From: Nocardioides iriomotensis
GTDB taxonomy: Bacteria > Actinomycetota > Actinomycetes > Propionibacteriales > Nocardioidaceae
Assembly: GCF_004168035.1 (NCBI RefSeq)
Contig: NZ_SDPU01000020.1
Span: forward strand, 372,001-436,000
Direction: 5' to 3'
DNA length: 64,000 nucleotides
The position numbers were made by a program, and so were the translations under genes. Below are positions 1 to 64,000 of the stretch, piece by piece. Within the stretch, counting starts at the first letter, position 1. The number at the start of each line of letters is the position of its first letter. The notes under the pieces were generated by a model. The model searched no databases. It saw only the letters and a program-made list of their open reading frames with translations, and was not told the origin of the DNA.

Positions 1-167
1 ACCCGTTCGTCGTGCGCGATCCGGCCGTGCCAGTGGTAGTGCCCGTCGATCGGCTGGAACAGCCCGCGGACGGTCACCTGCACCGGGACGTCGCCGCCCT
101 CGGTGACCAGGTGGGCGGGGCCGTCGTAGCCGCCGTCGGCATGGCCGGGGTGCTCGTGCTCGCTCAT
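1..167 (-). CDS. DUF4873 domain protein, N-terminal part (runs off the window)
   Basis: Only the first ~55 codons are inside the window. The protein begins MSEHEHPGHADGGYDGPA and continues with a short beta-rich stretch containing FQPIDGHYHWHGRI, the kind of segment I recall from DUF4873 proteins, small actinobacterial domains often found beside or fused to flavin monooxygenases. The ATG at 167 overlaps the TGA of the upstream TetR gene in an ATGA junction, so the two are translationally coupled. Histidines near the N-terminus are notable. Function is unknown, and the family call rests on memory of the motif. Confidence 0.6.
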   Translation of the reverse strand, partial: MSEHEHPGHADGGYDGPAHLVTEGGDVPVQVTVRGLFQPIDGHYHWHGRIAHDER

Positions 168-880
168 GGCGTGCCTCCTCGCTCGTCGGCGCGGTCGGGG
201 TCGTCGGGGTCGTCGGGGGCGGAGTCGGTGAGGTCGACGCCGTACTCCCGCGCCAGACCCTCGAACGCGTGCCACACGAACGCAGCGAGGTATCCGCGCA
301 CGGCGGCGCGCGACATCGTGCGGCGGGTCAGCCACCACTCGCCGGTGCTGAGGCCGAGGCCGACCAGGCCGTGCGCCCACGGCTCGGCGCCGGCGGCGTC
401 GACGCCGAGCTCGCGCAGGGTGTCGCCGAGCACCCGCGCCATCGCGGCGGCGATCGCGGCCTTGCCGTCGGCGAGCGGGTCGGCATCGCTCTCGACGCGG
501 TGCGCGACGAGCAGCAGGAAGACGTTGGGGTGCTCCTCGATCGCGGCGAGGTAGGCCTCGCAGCCGAGGTCGACCCGCTCCCTCACCGTGCCCTCGGACA
601 GCAGGGCGGGGAGCAGCCGCTCCATCACGACACCGGCGCCCCAGGTCCCGACGGCCGCGTGGAGGTCGGCCTTGTCGGCGAAGTAGCGGTAGAGGACCGG
701 CTTGCTCACGCCCGCAGCTGCGGCGATCTCGCCGACACCCGCCTGCGGCCCGTGCGCGTCGATGGCGGCCACCGCGGCCAGCACCAGCTCGTCGCGGCGG
801 GCCTCCCGGTGGGCGCTCCACCGGGTGCTGCGGCCGTCCCGGGGGTCGGAACCCTTGACCTTGCGCGTCACGAGGGGCAC
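164..880 (-). CDS. TetR/AcrR family transcriptional regulator
   Basis: A 238-residue one-component repressor with a GTG start at 880. The N-terminal helix-turn-helix lies at about residues 30-76 and ends in the hallmark GVSKPVLYRYFADKADL. The all-helical C-terminal half (80-225) would be the ligand-binding and dimer domain, and the tail is acidic (DDPDDPDRADE). It is coupled by an ATGA overlap to the DUF4873 gene and divergent from the AurF-like oxygenase across a 48-bp gap holding a 15-bp palindrome. It therefore probably represses itself and the oxygenase. The ligand is not predictable from sequence. Confidence 0.9.
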   Translation of the reverse strand: MPLVTRKVKGSDPRDGRSTRWSAHREARRDELVLAAVAAIDAHGPQAGVGEIAAAAGVSKPVLYRYFADKADLHAAVGTWGAGVVMERLLPALLSEGTVRERVDLGCEAYLAAIEEHPNVFLLLVAHRVESDADPLADGKAAIAAAMARVLGDTLRELGVDAAGAEPWAHGLVGLGLSTGEWWLTRRTMSRAAVRGYLAAFVWHAFEGLAREYGVDLTDSAPDDPDDPDRADERGGTP

Positions 881-894
881 CCTAGCCGATAACC

Positions 895-909
895 GTTACT
901 TCAAGTAAC
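895..909. promoter_or_regulatory. TetR operator candidate, GTTACTTCAAGTAAC
   Basis: A perfect palindrome with 7-bp arms GTTACTT/AAGTAAC around a single C, centred at 902 in the 48-bp gap between the divergent TetR gene (start 880) and AurF-like gene (start 929). Its length and place are those of an autoregulatory TetR operator controlling both directions. Binding is inferred. Confidence 0.6.
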
Positions 910-928
910 AGATAACTCGGGAGGTTCC

Positions 929-1810
929 ATGACCGACGTCGCGACCCGCTTGCTGGGCTCCTCCGCCCGCATGTCCTACGACCCCGAGATCGAGATCGAC
1001 TGGGACGCGCCGCTGGTCGACGGGCTGTGGTTCATGCAGCCGGAGCGGATGTCGCTCTACGGCACGCCCCTGTGGGACGCGCTGACCGAGGAGCAGCGGA
1101 TCGAGCTCTCCAAGCACGAGGTGTCGAGCATCGCCAGCGTCGGGCTGTGGTTCGAGCTGATCCTCATGCAGATGATGGCCCGCGAGCTCTACGACGCGGA
1201 CCACACCTCGGCCCGGACCCACTACGCGCTGACCGAGCTCGGCGACGAGTGCCGGCACTCGATCATGTTCGGGCGCGCGATCGCCGCCTGCGGCGTCCCG
1301 GCCTACGGCGCGACGCGGCACGTCCACCGGCTCGGACGCGGCTTCAAGGCGGTCGCGTCGGGCGTCTCGGCGTACGCCTCGATCCTCGTCGCGGAGGAGA
1401 TCCTCGACCGCTGGCAGCGCGAGCTGATGAAGGACGAGCGGGTCCAGCCGCTGATCAGGATGGTGTCGCGGGTGCACGTGCTCGAGGAGGCCCGGCACAT
1501 GACGTTCGCCCGCGAGGAGGTCGAGCGGGCGGTGCCGACCCTGTCGCGTCCGGCGCTGGCGCTGCACCGGACCCTCACGGCGCAGACGGGGTTCATGGTG
1601 GCGCGCACCCTGGTCAACCCGCGCGTGTACGCCGCCGTGGGGCTCGACCCGCGCGAGGCCCGGCGGCAGGCGCTGGGCAACCCCCACTACCAGGCCACGT
1701 TGGCGTGGATGGGCGAGCGGGTGCTGGCGTTCCTCGACGAGCAGGGGCTCGTCGGTCCGGCGCAGAAGCCGGTGTGGAAGCGTTCGCTGCTGATGCCGGC
1801 TGCCGCCTAG
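929..1810 (+). CDS. AurF-like non-haem diiron oxygenase
   Basis: A 293-residue, mostly helical protein of the p-aminobenzoate N-oxygenase (AurF) family, ferritin-like diiron enzymes that oxidise amines or act on lipids. Probable iron ligands are visible: E76 in WFELIL, E107 and H110 in DECRH, E156/E157 in AEEIL, and H183, E186/E187 and H190 in HVLEEARH. GGGAGG lies five bases before the ATG. The gene is divergent from a TetR gene with a palindrome between, so it is probably induced by a small molecule. Its stop overlaps the stop of the convergent HNH gene. The substrate is unknown; related proteins are commonly annotated simply as diiron oxygenase. Confidence 0.85.
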   Translation: MTDVATRLLGSSARMSYDPEIEIDWDAPLVDGLWFMQPERMSLYGTPLWDALTEEQRIELSKHEVSSIASVGLWFELILMQMMARELYDADHTSARTHYALTELGDECRHSIMFGRAIAACGVPAYGATRHVHRLGRGFKAVASGVSAYASILVAEEILDRWQRELMKDERVQPLIRMVSRVHVLEEARHMTFAREEVERAVPTLSRPALALHRTLTAQTGFMVARTLVNPRVYAAVGLDPREARRQALGNPHYQATLAWMGERVLAFLDEQGLVGPAQKPVWKRSLLMPAAA

Positions 1811-3063
1811 CGCCGCAGGTGGAAGGCCGGTCGACGCGTCACAGGGTCGAGCCGGACCTGCCAGGGTGTCGCGTGCAGCAGGGTGTGGTGGCCGCGGCAC
1901 AGGAGCACGAGGTTGTCGAGCGACGTGGAGCCGCCGTCGACCCAGTGCACGAGGTGGTGGGCGTCGCAGGCGAGCGGCAACCGGCGGCAGCCCGGGAACC
2001 GGCAGTGCTGGTCGCGCAGCACCAGTGCCTTCCAGATCGCGGCGGTCACGAGCCGCTGGGTCCGGCCGACGTCGAGGACCTCGCCGGCCGAGCCGAGCAC
2101 AGCGGGGATCACGTCGGCGTCGCACGCCATCCGCCGGACCGCGCTGACGGAGACCGTGTCGCCGGTGTCGAGCGTCGCGGCGCCGAGACCTTCTCGAAGG
2201 TCCTCGAGGCCGATCGTGACGGTCACGCGCGGCTTGGCGCCGTGCTGGTCGGGCAGCAGCCCGTCGGTCTCCTGCGCCTTCAGGCAGGTTTCGACGAGGG
2301 CGTCCCAGCAGCGGGCGCCGTGGTCGCGCAGGTCCCGAGCGCTCTCGCCGCAGTCAGGGTCGGTGCCGGGCCTCGGGGCGGCGAGGGCGTGCAGCGCGGA
2401 CTTGATCGCCGCGGCGTCCTCGACCGTGCCCCGGCCGCGCAGACGCACACCGCCGATGCCGTCATCGGCGATGGTCAGGAACCGTCCGAGGTGCGCGGAG
2501 CGCTCGAGCCGCTCCAGCGCCCGCTCCTCGGCACGGGCGGTGCCGTCGGGGTCGAGCACCTCGAGCAGGCGGTCGCCGACCTTGCGGAGCTCGGAGGCGT
2601 TCAGGGTCGCGGCGTGGTCGACCAGCATGCGTTCGGCCTCGTCCCGCAGTGAGGGTGAGGTGGGCAGCCGGTCGATCACGCCGACGATCACCTCGGCGTG
2701 CTCGGGCGAGACGTCACCGGACTGCAGCGCGAGCAGGGTTGTCGTGCGGTCGCCGCACAGGCCGCGGGCGGTGCGCAGCACGCGGGAGCCGTGGCCGTGC
2801 CGCGCGCCGGCGACATGGGTCAGGTAGTCACTCGGCGACACCCATCCGGCCGTCTTCGCCGCTTCGGAAGCCTCGACCTCGACCGCGACACGCGCCTCGA
2901 CGGCTGCGACGGCAGAGCGCAGGGCCTGCAGCTCCTCGGTGACTGCCAGCAAGTCCTCCGGACGCGTCGCCGCCCACAGCACCTCCGCCAACCCGGCCAG
3001 CGTCGCTCGCGCGGCCGCGACCGCAGCCGCGGGGCTGGTCGGTGCGTCGAGGAGGGCCGTCAT
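1807..3063 (-). CDS. DUF222 / HNH endonuclease domain protein (13E12 type)
   Basis: About 418 residues from the ATG at 3063; a GTG at 3108 would add 15. The N-terminal two thirds is a helical DUF222 region. The C-terminus holds an HNH nuclease motif: zinc-type CRFPGC, then CDAHHLVHW, LDNLVLLC and RGHHTLLH. The family is multicopy and fast-evolving in Nocardioides and mycobacteria (13E12 repeat proteins), with unknown physiological role. It converges on the AurF-like gene, the two stop codons sharing CTAG. Nuclease activity is inferred from the motif. Confidence 0.9.
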   Translation of the reverse strand: MTALLDAPTSPAAAVAAARATLAGLAEVLWAATRPEDLLAVTEELQALRSAVAAVEARVAVEVEASEAAKTAGWVSPSDYLTHVAGARHGHGSRVLRTARGLCGDRTTTLLALQSGDVSPEHAEVIVGVIDRLPTSPSLRDEAERMLVDHAATLNASELRKVGDRLLEVLDPDGTARAEERALERLERSAHLGRFLTIADDGIGGVRLRGRGTVEDAAAIKSALHALAAPRPGTDPDCGESARDLRDHGARCWDALVETCLKAQETDGLLPDQHGAKPRVTVTIGLEDLREGLGAATLDTGDTVSVSAVRRMACDADVIPAVLGSAGEVLDVGRTQRLVTAAIWKALVLRDQHCRFPGCRRLPLACDAHHLVHWVDGGSTSLDNLVLLCRGHHTLLHATPWQVRLDPVTRRPAFHLRR

Positions 3064-3127
3064 GAGAAGACTCAACCAGGCGGCACCGACAGTTTTCGCC
3101 TTGTCCACAAGGGAATCCGACGGTCTC

Positions 3128-3556
3128 TCACAGCTCCTTGCGGAAGTGCACGTCCGCGGCGTCCGGTGTCGGGACGCCCTCCCAGCGGAAGATCTCGCGG
3201 TAGCCGTGCCGCTCGTAGAACCCCGGCGCCTGGAACGTGAACGACGTGACGAACACGTGCGTGCACCCGCGCGAGCGAGCCTCGGCCTCGAACGCGTCGA
3301 GCAACCTCGTGCCCAGACCCTCGCCCCGGGCCTCCTCGCGCACCCAGGTCATGCCGATGCCGGCGGCGACGCCCCAGGTCCAGCCGCTCACTCCGGCGGC
3401 CAGGTCGCCAGCGGCGTCGAGCACCTGCACGGTGAGCTCGCGGGCGGCAGGGGTGCCGACGGTCGCGGCGGCGTTGACGACGTCGAGCTCGTCGGAGAGT
3501 CGCTTGTCGAGCTCCGGCACGCCCTCGGCGACGACGGTGCGGTAGCCCCCGCTCAC
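3128..3556 (-). CDS. GNAT family N-acetyltransferase
   Basis: A 142-residue single-domain GNAT protein. The acetyl-CoA loop is WVREEARGEGLGTRLLDAFE (about residues 73-92), followed by the beta-5 and alpha-4 stretch FQAPGFYERHGYREI near the C-terminus. The GTG start at 3556 overlaps the fah stop as GTGA, so it is the last gene of the operon with fumarylacetoacetase and the conserved unknown. The acceptor is unknown, and a role in tyrosine catabolism is suggested only by position. Confidence 0.85.
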   Translation of the reverse strand: MSGGYRTVVAEGVPELDKRLSDELDVVNAAATVGTPAARELTVQVLDAAGDLAAGVSGWTWGVAAGIGMTWVREEARGEGLGTRLLDAFEAEARSRGCTHVFVTSFTFQAPGFYERHGYREIFRWEGVPTPDAADVHFRKEL

Positions 3557-4770
3557 CGCGCCGGCACCACTGTGCCGGTCACCTCGCCCAGCGCGATCCG
3601 GCCGCCGAGCGCACCGGGCGCGGTGGCCCGGATCGTGACCGTGTCGCCGTCCTCGAGGAAGGTGCGCCCGTCGCCGAACGGCTCCCGCCCGCCCCACGAC
3701 AGCTCGAGGAAGGACCCGCGCTGCTCCCGCTCCGGGCCGCTGACCGTTCCCGACGCGAACAGGTCTCCGGTGCGCAGGCTCGCGCCGTTGACGGTCATGT
3801 GCGCCAGCATCTGCGCGGGGGACCAGTACATCGACGCGTACGGCGGCCGGCTCACGACCTCGCCGCCCAGCAGGACCTCGAAGTCGATCGCGTAGCCGGC
3901 GCCCGGCCCGACGCGCAGGTAGTCGAGCGGGGCCGGGTCCTGGCCCGGCAGGTCGACCCGCGCGGCCTCGAGCGCCTCCAGCGGGGTGACCCAGCCGGCC
4001 ACCGACGTCGCGAAGGACTTGCCGAGGAACGGGCCCAGCGGGACGTACTCCCAGGCCTGGATGTCGCGCGCGGACCAGTCGTTGAGGGGGAGCACGCCGA
4101 AGACGTGCTCGGCGAACGCGTCGGCCGGCACCGGCTCGCCGAGCGTGCTCGGGGCGCCGACCACGAAGCCCAGCTCGCACTCGATGTCGAGCCGCGCTGT
4201 CGGTGCATGCACCACGTCGCCGGTGGTTGAGCCTGTCGAAACCCGCTGGCCGCTCGGCCGGACGACGTCGGTGCCGCTGACCACGACGGTGCCCGAGCGC
4301 CCGTGGTAGCCGACCGGCAGGTGCCGCCAGTTGGGCAGCAGCGCCTCGCCGTCCGGCCGGAAGATGCGGCCGACGTTGGTGGCGTGGTCGAGCGAGCAGT
4401 AGAAGTCGACGTAGTCGGCCACCTCGAACGGCAGGTCCAGCACCACCTCGTCGACCGGGAGCAGGTGCGGCTCGACGAGCTCGCGCTCGGCGGGGTCGGT
4501 CAGCAGCGAGACGACCCACTGGCGGATGCCGTGCCAGTGCGGACGGCCCAGCGCCAGCAGCGGCGTGAGGCTCGGCGCCTCGAAGACGTGCGCCACCTCG
4601 AGCATGTCGGCGGCCGCCACGGGTGCCAGGTCGAGCACCTGGTCGCCGATGCGCACGCCGACCCGGCCGGGCTCGCCGTCCCAGGACGCGTGCCGGAACA
4701 CGCCGTACGGCAGGTTGTCGACGTCGTACGGCGAGCCGGCGGCGCCTTCGACCCAGGTGGGCACGGTCAT
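3553..4770 (-). CDS. fahA: Fumarylacetoacetase
   Basis: A 405-residue enzyme that hydrolyses fumarylacetoacetate to fumarate and acetoacetate, the last step of tyrosine/homogentisate breakdown. The N-terminal SH3-like domain contains GVFRHASWDGEPGRVGVRIG. The catalytic fold shows DFYCSLDHATNVGR, PVGYHGRSGTVVVSG, ELGFVVG, LNDWSARDIQ and the metal-site region. The length is close to the usual ~420. The ATG at 4770 overlaps the preceding gene as ATGA. Residues ~176-183 (VSTGSTTG) are encoded by a copy of a dispersed genomic repeat lying in frame, probably in a surface loop. Operon order is unknown protein, fahA, GNAT. Confidence 0.95.
   Translation of the reverse strand: MTVPTWVEGAAGSPYDVDNLPYGVFRHASWDGEPGRVGVRIGDQVLDLAPVAAADMLEVAHVFEAPSLTPLLALGRPHWHGIRQWVVSLLTDPAERELVEPHLLPVDEVVLDLPFEVADYVDFYCSLDHATNVGRIFRPDGEALLPNWRHLPVGYHGRSGTVVVSGTDVVRPSGQRVSTGSTTGDVVHAPTARLDIECELGFVVGAPSTLGEPVPADAFAEHVFGVLPLNDWSARDIQAWEYVPLGPFLGKSFATSVAGWVTPLEALEAARVDLPGQDPAPLDYLRVGPGAGYAIDFEVLLGGEVVSRPPYASMYWSPAQMLAHMTVNGASLRTGDLFASGTVSGPEREQRGSFLELSWGGREPFGDGRTFLEDGDTVTIRATAPGALGGRIALGEVTGTVVPAR
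4222..4243. repeat. Dispersed repeat copy 1 (inside fahA)
   Basis: A 22-bp stretch whose core, TGGTTGAGCCTGTCGAAACC, matches a repeat that I know to be scattered through many Nocardioides and Arthrobacter-like genomes. It lies in the coding strand of fahA and is read in frame as VSTGSTTG. Related copies in this window are at 20815-20837 and 21443-21489. Confidence 0.65.
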
Positions 4771-5672
4771 GAGGGGGACACCTCCGTGTCGTCGGGGACG
4801 GGGCCCGGGGAGATCAGGCCCAGCGCGAGCAGGTCGTCGCGCGGGTCGGTCACGCTGCAGGAGCCGAAGGACGTGAACCAGCGCCGCGTGCGCGCGAGCG
4901 TGTCCGCGTCGGGCAGCGCGGCGACGAGCGCCGCGGCGTCCTGCTCGGCGAGCACCGCGTCGGCGTCGCCGCCGTCGAGGGCGGTGCGGGTCGCGGCCAG
5001 CACGTTGAGGAACCCGTGGTGCACGAACCCGGTCTCCGGGTCGGTGTGCCGCACGGCGTGGTGCAGCCCGGCCGTGCACTTGAACGGCGTCTCGCGGTCG
5101 AGAGCAGCGTCGATCCACGCCGCCAGCCCTTCGACCGGCGGGAACAGCCCGGCGTCGAGGCCGCCGGTGCGGAACTTGAGCCGCAGGCCGAGGTCCTCGC
5201 GGGCGGCCACCTCGTCGGCGGCAGTGAGCCAGCCGTGGGTGGCCGGGCCGGGCAGCTCGACGAAGACAGCGAGACCGTCAGGGTCGTCGAGCCCGGACTT
5301 CGCCTCGTCGACCGCGGCCACCACGCGGCGGGCGTTGCCGGCCAGGTCGTCGAGGTCGCGCAGCGCGATCTCCAGCGCGACGACGTCGAGGCCGAGCTTG
5401 GCGGCGAGGCCGAGCGGGCCGGCCACCTGACCGGCGCCACCGGTGCACACCACCGAGAGGCGGGCGGCCGTGCCGCGCACCTGCGGGAGGTCGGTGTCCT
5501 TGAGCACGAAGCTGCCGACCAGCGTGCTCCACGGCTCGCTGCGGCGGGCGGTGTGCGCGGCGAGCGCCTCGGGCAGCGGGGCGTCGCCGGGCGGGAACAC
5601 GGCCGCGTCGTCGACCAGGCCGACGTACTGCTCCGGGACGCGCGCGCCAGGGGTTGCGGGGGAGTCGGGCAC
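4767..5672 (-). CDS. Conserved protein of unknown function linked to homogentisate genes
   Basis: A 301-residue soluble protein from a GTG at 5672. I recognise the N-terminal pattern VGLVDDAAVFPPGDAPLPEAL from actinobacterial proteins of unknown function encoded beside fumarylacetoacetase. It also has a central LKFRTGGLDAGLFPPVE and TPFKCTAGLHHAVRHTDPETGFVHHGFLN, rich in His and charged residues that could form an active site. There is no signal peptide or membrane segment. It is first in the minus-strand operon, coupled by ATGA to fahA, and divergent from hmgA. Involvement in tyrosine catabolism is inferred from position; the reaction is not known. Confidence 0.75.
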   Translation of the reverse strand: MPDSPATPGARVPEQYVGLVDDAAVFPPGDAPLPEALAAHTARRSEPWSTLVGSFVLKDTDLPQVRGTAARLSVVCTGGAGQVAGPLGLAAKLGLDVVALEIALRDLDDLAGNARRVVAAVDEAKSGLDDPDGLAVFVELPGPATHGWLTAADEVAAREDLGLRLKFRTGGLDAGLFPPVEGLAAWIDAALDRETPFKCTAGLHHAVRHTDPETGFVHHGFLNVLAATRTALDGGDADAVLAEQDAAALVAALPDADTLARTRRWFTSFGSCSVTDPRDDLLALGLISPGPVPDDTEVSPS

Positions 5673-5701
5673 GGTGCGAGGCTAACGCAGGTACGGCTCA
5701 A

Positions 5702-5717
5702 CGGACGTGAGTGTCCG
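5702..5717. promoter_or_regulatory. Inverted repeat in the hmgA / fah-operon divergent promoter
   Basis: CGGAC-GTGAGT-GTCCG, perfect 5-bp arms with a 6-bp spacer, lies in the 63-bp gap between the divergent starts at 5672 and 5736. It is a candidate operator for joint control of homogentisate catabolism. The arms are short, so this is tentative. Confidence 0.35.
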
Positions 5718-5735
5718 ATTACAGGACGGTGCGAG

Positions 5736-6980
5736 ATGGCGTTCTACCGCCAGGTCGGTGAGGTGCCGGGCAAGCGGCACACGGTCTTCCGCGACCCCGA
5801 GGGGCGGCTGCGTTACGAGGAGCTGATGGGCGAGGAGGGCTTCTCCTCCGACTCCTCGCTGCTCTACCACGCCGGCGTGCCGTCGGCGATCGTCGACAGC
5901 CAGGTCTGGGACCTGCCCGACCAGTCCACGACGCCCAACCACCCGCTCAAGCCGCGGCACCTCAAGCTGCACACGCTGTTCCCCGACGCGGCCGAGGGGG
6001 CCGCGGGCAGCAACCCGGTCGAGCACCGCCGGCTGGTGCTCGGCAACGCCGACGTGCGGATCTCGTACGTCGTCGCCGCCGACACGTCGCCGTACTACCG
6101 CAACGCCGTGGGCGACGAGTGCGTCTACGTGCAGGAGGGCAGCGGCACGGTCGAGACGGTGTTCGGCGTGCTGCCCTACCGGTCCGGCGACTACGTCCTG
6201 GTGCCGCGGGCGACCACGCACCGCTGGGTCCCGGCCGAGGCGTCGCGGCTCTACGCCATCGAGGCCAACAGCCACATCCACCCGCCGAAGCGCTACCTGT
6301 CGCGGTTCGGGCAGCTGCTCGAGCACGCGCCCTACTGCGAGCGCGACCTCTACGGTCCCGACGAGCCGTTCCTGGTCGAGGGCAAGGACGTCGAGGTGCT
6401 GGTCAAGCACCGCGGCAACGCGCCGGGCGGCATCGTCGGCACGCGGATGACCTACGCCACCCACCCGTTCGACGTGGTGGGCTGGGACGGCTGCCTGTAC
6501 CCGCACACGTTCAACATCGAGGACTTCATGCCGATCACCGGCAAGGTCCACCAGCCGCCGCCGGTGCACCAGGTGTTCGAGGGCTGGAACTTCGTGGTCT
6601 GCAACTTCGTGCCGCGCAAGGTGGACTACCACCCCGACTCGGTGCCGGTGCCCTACTACCACTCCAACGTCGACAGCGACGAGGTCATGTTCTACGTGGG
6701 CGGCGACTACGAGGCCCGCAAGGGCTCGGGCATCAACATCGGCTCGGTGTCGCTGCACCCCGGCGGCTACGCCCACGGGCCGCAGCCGTCGGCGATCGAG
6801 GCGTCGCTCGGCGCGGAGTACTTCGACGAGCTGGCCGTCATGGTCGACACGTTCAAGCCGCTGGACCTGGGAGAGGCAGCGCTGGCCGCGGAGGACCCGG
6901 CGTACGCCTGGACCTGGGCAGGCAGAGGCCCCGGTTCCTCCGGGGACGACGGCGGTCCGGCGGTGTTCTCGAACTCCTAG
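5736..6980 (+). CDS. hmgA: Homogentisate 1,2-dioxygenase
   Basis: A 414-residue cupin-fold Fe(II) enzyme that opens homogentisate to maleylacetoacetate. The start is MAFYRQVGEVPGKRHT. Cupin and metal-ligand stretches are present: GDECVYVQEGSGTVET, PRATTHRWVP, the conserved C-terminal PPVHQVFEGWNFVVCNF, YHSNVDSDEVMFYVGG and the iron-binding LHPGGYAHGPQPSAIE. It is divergent from the fahA operon, so two of the three ring-cleavage-pathway enzymes are here. No maleylacetoacetate isomerase or 4-hydroxyphenylpyruvate dioxygenase is visible in the window. Confidence 0.96.
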   Translation: MAFYRQVGEVPGKRHTVFRDPEGRLRYEELMGEEGFSSDSSLLYHAGVPSAIVDSQVWDLPDQSTTPNHPLKPRHLKLHTLFPDAAEGAAGSNPVEHRRLVLGNADVRISYVVAADTSPYYRNAVGDECVYVQEGSGTVETVFGVLPYRSGDYVLVPRATTHRWVPAEASRLYAIEANSHIHPPKRYLSRFGQLLEHAPYCERDLYGPDEPFLVEGKDVEVLVKHRGNAPGGIVGTRMTYATHPFDVVGWDGCLYPHTFNIEDFMPITGKVHQPPPVHQVFEGWNFVVCNFVPRKVDYHPDSVPVPYYHSNVDSDEVMFYVGGDYEARKGSGINIGSVSLHPGGYAHGPQPSAIEASLGAEYFDELAVMVDTFKPLDLGEAALAAEDPAYAWTWAGRGPGSSGDDGGPAVFSNS

Positions 6981-7025
6981 GCCCCGCCCGGGCGTATCGA
7001 GCACCACCGGGCCGCCGCTCGGGGC
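6981..7025. terminator. Possible hmgA terminator hairpin
   Basis: Directly after the hmgA stop, GCCCCG (6981-6986) can pair with CGGGGC (7020-7025), with a second inner pairing CCCGG/CCGGG. There is no T-tract, and the 3' arm touches the ribosome-binding region of the next gene. Weak evidence. Confidence 0.3.
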
Positions 7026-7037
7026 AGGATGTCGGTC

Positions 7038-7577
7038 ATGCCGACGTACGTCGCCTTCCTGCGCGCGATCAACCTGGGCGCGAAGCGCAAGGTGCCCATG
7101 GCCGAGCTCCGCACCTGCCTCACCGACGCCGGGTACGACGATGTCGAGACGCACATCCAGACCGGCAACGTGCGGCTGCGGACCCCGGCCCGCAGCGTCG
7201 CCAAGGTCGAGGAGGAGCTCGAGCACCTGCTCGGCCGGCGGTTCGGCTTCGAGATCCCCGCGATCGTGTTCACCCCGGAGCAGCTGCGGGAGGTGTACGA
7301 CGACGCGCTGGCGTTCGCGCCGCCTGGCGTGAAGGGGGAGATGCGCTACGTCTCCCTGTTCAAGCGCGGCGAGGCGCCGACCGGCGAGGACGCCGCGGCG
7401 ATCGACGCGTGGGACGCGCCCGGCGAGGCCGGTGTCGTGAAGGGCCGGGCCGTGCACATCTGGATCGACGGGACCTCGCAGGCCTCGCGCATCCTGACCG
7501 AGTTCAAGAAGCCGCTGTGGCCCGGCACCAACCGCAACACCAAGGTGCTCGTGGCGGTCACCGAGAAGTGGGCGTGA
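7038..7577 (+). CDS. DUF1697 family protein
   Basis: A 179-residue protein that opens MPTYVAFLRAINLGAKRKVPM, the signature of DUF1697, and has the family's HIQTGNVRL and C-terminal KPLWPGTNRNTKVL. The biochemical function is not established. ATG 7038 is preferred over the in-frame ATG at 7029 because the purine-rich GGGGCAGG abuts 7029 but is suitably spaced from 7038. Its 3' end overlaps the convergent MFS gene by 20 bp. Confidence 0.9.
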   Translation: MPTYVAFLRAINLGAKRKVPMAELRTCLTDAGYDDVETHIQTGNVRLRTPARSVAKVEEELEHLLGRRFGFEIPAIVFTPEQLREVYDDALAFAPPGVKGEMRYVSLFKRGEAPTGEDAAAIDAWDAPGEAGVVKGRAVHIWIDGTSQASRILTEFKKPLWPGTNRNTKVLVAVTEKWA

Positions 7578-8805
7578 CCTCCGGCGCGGTCGCCGGCGCG
7601 CGGTCGAGCGTGCGCACCGAGCGCGAGAGCAGCGAGAGCAGCGCGATCGCGATGTAGGCGACGCCGCTCCACAGCAGTACGTCGTGGTAGCCGAACCAGG
7701 CGCCGAGCGGGCCGTAGAGCAGCTGGCCGACCGGCATCGCGACGAAGGAGCCGAGGGCGTCGTAGGAGTAGGCCCGCGACAGCATCTCGTCGTCGATGTT
7801 CTCCTGCATCGCGAGGTTCCAGCCCATGCTGAACACCTCGATGCCCGCGCCGGCGACGAACGTGACGATGACCAGCGTGAGCAGGTGCGGCTCGACGCCG
7901 AGCACGATCATGGGGATGCCCATGAGGGAGCAGCCGAGCATCCCGTAGAGCAGGGGCCGCCGGATCCGCACCCGCAGCAGGATCACGGTCATCAGCACCA
8001 GGCCGATCGACTCGGCCGAGAGCACGAAGCCCCAGCCCTGCTCGCCGATCGTGTCCTTGGCGATCGCCGGGCCGAGGGTGAACCAGGCGCCCGTGTGGAT
8101 CGCGTTGAGGAAGCCGAACGCCAGCACGATCACCCACAGCCAGGTGGTGGTGCGGAAGAGCACCCAGCCCTCGCGCAGCTCCTGGACGGTGCTCGTCCGC
8201 TCGGCCCTCGCCGGGCGCGGTGGAACCTTGACGGGGGTGAGGAGGACGGCGCTGAGCAGCCAGGTCAGCGCGTCGACCGCGAGCGCCCAACCCGAACCGA
8301 CCGTGACGACGAGCAGCGCACCGATCGTCGGCCCGATGATCGTGAGGCCACCGCGGGAGAGCGACAGCAGCGCGTTGGCGCTCTGCAGCTGCTCGCGCGG
8401 CACGAGCTGGGGGACCATGCTCGCCATCGCCGGGAACGAGATCGCGGAGACGAGGCCGTGCACCGCGGTCAGGGTGATCACCATCCAGAGCTGGGCCGTC
8501 CCGGTGAGCACGAGGAACGCGATCGCGCCCTGGGTGAGAGCCGACAGCAGGTTGGACAGCTGAAGCACCATCGTGCGCGGGAAGCGGTCGGCAACGACGC
8601 CGCCGAACAGCAGGAAGAGCACCATCGGGATGGTGTGCGCGGCGAGGACCTGGCCGAGTGCCGAGGGGGAGTCGCTGATGTCGAGCACCGCGAACGCCAG
8701 CGCGATGTTGGCCATCATGCTGCCGAGCGTGTTGACGAAGCGGGATCCGAAGTACCAGGCGAAGTTGCTGTTGCGGAGGGGTGTGATCGACTCGCGCCAG
8801 GTCAC
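7558..8805 (-). CDS. MFS efflux transporter (EntS/TMP-type)
   Basis: A 415-residue major facilitator with about 12 membrane helices. It opens WRESITPLRNSNFAWYFGSRFVNTLGSMMANIALAFAV, typical of the EntS/macrolide-efflux-like group, and has the loop 2-3 motif GGVVADRFPRTMVL. The GTG start at 8805 overlaps the ArsR-type regulator's stop as GTGA, so exporter and regulator form one operon. The cargo is unknown. The regulator's operator motif recurs before the FAD oxidase unit at 11.1 kb, suggesting that both respond to the same compound. Confidence 0.9.
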   Translation of the reverse strand: MTWRESITPLRNSNFAWYFGSRFVNTLGSMMANIALAFAVLDISDSPSALGQVLAAHTIPMVLFLLFGGVVADRFPRTMVLQLSNLLSALTQGAIAFLVLTGTAQLWMVITLTAVHGLVSAISFPAMASMVPQLVPREQLQSANALLSLSRGGLTIIGPTIGALLVVTVGSGWALAVDALTWLLSAVLLTPVKVPPRPARAERTSTVQELREGWVLFRTTTWLWVIVLAFGFLNAIHTGAWFTLGPAIAKDTIGEQGWGFVLSAESIGLVLMTVILLRVRIRRPLLYGMLGCSLMGIPMIVLGVEPHLLTLVIVTFVAGAGIEVFSMGWNLAMQENIDDEMLSRAYSYDALGSFVAMPVGQLLYGPLGAWFGYHDVLLWSGVAYIAIALLSLLSRSVRTLDRAPATAPEVTPTSR

Positions 8806-9317
8806 GCCTCGTCCTCCATCACGAAGGCGGCGGCGGTGAGGTTGACGTGCATGGTGCCCTCGGTGCGGGGTGGCTGAGCCTGCGCGTGGATCAGCTTGGA
8901 CGCGTCGATGACGAGGTCGCGCACCTGCCGCCAGACCTCGGGCGTCACCCACAGCTCGGCGTCGACCAGCGTGCCGGGCCGGCGCTGGTCGCCGTAGCGC
9001 CGGATCAGCTCGCCCGCCATCGCGCCGACGTACCCGGCGTAGTCCTCCGCCGGCGCGTCGACGCCGACCATCTTGGTCTCGTTCCACGGGTGCTGGTAGC
9101 GCTTGGCGACACCGCCGCGGATCTTCTCCTCGCCGGCGACGACCAGCAGCCCCGCGTCGGCGAGCGTGCGCAGGTGGTACGACGCGTTGGCGTGCGTGAT
9201 GTCGAGCTCGCGGGCGACGTCGGCGGCGCTGAGCGCCTGGTTGGTGAGCAGCGACAGCATCTGGAGGCGCAACGGGTGGGCGGTCGCGCGCATGTGGCCG
9301 AGGCGGGTTTCGGACAT
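8802..9317 (-). CDS. ArsR-type winged-helix regulator
   Basis: A 171-residue regulator with an ArsR-like winged helix at about residues 8-75: HPLRLQMLSLL, ALSAADVARELDITHANASYHLRTLADAGLLV. It then has a ~95-residue C-terminal domain that includes YGDQRRPGTLVDAELWVTP and lacks a cysteine metal site. It is therefore probably a sensor of an organic ligand, not a metal. I chose the ATG at 9317, behind AAGGACC; a longer ORF exists to 9359. It is coupled to the MFS exporter by GTGA. A 6-4-6 palindrome sits 38 bp upstream. Confidence 0.85.
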   Translation of the reverse strand: MSETRLGHMRATAHPLRLQMLSLLTNQALSAADVARELDITHANASYHLRTLADAGLLVVAGEEKIRGGVAKRYQHPWNETKMVGVDAPAEDYAGYVGAMAGELIRRYGDQRRPGTLVDAELWVTPEVWRQVRDLVIDASKLIHAQAQPPRTEGTMHVNLTAAAFVMEDEA

Positions 9318-9354
9318 CGCAGGGGTCCTTCGAGATCGAGGTGACGAGTGACTC

Positions 9355-9370
9355 TCCAAGGAGTCTTGGA
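9355..9370. promoter_or_regulatory. ArsR operator candidate A, TCCAAGGAGTCTTGGA
   Basis: A perfect 6-4-6 inverted repeat (TCCAAG-GAGT-CTTGGA) 38 bp upstream of the ArsR-type gene. The same 16-bp pattern, TCMAAG-N4-CTTKGR, reappears twice (the second copy degenerate) upstream of the small ORF/FAD oxidase unit at 11083-11098 and 11127-11142. Confidence 0.6.
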
Positions 9371-9383
9371 CAGTGTGACGCCG

Positions 9384-9421
9384 ACGCGCCGCCCGGGCAA
9401 GGGGACACCCGGGCGGCGTGT
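9384..9421. terminator. Terminator hairpin of the FAD oxidase unit
   Basis: A perfect 11-bp stem CGCCGCCCGGG/CCCGGGCGGCG (9387-9397 with 9408-9418) around a 10-nt loop, extendable by three further pairs (one G-U). It lies just past the stop of the minus-strand FAD oxidase and before the ArsR promoter. There is no T-tract, as is common for actinobacterial terminators. Confidence 0.55.
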
Positions 9422-9456
9422 GTGGTGTCGGGTGTTTCTCCGCGTCGGCGTGCCGG

Positions 9457-10860
9457 TCAGGCGAGCACCGGGCGGTGGCTGCGGAACGCGCCGGCCGGGT
9501 CGAGGTCGGCCTTGACCTGGCGCAGTCGCACGAGCGAGCCGGCGGGGTAGGCCGCCGCCGGGTCGGAGTCCTGGCCGAGGAAGTTGAAGAACGTGCGGCC
9601 GGTCAGCTCGGGCGCCAGGGTGGCCCGCAGGGTGCCGAACGCGGCCTCGATGCCGGCCGACACCTCCGGGCTCACCGGGACCCCGAGAGCGAACACCTGG
9701 TAGGGCTCGTGGATCGCGCCGTTCGGGCCGTCCTCGCTGGTGCCGCGGGTGAGCGCGCCGCCGAGGTGCCGGATCTGCACGACGGCCAGCGGCACGTCGG
9801 CGCCGGCCCCGACGGTGTCGACCAGCCGGTCGACCGTGCTGGCGTCGAGCCGGCCGAGCATGCCCGACCACTCCTGGCCCGGCATCGGGTCGGTCGGCTC
9901 CGCGGCGATGCCGCCGAGCCGGCCCAGCGGCACGGGTGCGAGCGTGTCGAGCACCATCGCGGGCAGCTGGCGCAGTCGGGTGAGGTGGTGGTTGGCCTCG
10001 GTCTCGCTGCCGAGGAAGGTCAGGTCGACGCAGACGAACGACCGGCCGCGGATCGCCTCGGGCATGGCCGGGTCGGGCGGGAACCGGAACAGCTGCGCCC
10101 ACAGGGTCAGCTCCTCCGGGGCCTGGGCGGTGACCTCGCGGAACGCCTGGAGCACGGGCCGGGCCATCTCGATCGGCCACATCAGCCGGCCACCGAACAG
10201 CTCGGGGGCAGGGAAGAGCCGCATCTCCATCGCGGTGACGATGCCGAAGTCGCCGCCTCCGCCCTTCATCGCCCAGAACCGCTCGGGGTCCGTGGTCGCG
10301 TCGACGCGGAGCGGTCTGCCGTCGTGGTCGACGACGTCGAAGGCGGTGACGGCGTGCGCGGCGAGGCCCCAGGCCCGGCCGAACCACGAGAGGCCGCCGC
10401 CGAGGGTGTAGCCGACGACGGTCGGGTCGGGGTTGCTGCCGGCCGGGGCGGCGAGGCCGGTGGGCTCGAGGGCGGCGAGCAGCTCGCCCCACTTCACGCC
10501 GGCGCCGACGCGCGCGGTGCGGGCCGCGGTGTCGATCTCGATGCCGCCGAGCCCGCGGGTGCGGAGCACGACGCTGCCGGTCAGGGCGGTGGTGGCGCCG
10601 TGGCCGACGGGTTGGGCCGTGACCGGGTAGCCGTGCGCGGTGGCGGTGCGGACCGCGGCGGCGACCTCGGCGGCGGTGTCGGTGGTGACGACCGCCGCCG
10701 GGCGCTGGTCGACGTTGAGCACCCAGCCCCGGCGGGCCAGGTCCCAGATCGCGTCGTCGGGCGCGACGACCTTGCCGGGGAGGGCGGCGCGGAGCGCAGC
10801 GACGAGGCGCGTGGGTGCGGTGCCGGTCGGGACGGCGGTGCGGGTGACGAGCTCGGTCAT
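9457..10860 (-). CDS. FAD-binding oxidoreductase, berberine-bridge-enzyme-like
   Basis: A 467-residue flavoprotein of the PCMH/FAD_binding_4 fold with a C-terminal BBE segment (NFLGQDSD, RLRQVKADLDPAGAFRSHRP). QPVGHGATTAL carries the His expected for covalent 8-alpha-histidyl FAD. The position where bicovalent members carry cysteine reads GSNPDPTVVGYTLGGGLSWFGR with no Cys, so the flavin is probably singly attached. AAGGAAAGAG precedes the ATG. It follows a 45-residue ORF in the same direction and shares operator-like motifs with the ArsR/MFS operon. The role may be oxidation of an antibiotic, sugar or aromatic; the substrate is unknown. Confidence 0.88.
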   Translation of the reverse strand: MTELVTRTAVPTGTAPTRLVAALRAALPGKVVAPDDAIWDLARRGWVLNVDQRPAAVVTTDTAAEVAAAVRTATAHGYPVTAQPVGHGATTALTGSVVLRTRGLGGIEIDTAARTARVGAGVKWGELLAALEPTGLAAPAGSNPDPTVVGYTLGGGLSWFGRAWGLAAHAVTAFDVVDHDGRPLRVDATTDPERFWAMKGGGGDFGIVTAMEMRLFPAPELFGGRLMWPIEMARPVLQAFREVTAQAPEELTLWAQLFRFPPDPAMPEAIRGRSFVCVDLTFLGSETEANHHLTRLRQLPAMVLDTLAPVPLGRLGGIAAEPTDPMPGQEWSGMLGRLDASTVDRLVDTVGAGADVPLAVVQIRHLGGALTRGTSEDGPNGAIHEPYQVFALGVPVSPEVSAGIEAAFGTLRATLAPELTGRTFFNFLGQDSDPAAAYPAGSLVRLRQVKADLDPAGAFRSHRPVLA

Positions 10861-10912
10861 GACTCTTTCCTTGGGGTCCTTGAGGTGGTGGTGGTCCCGA
10901 GAGGCGGTGGTG

Positions 10913-11050
10913 TCAGCCGAGGGTGGTCAGCTGGCGGGGGACGAAGGTGCCGGTGCGGTACGTCGCGCGCTCGGTGTCACGGCGCCGGGCGTTGCGGACC
11001 TGCTCCCGGGTGGGGACGAGGCGGGTGGTGGGGCGGGTGATACGTCGCAT
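10913..11050 (-). CDS. 45-residue small basic ORF with strong ribosome-binding site
   Basis: It encodes a very basic 45-residue peptide that begins MRRITRPTTRLVPTREQVRN and ends VPRQLTTLG. An AAGGAGC Shine-Dalgarno sits six bases before the ATG at 11050, one of the better ones nearby. It lies 52 bp before the FAD oxidase in the same direction, behind two operator-like repeats, so it is probably the first gene of that transcript. I recognise no family. It could be a genuine small protein or a leader peptide controlling the oxidase. Confidence 0.55.
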   Translation of the reverse strand: MRRITRPTTRLVPTREQVRNARRRDTERATYRTGTFVPRQLTTLG

Positions 11051-11082
11051 GGCGAGCTCCTTCTGGTGGCCCCGAGTAACTA

Positions 11083-11098
11083 TCAAAGACTTCTTGGA
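11083..11098. promoter_or_regulatory. ArsR operator candidate B, TCAAAGACTTCTTGGA
   Basis: It matches operator A (9355-9370) in the arms, TCAAAG-N4-CTTGGA, with one arm mismatch. It is nested in a longer inverted repeat AACTATC...GATAGTT (11078-11103). It lies upstream of the 45-residue ORF and FAD oxidase. Confidence 0.5.
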
Positions 11099-11126
11099 TA
11101 GTTGTACGCCCCCTGTCGCGCGACTG

Positions 11127-11142
11127 TCAAGCACTTCTTTGG
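11127..11142. promoter_or_regulatory. ArsR operator candidate C, TCAAGCACTTCTTTGG
   Basis: A third, more degenerate copy of the 16-bp pattern, centred 44 bp (about four helical turns) from copy B. It overlaps the stop codon of the upstream PIG-L gene. The surrounding 23 bp align well with those of copy B. Confidence 0.4.
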
Positions 11143-11885
11143 GAGTTTGTCCCGGGCGGGGCCAGGCGCAGGTGGACGGCGCCCAGGAACGCCTCTCGCA
11201 GGTCCCCGGGCAGGCCCGCGTAGGGGCTGGCCTGCGAGGCGTGCGCCGCCATCGCCCGCTCCCGCCGGGGGAGGGTCGCGATCGCGTCGAGCACGTGCGT
11301 GACCTCCTCGTCGGGCGTGCCCAGGTCGCCGAGCGCGCGGTAGGCCTCGCCGCCTCCCGTGCCCGCGCGGTGCGTCGCCCAGCGGCGCATCAGGCTGCGC
11401 GGCAGGCAGGTCAGCCAGGTGCCGAGGTCGTGCTCGCGGCCCACCTCCTCGGTCGCGCGGCGCACCGCCGCGTGGTCGCGGTGGCCGTCGCTCGCGTCGA
11501 GGGTGAGCAGCGCGTCCGGCGCGACGCCCGCCACGGCCCGCCGTACCGCCTGGGCGAGGTGGTCCGGCGGAGTCGCCGCGACCGAGCCGGCCGGCGGCGG
11601 GCCGGTCATCCCGGAGTCGGCGAACGCCCAGACGTCGACCCGGGCCACCCCGAGCTCGGCGCAGGCCGTGCGCAGCTCGCGCTCGCGGACCTCGCCGAGG
11701 GCGGCGTCGTCGAGCGGGATCGCCGGCTCGCCCGCCTCGCCGCGCGTGGCGCAGGCGACGACCGTGCGGATCCCCGCGTCGGCGGCGAGCAGCAGCGCGC
11801 CGCCGCAGCCGAACGCCTCGTCGTCGGGGTGGGCGACGACCGCGAGCAGGGTGCTTCCGGGGGCGAGGTCGAGGAACGGGCTCAT
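11127..11885 (-). CDS. PIG-L family deacetylase (LmbE-like)
   Basis: A 252-residue zinc-dependent N-acetylglucosaminyl-deacetylase-type enzyme. The metal and catalytic motif AHPDDEAFGCGG is at residues 18-29. A second metal-ligand region is DASDGHRDHAAVRRA near residue 140. In actinobacteria such enzymes act on mycothiol precursors, drug conjugates or secondary metabolites; which applies here is not evident. It is divergent from the PadR/enoyl-CoA hydratase operon, with two PadR-like palindromes between, so it is probably a PadR target. Confidence 0.88.
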   Translation of the reverse strand: MSPFLDLAPGSTLLAVVAHPDDEAFGCGGALLLAADAGIRTVVACATRGEAGEPAIPLDDAALGEVRERELRTACAELGVARVDVWAFADSGMTGPPPAGSVAATPPDHLAQAVRRAVAGVAPDALLTLDASDGHRDHAAVRRATEEVGREHDLGTWLTCLPRSLMRRWATHRAGTGGGEAYRALGDLGTPDEEVTHVLDAIATLPRRERAMAAHASQASPYAGLPGDLREAFLGAVHLRLAPPGTNSQRSA

Positions 11886-11905
11886 CGGTGGCTCCCGCCG
11901 GTCGC

Positions 11906-11924
11906 ATACTGCCTTGTGCAGTAT
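11906..11924. promoter_or_regulatory. PadR operator candidate 1, ATACTGC-N5-GCAGTAT
   Basis: A perfect 7-bp inverted repeat around CTTGT in the 90-bp gap between the PIG-L gene (start 11885) and the divergent PadR gene (start 11976). PadR proteins typically bind such A/T-flanked dyads near their own promoter. Confidence 0.6.
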
Positions 11925-11943
11925 CTCTGGTGGTCGGCAGTAG

Positions 11944-11962
11944 ATACTGCTCAGGGCAGTGT
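11944..11962. promoter_or_regulatory. PadR operator candidate 2, ATACTGC-N5-GCAGTGT
   Basis: A near-identical second dyad (one arm mismatch), centred 38 bp from copy 1 and 13 bp before the PadR start. Paired sites suggest cooperative autoregulation and joint control of the divergent PIG-L gene. Confidence 0.6.
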
Positions 11963-11975
11963 GTCAAGATGCGGC

Positions 11976-12584
11976 ATGCCTTCCGACCCGACGACCACGT
12001 CCTACGCCGTGCTCGGCCTGCTGCGGCTCCGCCCGTGGACGACGTACGAGCTGGCCAAGCAGGTGCGCCGCAGCCTCAACTGGTTCTGGCCGCGGGCCGA
12101 GCGGAAGCTGTACGACGAGCCCAAGCGGCTCGTCGCCGACGGCCTGGCGACCGCGGAGGAGGGCTTCACCGGCAAGCGGCGGCGCACCACCTACGCCATC
12201 ACCGACGGCGGCCGGGCCGCCCTCGCGCGCTGGCTCGACGAGCCGCCGGCCGCGCGCAGCCACGAGTCGGAGGGCATGGTCAAGGTGTTCTTCGCCGACG
12301 CGGGCGACCTCGACCAGCTCCGCACCACCCTCGGCCGGCTCGAGGCCGAGGCCGCCGAGCGGCTCGCCGCGCTGGCCGAGCTCGCGGCCGAGGCCGAGGG
12401 GCCGTTCCCCGAGCGTCGCCACCTCGGGGCGCTGTGCCTCCGGCTCCAGCACGACCAGGAGCGGGCCGTGCTCGACTGGACCCGCTGGGCCCGCACCCAG
12501 GTCGACACGTGGCGCTCCACCACCGACCCGGGCCGGTGGGACACCCGGGCCGTCCTGGCCACCATGACGGAGGAGCCGCGATGA
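11976..12584 (+). CDS. PadR family transcriptional regulator
   Basis: A 202-residue regulator. The N-terminal winged helix runs over about residues 8-85 with the PadR signature YAVLGLLRLRPWTTYELAKQV and a wing GKRRRTTYAITDGGRAAL. It is followed by a helical dimerisation domain (Vir_act_alpha_C type). It is coupled by ATGA to the downstream enoyl-CoA hydratase. Two copies of ATACTGC-N5-GCAGTRT in its promoter support autorepression. It may sense a CoA-thioester or aromatic acid, but this is not shown. Confidence 0.9.
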   Translation: MPSDPTTTSYAVLGLLRLRPWTTYELAKQVRRSLNWFWPRAERKLYDEPKRLVADGLATAEEGFTGKRRRTTYAITDGGRAALARWLDEPPAARSHESEGMVKVFFADAGDLDQLRTTLGRLEAEAAERLAALAELAAEAEGPFPERRHLGALCLRLQHDQERAVLDWTRWARTQVDTWRSTTDPGRWDTRAVLATMTEEPR

Positions 12585-13363
12585 CCGACGCCACCCCGGG
12601 GCTCGACGTGCGCACGGCCGACGGTGTGCTGCGGCTGATCTTCGACCGGCCCGACCGGCTCAACGCCCTGACCGACGCGATGGCCGACCGGCTCGCGGTC
12701 GAGCTGGAGCGGGCCGCAGCTCGCGACGACGTGCGGGTGGTGCTGCTCGCCGGCGCCGGCGGTGCGTTCTGCTCGGGCGCCGACATCGGCGGCCCCGACC
12801 CGCAGGACCACCTCGACGAGCGCGCGCTCGACCGGGCCAACCGGATGGTCCGCGCGATCACCACGCTCGACCGGCCGGTCGTCGCCGCGGTCCAGGGCGT
12901 GGCGGCCGGCGTCGGCTGCTCCCTGGCGCTGGCGAGCGACCTGGTCGTCGCGGCGGAGTCGGCGTCGTTCGTGCTGGCCTTCGCCCGCATCGGGCTGATG
13001 CCCGACGGCGGCGCCACGGCGACCGTGGCCGCGTCGGTCGGCCGGGCCCGGGCGATGCGGATGGCGCTGCTCGGCGAGGCGCTGGGCGCGGCCGAGGCCT
13101 ACGCCGCCGGCCTGGTCAGCCACCTCGTCGCGGACGAGGCGTTCGCGGGCACGGTCGAGGACGTCGTACGCCGGGTGGCGGGTGGTGCCCCGCTCGCCCA
13201 GACCGCCACCAAGAAGGCGGTCAACGCCGCCACCCTGCCGATGCTCGAGGACGCGATGACCCGCGAGCGCACCGGTCAGACGATCCTGCTGCGCACCGAC
13301 GACGCGGCGGAGGGCATGCGGGCGTTCGGCGGGCGCCGCCGTCCGGACTTCCGCGGCCGCTGA
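12581..13363 (+). CDS. Enoyl-CoA hydratase/isomerase family protein
   Basis: A 260-residue crotonase-fold enzyme. Oxyanion-hole segments are AFCSGADIGG and GVAAGVGCSLALASDLVVA. The position of the second catalytic acid reads IGLMPDGGAT, with Asp, as in PaaG-like isomerases, instead of the Glu of classical hydratases. It may therefore be an isomerase of aryl- or unsaturated acyl-CoA. It is coupled to PadR by ATGA and tail-to-tail with an acyl-CoA ligase, suggesting a fatty or aromatic acid degradation step. Confidence 0.88.
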   Translation: MTDATPGLDVRTADGVLRLIFDRPDRLNALTDAMADRLAVELERAAARDDVRVVLLAGAGGAFCSGADIGGPDPQDHLDERALDRANRMVRAITTLDRPVVAAVQGVAAGVGCSLALASDLVVAAESASFVLAFARIGLMPDGGATATVAASVGRARAMRMALLGEALGAAEAYAAGLVSHLVADEAFAGTVEDVVRRVAGGAPLAQTATKKAVNAATLPMLEDAMTRERTGQTILLRTDDAAEGMRAFGGRRRPDFRGR

Positions 13364-13376
13364 GGCCGGGCGACGG

Positions 13377-14924
13377 CTAGCCGATGGCGCGTTCGGTGCC
13401 GGCCCAGTAGGGCTCGCGCAGCACCCGCTTGAGCAGCTTGCCCGACGGGTTGCGCGGCAGCTCGTCGGCGAAGTCGACCGAGCGCGGCCGCTTGAACCCG
13501 GCGATCCGGTCCTTGGTCCAGGCGAGCAGCTCGTCCTCGGTGAGCTCCGAGCCGGGCCGCCGCACGACGACCGCCTTGACGGTCTCGCCCCACCGCTCGT
13601 CGGGGACGCCGATCACCGCCACGTCGGCGACGTCGGGGTGCTCGGACAGCGCGCTCTCGACCTCGATCGGGTACACGTTCTCCGCGCCGGTCACGATCAT
13701 GTCCTTGATCCGGTCGGTCAGGAACAGATAGCCCTCGTCGTCGAAGTAGCCGGCGTCGCCGGTGTGCAGCCAGCCGTCGGAGTCGAACGCCTTCTCGGTC
13801 TCGTCGGGCCGGTGCCAGTAGCCGGGGGAGTTCTGCACCGAGCGGATCCGGATCTCGCCGACCTCGCCGGGCCCGCAGTCCTTCCCGGTGGCGGGGTCGA
13901 CGGCCTTCATCTCCACCCAGGGGTAGGGCTTGCCCGCCGAGCGCATCAGGTGCTGCCGCGGGCCGCCCGGGTCGTGGTCGGTCGACGACAGCTCGGTGAT
14001 CGCCCCGGTCGTCTCGGTCAGGCCGTAGACCTGGAACAGCGGCGCCTTGAACACCTGCAGCGACCGGCTCAGCGCGGCGGAGGTGATCGGGGAGGCGCCG
14101 TACGCGATCGAGCGGATGCTGGAGAAGTCGCGGTCGTCCGCCCCGGGTACGGCGCACAGCATCTGCAGCACGGCGGGCACGAGGAACGCGTTGGTGATCC
14201 GGCGCTGCTCGATGGTGTCGAGCAGCGCGGCCGGGTCGATCATCGGCACCAGCACGTTGGTGCCGCCCCGGGCCAGGGACACGTTGGCCCAGCCGGACCC
14301 GCCGATGTGGAACAGCGGCATCGCGACCAGGGACACCGAGGTCTCGTCGACGTTCCACGCGTCGGCGACGTCGAGCAGCGCGGAGCAGTTGTCGTTGGTG
14401 AGCATCACGCCCTTGGGCAGCCCCGTGGTGCCGGACGTGTAGAGCTGCAGGACGACGTCGCCGGGCCGGCTGGTCCGGCCGGGGTCGGCGTCGGACGCCT
14501 CGGCGAGCCAGGCCTCGTAGTCCTCGCCGACCCGCACGACGCGGGTCAGGCCCGGCGCCTCCGCCTGGATCGCTGGCAGCGCGGGCTCGAACGGCGCGCC
14601 GAGGACGAGCACCGTCGCCCCGGAGTCGGCGACGATCCGGCCCATCTCCTGCGGGGTGAGCCGGAAGTTGAGCGGGGCGATCGCGGCGCCGACCTTGCCC
14701 GCGCCGAGCATCAGCTCGAAGAACTCCGGGTTGTTCAGGTCGAGGTGGGCGACTCGCTGCCCCTCGCCGATCCCGGCCGCGGTCAGCGCGTTGGCGACCC
14801 GGTTGGCCCGCTCCCACAGCTCGCCGTAGGTGACGGTGCGCGCGGCGCCCACCAGCGCGGGGTGGTCGCGACGGCGCTCGGCCAGCTCGCCGAACATCTC
14901 CACCATCGGTCGTGCCTTCGTCAC
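13377..14924 (-). CDS. Fatty-acid/aromatic acid CoA ligase (AMP-binding)
   Basis: A 515-residue class I adenylate-forming enzyme. The P-loop is LQLYTSGTTGLPKGVML, A5 is FQVYGLTETTG, A7/A8 is WLHTGDAGYFDDEGYLFLTDRIKDMI, and the catalytic lysine lies in the C-terminal NPSGKLLKR. It activates a carboxylic acid to acyl-AMP and then acyl-CoA; the medium/long-chain acyl-CoA synthetase (FadD) subgroup is most likely. It converges on the PadR-linked hydratase gene, possibly acting in the same pathway. Confidence 0.9.
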   Translation of the reverse strand: MTKARPMVEMFGELAERRRDHPALVGAARTVTYGELWERANRVANALTAAGIGEGQRVAHLDLNNPEFFELMLGAGKVGAAIAPLNFRLTPQEMGRIVADSGATVLVLGAPFEPALPAIQAEAPGLTRVVRVGEDYEAWLAEASDADPGRTSRPGDVVLQLYTSGTTGLPKGVMLTNDNCSALLDVADAWNVDETSVSLVAMPLFHIGGSGWANVSLARGGTNVLVPMIDPAALLDTIEQRRITNAFLVPAVLQMLCAVPGADDRDFSSIRSIAYGASPITSAALSRSLQVFKAPLFQVYGLTETTGAITELSSTDHDPGGPRQHLMRSAGKPYPWVEMKAVDPATGKDCGPGEVGEIRIRSVQNSPGYWHRPDETEKAFDSDGWLHTGDAGYFDDEGYLFLTDRIKDMIVTGAENVYPIEVESALSEHPDVADVAVIGVPDERWGETVKAVVVRRPGSELTEDELLAWTKDRIAGFKRPRSVDFADELPRNPSGKLLKRVLREPYWAGTERAIG

Positions 14925-14943
14925 GGTGCCGCCTCTCGGTCGA

Positions 14944-15519
14944 TCAGCTGATGCGCACGCCCGCGTCGGTCATCTCGGCGAGTGCGGCCTTGGTGGACTC
15001 GGGCGCGACGCCGGCGCACATCGACTCCAGGAGCGTGGTCTCGAAGCCGTTGCGCACGGCGTCGAGCGCGGTCGCACGCACGCAGTAGTCGGTCGCGATG
15101 CCGCACACGTCGAGGTGGGTGATCTCGTGCGAGCGCAGCCAGTCGGCCAGGCCGGTGCCCTCGGCGCAGACGCCCTCGAAGCCGGAGTACGCGGCCGCGT
15201 GCTCGCCCTTGAGGAACACCGCGTCGAAGGGCTGCGGGTCGAGGTTGGGGTGGAACGCCTCACCGTCGGTGCCGACGACGCAGTGCGCCGGCCAGCTGTC
15301 CACGAAGTCGGGTTCCTTGCTGAAGTGGTCACCCGGGTCGATGTGGTGGTCGCGGGTCGCCACCGCGGCGTCGTACGACGGGGCCTGGGGGAGCTTCTCG
15401 GTCCAGTGGTGCAGGAGCTCGCCGATCCGGTGCGCGACCTCGGCGCCGCCCGCGACGGCCAGGCTGCCGCCCTCGCAGAAGTCGTTCTGCACGTCGACCA
15501 CGACCAGCGCGCGCTTCAT
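14944..15519 (-). CDS. pncA: Nicotinamidase (isochorismatase family)
   Basis: A 191-residue amidase that converts nicotinamide to nicotinate for NAD salvage. The triad is visible: D9 in VVVDVQNDF, K104 in VFLKGEHAAAYSGFEG and C146 in IATDYCVRATALDA. The metal-site residues D57, H59 and H65 lie in ATRDHHIDPGDHF. The fit to PncA is closer than to generic isochorismatases. pncB, which uses its product, lies 3.6 kb away on the same strand. Confidence 0.92.
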   Translation of the reverse strand: MKRALVVVDVQNDFCEGGSLAVAGGAEVAHRIGELLHHWTEKLPQAPSYDAAVATRDHHIDPGDHFSKEPDFVDSWPAHCVVGTDGEAFHPNLDPQPFDAVFLKGEHAAAYSGFEGVCAEGTGLADWLRSHEITHLDVCGIATDYCVRATALDAVRNGFETTLLESMCAGVAPESTKAALAEMTDAGVRIS

Positions 15520-15597
15520 GCGCCGACCCTAGCGATACGGGCCACACCCGGAAAGCGGCACCGGTCCGTTCAGGTCCGCGGCGTCCCTGCCGATGGA

Positions 15598-15627
15598 CCC
15601 CCCGGCGCCACGGACGGCGCCGGGGGG
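15598..15627. promoter_or_regulatory. Perfect 12-bp hairpin in the 5' leader of the GGDEF-EAL gene
   Basis: CCCCCCGGCGCC (15598-15609) pairs perfectly with GGCGCCGGGGGG (15616-15627) across a 6-nt loop. It ends about three bases before the GGAGG ribosome-binding site of the GTG start at 15641. No T-run follows. Being placed against the ribosome-binding site, it could modulate translation of the cyclic-di-GMP protein or terminate readthrough. Confidence 0.55.
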
Positions 15628-15640
15628 CGAGGAGGGAACC

Positions 15641-18004
15641 GTGCACAGCCAGAGCAGTGCGCGCACCAGGGTGCGCGTGGGCGCGCTCGTCGTCGCCGTC
15701 CTCGGCAGCGCGGTGTTCACCGCCGCCGTGCCGTTCCGGTCCCGCCTCGACGCCCGCTTCGGCGCGGACGCGATGGACCTCGTCCTCGACTTCGGCGTGT
15801 TCAACCTGGTGTACGTCGCCACCGCCGTCTGCGTCCTCGCCGTCCGGCGCGGGATCACCCGCCGCGAGCGCTTCGGCTGGTGGGCGCTGGCCGCGGCGCT
15901 CGTCTCGTCGACGGCGGGGAACGCCTGGTACACGCTCGTCCTGGTGCCGGCCGACACGTTCCCGTACCCGTCGCCGGCCGACTACCTCTACCTGGCCTGG
16001 TACCCGCTGGGGTACGTCGCGATCTTCTTCCTCCTCACCGCGCGGGTCGGCCGCTTCCCGCTCAGCGTCTGGCTCGACGGGCTCGTCGCGGGTGCCGGCG
16101 CCGCGGCGCTGGCCGCCGCGGTGTGGTTCGAGCCGTTGACCGCGCAGTCGCCGGGGACGCCGCTCGTCGAGATCGTCGTCAACATGGCCTACCCGGTCTT
16201 CGACCTGCTGCTGGTCTGCCTGCTCCTCGGCGTGGCCTACATCGTGCGCACGGCCGCGCAGGCGTGGCTGCTCGTCCTGGGTCTCGGGTTCGCCGTCACC
16301 GGGGTCGCCGACGTCATCTCCGCGATCCAGATCGTCGACGGGACGTACATCGAGGGTGGCTGGATCGACACCGGCTGGCTGTGGGCGGTGGCGCTGCTCG
16401 CCGCCGCCTGCCTGCCCCGGCGGAAGGTGGAGTCGGTCGACGCGCTCGCCCTCGTCACGCAGCGGACCGGGGGTTCGCTGCGGGTGATGGCGGTGCCGCT
16501 GGCGAGCGCCGCGGGCAGCCTCGCGCTGCTGCAGCTCGGCCAGGGCGACCGGTTCCCGCCCGTCTCCGGGGTGTTCGCCGCGGCCTGCATCCTCGGCGCG
16601 GGAATCCGCGCGGCGCTGACCTTCCGGGACCTCGCCCGTCTCGCCGACGTGCACCGCGAGGCCCGCACCGACGACCTCACTCGTCTGGCCAACCGACGGG
16701 AGCTGTACGAGGCCGCCGAGCGCGCGCTCAACGCCGCCGGCAGGAAGAACACGCCGACGTCGCTGCTGCTGATCGACCTCGACGGGTTCAAGGAGGTCAA
16801 CGACAGCCTCGGGCACGCCATGGGCGACGAGCTCCTCGTCGCCTTCGCCCGCCGGACGGAAGCGGCGCTGCGGCCCGGCGACCTGCTCGCCCGCCTCGGC
16901 GGCGACGAGTTCGCGATCCTGGCCTCCGGGTCGGACACGCGAGCGGCGATCGAGCTCGGGTGGCGACTCGTCGCCTCCACGCGCGAGCCCTACGAGGTCA
17001 GCGACGTGCGGCTCTCCGTCGACGTGTCCGTCGGGGTCGCGACCCTGGCCCCGCACGGCGGAAGCCGCGGCGACCTGCTGCGGCAGGCCGACGTCGCGAT
17101 GTACCAGGCCAAGGGGTCGCCGCAGCGGGTCTCGGCCTTCGACACCACCGCCGGCATCGACGACGACGCCGGCGGTGAACGGCTGGCGCTGCTCACCCGG
17201 CTGCGAGAGGGCCTGGCCGGGGACGCCGGCCACCGCTCCGCCGCCGGTCACGTCGAGCTGCACCTGCAGCCGAAGGTCGCCCTGGTCGACGGCCGGCTCG
17301 ACGGGGTCGAGGCGCTGGCGCGGTGGCGCGACCAGGACGGTCGGCTGCTGCCGCCGGCGGAGTTCCTGCCGCTCGTGCAGCGCGGCGGCCTGCTCCCGGC
17401 GCTCGCCGCCGAGGTGCTGGGCGGTGCGGTCCGGATCGCCCGCGAGCTGCGGTCGCACGACATCCAGGTGCCGGTGGCGGTCAACCTGTCCGCCGTCGAC
17501 ATCCACGACCAGGCGCTGCCTGGCCGGGTCGCCACGCTGCTCGCCCGCGAGCAGGTCGCCCCGTCCGCGCTCGTCGTGGAGCTGACCGAGGACAGCCTCG
17601 TCACCGACCCCGACGCCGCCGCCGGCGTGCTCTCCGCGCTGCGCGAGCTCGGCGTCCGGGTGTCCCTGGACGACTTCGGCACCGGCTACTCGTCGCTGGC
17701 CTACCTGCGCCGGCTGCCGGTGGACGAGGTCAAGCTCGACCGTTCGTTCACGATCGGCGTCGGTGTCGACGACGACGCGGACTCCGTCATCCAGCACACC
17801 GTCGGCCTCGTGCACGCACTCGGCCTGCACCTCGTGGCCGAGGGTGTCGAGGACGAGGAGACCGCACACCGGCTGCGCGAGCTCGGCTGCGACACCGGCC
17901 AGGGCTTCCTGTGGGCCGCGCCCGTCCCGCTCGAGGAGTTCCTGGCCAGCCCGCTGGCGAACGGCGCGCCGGGCCGGCCGACCGCCGTACGCCTGATCGG
18001 CTGA
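15641..18004 (+). CDS. Membrane GGDEF-EAL cyclic-di-GMP protein
   Basis: 787 residues from the GTG at 15641, chosen because GGAGGG sits just before it and a 12-bp hairpin separates it from an upstream in-frame ATG at 15593. The first ~330 residues hold about nine hydrophobic helices with no named sensor that I recognise. A diguanylate cyclase domain follows, with an intact GGDEF at residue ~420 (RLGGDEFAIL). An EAL phosphodiesterase domain starts near residue 545 with EALARW at ~557 and the downstream DDFGTGYSSLAYL, KLDRSF and AEGVED intact. Both activities are plausible; which dominates cannot be read. Confidence 0.93.
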   Translation: MHSQSSARTRVRVGALVVAVLGSAVFTAAVPFRSRLDARFGADAMDLVLDFGVFNLVYVATAVCVLAVRRGITRRERFGWWALAAALVSSTAGNAWYTLVLVPADTFPYPSPADYLYLAWYPLGYVAIFFLLTARVGRFPLSVWLDGLVAGAGAAALAAAVWFEPLTAQSPGTPLVEIVVNMAYPVFDLLLVCLLLGVAYIVRTAAQAWLLVLGLGFAVTGVADVISAIQIVDGTYIEGGWIDTGWLWAVALLAAACLPRRKVESVDALALVTQRTGGSLRVMAVPLASAAGSLALLQLGQGDRFPPVSGVFAAACILGAGIRAALTFRDLARLADVHREARTDDLTRLANRRELYEAAERALNAAGRKNTPTSLLLIDLDGFKEVNDSLGHAMGDELLVAFARRTEAALRPGDLLARLGGDEFAILASGSDTRAAIELGWRLVASTREPYEVSDVRLSVDVSVGVATLAPHGGSRGDLLRQADVAMYQAKGSPQRVSAFDTTAGIDDDAGGERLALLTRLREGLAGDAGHRSAAGHVELHLQPKVALVDGRLDGVEALARWRDQDGRLLPPAEFLPLVQRGGLLPALAAEVLGGAVRIARELRSHDIQVPVAVNLSAVDIHDQALPGRVATLLAREQVAPSALVVELTEDSLVTDPDAAAGVLSALRELGVRVSLDDFGTGYSSLAYLRRLPVDEVKLDRSFTIGVGVDDDADSVIQHTVGLVHALGLHLVAEGVEDEETAHRLRELGCDTGQGFLWAAPVPLEEFLASPLANGAPGRPTAVRLIG

Positions 18005-18040
18005 CCACCGCTCGGGGGCGACTGCTGGGAGACTCGCCGC

Positions 18041-18331
18041 ATGAGCGTCTCCGAGCCCGAGGTCAGCGCCCTGGCGATCAACGTGACCGTCCCCGAGGAG
18101 CTGCGCTGGACCGACGTGCGCCGCGGCGAGGAGTTCACCCTCACGACGCTGAACGTGCGGCTGCTGCCCGACGGCCGGCTGGCGGCGAAGGCGTACGGCC
18201 GGCCGACGGCGGGAGGCCGCGGCGCCTACGTGTCCTTCCCGGTGCCCGACCGCCCGGAGCTGCGGGCGATGGTCGCCGCGGCCGCCGACCGGGCCGCCGT
18301 GCTCTGGGGTGGGCACCAGGGGCTGGACTGA
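18041..18331 (+). CDS. Small conserved hypothetical protein
   Basis: A 96-residue soluble protein that starts MSVSEPEVSALAINVTVPEEL. The composition is beta-rich (EEFTLTTLNVRLLPDGRLAAKAYGRPT) and ends with a short helical region. There is no signal peptide, membrane segment or recognisable domain. It lies 36 bp after the GGDEF-EAL gene in the same direction and may be cotranscribed. Function unknown. Confidence 0.65.
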   Translation: MSVSEPEVSALAINVTVPEELRWTDVRRGEEFTLTTLNVRLLPDGRLAAKAYGRPTAGGRGAYVSFPVPDRPELRAMVAAAADRAAVLWGGHQGLD

Positions 18332-18380
18332 TGGGTCAGGTCAGGCCGCGAGGACCAGCAGGACCACGCGGGCCAGGCGG

Positions 18381-19157
18381 TCAGCCGGCGCGGTCCGGCA
18401 GCGGGAGCCAGGCGAGCACCCGCTGGATGTCGGTGTCCCAGAACCCCCACTCGTGCTCGCCGGGCCGGAAGTCCACGACCGGGTCGAGGCCGCGGCTGCG
18501 CAGCGCCTCGACGAAGCGGACGTTGTAGTCGTGCAGGAAGTCCTCGGTGCCGCAGGAGAGGTAGAGGTCCGGCAGCGCCTCCGGTTCGGCCTTGTCCAGC
18601 AGCGCGTAGAGGTCCTCGCCCGGACCCGGCTCGCCGCCGTAGACCCGGTCGACGAGCTCGTCGCGCCGCTCGGGGTCCTGGCTGAGCCCGACGACGTCGA
18701 CCGCCCCGGACAGGCTCGCTGCCGCGGCGAAACGCTCGGGCTGGTGGAACGCCCACTTCAGCGCGCCGTACCCGCCCATCGAGAGGCCGGCCACGAAGGT
18801 CTCCTCGCGCCGCTCGCCGACCCTAAAGAACCGGTGCACCACCGAGGGGAGCTCCTCGGACAGGTAGGTCCAGAACCGGTGCCCGTAGGCCTCGTCGGCG
18901 TAGAAGCTGCGCGCGACCGCCGGCATCACGACCGCGACCCCGGCGGCCGTCGCGTAGCGCTCGATCGACGTGTAGCGCAGCCACGCGGTGTGGTCGTCGG
19001 AGCGGCCGTGCAGCAGGTAGAGCAGCGGCGGGGGAGCGTCCGCGTCGGCGCCCGGGTCGACCCCGACCTGGCCGACCGTGGGCTGCGGCAGCACGACCGT
19101 GATCGTCGTCCCGAACTCGAGGGCCTCGGAGAAGAAGTCGCAGGTGAGCAGCGCCAT
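18381..19157 (-). CDS. Alpha/beta-hydrolase esterase (esterase D / antigen 85-like)
   Basis: A 258-residue serine esterase of the putative-esterase (S-formylglutathione hydrolase/FbpA) fold. The nucleophile elbow is GLSMGGYGALKW with S126; acid D206 lies in CGTEDFLHDYN and H235 in PGEHEWGFWD. The oxyanion segment is LLYLLHGRSDDHTAW. There is no signal peptide, so it is cytoplasmic. The stop is convergent with the small hypothetical, and it is codirectional with pncB upstream (4 bp gap). The substrate is unknown. Confidence 0.9.
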   Translation of the reverse strand: MALLTCDFFSEALEFGTTITVVLPQPTVGQVGVDPGADADAPPPLLYLLHGRSDDHTAWLRYTSIERYATAAGVAVVMPAVARSFYADEAYGHRFWTYLSEELPSVVHRFFRVGERREETFVAGLSMGGYGALKWAFHQPERFAAAASLSGAVDVVGLSQDPERRDELVDRVYGGEPGPGEDLYALLDKAEPEALPDLYLSCGTEDFLHDYNVRFVEALRSRGLDPVVDFRPGEHEWGFWDTDIQRVLAWLPLPDRAG

Positions 19158-19161
19158 GTCC

Positions 19162-20460
19162 TCAGCCTGTCAGGTCGCCGACATGGGTCGTCGGGATGAC
19201 CGGCTCGCCCCGGGAGAGCTGGCGTGCGGGCAGCGGCAGCTCGGCGAGCGCGGCATGGTGCCGCTCACGCGCCTGCTCGAGGCTCTCGCGGCCGACCACC
19301 GCGCCGTCGCGGACCAGCGGCACGAGCAGCGACCGGTCGTCGCCGTCGTCCACCGGCGGGGTGCCGATGCCGACGACCTCGGCCTCGGCGACGCCGCGGG
19401 TGGTACGGCGACGGAGGGCGTACTTGCGGCCGCCCACGCTGATCTTGTCCTTGCTCTTCTTGGCGACGTCGACCATCGCGCCGTCGGCGCCCTCGCGGGC
19501 GACGAGCTTGTAGACGAAGCCGCAGGTGGGGTGGCCGCTGCCGGTGACGAGCGAGGTGCCGACGCCGTACCCGTCGACCGGGGCGGAGGACAGTCCGGCG
19601 ATGGCGTACTCGTCGAGGTCGGAGGTGACGATGATCTTGGTGTCCTCCGCGCCGAGACCGTTGAGCTGTGCGCGCACCTCGTGGGCGAGCACGCCGAGGT
19701 CGCCGCTGTCGAGCCGGACCGCGCCGAGCCCGGTCCCCGCGACCTCGATCGCCGTCTGCACCGCCTCGCGCACGTCGTAGGTGTCGACCAGCAGGGTCGT
19801 GCCGGCGCCCAGCGCGTCGACCTGGGCGGTGAACGCGTCACGCTCGGTGTCGTGCAGCAGCGTGAACGAGTGCGCGCTGGTGCCGACCGACGGGATGCCG
19901 TAGCGGTGCCGGGCCGCGAGGTTGGAGGTCGACGCGAAGCCCGCGACGTACGCCGCCCGCGCCGCCGCGACCGCGGCCATCTCGTGGGTCCGGCGCGACC
20001 CCATCTCGATGCATGGCCGGCCGGCGGCGGCCACGACCATGCGTGAGGCGGCCGACGCGATCGCCGAGTCGTGGTTGAGGATCGAGAGCAGCAGGGTCTC
20101 GAGGACGACGGCGCCGGCGAACGTGGACTCGACGACCATGATCGGCGAGTACGGGAAGTACACCTCGCCCTCGGCGTAGCCCCACATGTCGCCCTCGAAG
20201 CGGTAGTCCGCCAGCCAGGCCAGGGTCTGCTCGTCGACGACGTGTCCGTCGCGCAGCACGGCCAGCGACTCGTCGTCGAACCGGAACTCCTCGATCGCGT
20301 CGAGCGCGCGGCCGACGCCGGCCACCACGCCGTACCGGCGGCCGCCGGGCAGCGAGCGCGGGAACAGCTCGAACACCGCCCGGCGTTCCGCGGTGCCGTG
20401 CTCGAGGGCGGCCTGCAGCATCGTCAGCTCGTAGTGGTCGGTGAGCAGCGCAGTCGTCAC
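19162..20460 (-). CDS. pncB: Nicotinate phosphoribosyltransferase
   Basis: A 432-residue enzyme joining nicotinate and PRPP to nicotinate mononucleotide. It opens TALLTDHYELTMLQAALEHG and contains FELFPRSLPGGRRYGVVAG, the conserved EMGSRRTHEMAAVAAARAAYVAGF and VRLDSGDLG, and the phosphate-binding YGVGTSLVTGS. It is the first gene of the conserved block that matches mycobacterial pncB1-clpS. It is divergent from clpS across 55 bp. Confidence 0.95.
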   Translation of the reverse strand: MTTALLTDHYELTMLQAALEHGTAERRAVFELFPRSLPGGRRYGVVAGVGRALDAIEEFRFDDESLAVLRDGHVVDEQTLAWLADYRFEGDMWGYAEGEVYFPYSPIMVVESTFAGAVVLETLLLSILNHDSAIASAASRMVVAAAGRPCIEMGSRRTHEMAAVAAARAAYVAGFASTSNLAARHRYGIPSVGTSAHSFTLLHDTERDAFTAQVDALGAGTTLLVDTYDVREAVQTAIEVAGTGLGAVRLDSGDLGVLAHEVRAQLNGLGAEDTKIIVTSDLDEYAIAGLSSAPVDGYGVGTSLVTGSGHPTCGFVYKLVAREGADGAMVDVAKKSKDKISVGGRKYALRRRTTRGVAEAEVVGIGTPPVDDGDDRSLLVPLVRDGAVVGRESLEQARERHHAALAELPLPARQLSRGEPVIPTTHVGDLTG

Positions 20461-20515
20461 CCGTGCAGCGTAGGGGTGCCCGGTCGCGCGCCGTCCCGGC
20501 TCCTAGGATGGTCGG

Positions 20516-20803
20516 GTGTCCACGCCCATGCCCGTCGAGACGGAGGAGCCGGAGCAGGCCGTCAGGGTGGACCGTCCCTGGTCGACGGTCGTGTGGAACG
20601 ACCCGGTCAACCTGATGAGCTACGTCACCTACGTGTTCCAGACCTACTTCGGCTACCCCAAGAAGAAGGCCGAGAAGCTCATGCTCGAGGTGCACGAGGA
20701 CGGCAAGTCCACGGTGTCGCACGGCTCCCGCGAGGAGATGGAGCGCGACGTGCAGGCCATGCACGAGTACGGCCTCTGGGCGACGATGGAGAAGGCCGAG
20801 TGA
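20516..20803 (+). CDS. clpS: ATP-dependent Clp protease adaptor ClpS
   Basis: A 95-residue N-degron adaptor that docks on the ClpC/ClpA N-domain and delivers N-end-rule substrates. Signature residues are [17 protein letters not shown], the pocket-forming [16 protein letters not shown] and [24 protein letters not shown] use the GTG at 20516; an ATG lies four codons later. It is followed by DUF2017, its usual actinobacterial partner, with a dispersed repeat in the gap. Confidence 0.95.
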
Positions 20804-20814
20804 GCGCGCGCCGG

Positions 20815-20837
20815 GTGGTCGAGCCTGTCGAGACCAC
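20815..20837. repeat. Dispersed repeat copy 2
   Basis: A 23-bp stretch with core GGTCGAGCCTGTCGAGACCA in the 46-bp gap between clpS and the DUF2017 gene. Its ends GTGGTC/GACCAC are inverted, so it can form a short hairpin. It is close to copy 1 in fahA. Confidence 0.65.
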
Positions 20838-20849
20838 GAAGGGCGCGCG

Positions 20850-21434
20850 ATGACCCCGGGCTTCGAGCGACGCCGCGGGGGCGGCGCGGTCGCGACGTTC
20901 ACCGGCTTCGAGGCCGACCTGCTGCGGTCGCTGGCCTCGCAGCTCGTCGAGCTGCTGCGCAACGAGGTGGCCGCGCCGGCCGACTCCGGCGACCCGCTCG
21001 AGCAGCTCCTCGACTTCAGCGGGCCGACCACCGAGCCCGACGACCCGGTGCTGGCGCGGCTGTTCCCGACGGCGTACCCGGACGACGAGGAGGCGGCGGG
21101 GGAGTTCCGCCGGTTCACCGAGGGCGCGCTGCGCGACACCAAGGCGCGGTCCGCCGTGCAGATCATCGACACCCTCGAGGAGGCCGGCCTCCCGGAGGAG
21201 CTCACCGAGGACGGCCTGGTCATCGACGTCGAGCTCGACCCGGCCGAGGCCGGCACCTGGATGCGGTCGTTCACCGACGTGCGACTCGCGCTGGCCACCC
21301 GGCTCGGCGTCGAGGAGGGCGACGAGGACTACTGGCTCGCGCTGCCCGACGACGACCCGCGCACCCACGTGCACGACATCTACGAGTGGGTCGGCTACCT
21401 GCAGGAGACGCTGGTCCAGTCGCTGATGCGCTGA
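20850..21434 (+). CDS. DUF2017 family protein
   Basis: A 194-residue protein corresponding to mycobacterial Rv1332. It has the family's FTGFEADLLRSLASQLVELL start, acidic LFPTAYPDDEEAAGEFRRFTE and the C-terminal DVRLALATRLGV and VHDIYEWVGYLQETLVQSL. It nearly always follows clpS in actinobacteria, suggesting a link to Clp proteolysis, but no activity is known. No membrane segments. Confidence 0.9.
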   Translation: MTPGFERRRGGGAVATFTGFEADLLRSLASQLVELLRNEVAAPADSGDPLEQLLDFSGPTTEPDDPVLARLFPTAYPDDEEAAGEFRRFTEGALRDTKARSAVQIIDTLEEAGLPEELTEDGLVIDVELDPAEAGTWMRSFTDVRLALATRLGVEEGDEDYWLALPDDDPRTHVHDIYEWVGYLQETLVQSLMR

Positions 21435-21442
21435 CGTTCCGA

Positions 21443-21489
21443 GTGGTCGAGCCCTTCGACATGCTCAGGAACCGCCCGGTCGAGACCAC
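21443..21489. repeat. Dispersed repeat copy 3 (long form)
   Basis: A 47-bp element whose outer ends GTGGTCGAG...GGTCGAGACCAC match copy 2, with a ~24-bp insert that begins CCCTTCGACATGCTCAGG. It lies in the 121-bp gap between DUF2017 and mec. The ends are inverted and would fold in RNA or single-stranded DNA. Confidence 0.6.
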
Positions 21490-21555
21490 GTCTCGGCATC
21501 CGGACGAGGCTCCGCAGCGGCGGAGCGGTCACCGGCCGCCGAATACCCTCGGTAC

Positions 21556-21987
21556 GTGCTGCGCATCGACCAGGAGATCCACGACGCGATCGTCGCGCAC
21601 GCCAAGAAGGACCATCCCGACGAAGCGTGCGGCGTCGTCGCCGGCCCCGAGGGCTCCGACACCCCGACCCGGTTCGTGCCGATGGTGAACGCCGCCTCGT
21701 CGCCGACGTTCTACGAGTTCGACTCGCACGACCTGCTCGCGCTCTACAAGGACATGGACGTGCGCGACGAGGAGCCGGTGGTGGTCTACCACTCGCACAC
21801 CGCCACCGAGGCGTACCCGTCGCGCACCGACATCGGCCTCGCGATGGAGCCCCAGGCCCACTACGTGCTGGTCAGCACACGCGAGCACGGGAATAACGAG
21901 GGCCCGGTGGAGTTCAGGTCCTACAGAATCGTCGACGGCGAAGTGACCGAGGAAGAGGTCGTCGTCGCCGCCCCCGAGAAGAGCTGA
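21556..21987 (+). CDS. mec: JAMM metalloprotease Mec (CysO-cysteine hydrolase)
   Basis: A 143-residue Mov34/MPN zinc protease from a GTG start. The JAMM motif is complete: E23 in EACGVV, H79 and H81 in YHSHTATEAYPSRTD, and D92 ten residues after H81. In M. tuberculosis Mec (Rv1334) releases cysteine from the sulfur-carrier adduct CysO-Cys. Here it directly precedes cysO (12 bp) and cysM, the same three-gene order. Confidence 0.93.
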   Translation: MLRIDQEIHDAIVAHAKKDHPDEACGVVAGPEGSDTPTRFVPMVNAASSPTFYEFDSHDLLALYKDMDVRDEEPVVVYHSHTATEAYPSRTDIGLAMEPQAHYVLVSTREHGNNEGPVEFRSYRIVDGEVTEEEVVVAAPEKS

Positions 21988-21999
21988 GGAGACAGCCCC

Positions 22000-23239
<1,240 letters not shown>

Positions 23240-23383
23240 CCCGGCCCTCCACCCGATCCCGGTGAACGGGTTGGGACGAGTCATGGTCACGCCGGCGTAC
23301 GGCGGGTTATCGTGGCGCCGCCCAGAGGACCTGTTGCCCAGCGGCCCCGTCGCCCACACGACCCATCCGGGGGAGCGCCCAAC

Positions 23384-24364
23384 GTGCGAGAGATCGTCGT
23401 CTTCAGCGGTTCGGCCCACCGTCCCCTCGCCTCGGCGATCTGCGACTCCCTCGGGGTGCAGCTGTCCGCGGTCGAGATCAAGCGGTTCAGCAACGACTGC
23501 CTGCAGGCCCAGCTCCAGGCCAACTGCCGCCAGCGCGACGTCTACATCGTCCAGCCGCTGGTGCCGCCGACCCAGGAGCACCTCATGGAGCTGCTGCTCA
23601 TGGTCGACGCGGCCCGGGGCGCGAGCGCCGCGCAGATCACCGCGGTGATCCCGCACTACGCCTACGCCCGCTCCGACAAGAAGGACGCCTCGCGGATCAG
23701 CCTCGGCGGCCGGCTCGTCGCCGACATGCTCGCCACGGCCGGCGTCTCCCGGGTGCTGACGATGACGCTGCACGCGCCGCAGGTGCACGGCTTCTTCAGC
23801 GTCCCGGTCGACCACCTCACGGCGCTCGGCGTGCTCGCGGACCACTTCGCGGGCCAGGACCTCAGCGACACCGTCGTGGTCTCGCCCGACCTCGGCAACG
23901 CCAAGACCGCGACCCAGTTCGCCCGGCTGCTCGGCGTCCCGGTCGCGGCCGGCAGCAAGCGCCGGCTGGCCGACGACCGCGTGGTCATCGACGACATCGT
24001 CGGCGACGTCGCGGGCAAGCGGGCGCTCGTCCTCGACGACGAGATCGCCACCGGCGGGTCGATCGTCGAGCTGCTCGACAAGCTCCAGGAGATCGGCTGC
24101 ACCGGCGCGTCCGTCGCCTGCACGCACGGGCTGTTCGTCGGCAAGGCGGTCGACCGGCTGCGCGACCACCCCTTCATCGAGGAGGTCGTCACCACCGACA
24201 CGGTCCCGCCGGCCGACTGGCCCGAGCTCAAGGTGCGCTCGGTGGCCGACCTGTTCGCCGAGGCGATCAGCCGGGTGCACGCGGGCGAGTCGATCAGCAG
24301 CATGTTCGACGGCGTCGACCCGACGCTCGGCCCGCCGCAGCCGCAGCTGCCGTTCCCGGCCTGA
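23384..24364 (+). CDS. Divergent ribose-phosphate pyrophosphokinase (PRPP synthetase-like)
   Basis: A 326-residue protein of the Prs fold, two phosphoribosyltransferase-like halves, start GTG 23384 behind GGGGGAG. It opens IVVFSGSAHRPLASAICDSLGV; the flexible-loop region reads PHYAYARSDKKDASRISLGGRL, and the PRPP-binding loop reads VLDDEIATGGSIVE where typical enzymes have an acidic pair followed by D-T-A-G-T. Metal-site VVSPDLGNAKTA also differs from the usual PDAGG. It may be an active paralogue with changed regulation or substrate. It lies between cysM and a putative terminator and is absent from the mycobacterial block. Confidence 0.8.
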   Translation: MREIVVFSGSAHRPLASAICDSLGVQLSAVEIKRFSNDCLQAQLQANCRQRDVYIVQPLVPPTQEHLMELLLMVDAARGASAAQITAVIPHYAYARSDKKDASRISLGGRLVADMLATAGVSRVLTMTLHAPQVHGFFSVPVDHLTALGVLADHFAGQDLSDTVVVSPDLGNAKTATQFARLLGVPVAAGSKRRLADDRVVIDDIVGDVAGKRALVLDDEIATGGSIVELLDKLQEIGCTGASVACTHGLFVGKAVDRLRDHPFIEEVVTTDTVPPADWPELKVRSVADLFAEAISRVHAGESISSMFDGVDPTLGPPQPQLPFPA

Positions 24365-24380
24365 GCCGGGTCCTCGGGCG

Positions 24381-24400
24381 GCGCTACGCGTCCGTAGCGC
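24381..24400. terminator. Terminator hairpin after the Prs-like gene
   Basis: GCGCTACG-CGTC-CGTAGCGC: a perfect 8-bp stem with a 4-nt loop 17 bp after the stop of the Prs-like gene and 44 bp before the acyltransferase. No T-tract follows. Confidence 0.5.
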
Positions 24401-24443
24401 GGGCCGTTCGTCCTCGCCCGCCCCGACCTGGCAGGCTGAACCC

Positions 24444-25127
24444 ATGGCGGACGGCATGCTCTACCCGGTGATGCACGCGGTGGTCCCGCCGCTGGCCAAG
24501 GTGATCTGGCGACCCACCGTCGAGGGCCTCTACAACCTCCCCGACACCGGGCCGGTCATCGTCGCCAGCAACCACCTGTCGTTCGCCGACTCCCTCGTCA
24601 TCCCGATCGTCACCACGCGCAAGGTGACGTTCCTGGCCAAGGCGCAGTACTTCAACGGCACCGGCTTCAAGGGCGCCGTGTCCAAGGGCTTCTTCGGCGG
24701 GCTCGGGATGATCCCGGTCGACCGCGAGGACTCCAGGGCCGCGCTGGCCTCGCTCGACATCGCGCTCGACATCCTGGCCAAGGGCGGCGCCTTCGGCATC
24801 TACCCCGAGGGCACGCGCTCCCGCGACGGCCGGCTCTACCGCGGTCGCACCGGCGTCGCCCACCTCGCGCTCACCTCCGGCGCCCCCGTCGTACCCGTGG
24901 GTCTCGCCGGCACCCAGCACATCCAGCCGGTCGGCTCGACGCTTCCGCGGCTGGCCAAGGTGACCGTGAAGTTCGGCGAGCCGCTGCAGTTCCAGCAGCA
25001 GTACGACGGCGTCCCGGTCGGCCGGGCCCGCCGCGAGGTCACCGACCAGGTCATGAACGCGATCCAGAGGCTGTCGGGACAGCAGTTCGCCGGGGTCTAC
25101 AACGACCACGCCGGCGACGCCGTCTGA
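24444..25127 (+). CDS. Lysophospholipid (1-acylglycerol-3-phosphate) acyltransferase
   Basis: A 227-residue PlsC-family enzyme. It has the H-X4-D catalytic motif in ASNHLSFADSLV (residues ~42-53), GMIPVDRED, the glycerol-phosphate binding YPEGTRSRDGRLYRG and PVVPVGLAGT. It places the second acyl chain on phosphatidic acid precursors at the membrane, though actinobacterial members can act on other glycolipids. It is a single gene between two transcription units. Confidence 0.9.
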   Translation: MADGMLYPVMHAVVPPLAKVIWRPTVEGLYNLPDTGPVIVASNHLSFADSLVIPIVTTRKVTFLAKAQYFNGTGFKGAVSKGFFGGLGMIPVDREDSRAALASLDIALDILAKGGAFGIYPEGTRSRDGRLYRGRTGVAHLALTSGAPVVPVGLAGTQHIQPVGSTLPRLAKVTVKFGEPLQFQQQYDGVPVGRARREVTDQVMNAIQRLSGQQFAGVYNDHAGDAV

Positions 25128-25237
25128 GGAGCTCTGCGTCTCACAGGTCACGCACAGGCCGGCCAGGGCGTCTCTTCAAGCCGGGCCCGCATCGTGAAGG
25201 TCAACAGTTCCACGACCCTCACGCACGGAGACGCATC

Positions 25238-25765
25238 ATGGCCGACGACAAGAACAGCCCCGAGCACAGCGGTTCCCGCTGGGAGCCCGGCGCCGACGAC
25301 GAGACCCGGCGGATCGCGGACGACCGCCCCGCCGACGAGCCGGCCCCCCAGACGGCCGAACAGCCCGTCGCCCCTCCCGACACCCCGGCGTACGCCGCCC
25401 CCGCCGCACCCGCGCCGGAGAAGAAGCGGCTGCGCGCCCGGTCGGTCGGCTTCCCCGCCGCCGCGGCGATCGCCGCTGGCCTCGTCGTCGTGAGCGGCGT
25501 CGGCGGCTACGCCCTCGGCGCGACCACCTCCGGCAACGACCTCGACCGGGTGTCGTTCCAGCGCGGCGGCTTCCCGCAGGGCGGGCCGGGCGGTTGGGGC
25601 GACCGGGACGACGACGGCGGGGACGGTGACGGCCACGGCGTCTTCCCCGGCCCGCCGCCCGGCACCGACGACCAGATGCCCGGGTTCCCCGATGAGGACG
25701 GCGACGGCTCCGGCGGTCTCGACGGCTCCGACGGCGGGACCCAGGACTCGGGCACCACGACATGA
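25238..25765 (+). CDS. Single-pass acidic Gly/Asp-rich membrane protein of the redox cassette
   Basis: 175 residues with no family that I recognise. The N-terminal 68 residues are polar and Pro/Ala-rich, ending in a KKRLRARS stop-transfer-like basic patch. One membrane helix follows (~70-92, FPAAAAIAAGLVVVSGVGGYALGA), and then an outward ~80-residue tail of Gly, Asp and Pro (DRDDDGGDGDGHG, DEDGDGSGGLDGSDGG). The tail could bind calcium or other cations. It is coupled by ATGA to the flavocytochrome gene, so it is probably a partner or anchor of that enzyme. Confidence 0.7.
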   Translation: MADDKNSPEHSGSRWEPGADDETRRIADDRPADEPAPQTAEQPVAPPDTPAYAAPAAPAPEKKRLRARSVGFPAAAAIAAGLVVVSGVGGYALGATTSGNDLDRVSFQRGGFPQGGPGGWGDRDDDGGDGDGHGVFPGPPPGTDDQMPGFPDEDGDGSGGLDGSDGGTQDSGTTT

Positions 25766-27183
25766 CCAGCGTCGCCCCCACGTTCGTCCCCGCCGCCGTG
25801 CGAACCGACACCCCCGTGCCGGCGGTCGGGACCCTGGCCCGCCGCGACGCCCGGACCCGGCTGCTCGCCGGGCTGGGCCTCTGGGCCGGCCTGCTCGTGG
25901 TCACCTACTGGTGGGTGGCCGGCGGCGGGGTCCAGGACCTCGCCGGCTGGGCCTCGGGCCTCACCTCGGCCGGCCGGCTCACGGGTCTGCTCTCCGCCGA
26001 CCTGCTGCTCGTGCAGGTCCTGCTGATGGCCCGCGTGCCGGTGCTGGAGCGGGCCTTCGGCCAGGACCGGCTGGCCCGGACCCACCGCCTCGTCGGCTTC
26101 ACGTCGTTCACGCTGATGGCGCTGCACATCGCCCTCATCACGTGGGGGTACGCCGCCGGCAAGATCCTCGCCACCCCCGGCACGCTGTGGCAGCTGGTGC
26201 GCGACTACCCCGGGATGATGCTCGCCGCCGGCGGCACCGCCGCCCTCGTCATGGTCGTCGTGACCAGCATCAAGGCGGCGCGGTCCCGGCTGCGCTACGA
26301 GTCGTGGCACCTGCTGCACCTCTACGCCTACCTCGGCGTCGGCCTCGCGCTGCCGCACCAGCTGTGGACCGGCCAGGAGCTGCTCACCTCGGCGGCCGCC
26401 ACCGCCTACTGGTGGACGCTGTGGGGCGCCGCCGCGGCCGCCGTCCTCGTGTTCCGGCTCGGCCTGCCCGCCTGGCGCACCCTGCGCCACGACCTGCGGG
26501 TCGCCTCGGTCGTGCCCGAGGCGGCCGGCGTCGCCTCGGTCTACGTGACCGGCCGCGACCTGCACCGGCTGCCGGTGGTGTCGGGCCAGTTCCTGACCTG
26601 GCGGTTCCTCACCGGCGCGGGCTGGACCCGGGCCCATCCCTACTCGGTGTCCGCGGCCCCGGACGGGCGCAGCCTGCGCATCACCGTCAAGGACCTCGGC
26701 GACGGCAGCGCCGACGTGCCGCGCATCCCGACCGGCACCCGCGTCGTCGTCGAGGGGCCCTACGGCCGGCTCAGCGCGCGGGCCCGGGTGCGCGACGGCG
26801 GCGTCGTCCTCGTCGCCGCGGGCGTCGGGATCACCCCGCTGCGCGCCCTGCTCGAGGACGTCGACGTCGCACCCGGCCGCGCGATCCTGCTCTACCGGTA
26901 CACCGGCACCCCGCTGTTCGCCGAGGAGATCCGGACCCTGGCCGCCGAGCGCGGCATCGACGTCCGCTGGCTGCCCGGCCCGCGCGGCGCCGACGGCGGG
27001 TGGCTGCCGGCCTCCGCCGACGGCTACGACCCGGTCGCGGTGCTGCGGCACTGGGTGCCGGACGTGCCCGACTGCGACATCTACGTCTGCGGACCCGACG
27101 CCTGGGCCGCCGACGTCCGCCGTACCGCCCTGGCGGCCGGGACCCCCGCCGACCAGATCCACGTCGAGTCCTTCGGATGGTGA
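25762..27183 (+). CDS. Ferric-reductase-like transmembrane flavocytochrome
   Basis: 473 residues. About six membrane helices (residues 35-225) carry candidate haem ligands H108, H122, H183, H186 and H199, in ARTHRLVGF, MALHIAL, ESWHLLHL and ALPHQLW. A cytoplasmic ferredoxin-reductase module follows, with an FAD motif HPYSVSAAPDG, the nucleotide loop VAAGVGITPLRALLED and the C-terminal VCGPDAW. It should pass electrons from NAD(P)H through FAD and haems across the membrane. It is flanked by coupled genes for an acidic membrane protein and an FMN protein. Confidence 0.88.
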   Translation: MTSVAPTFVPAAVRTDTPVPAVGTLARRDARTRLLAGLGLWAGLLVVTYWWVAGGGVQDLAGWASGLTSAGRLTGLLSADLLLVQVLLMARVPVLERAFGQDRLARTHRLVGFTSFTLMALHIALITWGYAAGKILATPGTLWQLVRDYPGMMLAAGGTAALVMVVVTSIKAARSRLRYESWHLLHLYAYLGVGLALPHQLWTGQELLTSAAATAYWWTLWGAAAAAVLVFRLGLPAWRTLRHDLRVASVVPEAAGVASVYVTGRDLHRLPVVSGQFLTWRFLTGAGWTRAHPYSVSAAPDGRSLRITVKDLGDGSADVPRIPTGTRVVVEGPYGRLSARARVRDGGVVLVAAGVGITPLRALLEDVDVAPGRAILLYRYTGTPLFAEEIRTLAAERGIDVRWLPGPRGADGGWLPASADGYDPVAVLRHWVPDVPDCDIYVCGPDAWAADVRRTALAAGTPADQIHVESFGW

Positions 27184-27187
27184 CACC

Positions 27188-27664
27188 GTGAACCCGCTCC
27201 AGCGCATCGTGGTCGCCGGTGCGAGCACCGCCACCGCCCTCGTGCTGCTCTTCGGCTACCACACCTCGACGATGGGCGCGCTCGTCACCGCGGCCGAGAG
27301 CCCGAGCGCCTCGACCACGACGAGCGGCGCGACCGCGGCCCCCGCCGCGGGTGCCGCGGGTGCCGCGGGTGGGACCGACCCCAGCGCCACGCGCACCGTC
27401 ACCGGTCCGACCGTGCAGACCCAGTGGGGGCCGGTGCAGGTGCAGCTGACCCTGAAGGGCGGCACGATCACCGACGTGTCCGTGCTGCAGAAGCCCTCGG
27501 GCAACCCGCAGGACGACGCGATCAACAGCTACGCGCTGCCGATCCTGGTGCGGGAGACCCTCGGCCGGCAGAGCGCCCAGATCGACATGGTGTCCGGCGC
27601 GACGGTCACCAGCGTCGGCTACCTGCAGTCCCTCCAGTCGGCCCTGGACCAGGCGGGCGTGTGA
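27188..27664 (+). CDS. Extracytoplasmic FMN-binding domain protein
   Basis: 158 residues, start GTG 27188. An N-terminal signal anchor is followed by an Ala/Thr/Ser/Gly-rich linker (35-66) and an FMN-binding domain like that of NqrC/RnfG. The flavinylation motif D133-MVSGAT-VTS is intact, Thr139 being the expected FMN-phosphate acceptor. The next gene, overlapping as GTGA, is the ApbE flavin transferase that would modify it. It probably receives electrons from the preceding flavocytochrome outside the membrane. Confidence 0.9.
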   Translation: MNPLQRIVVAGASTATALVLLFGYHTSTMGALVTAAESPSASTTTSGATAAPAAGAAGAAGGTDPSATRTVTGPTVQTQWGPVQVQLTLKGGTITDVSVLQKPSGNPQDDAINSYALPILVRETLGRQSAQIDMVSGATVTSVGYLQSLQSALDQAGV

Positions 27665-28467
27665 ACGAGAACCGGTACGTCGAGCAGGTCATGGGCCTGC
27701 CGGTCACGCTCGTCCTCCGCGGCCGGCACGCCGGCACCGACGCCGGCGCGGCCGCCTGGTCCGAGGTGCTCGCCTGCCTGCGGTACGTCGACACGACGTT
27801 CAGCACCTACCGGCCCGGGTCCGCGGTCAGCCGGATCGACCGGGGCGAGCTCACCGTCGACGACGCGCCCGCCGTCGTGCGGGAGGTGGTGGAGCTCGCC
27901 GAGCGTGCCCACGAGCTCACCGACGGGTGGTTCTCGGTCTGGCTGCCCGACGCCGACCGGCCGGGCCGCCGCCGGTTCGACCCGTCCGGCCTGGTCAAGG
28001 GCTGGGCGGTCGAGCGCGCCGCCACCGCGCTCGACCGGCTCGACGGGACCGACTGGTGCCTCGCGGCCGGCGGCGACCTCGTCGCGCGCACCGGCCGCAC
28101 CCACGACGGCCGGGTGCCCTGGCGGGTCGGCGTCGAGGACCCCGCGGACCCCCGCCGTACCCTCGCCGTCGTGCCGCTCCTCGACGGCGGCTGCGCCACC
28201 TCCGGCGACGCCCACCGCGGCGCCCACGTGCTCGACCCCTGGACCGGCCGCCCGGCCCGCGCAGGAGGGTCGGTGACCGTGGTCGCCCCGACCCTGCTGT
28301 GGGCCGACGTCTGGGCGACCGCCGGCTACGCCCGCGGCGACGCGGCCGCCGACTGGCTGGCCGCCACCTGCCCCTACACGACCCTGGTCGTCGGGCCGGG
28401 CGGCGACGTGCGGATGACGGACGCGCGTGACCGGGATCGCACCGTGACGTCCGTCGCTCACGCCTGA
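27661..28467 (+). CDS. apbE: FAD:protein FMN transferase (ApbE)
   Basis: 268 residues, shorter than the usual 300-350, with no lipoprotein signal. It has an ApbE core: FSTYRPGSAVSRIDRGE, DPSGLVKGWAVERAA, LAAGGDLVARTG and GGCATSGDAHRGAHVLDPWTGRPA. It attaches FMN covalently to Thr of SGAT motifs, and its target is clearly the upstream gene. The lack of a signal peptide suggests that it acts in the cytoplasm before export or that an export signal is not recognisable. Confidence 0.92.
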   Translation: MNENRYVEQVMGLPVTLVLRGRHAGTDAGAAAWSEVLACLRYVDTTFSTYRPGSAVSRIDRGELTVDDAPAVVREVVELAERAHELTDGWFSVWLPDADRPGRRRFDPSGLVKGWAVERAATALDRLDGTDWCLAAGGDLVARTGRTHDGRVPWRVGVEDPADPRRTLAVVPLLDGGCATSGDAHRGAHVLDPWTGRPARAGGSVTVVAPTLLWADVWATAGYARGDAAADWLAATCPYTTLVVGPGGDVRMTDARDRDRTVTSVAHA

Positions 28468-28499
28468 TTCCGGTCCCTGCCTGGCACTAGCCTGGGCGA

Positions 28500-29318
28500 A
28501 TGGCAGACGCACCCGTCGGGATCTTCGACTCGGGCTTCGGTGGACTCACCGTGGCCCGCGCCGTGCTCGACCAGCTGCCGCACGAGCCGGTGCTGTACCT
28601 CGGCGACACCGCGCGCCAGCCCTACGGCCCCAAGTCGATCGGCGAGGTGCGCGAGTACGCCCTCGAGTGCCTCGACCACCTGGTCGACCAGGGCGTCAAG
28701 GCGCTGGTCATCGCCTGCAACTCCGCGAGCGCGGCGGTGCTGCGCGACGCGCGCGAGCGCTACCCGGTGCCGGTCGTCGAGGTGATCCACCCCGCGACGC
28801 GGCGGGCGGTCGCCGCGAGCCGCACCGGTCGCATCGGCGTGATCTGCACCCGTGCGACCGCCGAGTCGATGGCCTACGACGACGCGTTCACCGCCGCCCC
28901 GCACGTCGCGCTGTTCACCCGCGCGTGCCCCCGCTTCGTGGAGTTCGTCGAGGCCGGCGTCACCAGCGGCCCCGAGCTGCTCGAGGTGGCCCACGAGTAC
29001 CTCGACCCGCTGACCACCGAGGGCATCGACACCCTCGTGCTCGGCTGCACCCACTACCCCCTGCTCACCGGCGTCGTCTCCTACGTCATGGGCGACCAGG
29101 TCACGCTGGTCTCCAGCGCGGAGGAGACCGCCAAGGACGTCTACAAGCTGCTCGTGCAGCGCGGCCTCGAGCGCGACCCGTCGCTGCCGGCGCCGCAGCA
29201 CCGGTTCCTCACCACCGGCCAGCCGGAGGAGTTCGCCGGCATCGGCCGCCGCTTCCTCGGCCCGGAGCTCGACTCGGTGCACCAGCTCGCGCAGGCCACG
29301 TCGTGGGTGGTGGTCTGA
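28500..29318 (+). CDS. murI: Glutamate racemase
   Basis: A 272-residue cofactor-independent racemase making D-glutamate for peptidoglycan. Signature segments: [21 protein letters not shown], catalytic Cys in [22 protein letters not shown] and second catalytic Cys in LGCTHYPLL. It belongs to the conserved block (Rv1338 position). The stop overlaps the next gene's ATG by one base. Confidence 0.96.
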
Positions 29319-30085
29319 TGCGCCTGACCGTGATCGGCTGCTCCGGCTCGTTCGCCGGCCCCGACTCGCCGGCCTCCTGCTACCTGGTCGAGGCCGCCGA
29401 CCCCGACGACCCGAGCCGCACCTGGCGCGTCCTGCTGGACCTGGGCAGCGGCGCGCTCGGCACGCTGCAGCGGTTCGTGTCGCCGCTCGACGTCGACGCG
29501 GTGCTGTTCAGCCACCTGCACCCCGACCACTACTTCGACCTCAGCGGCCTGTACGTCGTGTGGAAGTACCACCCCGGCGGGCCGCGTCCCCGCATCCCGG
29601 TCCACGGCCCCGCCGGCGTCGCCGCCCAGGCGGCCCGCTCCTATGGCCTGGCCAAGGACCCCGGCATGGCGGGGGAGTTCGAGTTCCACGAGTACGCCGA
29701 CGGTCCCCTCACGATCGGCCCGTTCACGATCCGGCCGGTCCGGGTCGTGCACCCGGTCCCGGCCTACGCCTTCCGCGTCGAGGCCGACGGTGCCGTGCTC
29801 ACCTACTCCGGCGACACCGGCCCCTGCGACGCGCTCGTCGAGGCCGCCAAGGGCGCCGACCTGCTGCTGTGCGAGGCGGCGTTCCAGTCCGGCGCCGACA
29901 ACCCCACCGACCTGCACCTGACCGGCGCCGACGCCGCCGCTGCCGCGACGGCCGCCGGCGCCGGCCGGCTCGTGCTCACGCACATCCCGCCGTGGCACGA
30001 CCGGCAGGTGGCGCTGGGCGAGGCCCGCGCCGGCTTCGACGGCCCCGTCGAGCTCGCCGCCACCGGCGCGACGTACGACCTCTGA
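29318..30085 (+). CDS. MBL-fold hydrolase, Rv1339-like (cyclic-nucleotide phosphodiesterase candidate)
   Basis: A 255-residue metallo-beta-lactamase-fold protein. Metal ligands are visible in SHLHPDHYFDL, YSGDTGPCDAL and the late VLTHIPPWHD. The position after murI and before rph (though separated here by 20 kb) matches Rv1339, reported to be an atypical class II cAMP phosphodiesterase. Activity is inferred from orthology; RNase Z-like activity is an alternative. Confidence 0.88.
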   Translation: MRLTVIGCSGSFAGPDSPASCYLVEAADPDDPSRTWRVLLDLGSGALGTLQRFVSPLDVDAVLFSHLHPDHYFDLSGLYVVWKYHPGGPRPRIPVHGPAGVAAQAARSYGLAKDPGMAGEFEFHEYADGPLTIGPFTIRPVRVVHPVPAYAFRVEADGAVLTYSGDTGPCDALVEAAKGADLLLCEAAFQSGADNPTDLHLTGADAAAAATAAGAGRLVLTHIPPWHDRQVALGEARAGFDGPVELAATGATYDL

Positions 30086-30095
30086 CGTTCCAGGC

Positions 30096-30788
30096 TCAGC
30101 GGGCGAGCCGGGCGCGCTGCACCAGCCGGAGGCCGACGACGTACGACGGCGCGTAGAGCACCACCGCCAGCGCGATGCCGAGCGCGCCGCCGAGCACGCC
30201 GAACGCCACCATCGGCAGCAGCGACAGCGGCACCAGCCACCAGCTGATCACGCCGGCGCGGGCCAGGCCGGCGTAGAGCACCGGGAAGCCGAGCAGGCCG
30301 AACACCTTGGCGCTGAGCAGCCAGAACGCGATCGACGGCGCCGCGTTGACCGCCTCGAACACCGTCACGGCGTCGGCGAGGGCCAGGTTGTTGCCGGTGG
30401 CGACGTTGACCCAGTCGGAGTACAGCAGTCCGGTGAACTGGATCGAGCCGAACGCCGCCGCGAGCCCGCCGACCAGCGTCAGCGCCCGTCCGCGGCGACC
30501 GCGGACGAGCCCGGTCGCGGCCAGCGCCGCGAATGCGAACAGCACCCACGAGAAGTGGAAGAGGTTCGCCGAGATGCCCGACAGCGTCGGGTCGGCGGCG
30601 AGCGAGGCGATGTAGTCGCCCGCCGCAGGACTCTCCTGCGGTGGTGACGTCGCGGCGCCGGCCACGAACAGCAGCGGCGCGGCGATCGAGGAGAGCCCGC
30701 CGAGGACCCCGAGCACCTTCGCGGTGGTCGGGTCGGCGCCGGTGCTCGCAGCGGCGGTCGTGGTGGTGACGGAAGCGGTGGTCGACAT
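30096..30788 (-). CDS. Multi-pass membrane protein of unknown function
   Basis: 230 residues. A Thr/Ser-rich N-terminus is followed by about six hydrophobic helices (starting near residues 25, 80, 105, 150, 170 and 195), with an extracellular-like loop SPPQESPAAGDYIASLAADPTL. It resembles uncharacterised actinobacterial integral membrane proteins of the DUF4386 kind, but I am not sure of that family. It is convergent with the MBL gene and divergent from the histidine kinase gene, marking the left edge of the 20-kb insertion in the conserved block. Confidence 0.7.
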   Translation of the reverse strand: MSTTASVTTTTAAASTGADPTTAKVLGVLGGLSSIAAPLLFVAGAATSPPQESPAAGDYIASLAADPTLSGISANLFHFSWVLFAFAALAATGLVRGRRGRALTLVGGLAAAFGSIQFTGLLYSDWVNVATGNNLALADAVTVFEAVNAAPSIAFWLLSAKVFGLLGFPVLYAGLARAGVISWWLVPLSLLPMVAFGVLGGALGIALAVVLYAPSYVVGLRLVQRARLAR

Positions 30789-31021
30789 GGCGGTGTTCCT
30801 TCGTCGTCGGGCCGGGTCGATGCCCCGGCCGGGGCGCCGACCCGGTCGGGCCGACGCCGAGAACGCTAGGAACGCCGACGGGGTCGCCGGATCGGTCGAC
30901 GAGACCGTCCTCGGTGCGATCCCGGGCCGTCGTGACGGCCGCGGGGTCGTCCCGGGGGAGGACCCCGGGTCGTGTCCGGGAACGACGTACAGGACGTGCC
31001 GGTCCGCCTAGATTGAGCGCC

Positions 31022-32191
31022 ATGCCACGCCGCGCCCGCCTCCGTCTGGGGACGCCCGCCTTCGTCGTCGCCGCCCTGGTGATGCTCGGCGCCGCCGTGC
31101 TGGAGGCCGGGATGGAGGAGGTCGCGCAGGTCGGTCTCGCCTGGTTCGGCGCGCTGACGTGCGGGCTCGCCATGCTGGCCGCGCGCTGGTCGCCGGTCGG
31201 CGGGCTCGGGCTGCTGCTCGCCTCGGTCGTGGCGATGATGCCGTTCTCGGAGCTGCCGCCGGTCGGCGGAACGCAGCTGATCGCGCTGATGCTGCTGGTG
31301 GGGCTCGTGGCCTATCGCTCGGGGCTGCGCACCGGTCTGGTCGCTTACCTCCTCGCCGCCGTCATCCCCGCCGCCTCGATCGTGGAGAGCGGGCAGTCGG
31401 CCTGGGAGTTCGCCTTCTTCGTGCTGATCCTCGGCCCCGCCTGGCTGGTCGGGCTGCTGCTGCGCCGCGAGCAGGAGCGCAGCGCGGAGCTCGAACGGCT
31501 CACCGAGGCGCTGCAGCACGAGCGCGAGAAGCAGGCCGAGGTCGCGGTCGCCGCCGAGCGCACCCGGATCTCCCGCGAGCTGCACGACGCGGTGGCGCAC
31601 ACCGTCAGCGTGATGACCCTCCAGGTCGGGGTGGTACGCCGCCGGCTCGGCGACGAGTCGGTCGAGGGCCAGACGCTGCGCGGCGCCGAGACGCTCGGCC
31701 GGCAGGCGGTCGACGAGCTGCGCCGGATCGTCGGGCTCGTCCGCGAGGGCGAGGCCGCCGCGCTCGCGCCGCTGCCGTCGCTCGCGCTGCTCGACGAGCT
31801 CGTCGAGCAGGTCCGAGGCACCGACGCCGACGTCACGGTGACCGTCGAGGGCGACCTCGCGACCGTGCCGCAGGCCGTCGACATGTCCGCCTACCGGATC
31901 GTGCAGGAGGCGCTCACCAACGTGCTGCGGCACGCCCCGGGGGCACCGGCCGAGGTGACCGTCACCGTCACCCGCGACGACCTGCGCCTCTCCGTCACGA
32001 ACGCCCCCGCCACGCGGCCGCTCGCACGCCACGGCGAGCGAGGCGGGAACGGCCTCGTCGGCATGCGCGAGCGCGTCGCCGTCCTCGGCGGCACCCTCGA
32101 CGCGGGCCCGTCCGACGGGGGCGGCTACGCCCTGCGGGCGGTGCTGCCGCTGGCCGTCACCGCGCCCTCCCCGAAGGTGGTGCCCGCATGA
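31022..32191 (+). CDS. NarL-type sensor histidine kinase
   Basis: A 389-residue kinase. The N-terminal 145 residues hold five or six membrane helices with little extracellular loop, so it probably senses a membrane or lipophilic signal. A coiled coil (150-185) leads to the HisKA_3 dimerisation domain with phospho-acceptor His in ERTRISRELHDAVAHTVSV. The HATPase domain has QEALTNVLRHAPG and GNGLVGMRERV. It is coupled to its response regulator by ATGA. Confidence 0.92.
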   Translation: MPRRARLRLGTPAFVVAALVMLGAAVLEAGMEEVAQVGLAWFGALTCGLAMLAARWSPVGGLGLLLASVVAMMPFSELPPVGGTQLIALMLLVGLVAYRSGLRTGLVAYLLAAVIPAASIVESGQSAWEFAFFVLILGPAWLVGLLLRREQERSAELERLTEALQHEREKQAEVAVAAERTRISRELHDAVAHTVSVMTLQVGVVRRRLGDESVEGQTLRGAETLGRQAVDELRRIVGLVREGEAAALAPLPSLALLDELVEQVRGTDADVTVTVEGDLATVPQAVDMSAYRIVQEALTNVLRHAPGAPAEVTVTVTRDDLRLSVTNAPATRPLARHGERGGNGLVGMRERVAVLGGTLDAGPSDGGGYALRAVLPLAVTAPSPKVVPA

Positions 32192-32871
32192 GCAGTCTCC
32201 GCGTCGTGCTCGCCGACGACGAGGCCATGGTCCGCGCCGGGCTGCGCCTGCTGGTCGACGGTGAGCCCGACCTCGAGGTCGTCGGCGAGGCCGTCGACGG
32301 CGAGGACGCCGTCCGGGTCGTCGCCGCCACCACGCCCGACGTGGTGCTGATCGACGTGCGGATGCCGCGGCTCAACGGTCTGGACGCCGCCCGCCAGATC
32401 CTCGACGCGTCCCCCGGCACCCGCGTCCTGGTCCTCACCACCTTCGACGAGGATGCCGTCGTCGACGAGGCGATGCGCCGCGGCGTCACGGGGTTCCTGC
32501 TCAAGAGCTCCCCGCCGGAGGACCTCGTCGAGGCCGTCCGCCGGGCCGCCCGAGGGCAAGGCGTCATCGACCCCTCCGTCGTGCCCGGCGTCATCTCCCG
32601 GTACGGCGCCGCGCCCGCCGCGCGCGAGCGCAGCGCGGCGCTCGACGTCCTCACCCCGCGCGAGACCGACGTGCTGCGCATGGTCGGTCGCGGCTACAGC
32701 AACGCCGAGATCGCCGCGGAGCTGTTCCTGGGGGAGACCACCGTCAAGACGCACCTCGGCCGGGTCCTCGACAAGCTCGACCTGCGCGACCGGCCGAGGG
32801 CCATCGCGTTCGCGTACGAGTCCGGGCTGATCGCCCCCGGGGACGCCGACGGCGCCCCCGGCACGCCCTGA
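32188..32871 (+). CDS. NarL/LuxR-type response regulator
   Basis: 227 residues. The receiver domain (1-120) has the acidic pocket in VVLADDEAMV, the phospho-acceptor Asp in VVLIDVRMPRLNG and Lys in FLLKSSPPE. A LuxR-type helix-turn-helix follows (LTPRETDVLRMVGRGYSNAEIAAELFLGETTVKTHLGRVL). It is coupled to the preceding kinase. The target is not clear; there is no transporter next to it, unlike the second system at 46-50 kb. Confidence 0.93.
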   Translation: MSSLRVVLADDEAMVRAGLRLLVDGEPDLEVVGEAVDGEDAVRVVAATTPDVVLIDVRMPRLNGLDAARQILDASPGTRVLVLTTFDEDAVVDEAMRRGVTGFLLKSSPPEDLVEAVRRAARGQGVIDPSVVPGVISRYGAAPAARERSAALDVLTPRETDVLRMVGRGYSNAEIAAELFLGETTVKTHLGRVLDKLDLRDRPRAIAFAYESGLIAPGDADGAPGTP

Positions 32872-33094
32872 CCGTCGAGCTCGTCACGCCTCCCACCGCG
32901 CGGGGTCTTTCGGTTCCTACCGCCGCGAACGGGCCCGCGTCACGAATTTCCGACATGCCCCGCGACCTCCGGAGACCGCCCCATTCCACGCCCGGGAAGC
33001 ACCGAGCTAACCAGCCTTTGCTCACCCGATATGGGTATGGACCCCCGCGCGTCGGCCCGGTGACGGTGGTGAGGATGCGACGAAGGGCAGGACG

Positions 33095-34399
33095 ATGACG
33101 ACTGACGCGGTCAGTCGCGCACGGAGGTCGAGCGCCGGGCCGTGGCCGGCGCCGTCCGCGGAGGAGTACCCGCTCCCGCAACAGCGGTCTCCCGGGTCCG
33201 CCGCGCCCCGGCTGCTGTTCCCGCTCCTCGTCCGGGAACGGCTGCTCGCCCGGCTCTCCCGGACCGTCTCCAGCACACCCCTGACTCTCGTGTGGGCTCC
33301 GGCCGGGGCAGGAAAGACCAGCCTGGCGCTGACCTGGGTGACCCGGCTGCCCGGGTCCGCTCGACTCACCTGGGTCGGTGTCGACCCCCACGCGACGGGG
33401 TCGGCGGCCGCCTGGTCCCAGGTCGGTCAGGCGCTGCACCGCAGCACGCGGCCACGTCTCGTCCCCGAGGGGGAGGCGCCGGCCCGCAGGGCAGCCGACC
33501 TGGACGTCGTCGTGATCGACAACGGCGAGGCCCTCACGGACGAGGTCGTGGCCGACCTGTGCGAGCACGTGCTGAGCGACCGCCACGTCGCGCCACGGGT
33601 GGTGCTGCTGACCAGGGCCGAGCCGCGCTTCCCCCTGCATCGCCACCGGGTCGACGGCTCCGTCGTCGAGCTGCGCAACGACGACCTGGCCTTCAGCGGC
33701 CGCGAGGTGCGCGACCTGCTCCGTCTGCACGACGTCCCTGCCTCCGACGCGACCGCACGGTTGCTCCTCCGGCGCACCGGGGGATGGGCGGCCGGGGTCC
33801 GGATGGCCGCGCTGGCGATGCAGGGGACGACGAAGCCGATGACCCCCGGCGAGATCGACGCCTGCCTGACGCCGAGCCACAACCTGATGGCCGACTACCT
33901 GGTCGCCGAGGTGCTGCAGCCGATGACGGAGCACGAGAAGGACGTCCTCGTCAGCACCTGCCTGTGCCCGGAGCTCGACCCCGCGCTCGTCCACGACGTG
34001 ACCGGGGAGGACGACGCCGAGAGCCTGTTGCTGGAGCTGTCCCGACGGCACGCGTTCGTGCAGCGGATCGGCGGCACGCCACCCACCTTCCGCGTGCACC
34101 CGCTGCTCCGCCAGGCGCTGTACGCCGAGGCGACGCACGGCGCGCCGGCCGTGGCCGCCCCGCCTGCCCGGCCCGACGGCGTGCCGGCGGGCGGGTCCCA
34201 GCTCGGGCAGAGCCTCTCCGTCAAGGAGCTCGAGGTGCTGGAGCACCTCGCCGCGCTGCTCACGACGGAGGAGATCGCCTCGGCGATGTTCATCTCCGTC
34301 AACACCGTCAAGACCCACGTCCGGAGCATTCTCCGCAAGCTCGCAGTCTCCCGGCGCAACCAGGCGGTGCGTCGGGCCCGGCAGCTCGGGCTCGTCTGA
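33095..34399 (+). CDS. Short LAL-type (MalT-like) ATPase-LuxR regulator
   Basis: 434 residues, about half the length of usual MalT/LAL regulators (~900). It has an AAA-like STAND ATPase with P-loop APAGAGKTSLAL (68-79) and Walker-B-like DVVVIDN, a winged-helix region (TGGWAAGVRMAALAM), and then goes straight to a C-terminal LuxR helix-turn-helix (LSVKELEVLEHLAALLTTEEIASAMFISVNTVKTH...). The long TPR-like sensor domain is missing. It lies 45 bp before cydA in the same direction and probably controls the respiratory genes downstream. Confidence 0.85.
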   Translation: MTTDAVSRARRSSAGPWPAPSAEEYPLPQQRSPGSAAPRLLFPLLVRERLLARLSRTVSSTPLTLVWAPAGAGKTSLALTWVTRLPGSARLTWVGVDPHATGSAAAWSQVGQALHRSTRPRLVPEGEAPARRAADLDVVVIDNGEALTDEVVADLCEHVLSDRHVAPRVVLLTRAEPRFPLHRHRVDGSVVELRNDDLAFSGREVRDLLRLHDVPASDATARLLLRRTGGWAAGVRMAALAMQGTTKPMTPGEIDACLTPSHNLMADYLVAEVLQPMTEHEKDVLVSTCLCPELDPALVHDVTGEDDAESLLLELSRRHAFVQRIGGTPPTFRVHPLLRQALYAEATHGAPAVAAPPARPDGVPAGGSQLGQSLSVKELEVLEHLAALLTTEEIASAMFISVNTVKTHVRSILRKLAVSRRNQAVRRARQLGLV

Positions 34400-34444
34400 C
34401 GCGAGCCCTGCGCTCAACCGTCGACCAGGTCGAGGAGGCCTGAC

Positions 34445-35863
34445 ATGGAAGTCCTGGTGACGCTCGCCCAGGTGGACCCCGTTCCGTGGGCCCGGGCCCA
34501 GATGGCGTTCACGCTGGCCTGTCACATCATCCTGGTCCCCCTCGGCGTCTCGTGGGCGTTCATGACGCTGGTCGCCAACTACCGCGCGCTGCGGCACGAC
34601 GACGCCGACGCGCTGATGCTCGCGCAGCGCTGGTCGAAGTACATGGCCGTCACGTTCGCGGTCGGTGCGGTGACCGGCACCGTGCTGAGCTTCGAGTTCG
34701 GCCTGCTGTGGCCGCGGTTCATGGGGCAGTGGGGTGAGGTGTTCGGCGTGCCGTTCGCCTTCGAGGGGATCTTCTTCTTCACCGAGGCGATCTTCGTCTC
34801 GATCTACATCTTCGGCTGGCGGCGCCTCAAGCCGTGGGCGCACTTCTGGACCGGCGTCCCCATCGTGGTGGCCGGCCTGTTCGGCGCCGCCTCGGTGGTC
34901 GCCGCCAACGCGTGGATGAACACGCCCTCGGGCTTCACGCTGAACGCCGCCGGCGACGTCGTCTCGGTCGACCCGCTCGCGGTGATCTTCAACGACGCCA
35001 TGCCCCTGCAGGCCGCCCACATGCTCGTGGCCGCGTACATGGTCGGCGGGTTCATGGTCGCCTCGGTGTACGCCGCGGCCATGCTCCGCGGCCGCCGCGA
35101 CCGGTACCACTACCTCGGCTTCGTCATCCCGTTCACCCTGGCCGCGATCGTCACGCCGGTGCAGATGGGCGTCGGTGACTCCTTGGCGCGGTGGGTCTAC
35201 AGCGAGCAGCCCACCAAGTTCGCCGCCATCGAGCTGGTGCCGAAGACCAGCTCGGACGTACCGGAGACGTTGCTCGGCAAGCTGAACGACTCCGGCACGG
35301 TGTCGGGCGGCATCCCCATCCCGGGGCTCGCGTCCTGGCTGTCGGACCCGAGCACGGGCCGGTCGACCGTCGTGCAGGGCCTGGACGCCGTGCCGGCGAA
35401 CCAACGTCCGACCACCCGGCAGGTCAACATCGTCCACCTGGCGTGGGACGTGATGGTCGGGCTCGGGACGCTGCTGTTCCTGCTGTCGGCCTGGTACGCC
35501 GCCTCGTGGCTGTTCCGTCGCCGGATGCCGCAGAGCAAGCCGTTCCTGCTGGTGGCCGCCGCCTCGGGCGTGCTCGCCGTGGTCGCGATGGAGGCGGGAT
35601 GGGTGGTCGCCGAGGTCGGCCGGCAGCCGTGGATCGTCTACGGACGGATGCGGGTCGAGGACGCGGCGACCGCGAACCAGGGCGTCTGGGCCACCTTCAT
35701 CGTCGTGTGCCTGCTCTACCTGACCGGCGCCGTCACGCTCGTGCGGGTGCTGCGTGGCATGAGCCGGCGCTTCCGCCGCGCCGGCGGATTCGTCGAGCAC
35801 GACGCGCCGTACGGGCCGAGCAGTCCGCTCGACCGGACCGAGGAGAAGGAGCCGGTGCCGTGA
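34445..35863 (+). CDS. cydA: Cytochrome bd oxidase subunit I
   Basis: A 472-residue quinol oxidase subunit with about nine helices. It has the N-terminal His ligand region MAFTLACHIILVPLG, GTVLSFEFGLLWPRFM, the Q-loop between helices 6 and 7, and the conserved VVAEVGRQPWIVYGRMR. Together with CydB it reduces O2 to water with high affinity, using menaquinol here. It follows the LuxR-type regulator and overlaps cydB as GTGA. No cydCD assembly genes are in the window. Confidence 0.96.
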   Translation: MEVLVTLAQVDPVPWARAQMAFTLACHIILVPLGVSWAFMTLVANYRALRHDDADALMLAQRWSKYMAVTFAVGAVTGTVLSFEFGLLWPRFMGQWGEVFGVPFAFEGIFFFTEAIFVSIYIFGWRRLKPWAHFWTGVPIVVAGLFGAASVVAANAWMNTPSGFTLNAAGDVVSVDPLAVIFNDAMPLQAAHMLVAAYMVGGFMVASVYAAAMLRGRRDRYHYLGFVIPFTLAAIVTPVQMGVGDSLARWVYSEQPTKFAAIELVPKTSSDVPETLLGKLNDSGTVSGGIPIPGLASWLSDPSTGRSTVVQGLDAVPANQRPTTRQVNIVHLAWDVMVGLGTLLFLLSAWYAASWLFRRRMPQSKPFLLVAAASGVLAVVAMEAGWVVAEVGRQPWIVYGRMRVEDAATANQGVWATFIVVCLLYLTGAVTLVRVLRGMSRRFRRAGGFVEHDAPYGPSSPLDRTEEKEPVP

Positions 35864-36927
35864 CCACCGCCGTCGTCCTCGTGCTGCTGCTCGCGATCAC
35901 CGCCTACGCGGTGTTCGGTGGTGCCGACTTCGGGGCCGGGCTGTGGGACCTGGCGGCCGGCGGCGCCGACCGTGGCTCGCGTCCGCGGGCCGTCATCGAG
36001 CACGGCATCGGTCCCGTCTGGGAGGCGAACCACGTCTGGCTGATCTTCGTGCTCGTGATCACCTGGACGGCCTTCCCCGAGGCGTTCGCCTCGATCACGT
36101 TGACGATGTTCGTCCCGCTCACGCTGGCGGCGCTCGGGATCGTGCTCCGTGGAGCCGGGTTCGCGTTCCGGAAAGCCGTCGTCACGACGAGGTACCGGCG
36201 CATCTTCGGGGGCGCGTTCGCCATCTCGTCGGTGCTCGTTCCCTACTGCCTGGGCGCCGTGGGAGGCGGGATCCTCTCCGGGCGGGTGCCCGCCGGCGGT
36301 CGCGCCGGCGACCCGGTGGACAGCTGGGTGAACCCCTCGTCGATCGCCGTGGGCCTGCTGGGCGTGGCACTCGTCGCCTACCTCGCGGCCGCCTACCTGG
36401 TCCGGGTGGCCGGCGCCGCGAGCGAGGCGGGGATGGTGCGGTACTTCCGGGTGCGCGCCCTCGCGGCCGGAGCCGTCGGTGTCGCCCTGGCCGTGGTGGC
36501 CCTCGTCGTGCTGAGCTCGGACGCGCCGTACGTGTTCGGCGAGCTCACCTCACGGGCCCTGCCCGTGGTGGTCGTCGCCGCGCTGGCCGCCGGCGCGAGC
36601 CTCACCCTCCTGGCCAGGGACGTGCTGCACGGGGTCCGGGTGCTGGCCGCGCTCACCGTCGCCGCGACCGTCGTCGCCTGGGGTGTCGCCCAGTGGCCCT
36701 ACCTGCTGCCCACCTCGCTGACGTTCTCCGCCGCCGCCGCGCCCAGCGGGACGCTGGCGGCGCTCCTGCTCGCCACTGTCCTCGCCGCGGTCCTCGTGGT
36801 CCCGGGCTTCGCGCTGCTCTACGTCCTGGACCAGCGCGGCGACCTCGAGGAGGAGGGAGTGCCGGACATCGCCGACACGATCGAGCCGGTGACGCCTCCG
36901 CCGGCGCGGGCCCGGCCCGCGGACTGA
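35860..36927 (+). CDS. cydB: Cytochrome bd oxidase subunit II
   Basis: A 355-residue partner of CydA with eight or nine helices. The family start AYAVFGGADFGAGLWDLAAGG and the conserved PVWEANHVWLIFVLVITWTAFPEAFA are present. The GTG start overlaps the cydA stop. The C-terminus is a charged Pro-rich tail. A CATCAC/GTGATG inverted repeat lies just downstream. Confidence 0.95.
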   Translation: MTTAVVLVLLLAITAYAVFGGADFGAGLWDLAAGGADRGSRPRAVIEHGIGPVWEANHVWLIFVLVITWTAFPEAFASITLTMFVPLTLAALGIVLRGAGFAFRKAVVTTRYRRIFGGAFAISSVLVPYCLGAVGGGILSGRVPAGGRAGDPVDSWVNPSSIAVGLLGVALVAYLAAAYLVRVAGAASEAGMVRYFRVRALAAGAVGVALAVVALVVLSSDAPYVFGELTSRALPVVVVAALAAGASLTLLARDVLHGVRVLAALTVAATVVAWGVAQWPYLLPTSLTFSAAAAPSGTLAALLLATVLAAVLVVPGFALLYVLDQRGDLEEEGVPDIADTIEPVTPPPARARPAD

Positions 36928-36942
36928 GGCGGCGAACGGATT

Positions 36943-36960
36943 CATCACTACGGGGTGATG
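36943..36960. promoter_or_regulatory. Inverted repeat between cydB and the GH15 gene
   Basis: CATCAC-TACGGG-GTGATG, perfect 6-bp arms, 15 bp after cydB and 71 bp before the glycoside hydrolase start. It overlaps a GGGGTGAT word that recurs upstream of zwf at 45024. It could be an operator or a weak cydB terminator. Confidence 0.35.
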
Positions 36961-37030
36961 CCAGGGGTCCCTCGCGTCGAGCAACGTGGACAGGTCCGTG
37001 CGACCACCCCACCCGAAGGAGGCAGGGACC

Positions 37031-38893
37031 ATGGGCCTCACCGGTTCGCCCTTCCCGCCGATCGCCGACTACGCGTTCCTCTCCAACTGCCACACCGGCG
37101 CGCTGGTCGCGCCCGACGGATCCGTCGACTGGCTCTGCACGCCGGCCTTCGACTCCCCGAGTGCCTTCGGCAACCTGCTCGACCGCGGGGCGGGGTCGTT
37201 CCGGTTCGGGCCGTACGGCATCACCCAGCCGACCGCGCGGACCTACGTCCCCGGCACGAACGTCCTCACCACCACCTGGCACACCCCGGCGGGTTGGCTG
37301 CTGGTCCACGACGCGCTGACCATGGGCCCACGCCGGGGCAACGACACGGTGACCCCGCACACCAGGCCGCCGGCGGACGACGACGCCGAGCACCTGCTGG
37401 TCCGCACCATCGAGTGCCTCGACGGGGCGGTGGAGGTGGAGCTCGTCTGCGAGCCGGCGTTCGACTACGGCCGCGAGCCCGCGACGTGGGTCGTGCAGGA
37501 CGAGGACGGGCACGTCGCCGACGCCTCGGGCGGCGGGCAGACCCTCCGTCTGGGCACCGGGCTCGCGCTCGGCGTCGAGGGCAGCGCGACGCGGGCCCGG
37601 CACGTGCTCAACAAGGGGGAGCGGGCGTGGTGCGCGCTGTCGTGGGCGGAGGGGCTCGCGCTGCCGGCCGACCTCGACGACGCCGTGCAGCGGGTCAAGA
37701 CGACCATCGCGTTCTGGCGCCGCTGGCTGGCACGCGCCCGGATCCCGGACCACGCGCTGCGGCACCCGTTGGAGCGGTCGGCCCTGGCCATCAAGGGCCT
37801 GACCTACATGCCCACGGGCGCGACCGTGGCGGCCCTCACCACGTCGCTGCCCGAGACCCCGGGCGGGGAGCGCAACTGGGACTACCGCTACACGTGGATG
37901 CGCGACACCACGTTCACCCTGCAGGCGCTGCACTACCTGAACCTGGACTGGGAGGCGGACGAGTTCATCCAGTTCGTCGCCGACGTCGAGCCGGTCGAGG
38001 ACGGCAGCCTCCAGATCATGTACGGCATCGACGGGCGACGTGACCTCACCGAGACCACCCGCGACGAGCTGTCCGGCTACGAGGGCGCCCGACCCGTGCG
38101 GATCGGCAACGGCGCCTTCGACCAGCGGCAGAACGACGTGTACGGCGCCGTGCTGGACTCGATCCTCCTGCACACCGCCCGGAGCAAGCGGCTGCCCCGA
38201 CGGCTCTGGCCGCTCGTGCAGTCGCAGGCCGAGCGCGCGCTGGCCGTCTGGCACGAGCCGGACCAGGGCATCTGGGAGGCGCGAGGCGCGCCCCAGCACT
38301 ACGTCTCCTCGAAGCTCATGTGCTGGGTGGCGCTGGACCGCGCCTCCCGCCTGGCGGGCATCCGCGACGACGAGGCGCTCAGGGCACAGTGGGCCGAGGC
38401 GGCCGACGACATCAAGTCCGACATCCTCGCCAAGGGCGTCAGCGACCTCGGCGTGCTGCGCCAGCACTACGAGACCGACGCACTGGACGCCTCGACCCTG
38501 CTCGCCGGCATGTTCGGGTTCCTGCCCGGCACCGACGAGCGGTTGCGCAACACGGTCGCGGCGATCGACCGGGACCTGACCGAGCACGGCTTCGTGCTCA
38601 GGTACCGCACCGATGAGACGGACGACGGGATGTCCGGCAAGGAGGGCACGTTCCTGATCTGCTCGTTCTGGCTGGTCTCCGCGCTGGCCATCGTCGGTGA
38701 GATGGAGAAGGCCACCGGGCTGATGGAGCGCCTGCTGCGGGTCGCCTCGCCGCTGGGCCTGTACGCCGAGGAGTTCGAGGTGGAGCGGTCCCGGCACCTC
38801 GGCAACTTCCCGCAGGCGTTCTCCCACCTCGCGCTGATCGAGGCGGCCGGGCGGATCATCCTGGCCGACTACCGGGCAGAGCTGTCGCTGTGA
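37031..38893 (+). CDS. Glycoside hydrolase family 15 (glucoamylase / trehalase type)
   Basis: A 620-residue cytoplasmic enzyme, no signal peptide, start ATG 37031 behind AAGGAGG. It has an N-terminal beta-sandwich (PPIADYAFLSNCHTGALVAPDGSVDWLC) and an (alpha/alpha)6 barrel with NWDYRYTWMRDTTFTLQAL, the catalytic-acid region DQGIWEARG and the late LYAEEFEVER with the probable base. Actinobacterial GH15 proteins of this type include trehalases and glucoamylases acting on storage glucans. With cydAB, NDH-2 and G6PD nearby, it may mobilise reserves under low oxygen. It is coupled to NDH-2 by GTGA. Confidence 0.92.
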   Translation: MGLTGSPFPPIADYAFLSNCHTGALVAPDGSVDWLCTPAFDSPSAFGNLLDRGAGSFRFGPYGITQPTARTYVPGTNVLTTTWHTPAGWLLVHDALTMGPRRGNDTVTPHTRPPADDDAEHLLVRTIECLDGAVEVELVCEPAFDYGREPATWVVQDEDGHVADASGGGQTLRLGTGLALGVEGSATRARHVLNKGERAWCALSWAEGLALPADLDDAVQRVKTTIAFWRRWLARARIPDHALRHPLERSALAIKGLTYMPTGATVAALTTSLPETPGGERNWDYRYTWMRDTTFTLQALHYLNLDWEADEFIQFVADVEPVEDGSLQIMYGIDGRRDLTETTRDELSGYEGARPVRIGNGAFDQRQNDVYGAVLDSILLHTARSKRLPRRLWPLVQSQAERALAVWHEPDQGIWEARGAPQHYVSSKLMCWVALDRASRLAGIRDDEALRAQWAEAADDIKSDILAKGVSDLGVLRQHYETDALDASTLLAGMFGFLPGTDERLRNTVAAIDRDLTEHGFVLRYRTDETDDGMSGKEGTFLICSFWLVSALAIVGEMEKATGLMERLLRVASPLGLYAEEFEVERSRHLGNFPQAFSHLALIEAAGRIILADYRAELSL

Positions 38894-40206
38894 ACGACAA
38901 CGACCCTGTGCTCGTGGTCGGCGGCGGCCTCGCCGGCGTGGGCTGCGCCCACCGGCTCGGGGACGAGGGGCACGAGGTGGTGCTGCTGGACCAGAACGAC
39001 TACCACCAGTTCCAGCCGCTGCTGTACCAGGTCGCCACGGCCCAGCTGCCGGCGGAGGACATCGCGCGCCCGCACCGCAGGATCTTCCGCGAGTACCCGG
39101 CCGTGGAGACGGTGAACTCGCGGGTGACCAAGGTGAGCCTCATCGACCGGATCGTGCAGCTCGAGGACGGCCGCTCCCTGGCCGGGTCCCACATCGTCAT
39201 GGCCGTCGGTGCGCGCCCGAACTTCTTCGGCACACCCGGGGCGGCCGAGCACGCCTTCCCGCTGTACTCCGTGCCGGACGCCGAACGGCTCCGGCTGCAC
39301 CTGCGCGACCTGCTGGCGCAGGTGGCGGCCGGCGCGAGTCCCGAGGAGGCGCCCCTGGACGTGGTGGTGGTGGGCGGCGGCCCCACCGGCGTGGAGATCG
39401 CCGGCGCGGTGACGGAGCTGATGGCGGCACTGCACAAGCACGGTCAGCTCGCCGCACCGGGACGGGTCGTCCTCGTCGACCGGGCCGACACGGTCCTCGG
39501 GGCGTTCTCGGAGAAGTCGCGCCGCTACGCCACGAAGAAGCTGAAGCGCGCCGGCGTGGAGCTCCGGCTGGGGGTCGGCGTCAGCGCCGTGCACCCCGAC
39601 CGGGTCGAGCTCACCGACGGGAGCGAGATCCGCACGAGGACCGTGGTGTGGGGCGGTGGCGAGTCCGCCGCCGAGCTGGCCGCCGACTGCGGGCCGGAGC
39701 CCGGGCGGGGCGGCCGGCTCGACGTCCTGCCCGACCTCAGCGTGCCGGGGTTCCCCGGGGCGTACGCCGTGGGCGACGTCGCCAACATCCCGGACGCGAA
39801 AGGCGTACCGCTGCCGCAGCTGGGATCCGTCGCGCAGCAGTCGGGCTTCTGGGTGGCGGACAACATCGTGCGGGAGAAGGCCGGCCGGCCGACGGAGCCG
39901 TTCCACTACAAGGACAAGGGCATCATGGCGATGATCGGTCGCAACGCCGCCGTGGCCGAGGTCGGCAAGCGCCGGCACCAGGTGGACGGACCGGTCGCCT
40001 TCGCCGCCTGGCTGGGCGTGCACGCCACGCTGCTCAGCGGCGCGCACAGCAAGACCGACGCCTTCCTCAGCTGGGCCTGGGACTACTTCGACCGCGACCA
40101 CGCCGCGATCGTCGAGGCCTCGGCCGACCCCGCGCGGATCGCCTGGGACGACGAGGAGGCCGACCGGCCGCACCTGGACCTCGGCCGACCCGGCGTGCCG
40201 TCCTGA
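38890..40206 (+). CDS. Type II NADH dehydrogenase-like flavoprotein
   Basis: A 438-residue pyridine-nucleotide disulfide-oxidoreductase-fold protein. The FAD motif is VLVVGGGLAGVGCAHRL, the NAD motif VVVVGGGPTGVEIAGAV, and the FAD-binding close is AYAVGDVANI. HQFQPLLYQVATAQL, GSVAQQSGFWVADNI and the amphipathic C-terminal region are typical of Ndh. It would feed electrons from NADH to menaquinone without proton pumping, a natural partner for the cytochrome bd encoded upstream. Confidence 0.9.
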   Translation: MNDNDPVLVVGGGLAGVGCAHRLGDEGHEVVLLDQNDYHQFQPLLYQVATAQLPAEDIARPHRRIFREYPAVETVNSRVTKVSLIDRIVQLEDGRSLAGSHIVMAVGARPNFFGTPGAAEHAFPLYSVPDAERLRLHLRDLLAQVAAGASPEEAPLDVVVVGGGPTGVEIAGAVTELMAALHKHGQLAAPGRVVLVDRADTVLGAFSEKSRRYATKKLKRAGVELRLGVGVSAVHPDRVELTDGSEIRTRTVVWGGGESAAELAADCGPEPGRGGRLDVLPDLSVPGFPGAYAVGDVANIPDAKGVPLPQLGSVAQQSGFWVADNIVREKAGRPTEPFHYKDKGIMAMIGRNAAVAEVGKRRHQVDGPVAFAAWLGVHATLLSGAHSKTDAFLSWAWDYFDRDHAAIVEASADPARIAWDDEEADRPHLDLGRPGVPS

Positions 40207-40254
40207 TTGCGCCCTGCCGTCCATCCATCGTCCGTGGCGTCCGAGGAGCAAGCC

Positions 40255-41808
40255 ATGACCGACCAGTACGACGTGATCATCATCGGGTCCGGGGCCGGCG
40301 GAGGCACGCTGGCGCACCGCCTGGCTCCCTCCGGCAAGAAGATCCTGATCCTCGAGAGGGGTGACTTCCTGCCGCGCGAGCCGCAGAACTGGGACGCGCA
40401 GGCGGTGTTCGTCGACAACCGCTACGTGTCACAGGACACCTGGTACGACAAGGACGGTCGGCCCTTCCAGCCTCAGGTCCACTACTTCGTGGGTGGCGCG
40501 ACGAAGTTCTACGGGGCCGCCCTGTACCGGCTCCGCGAACGGGACTTCGGGGACCTCAAGCACTACGACGGGCTCTCTCCGGCCTGGCCGATCAGCTACG
40601 ACGAGCTGGAGCCGTACTACAGCGAGGCCGAGTCGCTGTACCAGGTCCACGGCGCGCGCGGCGAGGACCCGACCGAGCCTCCGGCCTCGCGCGAGTACCC
40701 GTTCCCACCGGTGTCGCACGAGCCGCGCATCCAGCGGCTCTTCGACGACCTGCGCGCCGTCGGCCTGCACCCGTTCCACGCGCCCTCGGGGATCATGCTC
40801 GACGAGGCGCACCCCGAGCGCAGCGCGTGCATCCGCTGCGCGACCTGCGACGGCTTCGCCTGCCTGGTGAACGCCAAGTCCGACGCCGACGTCATCGCCG
40901 TCCGGCCCTCGCTCCTGCACGAGAACGTCACGCTGGTCCGGGGCGCCACGGTGCGCCGACTGCTGACCGACGCGTCCGGGTCGGCGGTCGAGACGGTCGT
41001 GGCCGACGTCAACGGGAGCACGGAGCACTTCCGTGGAACGCTGGTGGTCCTGTCGGCCGGCGCGGTCAACTCCGCCAAGGTCCTGCTGGCGAGTGCCGAC
41101 GAGCGCCACCCCCGGGGGCTGGCCAACGGCTCGGACCAGGTGGGTCGCAACTACATGTTCCACAACTCCCGCGCGTTCCTCGCCGTCTCCGAGGAGAGGA
41201 ACGACACCCGCTTCCAGAAGACGCTGGGGCTGAACGACTTCTACTTCGGCGACGAGGACTTCGACTTCCCGATGGGCAACCTGCAGATGGTCGGCAAGTC
41301 GTCGGCACCGATGTACCGCGGCGAGAAGCCGCTGGAGTCGAAGCTGGCACCGACGTTCGCGCTGAAGGGGGTCGCCGAGCACGCCGTCGACTTCTGGCTG
41401 TCGGTGGAGGACCTGCCCACCCCGGACAACCGGGTCACCCTGAACGCCGACGGGGACGTGGTGCTCAGCTACGTCCCCAACAACCAGGAGCCGATGGAGC
41501 AGCTCTACCGCCGGGTGAAGCGGCACCTCAGCCACCTCGGCATGAACCCGCACCACCTCATCCCGCGTGACGTCTACATGAAGAACGACATCCCGCTCGC
41601 CGGCTGCGCGCACCAGGCGGGCACGGTCCGCTTCGGCACCGACCCGGCGACGTCGGTGCTGGACGCGAGCTGCAAGGCCCACGAGCTGGACAACCTGTAC
41701 GTCGTGGACACGAGCTTCTTCCCGAGCATCGGTGCCGTGAACCCGGCCCTGACCGCGATGGCCAATGCCCTGCGCGTGGGTGACCGGCTGCTGGAGCGGC
41801 TGTCCTGA
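40255..41808 (+). CDS. GMC-family oxidoreductase with a four-cysteine cluster
   Basis: A 517-residue FAD enzyme of the glucose-methanol-choline family. The Rossmann motif is DVIIIGSGAGGGTLAHRL. The C-terminal GMC module has GCAHQAGTVRFG and NLYVVDTSFFPSIGAVNPALTAMA, giving the catalytic His and Asn. Residues 192-203 hold C-x2-C-x2-C-x4-C (C192, C195, C198, C203), unusual for the core family; it might bind Fe-S or zinc or form disulfides. GAGGAGC precedes the ATG. The substrate is unknown, perhaps a sugar or sterol. It lies 48 bp after NDH-2. Confidence 0.88.
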   Translation: MTDQYDVIIIGSGAGGGTLAHRLAPSGKKILILERGDFLPREPQNWDAQAVFVDNRYVSQDTWYDKDGRPFQPQVHYFVGGATKFYGAALYRLRERDFGDLKHYDGLSPAWPISYDELEPYYSEAESLYQVHGARGEDPTEPPASREYPFPPVSHEPRIQRLFDDLRAVGLHPFHAPSGIMLDEAHPERSACIRCATCDGFACLVNAKSDADVIAVRPSLLHENVTLVRGATVRRLLTDASGSAVETVVADVNGSTEHFRGTLVVLSAGAVNSAKVLLASADERHPRGLANGSDQVGRNYMFHNSRAFLAVSEERNDTRFQKTLGLNDFYFGDEDFDFPMGNLQMVGKSSAPMYRGEKPLESKLAPTFALKGVAEHAVDFWLSVEDLPTPDNRVTLNADGDVVLSYVPNNQEPMEQLYRRVKRHLSHLGMNPHHLIPRDVYMKNDIPLAGCAHQAGTVRFGTDPATSVLDASCKAHELDNLYVVDTSFFPSIGAVNPALTAMANALRVGDRLLERLS

Positions 41809-41819
41809 CCCGGCGCTCC

Positions 41820-43541
41820 CTAGACGGACTCGGGCTTCGTCGCCTCGCCCTCCGGCGCCGCCCTCTGGGGCGGTACCGGTGCGTCCGACGGCACCGGTGC
41901 GTCCGGCGAGACAGGCTTGTCCGCCGATGACGGAGAGGCGGTCGGCGTGGCAGCGGTGTCCCGGGCGTGGTACTCCCCGAGGAGACGCCGCTCCTCGGCC
42001 CGGCCGGGGAAGCGCAGCAGCACGATGGCCGCGCCGAGGAGGATGGCGACGATCCCCGCCAGGTAGGCCCAGTCGGCGCCGTCGAGGAAGGACTGCTTGG
42101 CTCCCGCGGTGATGGCGTCGGCGTACTGCGGGTAGCGCTGCCCGATCGCCTCGGCGGAGGCGAAGGACTTGGTCAGCTGGGCCTGGACCTGGGCGGTGAG
42201 CTCGGGGCTGGGTTTGGCCCCGGAGATGTCCGCCGTGGCGGCAGTGACGTATCCCGCGGTCAGCAGGGCACCGAGGATCGACTGCATGATCGCCCCGCCC
42301 AGGTCGCGCTGGAGGTCCGCCGTCCCCGAGGCCATCCCGGCCCGGTTCACCGGCACGGAGCCGGTCAGCGAGTGGGAGGCGGGCGTGCCGGCGAAGCCGA
42401 CGCCGGCGCCGATCAGCGCGTAGCCGAGGCCGATCGCCCAGTACGCCGTTCCCTCGTCCCACAGCAGCAGCATCGTCACGAACCCCAGCAGGCAGCTGGC
42501 GTAGCCGACGAGCAGCGTCACCCTGGAGCCCACGCTCTCGACGAGCTTCGCCGACCGTGGGGCGACGAGGACCATCAGCGCGGCGGCCGGGAGGATCGCC
42601 AGTCCGGCGTCGAACGTCGAGTACCCGAGGACGTTCTGGAGGTACTGCTGCCCGATGAACATCGCCCCCATCAGCGTCCCGAACACGATGATCCCCGCGA
42701 CGGCCGCCACCCAGAAGATCCGGCGTCCGGCGATGGCGAGGTCGTAGAGCGGGTGGGCCGTGCGGCGTTCCCGCAGGATGAACGCGGCCGCCGTCACGAG
42801 CGCCAGGGCCGCGAGGCCGATGCTCAGCCGGCCCCGGTCCGGCACGGGAGCGAAGTTGATGGCCAGCACCAGGGCCGCCACCACCACGATCGACAGCACG
42901 CCGCCCGGGTGGTCCACCGGGTCGGTGGTCTCGTTCACGTGGCTGGGCACGAACAGGACCGCGAGCGCCAGTGCGACGACCGCGAGCGGCAGGGTCACGA
43001 GGAAGACCGAGCCCCACCAGAAGCTCTCCAGCAGCCACCCCGAGAGCAGCGGTCCCAGCGCGGCGATGGCGCCGCCGATGCCGGACCACAGCGCGATGGA
43101 CCGGGTCCGGCCCGCCCCCGACCAGAGGGCGGTGATCAGCGCCAGCGTGGTCGGGTACGCCATGCCGGCGGTCAGGCCTCCGAGCACCCGGGCGGCAGTC
43201 AGCACCGTGTCGTTCGGTGCGTAGGCGGCCAGCACGCTCACCGGGATCGCGAGCGAGACGCCGAGGACGAGCATCAGCTTGCGCCCGTAGCGGTCACCGA
43301 GCCCACCAAGGTAGATCACCGACGCCGCGAGACCGAGGGAGTACCCGACGGCGATCAGGTCCAGCGTGGTCTGCGAGGAGTCGAACGCCGCCCCGATCGA
43401 GGGCAGCGCGACGTTCGCCACCGCCAGGTTCAGGTTGGCGACGGCCGCGACCAGGATCAGGGCGCCGAGGACCAGGCCCTGACGCGCCGGCGCCTGGCCG
43501 TCGCGCTCCGGCGCGGCAGCCTCCGGCGGCCCCGGGCTCAC
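41820..43541 (-). CDS. MFS drug exporter, DHA2 (EmrB/QacA) family
   Basis: About 573 residues from the GTG at 43541 (another GTG is four codons upstream). Fourteen or so membrane helices. Motif A is GLGDRYGRKLMLVLG, and the DHA2 motif-C-like region is SGIGGAIAALGPLLSGWLLE. The hydrophilic C-terminal tail is Pro/Ser/Ala-rich with repeated PVSPDAPVPSDAPVP. It is coupled to zwf by GTGA, so exporter and G6PD are cotranscribed on the minus strand. The substrate is unknown. Confidence 0.88.
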   Translation of the reverse strand: MSPGPPEAAAPERDGQAPARQGLVLGALILVAAVANLNLAVANVALPSIGAAFDSSQTTLDLIAVGYSLGLAASVIYLGGLGDRYGRKLMLVLGVSLAIPVSVLAAYAPNDTVLTAARVLGGLTAGMAYPTTLALITALWSGAGRTRSIALWSGIGGAIAALGPLLSGWLLESFWWGSVFLVTLPLAVVALALAVLFVPSHVNETTDPVDHPGGVLSIVVVAALVLAINFAPVPDRGRLSIGLAALALVTAAAFILRERRTAHPLYDLAIAGRRIFWVAAVAGIIVFGTLMGAMFIGQQYLQNVLGYSTFDAGLAILPAAALMVLVAPRSAKLVESVGSRVTLLVGYASCLLGFVTMLLLWDEGTAYWAIGLGYALIGAGVGFAGTPASHSLTGSVPVNRAGMASGTADLQRDLGGAIMQSILGALLTAGYVTAATADISGAKPSPELTAQVQAQLTKSFASAEAIGQRYPQYADAITAGAKQSFLDGADWAYLAGIVAILLGAAIVLLRFPGRAEERRLLGEYHARDTAATPTASPSSADKPVSPDAPVPSDAPVPPQRAAPEGEATKPESV

Positions 43542-44950
43542 GGAGTCAGCCACGGCGTCTGCCAGCCGCCGAACCCCGCCGCCACGGCGTCGGCCTGGGC
43601 CGGACCCCACGAGCCCGGCGCGTAGGGGTGGACGGGCGGTGCGCCGTCGAGCAGCGGCTGCATCACCCGCCAGGTCTCCTCGACGGCGTCCTGCCGGGAG
43701 AAGCGGAGGCTCTGACCGCGCAGCCCGGCGTCCAGGAGGACCTCGTACGGCGTCGGGCCCTCGCCGCCCTCGGCGGCGAACTCCATGTCGAGCTCGATGG
43801 CCCCCGCGCCGCGGGGGACGTCCGCGCGACGGGCGTCGACGACGAGACGGACCCCCGTCGCGGGGTCGAGCCTGACCACCAGCTGGTTGCGCTCGAGCCG
43901 ACGCTCCCGTGGGAGGAACCCCAGGTGGGGCGGCCGCTTGAACACCACGCGCAGCTCGGTCTGGGTGGCCGGGAGCCGCTTGCCGGTCCGGATCAGGAAC
44001 GGCACGCCGGCCCAGCGCCAGTTCTGGATGTCGAGCCGCAGGGCGGCGTACGTCTCGGTCGGCGAGTCCGGCCGCACACCGTCGATCGAGGTGTAGCCGT
44101 CGTATTGCCCGCGGACGTAGTGGGCAGGGTCGGCCTCGACCACCGCGCGGAACAGCGCCACCTGCGCCTCCTTCAGCGTGACCGGGTCCCCGCGGGCGGG
44201 AGGCTCCATCGCCGCGGCGGCGACCACCTGCATGAGGTGGTTGACCACGACGTCGCGCAGGGCCCCCACCGGGTCGTAGAAGTGGCCCCGGTCCTCGACC
44301 CCGAAGTCCTCCGCCATGGTGATCTGCACACAGCTGATGTGGTCGCGGTTCCAGACCGGCTCGAGCACCTCGTTGGCGAAGCGCAGGTGCAGGATCTCGT
44401 CGAGGCCCATCTTCCCGAGGTAGTGGTCGATCCGGTACAGCTGGGACTCGTCGATGTACTGGTGCAGCTCGTCCGCGAGGGCCCGGGCGGAGGCCTGGTC
44501 GTGGCCGAAGGGCTTCTCGACGATGACCCGTGCGGACGCGGTCAGGCCGGCCTCCGCCAGGCGACCGATGACCGTGCCGAACAGGAACGGTGGGATCTCG
44601 AGGTAGAAGACGGGCCGCGCGGCCCCCTCCATCATCTTGGCGACGTGGTCGTACGTCGTGGGATCGGTGAAGTCGCCGTTGACGTACGACAGGCGTCTCG
44701 CGAACCGGGCGAAGACCGTCTCGTCGAGGTCCTCGCCGGTGCCCACGATCGACTCGCGCGCCCGCTGGACGAGCTGGTCGACGGTCCAGTCGTCGGCGGC
44801 GACCCCGAGGATCGGGCAGTCGAGCAGCCCGCGCCGTTCGAGCCGGTAGAGGGACCGGAACGTCATCACCTTCGCCAGGTCTCCGGTGATCCCGAACACC
44901 ACGAGGATGTCCGCCTTGGTGTCTTTCCCGGACACGCGGGCATCGGGCAT
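43538..44950 (-). CDS. zwf: Glucose-6-phosphate dehydrogenase
   Basis: A 470-residue first enzyme of the oxidative pentose phosphate pathway, making NADPH. Dinucleotide motif VVFGITGDLAKVMTFRSLYRL, substrate lysine VIVEKPFGHD, active-site RIDHYLGKMGL and the C-terminal WRWAGVPFLIRTGKRL are all present. The nucleotide loop has I-T where most enzymes have A-S. The start at ATG 44950 follows GGAGG. It is probably a second zwf, distinct from the opcA-linked copy usual in actinobacteria; it heads an operon with an MFS exporter. Confidence 0.94.
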   Translation of the reverse strand: MPDARVSGKDTKADILVVFGITGDLAKVMTFRSLYRLERRGLLDCPILGVAADDWTVDQLVQRARESIVGTGEDLDETVFARFARRLSYVNGDFTDPTTYDHVAKMMEGAARPVFYLEIPPFLFGTVIGRLAEAGLTASARVIVEKPFGHDQASARALADELHQYIDESQLYRIDHYLGKMGLDEILHLRFANEVLEPVWNRDHISCVQITMAEDFGVEDRGHFYDPVGALRDVVVNHLMQVVAAAAMEPPARGDPVTLKEAQVALFRAVVEADPAHYVRGQYDGYTSIDGVRPDSPTETYAALRLDIQNWRWAGVPFLIRTGKRLPATQTELRVVFKRPPHLGFLPRERRLERNQLVVRLDPATGVRLVVDARRADVPRGAGAIELDMEFAAEGGEGPTPYEVLLDAGLRGQSLRFSRQDAVEETWRVMQPLLDGAPPVHPYAPGSWGPAQADAVAAGFGGWQTPWLTP

Positions 44951-45023
44951 GGCTGCCTCCGTTTCGCAGGTGTGCACTGCTGCCCACGATGGCCCTTCGG
45001 CCCGGCCGGCGACTCGTCCGCAG

Positions 45024-45042
45024 GGGGTGATTCTGGGGTGAC
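45024..45042. promoter_or_regulatory. Tandem GGGGTGAY words upstream of zwf
   Basis: GGGGTGAT and GGGGTGAC are spaced with an 11-bp period (one helical turn) in the 220-bp divergent gap between zwf and the DUF4203-like gene. GGGGTGAT followed by GGGGT also occurs at 36952-36968 before the GH15 gene. A possible shared regulator site; weak. Confidence 0.3.
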
Positions 45043-45132
45043 GGCGCCGCGCCGGACCACCGGTCGACCGGGCCGCTCACCCGAGCCGGGCGAGGCCGCC
45101 GGGCCGACCAGGCAGCACCGTGTCGGGTCCAC

Positions 45133-45150
45133 CCGGACCGTGCGGTCCGG
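45133..45150. promoter_or_regulatory. 18-bp palindrome CCGGACCG-TG-CGGTCCGG
   Basis: A perfect 8-bp dyad with a 2-bp centre lying nine bases before the GGGAGGG ribosome-binding site of the membrane protein gene at 45171. It could be an operator or a hairpin that limits ribosome access. Confidence 0.4.
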
Positions 45151-45170
45151 CCGGTCCTGGGAGGGACGTG

Positions 45171-45731
45171 ATGTCACCAGCCGTCGTGATCGCCGTCGGT
45201 GCCGTCCTCTGCTTCGCCGGCGCGTTGTCGGTCCGGCTCGCCGTCGTCACGGCCGGGTTCGGCTTGTCCTGGCTGCTGGCGGACGTCTTCGGAGCCGCGT
45301 TCGCGACCGGTCTCCTCATCGGCCTCGCCGGCGCGGTCGTGGCTCTGGTGCTGACACTCGTGCTGGCCCACGTGGTGATGTTCTTCACCGGCGCGGTCGT
45401 GGGCGCGGTGCTGGGCGCGAAGCTCTTCGTCGTCCTCGGCGGCTCCGACCCGAGCTGGCTGCTCGCCGTCGTGTTCGTGCTGGCGGTCGGGTTCGTCTGC
45501 GGGTTCCTCGCCAGCCGCTACCAGCGCGCCTTCCTCCGTTGGGCCACGGCGTTCGCGGGCGCGGCCCTGGTGCTGTCCGGCCTGGGCCGGCTGGCGGAGG
45601 ACGACGCCGGCCTGCTGTACCGGCCGTCGGGCACGACCGAGACGGTGCTGCTGACCCTCGGGTGGCTGGTCCTCGGCGTCGCCGGCGCCCTCGTCCAGGG
45701 CGTCCTGACGCGTCGCCGCTCCGGGGACTGA
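45171..45731 (+). CDS. DUF4203/TMEM198-like membrane protein
   Basis: 186 residues, start ATG 45171 behind GGGAGGG. About seven closely spaced hydrophobic helices, with small-residue-rich segments (TGLLIGLAGAVVALVLTLVLAHVVMFF, GAVVGAVLGAKLF), suggest a TMEM198/DUF4203-type protein. There are no charged catalytic residues. It is divergent from zwf. Function unknown. Confidence 0.7.
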   Translation: MSPAVVIAVGAVLCFAGALSVRLAVVTAGFGLSWLLADVFGAAFATGLLIGLAGAVVALVLTLVLAHVVMFFTGAVVGAVLGAKLFVVLGGSDPSWLLAVVFVLAVGFVCGFLASRYQRAFLRWATAFAGAALVLSGLGRLAEDDAGLLYRPSGTTETVLLTLGWLVLGVAGALVQGVLTRRRSGD

Positions 45732-45750
45732 GGAGCGAGGATGCTGTGGG

Positions 45751-46083
45751 CTACTTGGGTGGCAGCGAGCGGGCGTAGCCGACGCCGTGCGCCACCCACT
45801 GCCCCAGCTCCTCGTCGGTCGTGACGGCCGCGTCGTCGACGCGCAGCCAGCCGTCCATCGCGCGCCCGCGCATCTCCATGCGGTGCACGTGCACGTCGTC
45901 GACGAGCTCGTCGCTGGTGGCGGGGTCGATGCGGAGCATCAGCCCGCCCTGCCCGCTGGCCGCGACGGCCATGTTGCCGCCGACCAGGAACGCCAGGCCG
46001 CCGAACATCTTCTTCTCGCTGAGTGCGGGCTCGTCCTGCACGACCGCCCGGATGCGGTCCGCGAGCTCCTCGTCGTACGCCAT
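45751..46083 (-). CDS. TfoX/Sxy N-terminal domain protein
   Basis: A 110-residue single TfoX_N domain: MAYDEELADRIRAVV, the hallmark KKMFGGLAFLVGGNM and LMLRIDP. In gamma-proteobacteria TfoX governs competence. Actinobacterial stand-alone copies like this have no demonstrated role and are sometimes found with unrelated regulators. Single gene, tail-to-tail with the membrane protein gene. Confidence 0.88.
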   Translation of the reverse strand: MAYDEELADRIRAVVQDEPALSEKKMFGGLAFLVGGNMAVAASGQGGLMLRIDPATSDELVDDVHVHRMEMRGRAMDGWLRVDDAAVTTDEELGQWVAHGVGYARSLPPK

Positions 46084-46121
46084 GGGGACACGCTAGGACG
46101 CCTCACCGACAGGTTCGCCGC

Positions 46122-46769
46122 TCAGACCAGCCCGGCGTCGTGCACGCAGATCGCGATCTGCACCCGGTTGGTGACCTCGAGCTTGGCGAACAGTCGCGAG
46201 ATGTGCGCCTTCACCGTCGGCACGCTCAGGTGCAGGTCGGCGGCGATGTCGGCGTTGCTCAGCCCGCGCGCCAGAGCCAGGGCGACGTCGCGCTCGCGGT
46301 CCGTGAGCTCGGCGAGACGGTCGCGGGCGCGGGTGGCCCGGTCGTGGCCGTCGAGGTCCTGCACCCGGGCGATGAGCTGCCGCGTGACGCTCGGCGACAG
46401 CATCGGGTCACCGGCCGCGACGCGCCGTACCGCCTCGACGATCTGCTCGGGCGGCGTGTCCTTCAGCAGGAAGCCGCTCGCGCCGGCCGCGAGCGCGCGC
46501 ACCACGTGGTCGTCGGCGTCGAAGGTGGTCAGCACCACGACCTCCGGCGGCTGCGGCTGCGCGAGCAGGCGCTCGGTGGCGTCGAGCCCGTTCATCACCG
46601 GCATCCTGATGTCCATCAGCACGACGTCCGGCCTGACCTCGCGGGCGCGGACGACGGCCTCGGCGCCGTCCGACGCCTGGGCGACGACCTCCAGGTCGGG
46701 CGCGCCGCCGAGGATCAGCGCCAGACCGGCACGCACGAGCGCGTCGTCGTCGACGAGCATCACCTTCAC
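46122..46769 (-). CDS. NarL-type response regulator (ABC-exporter linked)
   Basis: 215 residues, start GTG 46769 overlapping the kinase stop as GTGA. The receiver has VMLVDDDALVRAG, phospho-acceptor VVLMDIRMPVMNG and GFLLKDTPPE. The LuxR-type helix-turn-helix is LTDRERDVALALARGLSNADIAADLHLSVPTVKAHI. With the kinase and the divergent ABC exporter it forms a four-gene system common in actinobacteria, in which the regulator usually controls the exporter. Confidence 0.93.
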   Translation of the reverse strand: MKVMLVDDDALVRAGLALILGGAPDLEVVAQASDGAEAVVRAREVRPDVVLMDIRMPVMNGLDATERLLAQPQPPEVVVLTTFDADDHVVRALAAGASGFLLKDTPPEQIVEAVRRVAAGDPMLSPSVTRQLIARVQDLDGHDRATRARDRLAELTDRERDVALALARGLSNADIAADLHLSVPTVKAHISRLFAKLEVTNRVQIAICVHDAGLV

Positions 46770-47941
46770 CGCTGCCACGGCAGCCACACCTCCAGCACGA
46801 ACCGGCCGTCCTGCACCCGCCACCGCAGCGTGCCACCCGCCAGCTCGGCGCGCTCGGCCAGGCCCACCAGGCCGAACCCCGGCTCGCCGCGCCGCCGGTG
46901 GCCGGGCGGCAGCGGGTTGTCCAGCCGCACCGAGACGCCGCTGTCGCGGTCGCCGGTGACGCGCACCGCGACGTGGGCGGCGCCGGCGTGCTTGCGCACG
47001 TTGGTCAGCCCCTCCTGGACGACCCGGTAGACGGTGCGGCCGACCTGCTCGGGAAGGTCGGCGTCGCCGGTCACGTCGACGGCGAGCTCGACGACCGTGC
47101 CCGACGCGACCGCCTCCGCGACGAGGGACGGCACGTCCCGCAGGGTCGGCTGCGGCTGGTCCGGGGCCGGGTCGCCGTCCGTGCCGCGCAGCACGCCGAG
47201 GAGGGAGCGCAGCTCGACCATCGCCTGGTGCGCGTTGTCCTGGATCACCCGGGCGCTGGCGGCGACCTGCCCGCGGTCGAGGTCCTGCCGGTAGGCGAGC
47301 GCGCCCGCGTGCATCGTCACCAGCGAGATCCGGTGGCCGAGCACGTCGTGCATCTCGCGGGCGATGCGTTCGCGCTCGGTCGCGCGCGCCTGCCCGACCC
47401 GGAGCGCCTGCTCGGTCTCCGCCCGCAGGGCCCGCTCGCGCAGCGTCCAGAGCAGCTCGCGTCGGGAGCCGATGTACATGCCGAACGCCATCATCGCCGC
47501 GATCACCGCGACGTTGATGCCGGTCGAGACCCACCGCGGTGCGGGGTTGTCGATCTGCTGGACCGCCGCGAAGATCTCGACGGACAGCCAGTTGGCCAGC
47601 GCGACGGCGACGATCTGCGCGTACCTGCGCCGGGTGGCGAGCGAGACCGCGGCCAGGGTCGCCGGCCCCGCGGCCGAACCCGAGAAGGCGCTGACCCAGG
47701 CCAGCGAGAAGGCGGTGCTGAACGGGTACCGCCGGCGCAGCAGCACGACCCCGAAGCTCACCACGCCGACCAGCAGGTCGACCCAGAACAGGGCACGCGC
47801 CTCCTGCCACTGGCGCTGGGCGACCGAGCTCCACACGACCGCGGAGATGACCACGGAGAGGCCGAGCCGCCAGGCGTGGGACCAGACCGTGAGGGGCGGC
47901 TGCCAGGGCGCGCTCGGGTCCGGTCGGTGCACGACGTCCAC
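46766..47941 (-). CDS. NarL-type sensor histidine kinase (ABC-exporter linked)
   Basis: 391 residues. About five membrane helices lie in residues 20-165, then a linker coiled coil and HisKA_3 with His in RERIAREMHDVLGHRISLV. The HATPase has QEGLTNVRKHAGAAHV and GFGLVGLAERAELAGG. It is divergent, across 131 bp with a palindrome, from the ABC ATPase and permease genes. It probably senses an envelope-active or lipophilic compound. Confidence 0.92.
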   Translation of the reverse strand: MDVVHRPDPSAPWQPPLTVWSHAWRLGLSVVISAVVWSSVAQRQWQEARALFWVDLLVGVVSFGVVLLRRRYPFSTAFSLAWVSAFSGSAAGPATLAAVSLATRRRYAQIVAVALANWLSVEIFAAVQQIDNPAPRWVSTGINVAVIAAMMAFGMYIGSRRELLWTLRERALRAETEQALRVGQARATERERIAREMHDVLGHRISLVTMHAGALAYRQDLDRGQVAASARVIQDNAHQAMVELRSLLGVLRGTDGDPAPDQPQPTLRDVPSLVAEAVASGTVVELAVDVTGDADLPEQVGRTVYRVVQEGLTNVRKHAGAAHVAVRVTGDRDSGVSVRLDNPLPPGHRRRGEPGFGLVGLAERAELAGGTLRWRVQDGRFVLEVWLPWQR

Positions 47942-47953
47942 CCTAGGGAGGAC

Positions 47954-47968
47954 GTCGGCCCGGCCGAC
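47954..47968. promoter_or_regulatory. Palindrome GTCGGCCCGGCCGAC in the kinase/ABC divergent promoter
   Basis: A perfect 7-1-7 dyad 12 bp upstream of the kinase start and about 105 bp upstream of the ABC ATPase start. It is a candidate site for the adjacent NarL-type regulator. GC-only dyads arise easily in such DNA, so confidence is moderate. Confidence 0.4.
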
Positions 47969-48072
47969 ACCGCCGGAGGTCTCGCCCGCCGTACCCGGAC
48001 CCCTACTTTCGTCGGCGCACCGCAGCCCTCGGACCGATGCGTCCGGGCCGCCGGAGACGAGAGGGTGGAGCC

Positions 48073-48968
<896 letters not shown>

Positions 48969-48972
<4 letters not shown>

Positions 48973-49814
48973 GCGCCGCCGCGACCCCCGCCCCCACGTC
49001 GCACCCCACGGACGGCCCGCTGCGCACGCTCGACGTGTCCGGCACCAAGCCGATCCCGTTCGTCCGGCAGGTCGGCGTCGAGCTCCGCAAGATGGTCGAC
49101 ACCCGTGCCGGCCTCTGGCTGATGGTCACCATCGCGGTGATGACCGCCCTGTTCGTCGTGCTGCTGTTCATCTTCGGGGACAACGGCGAGACCGACCAGC
49201 GCACGTTCGTCAACTTCCTCGGGACGACGTCGACGCCGCAGGGATTCCTGCTCCCCGTCCTCGGGATCCTGCTCGTGACCAGCGAGTGGAGCCAGCGCAC
49301 CGTGCTGGTGACGTTCACGCTCACGCCGCGACGCGGGTTCGTGATCGCCGCGAAGACGGTGGCGGCGCTGGTCATCGGTCTCGCCGCACTGGTCCTGGCT
49401 ATGGCCTTCGCGGCCGTGGCGGCCGTGGCCGCCGACGCGCCCGGCGCGTTCGACGGGTTCGGTGTGGACGACGTCGCGAAGTTCGGCCTGCTGCAGTCGC
49501 TCGGCGTCCTCCAGGGTCTCGCCTTCGGTCTGCTGTTCCTCAACTCCGCCGTCGCGATCGTCGTGTTCTTCGTCGTGCCGATCGTGTTCAACGTGCTGGT
49601 GAACCTGATCTCGTGGCTGCGCGACGCCGCCCCGTGGATCGACCTGGCCACCGCGCAGCAGCCGCTGATCGGTGTCGACACCCAGACCGGGCTGCCGGTC
49701 GACGTCGCGCTCGGCGCGGAGCAGTGGCTGCACCTCGCGACGGCCACCACCATCTGGATCGTCGTGCCGATCGCCATCGGCATGTGGCGCATCCTGCGCT
49801 CCGAGGCGAAGTAG
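48969..49814 (+). CDS. ABC exporter permease (ABC-2 type)
   Basis: 281 residues with six membrane helices. The N-terminal cytoplasmic stretch is followed by PFVRQVGVELRKMVDTRAGLWLM, a typical ABC-2 permease opening, and then GILLVTSEWSQRTVLVTFTLTPRR, the conserved coupling region. It is coupled to the ATPase. A long inverted repeat (49835-49887) follows. Confidence 0.88.
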
Positions 49815-49834
49815 CCCGGAGCGGCACCCACGAG

Positions 49835-49887
49835 GGGCCGCGCGGCGACCGGCGGGTACGGGGGACCAGCCGGCCGGCGCGCGGCCC
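49835..49887. terminator. Possible terminator of the ABC operon
   Basis: GGGCCGCGCG (49835-49844) and CGCGCGGCCC (49878-49887) form a perfect 10-bp stem around a 33-nt GC-rich loop that can pair further (CCGGC/GCCGG). It lies between the ABC permease and rph. No T-tract. Confidence 0.4.
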
Positions 49888-49926
49888 TGTCGTCTCGCAC
49901 CACCCGGCCGTCACTAGGCTCGGCGC

Positions 49927-50646
49927 ATGACACGTGCCGACGGCCGCCAGAACGACGAGCTCCGCCCGATCACGATCACGCGCGGCTGGCTCGACCACGC
50001 CGCGGGGTCCGTGCTGGTGGAGTTCGGCCGCACCCGCGTCCTCTGCGCGGCGTCCGCGACCGAGGGCGTGCCCCGCTGGCGCAAGGGCTCCGGGCTCGGC
50101 TGGGTGACCGCGGAGTACGCCATGCTCCCGGCCTCGACCAACACCCGCTCCGACCGCGAGTCGGTCAAGGGCCGCATCGGCGGGCGCACCCACGAGATCT
50201 CTCGGCTGATCGGGCGGTCGCTCCGTGCGGTCATCGACTACAAGGCGCTCGGGGAGAACACCATCGTCCTCGACTGCGACGTGCTGCAGGCCGACGGCGG
50301 CACCCGCACCGCCGCGATCACCGGGGCGTACGTCGCCCTCGCCGACGCCGTCGCCCACCTCAAGGGCCGGGGCGCCCTCACCGGCGACCCCCTGCTCGGC
50401 TCCGTGGCGGCGGTCTCGGTCGGCATCATCGACGGCGAGCCGCGGCTCGACCTGCCCTACGAGGAGGACGTGCGCGCCGAGACCGACATGAACGTCGTCA
50501 TGACCGGCGACGGCAGGTACATCGAGGTCCAGGGCACCGCCGAGGGCGCCCCCTTCGACCGCCCGCTCCTCGACGGGCTGCTCGGTCTCGCCGAGAAGGG
50601 CTGCGCCGACCTGACCGCGATCCAGCGCACGGCGCTCGCCGGATGA
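49927..50646 (+). CDS. rph: Ribonuclease PH
   Basis: A 239-residue phosphorolytic 3'-5' exoribonuclease trimming tRNA 3' ends. It has [19 protein letters not shown], phosphate-site Arg residues in [33 protein letters not shown], and [20 protein letters not shown] and [11 protein letters not shown]. It resumes the conserved block after the 20-kb insertion (Rv1340 position) and overlaps rdgB as ATGA. Confidence 0.96.
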
Positions 50647-51296
50647 CCGACGGCGACCAGCGGGTCCAGGTCTTCGTGGCGTCCCGCAACGCGAAGAAGA
50701 TCGCCGAGATGCAGCGCCTGCTCGAGCAGCACGTGCCCGACATCCAGGTGCTCGGTCTCGACGACGTCGCGCCCTACGACGAGCCGGCGGAGACCGAGCC
50801 GACGTTCGAGGGCAACGCGCTGATCAAGGTCCGCGCCGGCGTCGCGGCGACCGGCCTACCGTCGATCGCCGACGACTCCGGCCTCTGCGTGGACGCGCTC
50901 AACGGCATGCCCGGCGTGCTGTCCGCCCGCTGGGCCGGCACGGCCAAGGACGACGCCGCCAACAACGACCTCCTGCTGCAGCAGCTCGAGGACGTGCCCG
51001 ACGAGCGACGCGGCGCGCACTTCACCTGCGCGGTCGCCTTCGGCTACCCGGTCGGGGCCGGCGGGATCTCCGAGCACGTCGTCCACGGCGAGATGCGCGG
51101 CCGGGTGATCCGCGAGCTGCGCGGCGACGGCGGGTTCGGGTACGACGTCCTCTTCGTCGCCGACGACACGGTGGCGGGGGGCGACTGCCACACGTCCGCG
51201 GAGCTCGACCCCGATGCCAAGGACGCCATCTCCCACCGCGGCAAGGCGCTGCGTGCGATCGCGCCCGTGGTCGCCGACGTGCTCACGGGGCTGTGA
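50643..51296 (+). CDS. rdgB: XTP/dITP diphosphatase (RdgB/HAM1)
   Basis: A 217-residue house-cleaning nucleotide pyrophosphatase removing inosine and xanthosine triphosphates. Motifs are [52 protein letters not shown] and the C-terminal [11 protein letters not shown]. The position after rph is conserved. It is coupled to the nucleosidase gene by GTGA, forming an rph-rdgB-nucleosidase operon for nucleotide and RNA clean-up. Confidence 0.95.
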
Positions 51297-51835
51297 CGGT
51301 CCTCGTCGTCACGGCCACCGAGGCCGAGGCCGCCCACGTCCTCGCCGGGTTCGACGTGGTCGTCACCGGCCTCGGCAAGACCGCCGCGGCCGTCGCCACG
51401 ACCTGCGCGCTGCTCGAGCGTGACCGCGCCGGCCTGACCGTCGTCAACATCGGCACCGCCGGCGCGCTCCGGCCCGGTGTCGAGGGGCTGCACGAGGTCG
51501 GCACCGTGCTCAACCACGACATCAGCGCCGCCGCGATCCGGGCGCTCGGCTACGACCCCGAGGACGAGCTGGAGATCGGCCCGTCGGCGGTCGTGCTCGC
51601 CTCCGGCGACGTCTTCGTCAGCGACCCCGCGGTCCGTGACGCGCTGGCCGCGCGGGCCCACCTCGTCGACATGGAGGGCTACGCCGTGGCCTACGCGTGC
51701 CGGCGGCTCGCCGTACCCGTGCGGCTGGTCAAGCACGTCTCCGACGCTGCCGACGAGTCCGCGCTCGACTGGCCGGCGATGATCGAGCGCAGCGCCCGCG
51801 CGCTCGGGGCGTGGCTGGCTCAGGCGCCCGGGTAG
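51293..51835 (+). CDS. Purine nucleosidase / phosphorylase-superfamily protein (MTAN-like)
   Basis: A 180-residue protein, short for the family (~230). It has the PNP/UDP superfamily fold: VVTGLGKTAAAVATTCAL, VNIGTAGALRPG, DMEGYAVAYACRRLAVPVRLVKHVSD (Glu of the ME(G) motif binding ribose) and the SDAADESAL acid region. It probably cleaves 5'-methylthioadenosine, S-adenosylhomocysteine or a related nucleoside. GTG start overlapping rdgB; the 3' end overlaps the convergent GNAT gene by 16 bp. Confidence 0.85.
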   Translation: MTVLVVTATEAEAAHVLAGFDVVVTGLGKTAAAVATTCALLERDRAGLTVVNIGTAGALRPGVEGLHEVGTVLNHDISAAAIRALGYDPEDELEIGPSAVVLASGDVFVSDPAVRDALAARAHLVDMEGYAVAYACRRLAVPVRLVKHVSDAADESALDWPAMIERSARALGAWLAQAPG

Positions 51836-52221
51836 ATCCGGAAGCCCGACATCCGCTTGTGCTCGAACTCCGCGTAGAACCCCTGCGCGGAGTCGGTGAT
51901 CAGGTCCATCCGCTTGGTGCCGGTGGCCTGGAACGTCGCCGTCACCAGCAGCCGCGCGATCCCGCGCCGGCGGTGCTCGGGGTGCACCGCCACGAACGAC
52001 AGGTGGGACTGCAGCACCCCGTCACCCAGCGCCTGCGCCCAGCCGACGAGTGAGCCCTCGGCCACCGCGACGTACGCCGCCGCGCCCTGCGCCGTGCACA
52101 CCTGCCGGACGACGGCGGGGTCGGTGAGCGAGGGCCACTGGACGGTCGTCGACAGCCGGGCGATCCCGGCGGCGTCGCCGTCCTCGAACGGCCGGATATC
52201 CACGGTGCTCACGACTCGCAC
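51820..52221 (-). CDS. GNAT family N-acetyltransferase
   Basis: A 133-residue single-domain acetyltransferase. The N-terminal DIRPFEDGDAAGIARL is followed by the acetyl-CoA site FVAVHPEHRRRGIARLLV (about residues 74-91) and the C-terminal GFYAEFEHKRMSGFRIY. The acceptor is unknown. It sits between the nucleosidase (tail-to-tail) and the tRNA gene (same strand, 39 bp upstream of it). Confidence 0.87.
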   Translation of the reverse strand: MRVVSTVDIRPFEDGDAAGIARLSTTVQWPSLTDPAVVRQVCTAQGAAAYVAVAEGSLVGWAQALGDGVLQSHLSFVAVHPEHRRRGIARLLVTATFQATGTKRMDLITDSAQGFYAEFEHKRMSGFRIYPGA

Positions 52222-52260
52222 CCTAGGTCACGACGCCCGACCCACCCCGGCGTCGACGGC

Positions 52261-52338
52261 TGGTGCGCCCGGCGAGACTCGAACTCGCACTGCGCAGGAC
52301 CTAAACCTGCTGCCTCCTGCCAATTGGGCTACGGGCGC
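52261..52338 (-). tRNA. tRNA with UAG anticodon (tRNA-Leu by anticodon) but a short variable loop
   Basis: A 78-nt cloverleaf with encoded CCA. Acceptor GCGCCCG/CGGGCGC is a perfect 7-bp stem with discriminator A; the D-arm GCC...GGC has an enlarged loop of 12 nt. Anticodon stem GCAGG/CCTGC encloses TTTAGGT, giving anticodon UAG; the variable loop is GCAGT (5 nt); the T-arm GCGAG/CTCGC has TTCGAGT. UAG reads CUA/CUG, so leucine by code. Bacterial leucine tRNAs normally have a long class II variable arm, absent here. The identity is therefore open. Confidence 0.85.
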
Positions 52339-52398
52339 GCCCGGCCAGTGTAGGGAGCGAGCGCCCGCTCCCTGCACTCCCGGCGCGCGACCCGTCGG

Positions 52399-52875
52399 TC
52401 AGGACGCGAGCCCGAGGTCCTTGCGCAGCTTGGCGACGTGCCCGGTCGCCTTGACGTTGTACTGCGCGACCTCGACCCTGCCGTCCTCGCCGATGACCAG
52501 TGTCGAGCGGATCACGCCCTCGACGACCTTGCCGTAGAGCTTCTTCTCGCCGTACGCGCCCCAGGCCTTCATGACCTTCTTGTCCGCGTCGGAGAGCAGG
52601 GTGATGGTGAGGCCGTCGCGCTCGCGGAACTTCGCCAGCTTCTCGGGCTTGTCGGGGGAGACGCCGAGCACCTCGTAGCCGGAGGCGTGCAGCGAGTCGA
52701 GGGAGTCGGTGAAGTCGCAGGCCTGCTTGGTGCACCCCGGGGTCATCGCGGCCGGGTAGAAGTACACGATCACCTTCTTGCCCTGGAGGTCCGACAGGGT
52801 GACCGTCTCGCCGGTGTCGGTCGGCAGCGTGAAGTCGGGGGCGCGGTCGCCCGGCTCGAGGCGGGTCTGGGGCAT
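52399..52875 (-). CDS. bcp: Thiol peroxidase Bcp (PrxQ family)
   Basis: A 158-residue thioredoxin-dependent peroxiredoxin. Peroxidatic Cys48 and resolving Cys53 lie in AAMTPGCTKQACDF, the five-residue spacing of atypical 2-Cys PrxQ. GDRAPDFTLPTDTG, GVSPDKPEKLAKF and R117 in GVIRSTLVIGEDG also fit. It reduces H2O2 and organic hydroperoxides. It is divergent from the metal transporter operon across 127 bp with a Nur-like palindrome, which might also affect it. Confidence 0.94.
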   Translation of the reverse strand: MPQTRLEPGDRAPDFTLPTDTGETVTLSDLQGKKVIVYFYPAAMTPGCTKQACDFTDSLDSLHASGYEVLGVSPDKPEKLAKFRERDGLTITLLSDADKKVMKAWGAYGEKKLYGKVVEGVIRSTLVIGEDGRVEVAQYNVKATGHVAKLRKDLGLAS

Positions 52876-52921
52876 CGTCGGTACCTCTCCGTTCGCACAG
52901 GAACCATCTGCCCAGGTGGCT

Positions 52922-52942
52922 TATTGCGAACGATGTGCAATA
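52922..52942. promoter_or_regulatory. Nur-box-like operator TATTGC-N9-GCAATA
   Basis: A perfect 6-bp dyad with a 9-bp spacer, so TTGC-N9-GCAA inside, the geometry published for the Streptomyces nickel regulator Nur (tTGCaa-N5-ttGCAA). It lies 60 bp before cbiM and 46 bp before the divergent bcp. It sits in a local A/T-richer patch. It implies nickel-responsive repression of the transporter. Confidence 0.65.
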
Positions 52943-53002
52943 GCGTAGCCTTCTCGACAGAGCCCCGCGGCGCGGGGGAGCACCAAGGTAACGGAGGTCG
53001 GC

Positions 53003-53698
53003 ATGCACGTCCCGGACGGTTTCCTCGACGTGCCGACGTCGGTCGCCACGGGCGCCGTGGCCGTCGCGGGCGTCGGCCTCGCGCTCCGGGGAGCCCGCCG
53101 TGAGCTCGACGACCGCACCGCGCCGATGGCCGGCCTGGTCGCCGCCTTCGTCTTCGCCACGCAGATGCTGAACTTCCCGGTCGGCGCGGGCACCAGCGGG
53201 CACCTGCTCGGGGGAGCGCTCGCGGCCGTGCTCGTCGGGCCCTGGACCGGCGTGCTGTGCCTGTCGGTCGTGCTGCTCGTCCAGGCCCTGCTGTTCGCCG
53301 ACGGCGGCATCACGGCGCTGGGCACCAACATCACGCTCATGGGCATCGTCGGGGTCGGGGTCGGCTGGCTGGTGTTCCGCCTCGTCCAGAAGCTGCTGCC
53401 CAAGCGCACGAGCCTGGTCCCGGTCGCCGCCGGCGTCGCCGCGCTGGCCACCGTGCCCGTCGCGGCGCTGACGTTCGTGCTGCTGTTCGCGTTCGGCGGC
53501 CAGGCGCCGGTCTCCCTCGGCGCCGTGCTCACCGCGATGCTCGGGTGGCACGTCCTCATCGGCGTCGGCGAGGCGGTGATCACCGGGCTCGTCGTCAGCA
53601 GCGTCGTCGCGGTCCGGCCCGACCTCGTCCACGGCGCCCGCCCGGTCCTCGCCGCCCGCCGGCTCGAGGTCCGCACCGACACGGAGGTCTCCGCATGA
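53003..53698 (+). CDS. Ni/Co ECF transporter substrate-binding component CbiM/NikM
   Basis: A 231-residue membrane S-component with seven or so helices. The N-terminal MHVPDG, whose amino group and His2 coordinate the metal ion in CbiM/NikM, is intact, as are TQMLNFPVGAGTSGHLLGGALAAVLVGPW and LFADGGITALGTN. GGAGGT precedes the ATG. It is the first of four coupled genes (M, PDGLE, Q, O). The upstream Nur-like site favours nickel; cobalt cannot be excluded from the protein. Confidence 0.93.
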   Translation: MHVPDGFLDVPTSVATGAVAVAGVGLALRGARRELDDRTAPMAGLVAAFVFATQMLNFPVGAGTSGHLLGGALAAVLVGPWTGVLCLSVVLLVQALLFADGGITALGTNITLMGIVGVGVGWLVFRLVQKLLPKRTSLVPVAAGVAALATVPVAALTFVLLFAFGGQAPVSLGAVLTAMLGWHVLIGVGEAVITGLVVSSVVAVRPDLVHGARPVLAARRLEVRTDTEVSA

Positions 53699-54033
53699 GG
53701 ACCCGCAGCTTCGTCCTCGCCGGCGTCGTCGTCGCGCTGCTGCTCGCCGGCGGCCTGAGCTTCTACGCCTCGAGCCACCCCGACGGCCTGGAGTACGTCG
53801 CCGAGAAGACCGGCTTCCTCGACAGCGCCGACGACCACGCCGCCGGCGACGGCCCGTTCGCCGACTACGCCACCAAGGGTGTCGACGACGCGCGGCTGTC
53901 CGGTGGTGTCGCCGGCATCGTCGGCACCCTCGTCGTGCTCGTCCTCGCCGGCGGCCTCGGCTTCGCGGTCCGCCGCCGCGGCAGCGCCGGGCAGTCCGAG
54001 CGGGCCGACGCGCGGGACAAGACGGACGCCTGA
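53695..54033 (+). CDS. PDGLE domain protein (CbiN/NikN-like component)
   Basis: 112 residues with two membrane helices flanking an extracellular stretch containing SSHPDGLEYVAEKTGF, the PDGLE motif that defines this small component of nickel/cobalt ECF transporters. The C-terminus is charged and cytoplasmic. It is coupled to cbiM by ATGA and precedes cbiQ by one base. It assists metal loading of the M subunit. Confidence 0.9.
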   Translation: MRTRSFVLAGVVVALLLAGGLSFYASSHPDGLEYVAEKTGFLDSADDHAAGDGPFADYATKGVDDARLSGGVAGIVGTLVVLVLAGGLGFAVRRRGSAGQSERADARDKTDA

Positions 54034-54034
54034 C

Positions 54035-54715
54035 ATGGGTCAGGGCCACGGCCACAAGCTCCACTTTCACGGCCACTCGCCGGTCCACCGGGCCGCACCG
54101 CACCACAAGCTGCTCGCCCTGCTCGGCTTCACGCTGGTCGTCGTGGCCACCCCGAAGGACTGGTTCGCCGCCTACGGCCTGTACCTGCTGCTGCTCGCGG
54201 CGGTCGTCGTGGTCAGCACCGTGCCCCCGACGTACCTCCTCAAGCGGCTGGTCGTCGAGGTCCCGTTCGTCGTGTTCGCGCTGCTGATGCCGTTCATCGC
54301 GACCGGCCCGCGGGTCGAGGTGCTCGGCGTGAGCCTCAGCGAGCACGGCCTGCTCGCCGGGTGGGCGCTGCTCGCCAAGGGCACGCTCGGCGTGCTGGCC
54401 AGCCTCACCCTCGCCGCCACCACCGAGCCGCGCGACCTGCTGCTCGGCCTCGAGCGGCTGCGCCTGCCGCAGCAGCTCGTGCAGATCATGGGCTTCATGA
54501 TCCGGTACGTCGACGTGGTCGGCGACGAGATGCGACGGATGCGCATCGCCCGGGAGTCGCGCGGCTTCACCGCCCGCAACCCCAAGCACTGGCCCGTCGT
54601 CGCGCGCAGCGCCGGCGCGCTGTTCATCCGGTCCTACGAGCGCGGCGAGCGGGTCCACCTCGCGATGGTCAGCCGCGGCTACACCGGCAGCCTGCGGCAG
54701 GGGAGCGACCGATGA
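54035..54715 (+). CDS. Ni/Co ECF transporter transmembrane component CbiQ/NikQ
   Basis: 226 residues, five or six helices. The N-terminus is strikingly His-rich (GHGHKLHFHGHSPVHRAAPHH), probably metal-binding. The coupling motifs of ECF T-components appear as RIARESRGFTARN (A-R-G type) and HLAMVSRGYTG. It transmits ATP hydrolysis from CbiO to the M subunit. Overlaps cbiO as ATGA. Confidence 0.92.
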   Translation: MGQGHGHKLHFHGHSPVHRAAPHHKLLALLGFTLVVVATPKDWFAAYGLYLLLLAAVVVVSTVPPTYLLKRLVVEVPFVVFALLMPFIATGPRVEVLGVSLSEHGLLAGWALLAKGTLGVLASLTLAATTEPRDLLLGLERLRLPQQLVQIMGFMIRYVDVVGDEMRRMRIARESRGFTARNPKHWPVVARSAGALFIRSYERGERVHLAMVSRGYTGSLRQGSDR

Positions 54716-55461
54716 GCACGCCCGTCCTCGACGTCCAGGGTCTCGCCTTCGCCTACCCCGACGGCCACCAGGCGCTCTACGGCGTCAACCTCCACGTCCA
54801 CCGCGGCGAGCGGGTCGCCCTGCTCGGGCCCAACGGCGCCGGCAAGACCACGCTCGTGCTGCACCTCAACGGCATCCTCGACGCGGGAGCCGGCTCGGTC
54901 GCGGTCAGCGGCCTCCCGGTCACCAAGGACAACCTGAGGGAGATCCGGCGCCGGGTCGGCATCGTGTTCCAGGACCCCGACGACCAGCTGTTCATGCCGA
55001 CCGTGCGCGACGACGTCGCCTTCGGCCCGGCCAACCTCGGCATCCGCGGCGGCGAGCTCGAGAAGCGCGTCATGGAGGCGCTCGACAAGGTCGGCATGGC
55101 CGACTACGCCGACCGGCCGCCGCACCACCTCAGCTTCGGTCAGCGCCGCCGCGTGGCCGTCGCGACCGTGCTCGTGATGGAGCCGGAGATCCTGGTGCTC
55201 GACGAGCCGTCGTCGAACCTCGACCCGGCCTCGCGCCGCGAGCTCGCCGAGATCCTCACCGGGCTCGACGTGACCCTGCTGATGGTCACGCACGACCTGC
55301 CGTACGCCTTCGAGCTCTGCCCCCGCTCCGTCGTTCTCTCCGACGGCGTCGTGGTGGCCGACGGGCCGACGTACGACGTGCTGACCGACGACGCGCTGAT
55401 GGCGGCGCACCGGCTCGAGCTGCCGTTCGGGTTCGACCCGCGCGCCATCGGCCGGCGCTGA
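54712..55461 (+). CDS. Ni/Co ECF transporter ATPase CbiO/NikO
   Basis: A 249-residue ABC ATPase. Walker A LLGPNGAGKTTLVLHLNG, Q-loop GIVFQDPDDQLFMPTVRDDVAFGP (characteristic of ECF ATPases), signature HHLSFGQRRRVAVA, Walker B ILVLDEPSSNLDP and switch VTHDLPYA are intact. It is the only ATPase in the operon, so it acts as a homodimer. Last gene; tail-to-tail with DUF1918. Confidence 0.94.
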   Translation: MSTPVLDVQGLAFAYPDGHQALYGVNLHVHRGERVALLGPNGAGKTTLVLHLNGILDAGAGSVAVSGLPVTKDNLREIRRRVGIVFQDPDDQLFMPTVRDDVAFGPANLGIRGGELEKRVMEALDKVGMADYADRPPHHLSFGQRRRVAVATVLVMEPEILVLDEPSSNLDPASRRELAEILTGLDVTLLMVTHDLPYAFELCPRSVVLSDGVVVADGPTYDVLTDDALMAAHRLELPFGFDPRAIGRR

Positions 55462-55477
55462 CCGGCCGACCGGCCCC

Positions 55478-55663
55478 TCAGCCGTGCCGGATCTCGGCGT
55501 CCGGCCCCGGGTACACCAGCGACTCGTGCCCGTCGTCCGTCCACCGCACGAGGTACGGCGGGCCGCCGTCGCTGCCCCGCACCTCCACGATCTCGCCCTC
55601 CCGGCTGTGCTCGCCGACGTGGGCGTTGTGCACGAGCAGCCAGTCACCGACCGTTGCGTTCAT
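55478..55663 (-). CDS. DUF1918 domain protein
   Basis: A 61-residue protein from the ATG at 55663 (ten codons inside the longest ORF), chosen because GAGGAGATGG precedes it. It is a single small beta-barrel-like domain: ATVGDWLLVHNAHVGEHSREGEIVEV, PPYLVRWTDDGHESLVYPGPDAEI. DUF1918 proteins are widespread in actinobacteria and resemble SH3/KOW folds; no function is established. Confidence 0.88.
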   Translation of the reverse strand: MNATVGDWLLVHNAHVGEHSREGEIVEVRGSDGGPPYLVRWTDDGHESLVYPGPDAEIRHG

Positions 55664-55780
55664 CGCCACCATCTCCTCGGACGCAGGTTCCATCCTGCCT
55701 CCGGTCGGGGCGTTGCCGGTAGTGGTGGATAGTCTGTGCCCGAAGTCCCGCCCCGAACCACCACGAGCCGAGGAGCTGAC

Positions 55781-56038
55781 GTGAGCAAGGCCGAGAACCG
55801 CGGTCTCGAGTCGCTCGAGAGCGAGATCGAGGCCACCCGGGCGCGCCTCGCCGACACCATCGACCAGCTCGCCTACCGGGCCAGCCCGAAGACGATCGCC
55901 CGGCGCGAGATCGCCTCCCTCAAGGCCGTGTACGTCGCGCCGGACGGGTCGCCGCGCACCGACAACATGCTGAAGACCGCCGGCGCCGTGGTCGGCTTCG
56001 TGGCGCTGATGGTCGTGCTGCGCCGGGTCACCCGCTGA
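55781..56038 (+). CDS. DUF3618 membrane-anchored protein
   Basis: 85 residues, start GTG 55781 behind GAGGAGC. It has the family signature LESLESEIEATRARLADTIDQLAYRASPKTIARREI, an amphipathic helix, then one C-terminal membrane helix (AGAVVGFVALMVVLRRVTR). The function is unknown. It is followed after 8 bp by a GroES-like gene, a pairing that I recall from other actinobacteria near bcp, which here is separated by the metal transporter. Confidence 0.85.
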   Translation: MSKAENRGLESLESEIEATRARLADTIDQLAYRASPKTIARREIASLKAVYVAPDGSPRTDNMLKTAGAVVGFVALMVVLRRVTR

Positions 56039-56046
56039 GGCCTCAC

Positions 56047-56367
56047 ATGACCGAGAAGACCCCGATCCGGATGCTGCACGACCGCGTCCTCGTCAAGGTC
56101 GACGACCAGGGCGAGCGCCGGTCGACCGGCGGCATCGTCATCCCCGCCACCGCCGCGATGGGCGGCCGGCGGCTCGGGTGGGCGCGCGTCGCCGCCATCG
56201 GCCCGCACGTCCGCACGCTCGAGGTCGGCGACCGGGTCCTCTACGACCCCGAGGACAAGGCCGAGGTCGAGGTCAACGCCGACACCTACGTGCTGATGCG
56301 CGAGCGCGACGTGCACGCCGTCGCCGCCGACCGGCTCGGCGACAGCCAGACCGGGCTGTACCTCTAG
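56047..56367 (+). CDS. GroES (Cpn10)-like co-chaperonin fold protein
   Basis: A 106-residue GroES-fold protein: IRMLHDRVLVKVDDQGERRSTGGIVIPATA, GPHVRTLEVGDRVLYDPEDKAEVEV and TYVLMRERDVHAV. The region around residues 38-45 (MGGRRLGWARV) is basic, unlike the usual mobile loop of GroES (which binds GroEL). It is probably a paralogue and not the housekeeping groES. There is no groEL nearby. Cotranscribed with DUF3618. Confidence 0.85.
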   Translation: MTEKTPIRMLHDRVLVKVDDQGERRSTGGIVIPATAAMGGRRLGWARVAAIGPHVRTLEVGDRVLYDPEDKAEVEVNADTYVLMRERDVHAVAADRLGDSQTGLYL

Positions 56368-56463
56368 GCACCTCTGGCCCGACCCGGCGCGCCACGGGCA
56401 GGGTCGGCCCCGAACTACGACGATCGAGGGATTCGGGGAACCGGCCGGGCCGGGACAGTCGAG

Positions 56464-58320
56464 GTGGTGTCATTCCGCGTCCTCCTGTCGACCTCCGCGC
56501 TCGTCCCGGCGCTGCTCGTCGCGTCCGCCGTGACGTGGGCAGCCGAGGCTCCCTCGCGCACGAGTGACGAGCAGCTCGCGAACCGGACGGTCGCGGCGGC
56601 GGCGCCGTACGAGATCCCCGGGGTGGAGATCGAGTCCCACGACCACGTCCCGCCGATGATCGACGGGCGCGGCAACCTCTATCGGGTCACCGAGGACATC
56701 AAGCCCAACGGCAACGAGCCGCAGGTGATGAAGTCCACCGACGGCGGCGTCACGTGGGTGGAGCAGGACCCGCTGCACCGTCCGCCGATCGGGGACACCG
56801 AGGGCGGCTGGGCGCTGCAGGACGGCCCCACGATCTGGTTCGCGTGGCAGTCCTCCGACATCCGGCTGATGCGGTTCAACACCTCGGACCACCCCACCGC
56901 GCCGGACACCTACCAGTTCCAGAACGAGGTCGTCTCGCCGACGGCCGACGGGCGACGGCAGTACGCCTCGTTGGCCGAGAACGCCGACGGCAGCCTCTGG
57001 GTGGCCTACGGCGCCCCGCCGTCCGGCGGTCCACGCTCCGGCGTGGTCAGGCGCGACCCGCAGGGCACCTACTCCAGCCCGGTGGTCGTCGACCCCGCGG
57101 TCGCGACCACCGCGCCCCGGCTGGTCAAGGGGACGGGCGACCGCACGTACGTCTTCTACAAGACCGAGGCCGACGACCGGATCTACGTCCGGGCCCTCTC
57201 CGCGACCGGGGCACTCTCCCCGCCGACCCGGGTCGACAGCGGCGGCACGAACACGATCCCGACACCGCTCACCAACGTGGTGAGCTACGCCGCCGGCGGG
57301 GACGAGGTCCTCGTCGTGCTCTTCGCCGGTCCCGACGGGATCCTCCGATCGGTCGACGTCCGCAACGGTGTCCCCGGCCCGGAGCAGGTCGTCAGCAGCA
57401 CCCCGGTCACGATCGACCCCGGCGCCACCACGAACAACGCGGCGGTGGCCCACCTGGCCGTGGTCGGGACCACCGTCATCGCCATGTGGTCCGACGCGGC
57501 GAACGGCGACGTCTACAGCGACCAGCGGCTCGACGGCGGCCAGTGGGGAGCCGACACCCGTCGGGTCGACACCGGCACGGGCACCGCCAGCGACGTGCAG
57601 TACGTCTACCCCAACGTGCTGCGGCAGTCCGGCGACCGGGCCGAGGTCGGGTTCACCTACGACGTCGGGCCCACCGTGGACGACGACTCCAACATCTTCT
57701 ACGGACAGTTCACCGCCACCGGCCTGCCGGTCGTCGTCCCTGGTCCCGGGCCGGTCCCGGGTGGGGTCACGATCACGGCTGTGGACCCGCCGAGAGGGCT
57801 GGTACCGCACCGGCGGACCTGGCTGCGGCTGCACGTCCGCGACGGCGCGGGACGGCCGCTCGTCGGACGCGTGCTGGGCGTCGTCGTGCGCGACACCGTC
57901 ACCCGCGCGCACCGCAGCCAGGAGCTCACCAGTGCCGGCGACCGGACGAGGGTGCGCGTCCGCGGCTACCGGCACCCCACCCGGGTCACCGTCATCGACG
58001 CAGCCACCGGAGCCAGGGGCCTCGTGCTCGACTTCCTCGTGAAGCCCCGCGTCACGATCGCCGGCGACCGGACCGCGCCCGGCCGCTTCACGGTGCGCGG
58101 GCAGATCCACCCGGAGGTCGCCACCAGGGTGGCGCTCCAGCGCCGCGCCGACGGCGGCTGGGTGAGGGTCGAGCGGAGCACCTCGAGCAAGCAGGGACGG
58201 GTGGCCTTCGCCGGTGAGCGACCCGGCACCTACCGCGTGCGGATCCCCGCTGCCGACGACCGGGTGGCGGCGCACTCCCGCCGGCTGCGGCTCGGCCACG
58301 CGAACCGTCCGGGAGCGTGA
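56464..58320 (+). CDS. Secreted beta-propeller-like protein with C-terminal beta domains
   Basis: 618 residues, GTG start 56464. A signal peptide (FRVLLSTSALVPALLVASAVTWAAEA) is evident. Residues ~50-420 contain repeated blade-like segments with Asp-box-like words (KSTDGGVTWVEQD, ENADGSLWVAYG, GPTIWFAWQSSDIRL), suggesting a sialidase/BNR-type propeller. Two immunoglobulin-like segments follow (430-520 and 525-615; VTITAVDPPRGLVPHRRTWLRL, VTIAGDRTAPGRFTVRG). No catalytic residues can be assigned. Single gene; function unknown. Confidence 0.75.
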   Translation: MVSFRVLLSTSALVPALLVASAVTWAAEAPSRTSDEQLANRTVAAAAPYEIPGVEIESHDHVPPMIDGRGNLYRVTEDIKPNGNEPQVMKSTDGGVTWVEQDPLHRPPIGDTEGGWALQDGPTIWFAWQSSDIRLMRFNTSDHPTAPDTYQFQNEVVSPTADGRRQYASLAENADGSLWVAYGAPPSGGPRSGVVRRDPQGTYSSPVVVDPAVATTAPRLVKGTGDRTYVFYKTEADDRIYVRALSATGALSPPTRVDSGGTNTIPTPLTNVVSYAAGGDEVLVVLFAGPDGILRSVDVRNGVPGPEQVVSSTPVTIDPGATTNNAAVAHLAVVGTTVIAMWSDAANGDVYSDQRLDGGQWGADTRRVDTGTGTASDVQYVYPNVLRQSGDRAEVGFTYDVGPTVDDDSNIFYGQFTATGLPVVVPGPGPVPGGVTITAVDPPRGLVPHRRTWLRLHVRDGAGRPLVGRVLGVVVRDTVTRAHRSQELTSAGDRTRVRVRGYRHPTRVTVIDAATGARGLVLDFLVKPRVTIAGDRTAPGRFTVRGQIHPEVATRVALQRRADGGWVRVERSTSSKQGRVAFAGERPGTYRVRIPAADDRVAAHSRRLRLGHANRPGA

Positions 58321-58340
58321 GGTCCCGTCCGAGGCAGCGC

Positions 58341-58646
58341 TCAGGCGCCGCGGCCTCGCCGCAGCACCAGCGCGACCAGCACGAAGGCAGCGGCGTAGAC
58401 GGCGCCGTTCACCGTGCCCGCGATGACCATGTTGACCAGGCCCGGCCAGTCCGCCATCCGGTCGGCGATCGGCCGGAGCAGCGGTGCAGCCGGCACCAGG
58501 ACCGGGTGCACCGCCTCGGCCACGACCGTCACGAGCGCGAGCATGGTGACCACGAACGCGGCCAGGAAGCCGATGACGAACCCGAGGACGGCGGGCCGGC
58601 GCAGCGAACGTGCGGACCCCGTCGAGGGGGCGGTGTGACTGGTCAT
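58341..58646 (-). CDS. Small two-helix membrane protein
   Basis: 101 residues with two long hydrophobic helices (about 18-46, LGFVIGFLAAFVVTMLALVTVVAEAV, and 72-95, MVIAGTVNGAVYAAAFVLVALVL) linked by a Pro-rich loop. Basic N- and C-termini suggest both face the cytoplasm. No family recognised. Tail-to-tail with the secreted protein gene. Confidence 0.65.
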   Translation of the reverse strand: MTSHTAPSTGSARSLRRPAVLGFVIGFLAAFVVTMLALVTVVAEAVHPVLVPAAPLLRPIADRMADWPGLVNMVIAGTVNGAVYAAAFVLVALVLRRGRGA

Positions 58647-58690
58647 GGCTCCACGCTCCCGCTCAGCGGGACGGTCGCGCCAGAGTAGGG

Positions 58691-59110
58691 CTACTCAGTC
58701 CGCGACGACTCGGCCGGAGTGGCCCGGTGGGTCCCGGTCCGGGTCTCGGCCTCGGTGTCCGTCGTGGTCGGGGCCGCCGACGGAACGTCCGGGTCGAGCT
58801 CGTCGGCCGCCCGCATGGTCTCCTGGTGCTCGGCGCGCTCCCGCTCGGCCGCTGCTGCACGGTCGGCGGCCTCCGCCTCGAGGCGCTCGGCCTCCTCCCG
58901 TGCCCGCTCGGCGGCACGGGACGCATCCTCGGCGTGCGCCTCGCGCTGCTGCACCCCGGTCGCCTGCGCGGCGGCCTGCTCGCGGAGCTCGGCGGCCCGG
59001 CCGCGGTCCCGTTCCTTCTTCTTGGCACCCGAGGCCCGCACGGCGAAGACGATCCCCGCCAGCAGGACGACGGCCACCACGATGATCAGCACCACACTGC
59101 CTGTGTCCAC
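58691..59110 (-). CDS. Membrane-anchored coiled-coil protein
   Basis: 139 residues from the GTG at 59110 (GAGGAGC upstream; the longest ORF starts at 59152). One N-terminal helix (SVVLIIVVAVVLLAGIVFAV) is followed by a basic patch KKKERDRGR and a long Ala/Glu/Arg-rich coiled coil (~30-105). A Thr/Asp/Glu-rich C-terminus ends it. The look is that of a structural or stress-related membrane tether. No family recognised. Confidence 0.65.
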   Translation of the reverse strand: MDTGSVVLIIVVAVVLLAGIVFAVRASGAKKKERDRGRAAELREQAAAQATGVQQREAHAEDASRAAERAREEAERLEAEAADRAAAAERERAEHQETMRAADELDPDVPSAAPTTTDTEAETRTGTHRATPAESSRTE

Positions 59111-59205
59111 GTCAGCTCCTCTCGCTGCTGCGCTCCCGGTACCCGCCGACACCGTTCCGCACGCCTCGCGCCGTAACCCGTTCCAGTTCCGGCCGTTATC
59201 CGGGC

Positions 59206-61641
59206 ATGCCCCGTCGCCTGCTGCCCGCGCTCGCCACCCTGGTCCTCGTGCCCGGCCTGGTCGTCGTCCCGGCCCTGACCGCGCCCTCCACGGCCGCCCC
59301 GGACCGGTACCGCGCCGAGATCGTGCGCACCGAGCACGGCATCCCGCACGTCACCGCGGACGACTGGGGCTCGCTCGGCTACGGGTCCGGGTACGCCGCC
59401 GCCGAGACCAGCATCTGCAACCTCGCGGACACCGTCCTCACCGCCCGGGGCAAGCGTTCGAAGTTCCTCGGCCCCGACGCGCGCTACCAGGACCACGTCA
59501 CCCTCGACGCCACCAACCTGCAGACCGACACGCTCTTCACCGACATCCGCAACCGGCGCGTGGTCGAGAAGCTGTTGAAGGACAAGGTCCGCGGACCCGG
59601 GAAGCAGACCCGTGCGATGGTCAAGGGGTACGCCGCCGGGGTCAACGCCTACCTCCGCCACATCGGCGGCAGCAGGAACATCACCGACCCCGCCTGCCAG
59701 GGCGCCCGCTGGGTCCGGCCGAACGCCACCGCCCTCGACATCTGGTACGCCGTCTACGCCGCCAACCTGCTCGCCTCCACGGGGGTCTTCGTGCCCCAGG
59801 TGGCCGACGCCGCACCCCCGAGCCCGGCCGACCCCGGCCTGCCCAACCTGCCGACCACCGCCCGCTTCGCGCCCCAGCCGGCCCCCGACGCCGTGCCCGA
59901 CCGCGACGCCCTGCTCGCCGGGCTGGGCAAGGACCCGCAGTCGCCGTTCGGCTCCAACGCCACCGCCGTCGGCCGCGACGTCACCACCAACGCGCGCGGC
60001 ATGGTGCTCGGCAACCCGCACTTCCCGTGGCGCGGCCGCTACCGGTTCACCCAGATGCACCTGACCATCCCCGGGAAGTACGACGTCGCCGGTGCCGGCC
60101 TGATCGGCTCACCTGTCGTCAACATCGGCTGGAACAAGGACGTCGCCTGGAGCCACACCGTCTCCACCGCCTACCGGTTCACGCCGTACGAGTACAAGCT
60201 CGTGCCGGGCACCACCCAGTACCTCACCGAGGACGGGCCCCGGGACCTCCAGCACCGCACCGTCTACGTCGAGGCGCGCCAGGCCGACGGCTCGGTGCGC
60301 ACCGTGCAGGAGGACGTCTGGCGCACCGGCCAGGGATACGTCGTCGACGCGCCGGACCAGCTGATGCCATGGAGCGCGGCGAGCGTGTTCGCGCTGCGCG
60401 ACGCCAACGCCGAGCACCTGCGCACCGTCGACACCTTCCACGCCATGGCGAAGGCCGACGGCGTGCGCGACCTGCTCCGGCGCCAGGACCACGGCGGCGG
60501 CATGCCCTGGGTGAACACCACGGCCGCGGACCGCAGGGGCAACGTGCTGTACGCCGACCACTCGGTCGTGCCCAACGTGCCCGACGACCTCGTCGACCAG
60601 TGCATCACCCCGACCGGGGTCGTGCTGCGCCAGGCGGCCGGCCTGCCTGCGCTCGACGGCACCCGCGCCGAGTCCACCTGCGCCTGGCGCACCGACGCCG
60701 ACGCCCAGCGCCCCGGCGTGTTCGGGCCGTCCCACCTGCCGTCGACGCTCCGCAAGGACTGGGTGATCAACGCCAACGACAGCTTCTGGCTGCCCAACCC
60801 GGCCCAGCGGCTGGAGGGCTACGCCGGGATCATCGGCTGCGAGCGCTGCGAGCGGTCGCTGCGCCAGCGGATGGTCTACCGCTACGTGATGGACCGGCTC
60901 GCCGGCACCGACGGGCTCTCGAAGGACCGCAAGGTCTCGCTGCGCACGCTGAGCCGGTCCGAGCACGAGAACCGGGTCTTCGGCGCCGAGCTCGCCCGCG
61001 AGAACGGCGACCTGCAGAAGGTCTGCCAGGCCGCGTCCGGCGGCGCCTCCTGCGACGTGCTCGCCGCCTGGGACGGCCGCTCCGACGTCGACAGCGTCGG
61101 TACGCACATCTTCCAGGAGTTCTGGAAGCGCGCCCAGGACGCCGCCGTCCTCTGGGAGACGCCGTTCGACCCCGCCGACCCGGTCGGCACGCCCCGCAAC
61201 CTCGCCGAGACCAGCCCGCAGGTCGTCCAGGCGATGCGCGACGCGCTCGCCATCCTGGCGGACGAGGGCGTCGCCCCCGCGACGCCCTGGGGCCAGCTCC
61301 AGGTGGCCGGGGACGACGGCGCCCCGCCGGTCCCGGTCGGCGGCGGCGAGGGCTTCGCCGGCAACGCCAACGCGGTCTCGTCCCGGTTGCCCGCCGCCAA
61401 CACCGACCGCCTGTACCCGGTCAGCTACGGCTCCTCCCACATCCAGGCCGTCGCGTTCCGGGACAAGGGCCGGCTGGCGGCCCGCACGATCCTCACCTAC
61501 GGGCAGTCGATGGACCCGACCCGCGCGATCTCGCGCGACCAGACCCGGCTGTTCGGCAAGGAGAAGTGGGTGCGGTTCCCATGGACCGACGCGCAGATCG
61601 CGCACCAGCAGGTCAGGCGGTACGTCGTCAGCGGCCGCTGA
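59206..61641 (+). CDS. Penicillin acylase family N-terminal-nucleophile hydrolase (AHL/penicillin acylase-like)
   Basis: An 811-residue secreted precursor. The signal peptide (MPRRLLPALATLVLVPGLVVV...) is followed by an alpha chain (RTEHGIPHVTADDWGSLGYGSGYAAAE). The autoproteolytic junction is G249-S250 in FGSNATAVG, making Ser250 the beta-chain nucleophile. The beta chain has the conserved GNPHFPWRGRYRFTQMHL, NIGWNKDVAWSHTV and NANDSFWLPNP. The similarity is to acyl-homoserine-lactone and aculeacin-type acylases (AAC/PvdQ group). It could degrade quorum signals or lipopeptides, or recycle cell-wall amides. Single gene. Confidence 0.92.
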   Translation: MPRRLLPALATLVLVPGLVVVPALTAPSTAAPDRYRAEIVRTEHGIPHVTADDWGSLGYGSGYAAAETSICNLADTVLTARGKRSKFLGPDARYQDHVTLDATNLQTDTLFTDIRNRRVVEKLLKDKVRGPGKQTRAMVKGYAAGVNAYLRHIGGSRNITDPACQGARWVRPNATALDIWYAVYAANLLASTGVFVPQVADAAPPSPADPGLPNLPTTARFAPQPAPDAVPDRDALLAGLGKDPQSPFGSNATAVGRDVTTNARGMVLGNPHFPWRGRYRFTQMHLTIPGKYDVAGAGLIGSPVVNIGWNKDVAWSHTVSTAYRFTPYEYKLVPGTTQYLTEDGPRDLQHRTVYVEARQADGSVRTVQEDVWRTGQGYVVDAPDQLMPWSAASVFALRDANAEHLRTVDTFHAMAKADGVRDLLRRQDHGGGMPWVNTTAADRRGNVLYADHSVVPNVPDDLVDQCITPTGVVLRQAAGLPALDGTRAESTCAWRTDADAQRPGVFGPSHLPSTLRKDWVINANDSFWLPNPAQRLEGYAGIIGCERCERSLRQRMVYRYVMDRLAGTDGLSKDRKVSLRTLSRSEHENRVFGAELARENGDLQKVCQAASGGASCDVLAAWDGRSDVDSVGTHIFQEFWKRAQDAAVLWETPFDPADPVGTPRNLAETSPQVVQAMRDALAILADEGVAPATPWGQLQVAGDDGAPPVPVGGGEGFAGNANAVSSRLPAANTDRLYPVSYGSSHIQAVAFRDKGRLAARTILTYGQSMDPTRAISRDQTRLFGKEKWVRFPWTDAQIAHQQVRRYVVSGR

Positions 61642-61654
61642 CGACGTACCGAGC

Positions 61655-62536
61655 TCAGACCTCCGAGAGCTGACCGCGCAGCTGGGTCAGCACGCGCGAG
61701 AGGATCCGCGACACCTGCATCTGGGTCACGCCGACCTCGGCGGCGATCTGCGACTGGCTCATCTGCCGGAAGAACCGCAGGTAGAGCACCTGCCGCTCGC
61801 GCTCGGGCAGGGCCTTCACCGCCGGCATCAGCATGACCCGGGCCTCGGCCTCGTCGAGGGAGTTGTCCTCGTGGCGGAGCGTGTCGCCGAGCGACGCGGA
61901 GCCCTGGTCGCCGAGCGGCAGGTCGAGGGAGGTCGGGGTGAAGCAGCCGTCGGCGGACAGCGCCTCGAGCACGTCCTCCTCGGAGGCGCCGAGGTGCGCG
62001 GCCACCTCGGACACGCGCGGGGAGCGGCCGAGCGTCTGGATCAGCTCGCCCTGGGCGCGGGCCACGTCGGCCTGCAGCTTCTGGATCGGCCGCGGCGGGC
62101 GCACCATCCAGCCGAAGTCACGGAACTGCCGCTTCACCTCGCCCTTCATCGTGACCACGGCGTAGGACAGGAACTCGACGCCGTGGCTCGGGTCGAAGTT
62201 GCGCGCCGCCTTCAGCAGCGCCATCGAGGCGGCCTGGGTGAGGTCCTCCTCGGCGATGCCCCGGCCGCGGTACCGCACGGCGATGGCGCGAGCCAGGCCC
62301 ATGTGCATGACGACGACCTCGTCCTGCAGCCGCTTGCGCTCGACCGGGTCGGTCTCGGCGGCGGCCTGGGTCAGCAGCCGGGTGCTGAGCGCGCTGCGGG
62401 ACTCGGTGGCGGACCCCGGCGGCGTCTCGAGGTCGGACTGCTCGGTCCGGGCCGGCTCGGGGGTCGTCGTGGGGGCCGCCGACCCGCTCCGCTGCCGGCT
62501 GATCCGACCGGTCCGCTCCGCCACCGTCACGCTCAT
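61655..62536 (-). CDS. Stress-type RNA polymerase sigma factor (SigB/SigF/SigG family)
   Basis: 293 residues. A Thr/Ser/Pro-rich N-terminal extension (~1-50) is followed by region 2 (MHMGLARAIAVRYRGRGIAEEDLTQAASMALLKAARNFDPSHGVEFLSYAVVTMKGEVKRQFRD), region 3 and region 4 (LPERERQVLYLRFFRQMSQSQIAAEVGVTQMQVSRILSRVL). This is the group 3 SigB/F class of general-stress sigma factors. No anti-sigma factor gene is adjacent. Two GTTT-N16-GGG-type promoter words upstream suggest autoregulation. Confidence 0.93.
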   Translation of the reverse strand: MSVTVAERTGRISRQRSGSAAPTTTPEPARTEQSDLETPPGSATESRSALSTRLLTQAAAETDPVERKRLQDEVVVMHMGLARAIAVRYRGRGIAEEDLTQAASMALLKAARNFDPSHGVEFLSYAVVTMKGEVKRQFRDFGWMVRPPRPIQKLQADVARAQGELIQTLGRSPRVSEVAAHLGASEEDVLEALSADGCFTPTSLDLPLGDQGSASLGDTLRHEDNSLDEAEARVMLMPAVKALPERERQVLYLRFFRQMSQSQIAAEVGVTQMQVSRILSRVLTQLRGQLSEV

Positions 62537-62622
62537 GCTGCTTCCGCCTTCGCCATCAGCGGGTCCTGCCGGCAGGGGATCAGCCGGTCGTGCCCGTGTC
62601 CAGCCCCCGCCTGCATGCCGTC

Positions 62623-62679
62623 ATCCCCGGGCGACCGGGCACGGAAACCATCGTGTCCCGCTGGTCTGGACGACGAAAC
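62623..62679 (-). promoter_or_regulatory. Two SigB/F-type promoter candidates upstream of the sigma gene
   Basis: Read on the minus strand: GTTTCG-N14-GGGACA (62679 to 62654) and GTTTCC-N14-GGGGAT (62648 to 62623). Both resemble the GTTTAA-N12-15-GGGWAT class recognised by actinobacterial SigB/SigF factors, and lie 87-143 bp upstream of the sigma factor start. Autoregulation is inferred. Confidence 0.35.
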
Positions 62680-62780
62680 GGACATTCGGAACGCCGGGTT
62701 TGGGGGCCGGGGGCGCCGAGCAGAACAACCGGTTCTGCGGGACCGGGACGGTACCGCGACCGGGACCATCCGGCCCGGCG

Positions 62781-62820
62781 CGACACGAGGGTGGTCGCCG
62801 GGGCGGCCACCCTCGTGTCG
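62781..62820. terminator. Strong hairpin, probable terminator of the aldo/keto reductase gene
   Basis: CGACACGAGGGTGG (62781-62794) pairs perfectly with CCACCCTCGTGTCG (62807-62820), a 14-bp stem; the 12-nt loop can add CGCC/GGCG pairs. It lies about 175 bp past the reductase stop and before the sigma promoters. No T-tract. Confidence 0.5.
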
Positions 62821-62996
62821 AACGACGTTCGGCCTTCCCCTCCAAGGTCGGACGACGCAAGCGGGACACCAGCCGCGAAGCAGGGAGCGGCGAGTGCGCA
62901 GCGCCATCTTGGTGGACCGGGGGTGGACCCGTTCACGTTTCAAGGAAACTCGTCGCCCGGTCTGGAGCAGCGGCCAGCCTCGCTCCGCTCAGGGGC

Positions 62997-63986
62997 TCAG
63001 CGCAGGGAGAACGACGCGTGCCGCATGCCCCGTCCGCGGGCGGCGTTGAGCCCGGCCAGCACGTCGGCGTCGTCACCCCGAGGGCGCCACGCGGCGGCCC
63101 GCACGTTGCTCGCCACCTGCTCGGCCGACGTCGCGCCGGCGATCACGGAGCCGACGGTGGGCTGGGCCGCGAGCCCGCCGAGCGCGACGTCGAGCAGCGT
63201 CACGCCCCGCTCGTCGGCGTACCCCTGGAGCGCGTCGACGCGGTCGAAGTCGGCGTTCTCCAGCCGGTGCGCCTGCGCGGCCAGAGCCAGTCGGGTGCCC
63301 TCGGGGGCGTGCTCGCCGCGGCGGTACTTGCCGGTGAGCAGGCCGTACGCGAGCGGGAAGTAGGGAAGCAGGCCCATGCCGAAGCGCTCGAGTGCCGGCA
63401 CGAGCTCCTCCTCGGCGGCGCGGTTGTACAGGGAGTACTCGTTCTGCGCGCTGACGAACGGCCGCAGCCCGCGGGTGCGGGCGATCCAGGCGGCGTCCGC
63501 GACCTCCCAGCCGGCGAAGTTCGAACAGCCGAGGTAGCGCACCTTGCCCTCGTCGACGAGCTCGTTCATCACCTCGAGCGTCTCCTCGAGCGGGGTGACC
63601 AGGTCGAGCTGGTGGATCTGATAGAGGTCGATGTGGTCGGTGCCGAGACGCCGCAGGCTGGCCTCGACCGCCCGCCGCGCGTAGCGACGCGACGCACGGG
63701 CGCCCCAGTCGGGCCCGTTGCGGCCGTCCATGTCCATGCCGAACTTCGTCGCGACGACCACGTCGTCGCGACGCTTCCCGAGGGCGCGGCCGAGCAGCTC
63801 CTCGCTCTCGCCGAGGCCGTAGGTGTCGGCGGTGTCGAAGAACGTGACTCCGTGCTCGATCGCGGCGTCGACGACCTGCTGCGTGCGGTCCGCGTCGATC
63901 CGCGCGCCGAAGGCGTTGCAGCCCAGGCCGAGCGCCGACACGGTCAGGCCGCTGCGGCCGAGCTGGCGGTACTCCATGTCCGTCAT
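62997..63986 (-). CDS. Aldo/keto reductase
   Basis: A 329-residue NADPH-dependent (alpha/beta)8-barrel oxidoreductase. MEYRQLGRSGLTVSALGLGCNAFG opens it; catalytic Asp and Tyr lie in FFDTADTYGLGESE, Lys in VVVATKFG and His in LYQIHQLD, and the NADPH-binding C-terminus is GSVIAGATSAEQVASN. It belongs to the YhdN/AKR11-12-like group, with broad carbonyl substrates. ATG 63986 lies only three bases from GGAGGT, so ATG 63977 (MEYRQ) is an equally possible start. The gene is complete at the window's right end. Confidence 0.92.
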   Translation of the reverse strand: MTDMEYRQLGRSGLTVSALGLGCNAFGARIDADRTQQVVDAAIEHGVTFFDTADTYGLGESEELLGRALGKRRDDVVVATKFGMDMDGRNGPDWGARASRRYARRAVEASLRRLGTDHIDLYQIHQLDLVTPLEETLEVMNELVDEGKVRYLGCSNFAGWEVADAAWIARTRGLRPFVSAQNEYSLYNRAAEEELVPALERFGMGLLPYFPLAYGLLTGKYRRGEHAPEGTRLALAAQAHRLENADFDRVDALQGYADERGVTLLDVALGGLAAQPTVGSVIAGATSAEQVASNVRAAAWRPRGDDADVLAGLNAARGRGMRHASFSLR

Positions 63987-64000
63987 CGGACCTCCAGCTG

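Follow-up and report, generated by a model that had tools for sequence, protein, structure and literature searches.

The window, that is, the whole stretch of 64,000 nucleotides of Nocardioides iriomotensis DNA analysed here, carries a single tRNA gene, identified by ARAGORN as tRNA-Leu(TAG) on the reverse strand at 52261-52338. Its immediate neighbours are a GNAT acetyltransferase gene and bcp, and rdgB lies about 1 kb off, past a PNP_UDP_1 gene (Table 1).

Table 1. Features of the tRNA-Leu(UAG) locus (positions of the window)
Feature	Position	Strand	Evidence
Class I tRNA-Leu(UAG), entire gene with encoded CCA	52261..52338	-	ARAGORN; Rfam RF00005, 52.6 bits
Discriminator A73 (52264) and encoded CCA (52261-52263)	52261..52264	-	Sequence
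Variable loop GCAGU, 5 nt, U48 last	52289..52293	-	Sequence read-out
Anticodon UAG within loop UUUAGGU	52301..52303	-	ARAGORN position 36
D-arm GCCC-AAUUGGCAGG-AGGC-A	52311..52329	-	Sequence read-out; family signature
Putative -10-like element TACACT, 8 nt upstream of the tRNA	52347..52352	-	Comparison of upstream regions
bcp-like peroxiredoxin, same-strand upstream neighbour and conserved locus marker	52399..52875	-	Pfam AhpC-TSA, Redoxin
GNAT acetyltransferase, downstream neighbour	51820..52221	-	Pfam Acetyltransf_7/_1
rdgB (Ham1 family), conserved locus marker	50643..51296	+	Pfam Ham1p_like; synteny
rph, before rdgB	49927-50646		Pfam RNase_PH

A preliminary description of this DNA had claimed a complete cloverleaf with perfect acceptor, anticodon and T stems, a UAG anticodon, a variable loop of five nucleotides and an encoded CCA, and all of this is borne out by ARAGORN, by the Rfam tRNA model RF00005 (E 1.9e-08) and by a read-out of the sequence. 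The acceptor stem (GCGCCCG/CGGGCGC) consists of seven perfect base pairs and is followed by UA at positions 8-9, and the anticodon arm (GCAGG-UUUAGGU-CCUGC) and the T-arm (GCGAG-UUCGAGU-CUCGC) each have a perfect 5-bp stem. The D stem is made of three pairs and an unpaired C13-A22, and the D-arm bears A14, A15, G18G19 and A20a; the D loop is indeed enlarged, as had been noticed, because C13-A22 is unpaired and one extra G is present. With a variable loop within 4-5 nt, a 7-bp acceptor and a 5-bp T stem the molecule belongs to class I; its five nucleotides fall short of the variable arm of at least 10 nt that defines class II, and its 7+5 arrangement of acceptor and T stems is not the 8+4 or 9+3 of allo-tRNAs. 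Across 46 related UAG genes of class I, pairing of the acceptor, anticodon and T stems holds in all but one cell of the comparison in spite of numerous compensatory changes, and C13-A22 fails to pair in every gene (46/46). This covariation of the stems rules out a chance fold, and the gene is a real and intact class I tRNA gene.

The genome of N. iriomotensis examined (4.7 Mb in 47 contigs, with completeness given as 100%) has 45 tRNAs, five of them for leucine, when ARAGORN is applied to its tRNA loci. The CAA, GAG and CAG tRNA-Leu are of class II with long variable arms, and those with UAG and UAA are of class I with short loops. The only tRNA-Leu with a UAA anticodon (G000:C5:38682-38756, L043/L070) has the same D-arm as the UAG tRNA, so that both U34 leucine tRNAs of this organism are short. 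No second UAG or UAA tRNA gene is found among the 45, and the two short forms are consequently the only cognate-anticodon readers of CUA and UUA. A normal class II tRNA-Leu(UAG) elsewhere in the genome had been proposed as a sign of a special role; such a gene is absent both from the 45 tRNAs and from a pattern search. As the sole UAG tRNA, the molecule is, as far as can be read from sequence, the lineage variant against which that special role had been set. In the same genome, tRNA-Gln(UUG) (L039 98-179) has the lowest score of the 45, 40.1 bits, with a length of 82 nt according to ARAGORN. LeuRS is encoded by one full-length frame of 854 aa, which scores above the curated family cut-off and has leucyl editing and anticodon-binding domains.

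In Escherichia coli, leucine identity depends on A73, A15-U48, G18G19, A20a and contacts between the D and T loops (Giege and Eriani, PMC9976931), and the UAG tRNA has every one of these nucleotide determinants. The full set of A14-A15, U48, A73 and A20a occurs in the genome only in the five leucine tRNAs. According to one review, LeuRS uses A73 together with the long variable stem-loop (PMC11295145), a view which would predict trouble for a tRNA-Leu with a short loop; in E. coli, on the other hand, the sequence and folding of the variable arm show no correlation with charging, and armless variants are active (PMC9976931). The native LeuRS would thus be expected to charge the UAG tRNA as the E. 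coli enzyme charges armless variants, presumably by reading A73 and the D/T-loop core, with the variable arm unneeded as in the E. coli experiments.

The meaning of the codons was assessed in ORFs from the window, from other stretches of the same genome and, for 15 relatives, from stretches round the class I UAG gene. In these ORFs, which were called by GC3, CUA occurs about 1.0 time and UUA 0.18 times per 1000 codons. Where at least five homologues were available, leucine was the majority residue at 14 of 16 CUA sites and at 5 of 6 UUA sites, small numbers which come mostly from relatives and not from N. iriomotensis itself; the rate of leucine majority for comparison was 0.88 at CUG and about 2% at non-leucine codons. 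The aligned CUA sites therefore favour leucine, and reassignment or misreading of CUA is not indicated. Charging by another synthetase such as LysRS or AlaRS, by which CUA would be misread or ambiguous, could appeal to the A15-U48 and A73 that the Lys and Ala tRNAs of the genome, both of class I, share with the UAG tRNA. These tRNAs, however, are without A20a and the C13-A22 core, the UAG anticodon is wrong for LysRS, no non-leucine residue exceeds 5 of 42 CUA sites, and the clean swap with class II tRNA-Leu at one locus, described below, is hard to reconcile with a changed amino acid; this explanation is very improbable. Slightly less probable still is a tRNA whose UAG anticodon is incidental and whose role is specialised or non-decoding (regulatory, cell-wall or stress-related). 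The unusual shape and the rarity of CUA would suit such a molecule, but the genome has no other UAG-anticodon tRNA to read CUA, which is present 30 times in the ORFs sampled from this genome, and the tRNA has the standard anticodon loop of Leu(UAG) tRNAs, common to the class II genes.

The UAG tRNA thus combines a leucine anticodon, A73, the E. coli core and a cognate codon that aligns with leucine in homologues. The most probable reading, given a probability of roughly 93%, is that it is a normal decoder of CUA built on a class I frame and leucylated by the single ordinary LeuRS. The three options of the preliminary description fare accordingly unequally: acceptance of this shape by LeuRS is favoured by the lack of a class II UAG gene in the genome, the leucine-like behaviour of CUA and the swapping of the two forms at one locus, and charging by another synthetase and a specialised or non-decoding tRNA are both disfavoured. 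Support is lacking for a special, non-decoding or misreading role.

Of the genomes of 58 relatives, 20 carry a class I UAG gene and 33 a class II UAG gene, and the two coincide in a single genome (Fisher p 3e-9), so the two forms are almost mutually exclusive; in the exception (G046), the class I copy sits among several other tRNA genes. The suggestion of a possibly conserved position next to rdgB and bcp proved right, since both UAG forms are found at this locus in relatives. Class I UAG genes have bcp beside them in 29 of 58 cases and rdgB/rph in 33 of 58, and class II UAG genes have bcp in 22 of 43 and rdgB/rph in 13 of 43. None of 170 UAA genes lies there. Furthermore, a TANNNT element occurs 4-14 nt upstream of 27/47 class I and 22/38 class II UAG genes, compared with 0-7 in equally wide control windows; this comparison of upstream regions did better than a generic sigma-70 scan, which gave no match. 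The tRNA would be transcribed from its own conserved site beside bcp.

The presence of both UAG forms at bcp/rdgB, often with the same -10-like element, implies that one replaced the other in place: the locus is constant, and probably the promoter too, while the tRNA body switches class. A recent duplication of the UAA gene to a new site was rejected, as the UAG gene occupies the UAG locus common to the class II genes. On a tree of Bcp proteins (a gene tree of 156 columns) the class label switches nine times, at least five of these changes being forced by well-supported branches, which speaks against a single origin; the switch apparently happened more than once. Should bcp have moved between lineages, this count would lose weight, but the shared locus would not. 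Class I tRNA-Leu would accordingly have replaced class II genes in place in actinobacteria, here for both UAG and UAA, and for UAA the replacement is suggested by its distribution.

The class I genes form a family whose signature is a fixed D-arm, GCCC-AA..GGCAGAGGC, with an invariant C13·A22 mismatch and a short variable loop. Since the surveys used exact patterns, their counts are lower bounds: the D-arm with a five-base variable loop was found in 73 of 396 sampled Actinomycetota genomes, where a reversed control pattern gave zero matches, and in a scan of named genomes at least 118 stretches matched. Among the matches listed from the latter, ARAGORN gave at least 96 class I Leu(UAA) and at least 23 Leu(UAG) genes. 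Most come from Actinomycetota (Microbacteriaceae, Nocardiaceae, Mycobacteriaceae, Micrococcaceae, Nocardioidaceae, Pseudonocardiaceae, Acidimicrobiales and others); outside this phylum, at least one to three each were found in Chloroflexota, Acidobacteriota, Planctomycetota, Rokubacteria, Myxococcota, Cyanobacteriota and Bacillota, in several instances in MAGs. In the 396-genome sample, a CAA anticodon is carried on the class I frame in 23 genomes, and neither CAG nor GAG was found on it in chromosomes. A73, A15 and U48 are invariant in all 175 class I Leu(UAR) tRNAs parsed.

Some further observations concern the members of this family. Class I tRNA-Leu(CAA) genes (L363-L368 and other matches) fall mostly in genomes of family f7, and also in f32, f19 and two f6 genomes; the class I UAA genes of family f7 match those at named Mycobacterium loci. 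A stretch of a Chloroflexaceae MAG (L172 56-4411) holds 26 tRNA genes, with class I Leu (CAA and UAA) and class II Leu (GAG and CAG) together. Class I Leu(UAA) follows tRNA-Cys in MAGs of Rokubacteria (L150 384-670, with tRNA-Gly ahead), Deltaproteobacteria (L173 1499-1655) and Planctomycetota (L147 216-780). This arrangement is reminiscent of the glyW-cysT-leuZ order of E. coli. In Mycobacterium tuberculosis, tRNA-Leu-2, -3 and -5 are stated to have long variable loops, and the others are unmentioned (2024, PMC11541572); class I UAA and CAA tRNAs there would fit this statement.

The family also extends to phages. Phage records matching the UAG tRNA number 242 and those matching the UAA form 344, some of them being cross-hits to other tRNAs, and the best phage matches listed are 80-86% identical to the UAG tRNA. 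Among the viral matches listed, in a scan selected for the family frame, class I leucine tRNAs have UAA, UAG, CAA, CAG and GAG anticodons. A class I Leu(CAG) of Mycobacterium phage BeanWater and a class I Leu(UAG) of Streptomyces phage Sushi23 carry the D-arm of the UAG tRNA, and both nest among the Nocardioidaceae UAG genes in a weak tree of 65 columns whose bootstrap values leave the branching unsettled; no ancestral isotype of the family is singled out by this tree. Separately, one stretch of the BeanWater genome (L355 1501-1844) holds three short-loop tRNA-Leu (CAG, GAG and CAA), and two D-arms among them are unlike GCCCAA. Phages may have spread the class I form, and the class I gene could tentatively be derived from a phage-borne tRNA instead of conversion from the chromosomal class I UAA gene or stepwise loss of the arm in place. 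This origin, for which the number of matching phage records and the nesting of the BeanWater and Sushi23 copies speak, is rather doubtful: the direction of transfer is unreadable from 65 columns, phages may have acquired the gene from their hosts, and gene conversion accounts equally well for a class I gene placed precisely at the class II UAG locus with the same element upstream of it. A still more speculative and unlikely proposal is that phage-borne class I tRNA-Leu repeatedly took over the rare-codon leucine genes of Actinomycetota in place with benefit to the host; if true, the host might, for example, evade nucleases or toxins that take hold of the tRNA by its long variable arm.

Reviews describe cytosolic tRNA-Leu as having a long variable arm (PMC9976931). 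Named genomes of Mycobacterium, Nocardia and Corynebacterium, among other Actinomycetota, have at least one leucine isoacceptor without it, and the compact tRNA-Leu, which is widespread among Actinobacteria and the phages that infect them, seems to be a normal replacement that has been adopted repeatedly. The armless isoacceptors are a natural experiment consistent with a LeuRS that can do without the arm; they also call for caution with isotype classifiers built on a long-armed tRNA-Leu, and bear on toxins that sort tRNAs by the variable arm. Moreover, the purpose of the long arm becomes directly testable, because both forms stand at one locus in close relatives. The main interest lies in this wider pattern of repeated in-place replacement across the phylum, the UAG tRNA itself being an ordinary decoder of unusual shape.

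As to earlier knowledge, the taking over of class II charging functions by class I structures has been mentioned in general terms (Sun and Caetano-Anolles, PMC2265525), short-loop tRNA-Leu is known in mitochondria (PMC9976931) and an example from a mycobacterial tRNA cluster has been mentioned briefly (PMC6582537). No description of the present bacterial class I tRNA-Leu family was found in the open-access literature, although specialists in mycobacterial tRNA may already know it. The mycobacterial case, a tRNA-Leu(TAG) of the Mycobacterium mucogenicum/phocaicum cluster, is alike by description in its short variable loop and UAG anticodon; unlike the gene studied here, it accompanies a normal class II UAG gene as an additional copy and lies in a tRNA cluster that also contains an HNH endonuclease gene (PMC6582537). 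The phage class I tRNA-Leu (BeanWater CAG, Sushi23 UAG) share the D-arm, the 5-nt loop and about 82-86% identity, but lie within phage tRNA arrays and include CAG anticodons. Mammalian mitochondrial tRNA-Leu(UUR) is likewise charged without a long variable arm, with A73 and A14 as main determinants (PMC9976931), although its LeuRS and core are different, whereas the complete E. coli identity core is retained in the bacterial form. Also close is the bacterial class II tRNA-Leu(UAG), such as that at the bcp/rdgB locus of related Nocardioidaceae, which has in common not only the locus and the upstream element but also the UUUAGGU loop, A73, A14-A15, G18G19-N-A20a, A22 and U48. The two differ in the variable region (a 5-nt loop versus a 13-15-nt arm), in the D stem (GCCC/GGC with C13-A22 versus GYGG/CRC with G13-A22) and at position 9 (A9 versus G9). 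The bacterial class I family is best filed as a variant of tRNA-Leu and not as a new kind of molecule.
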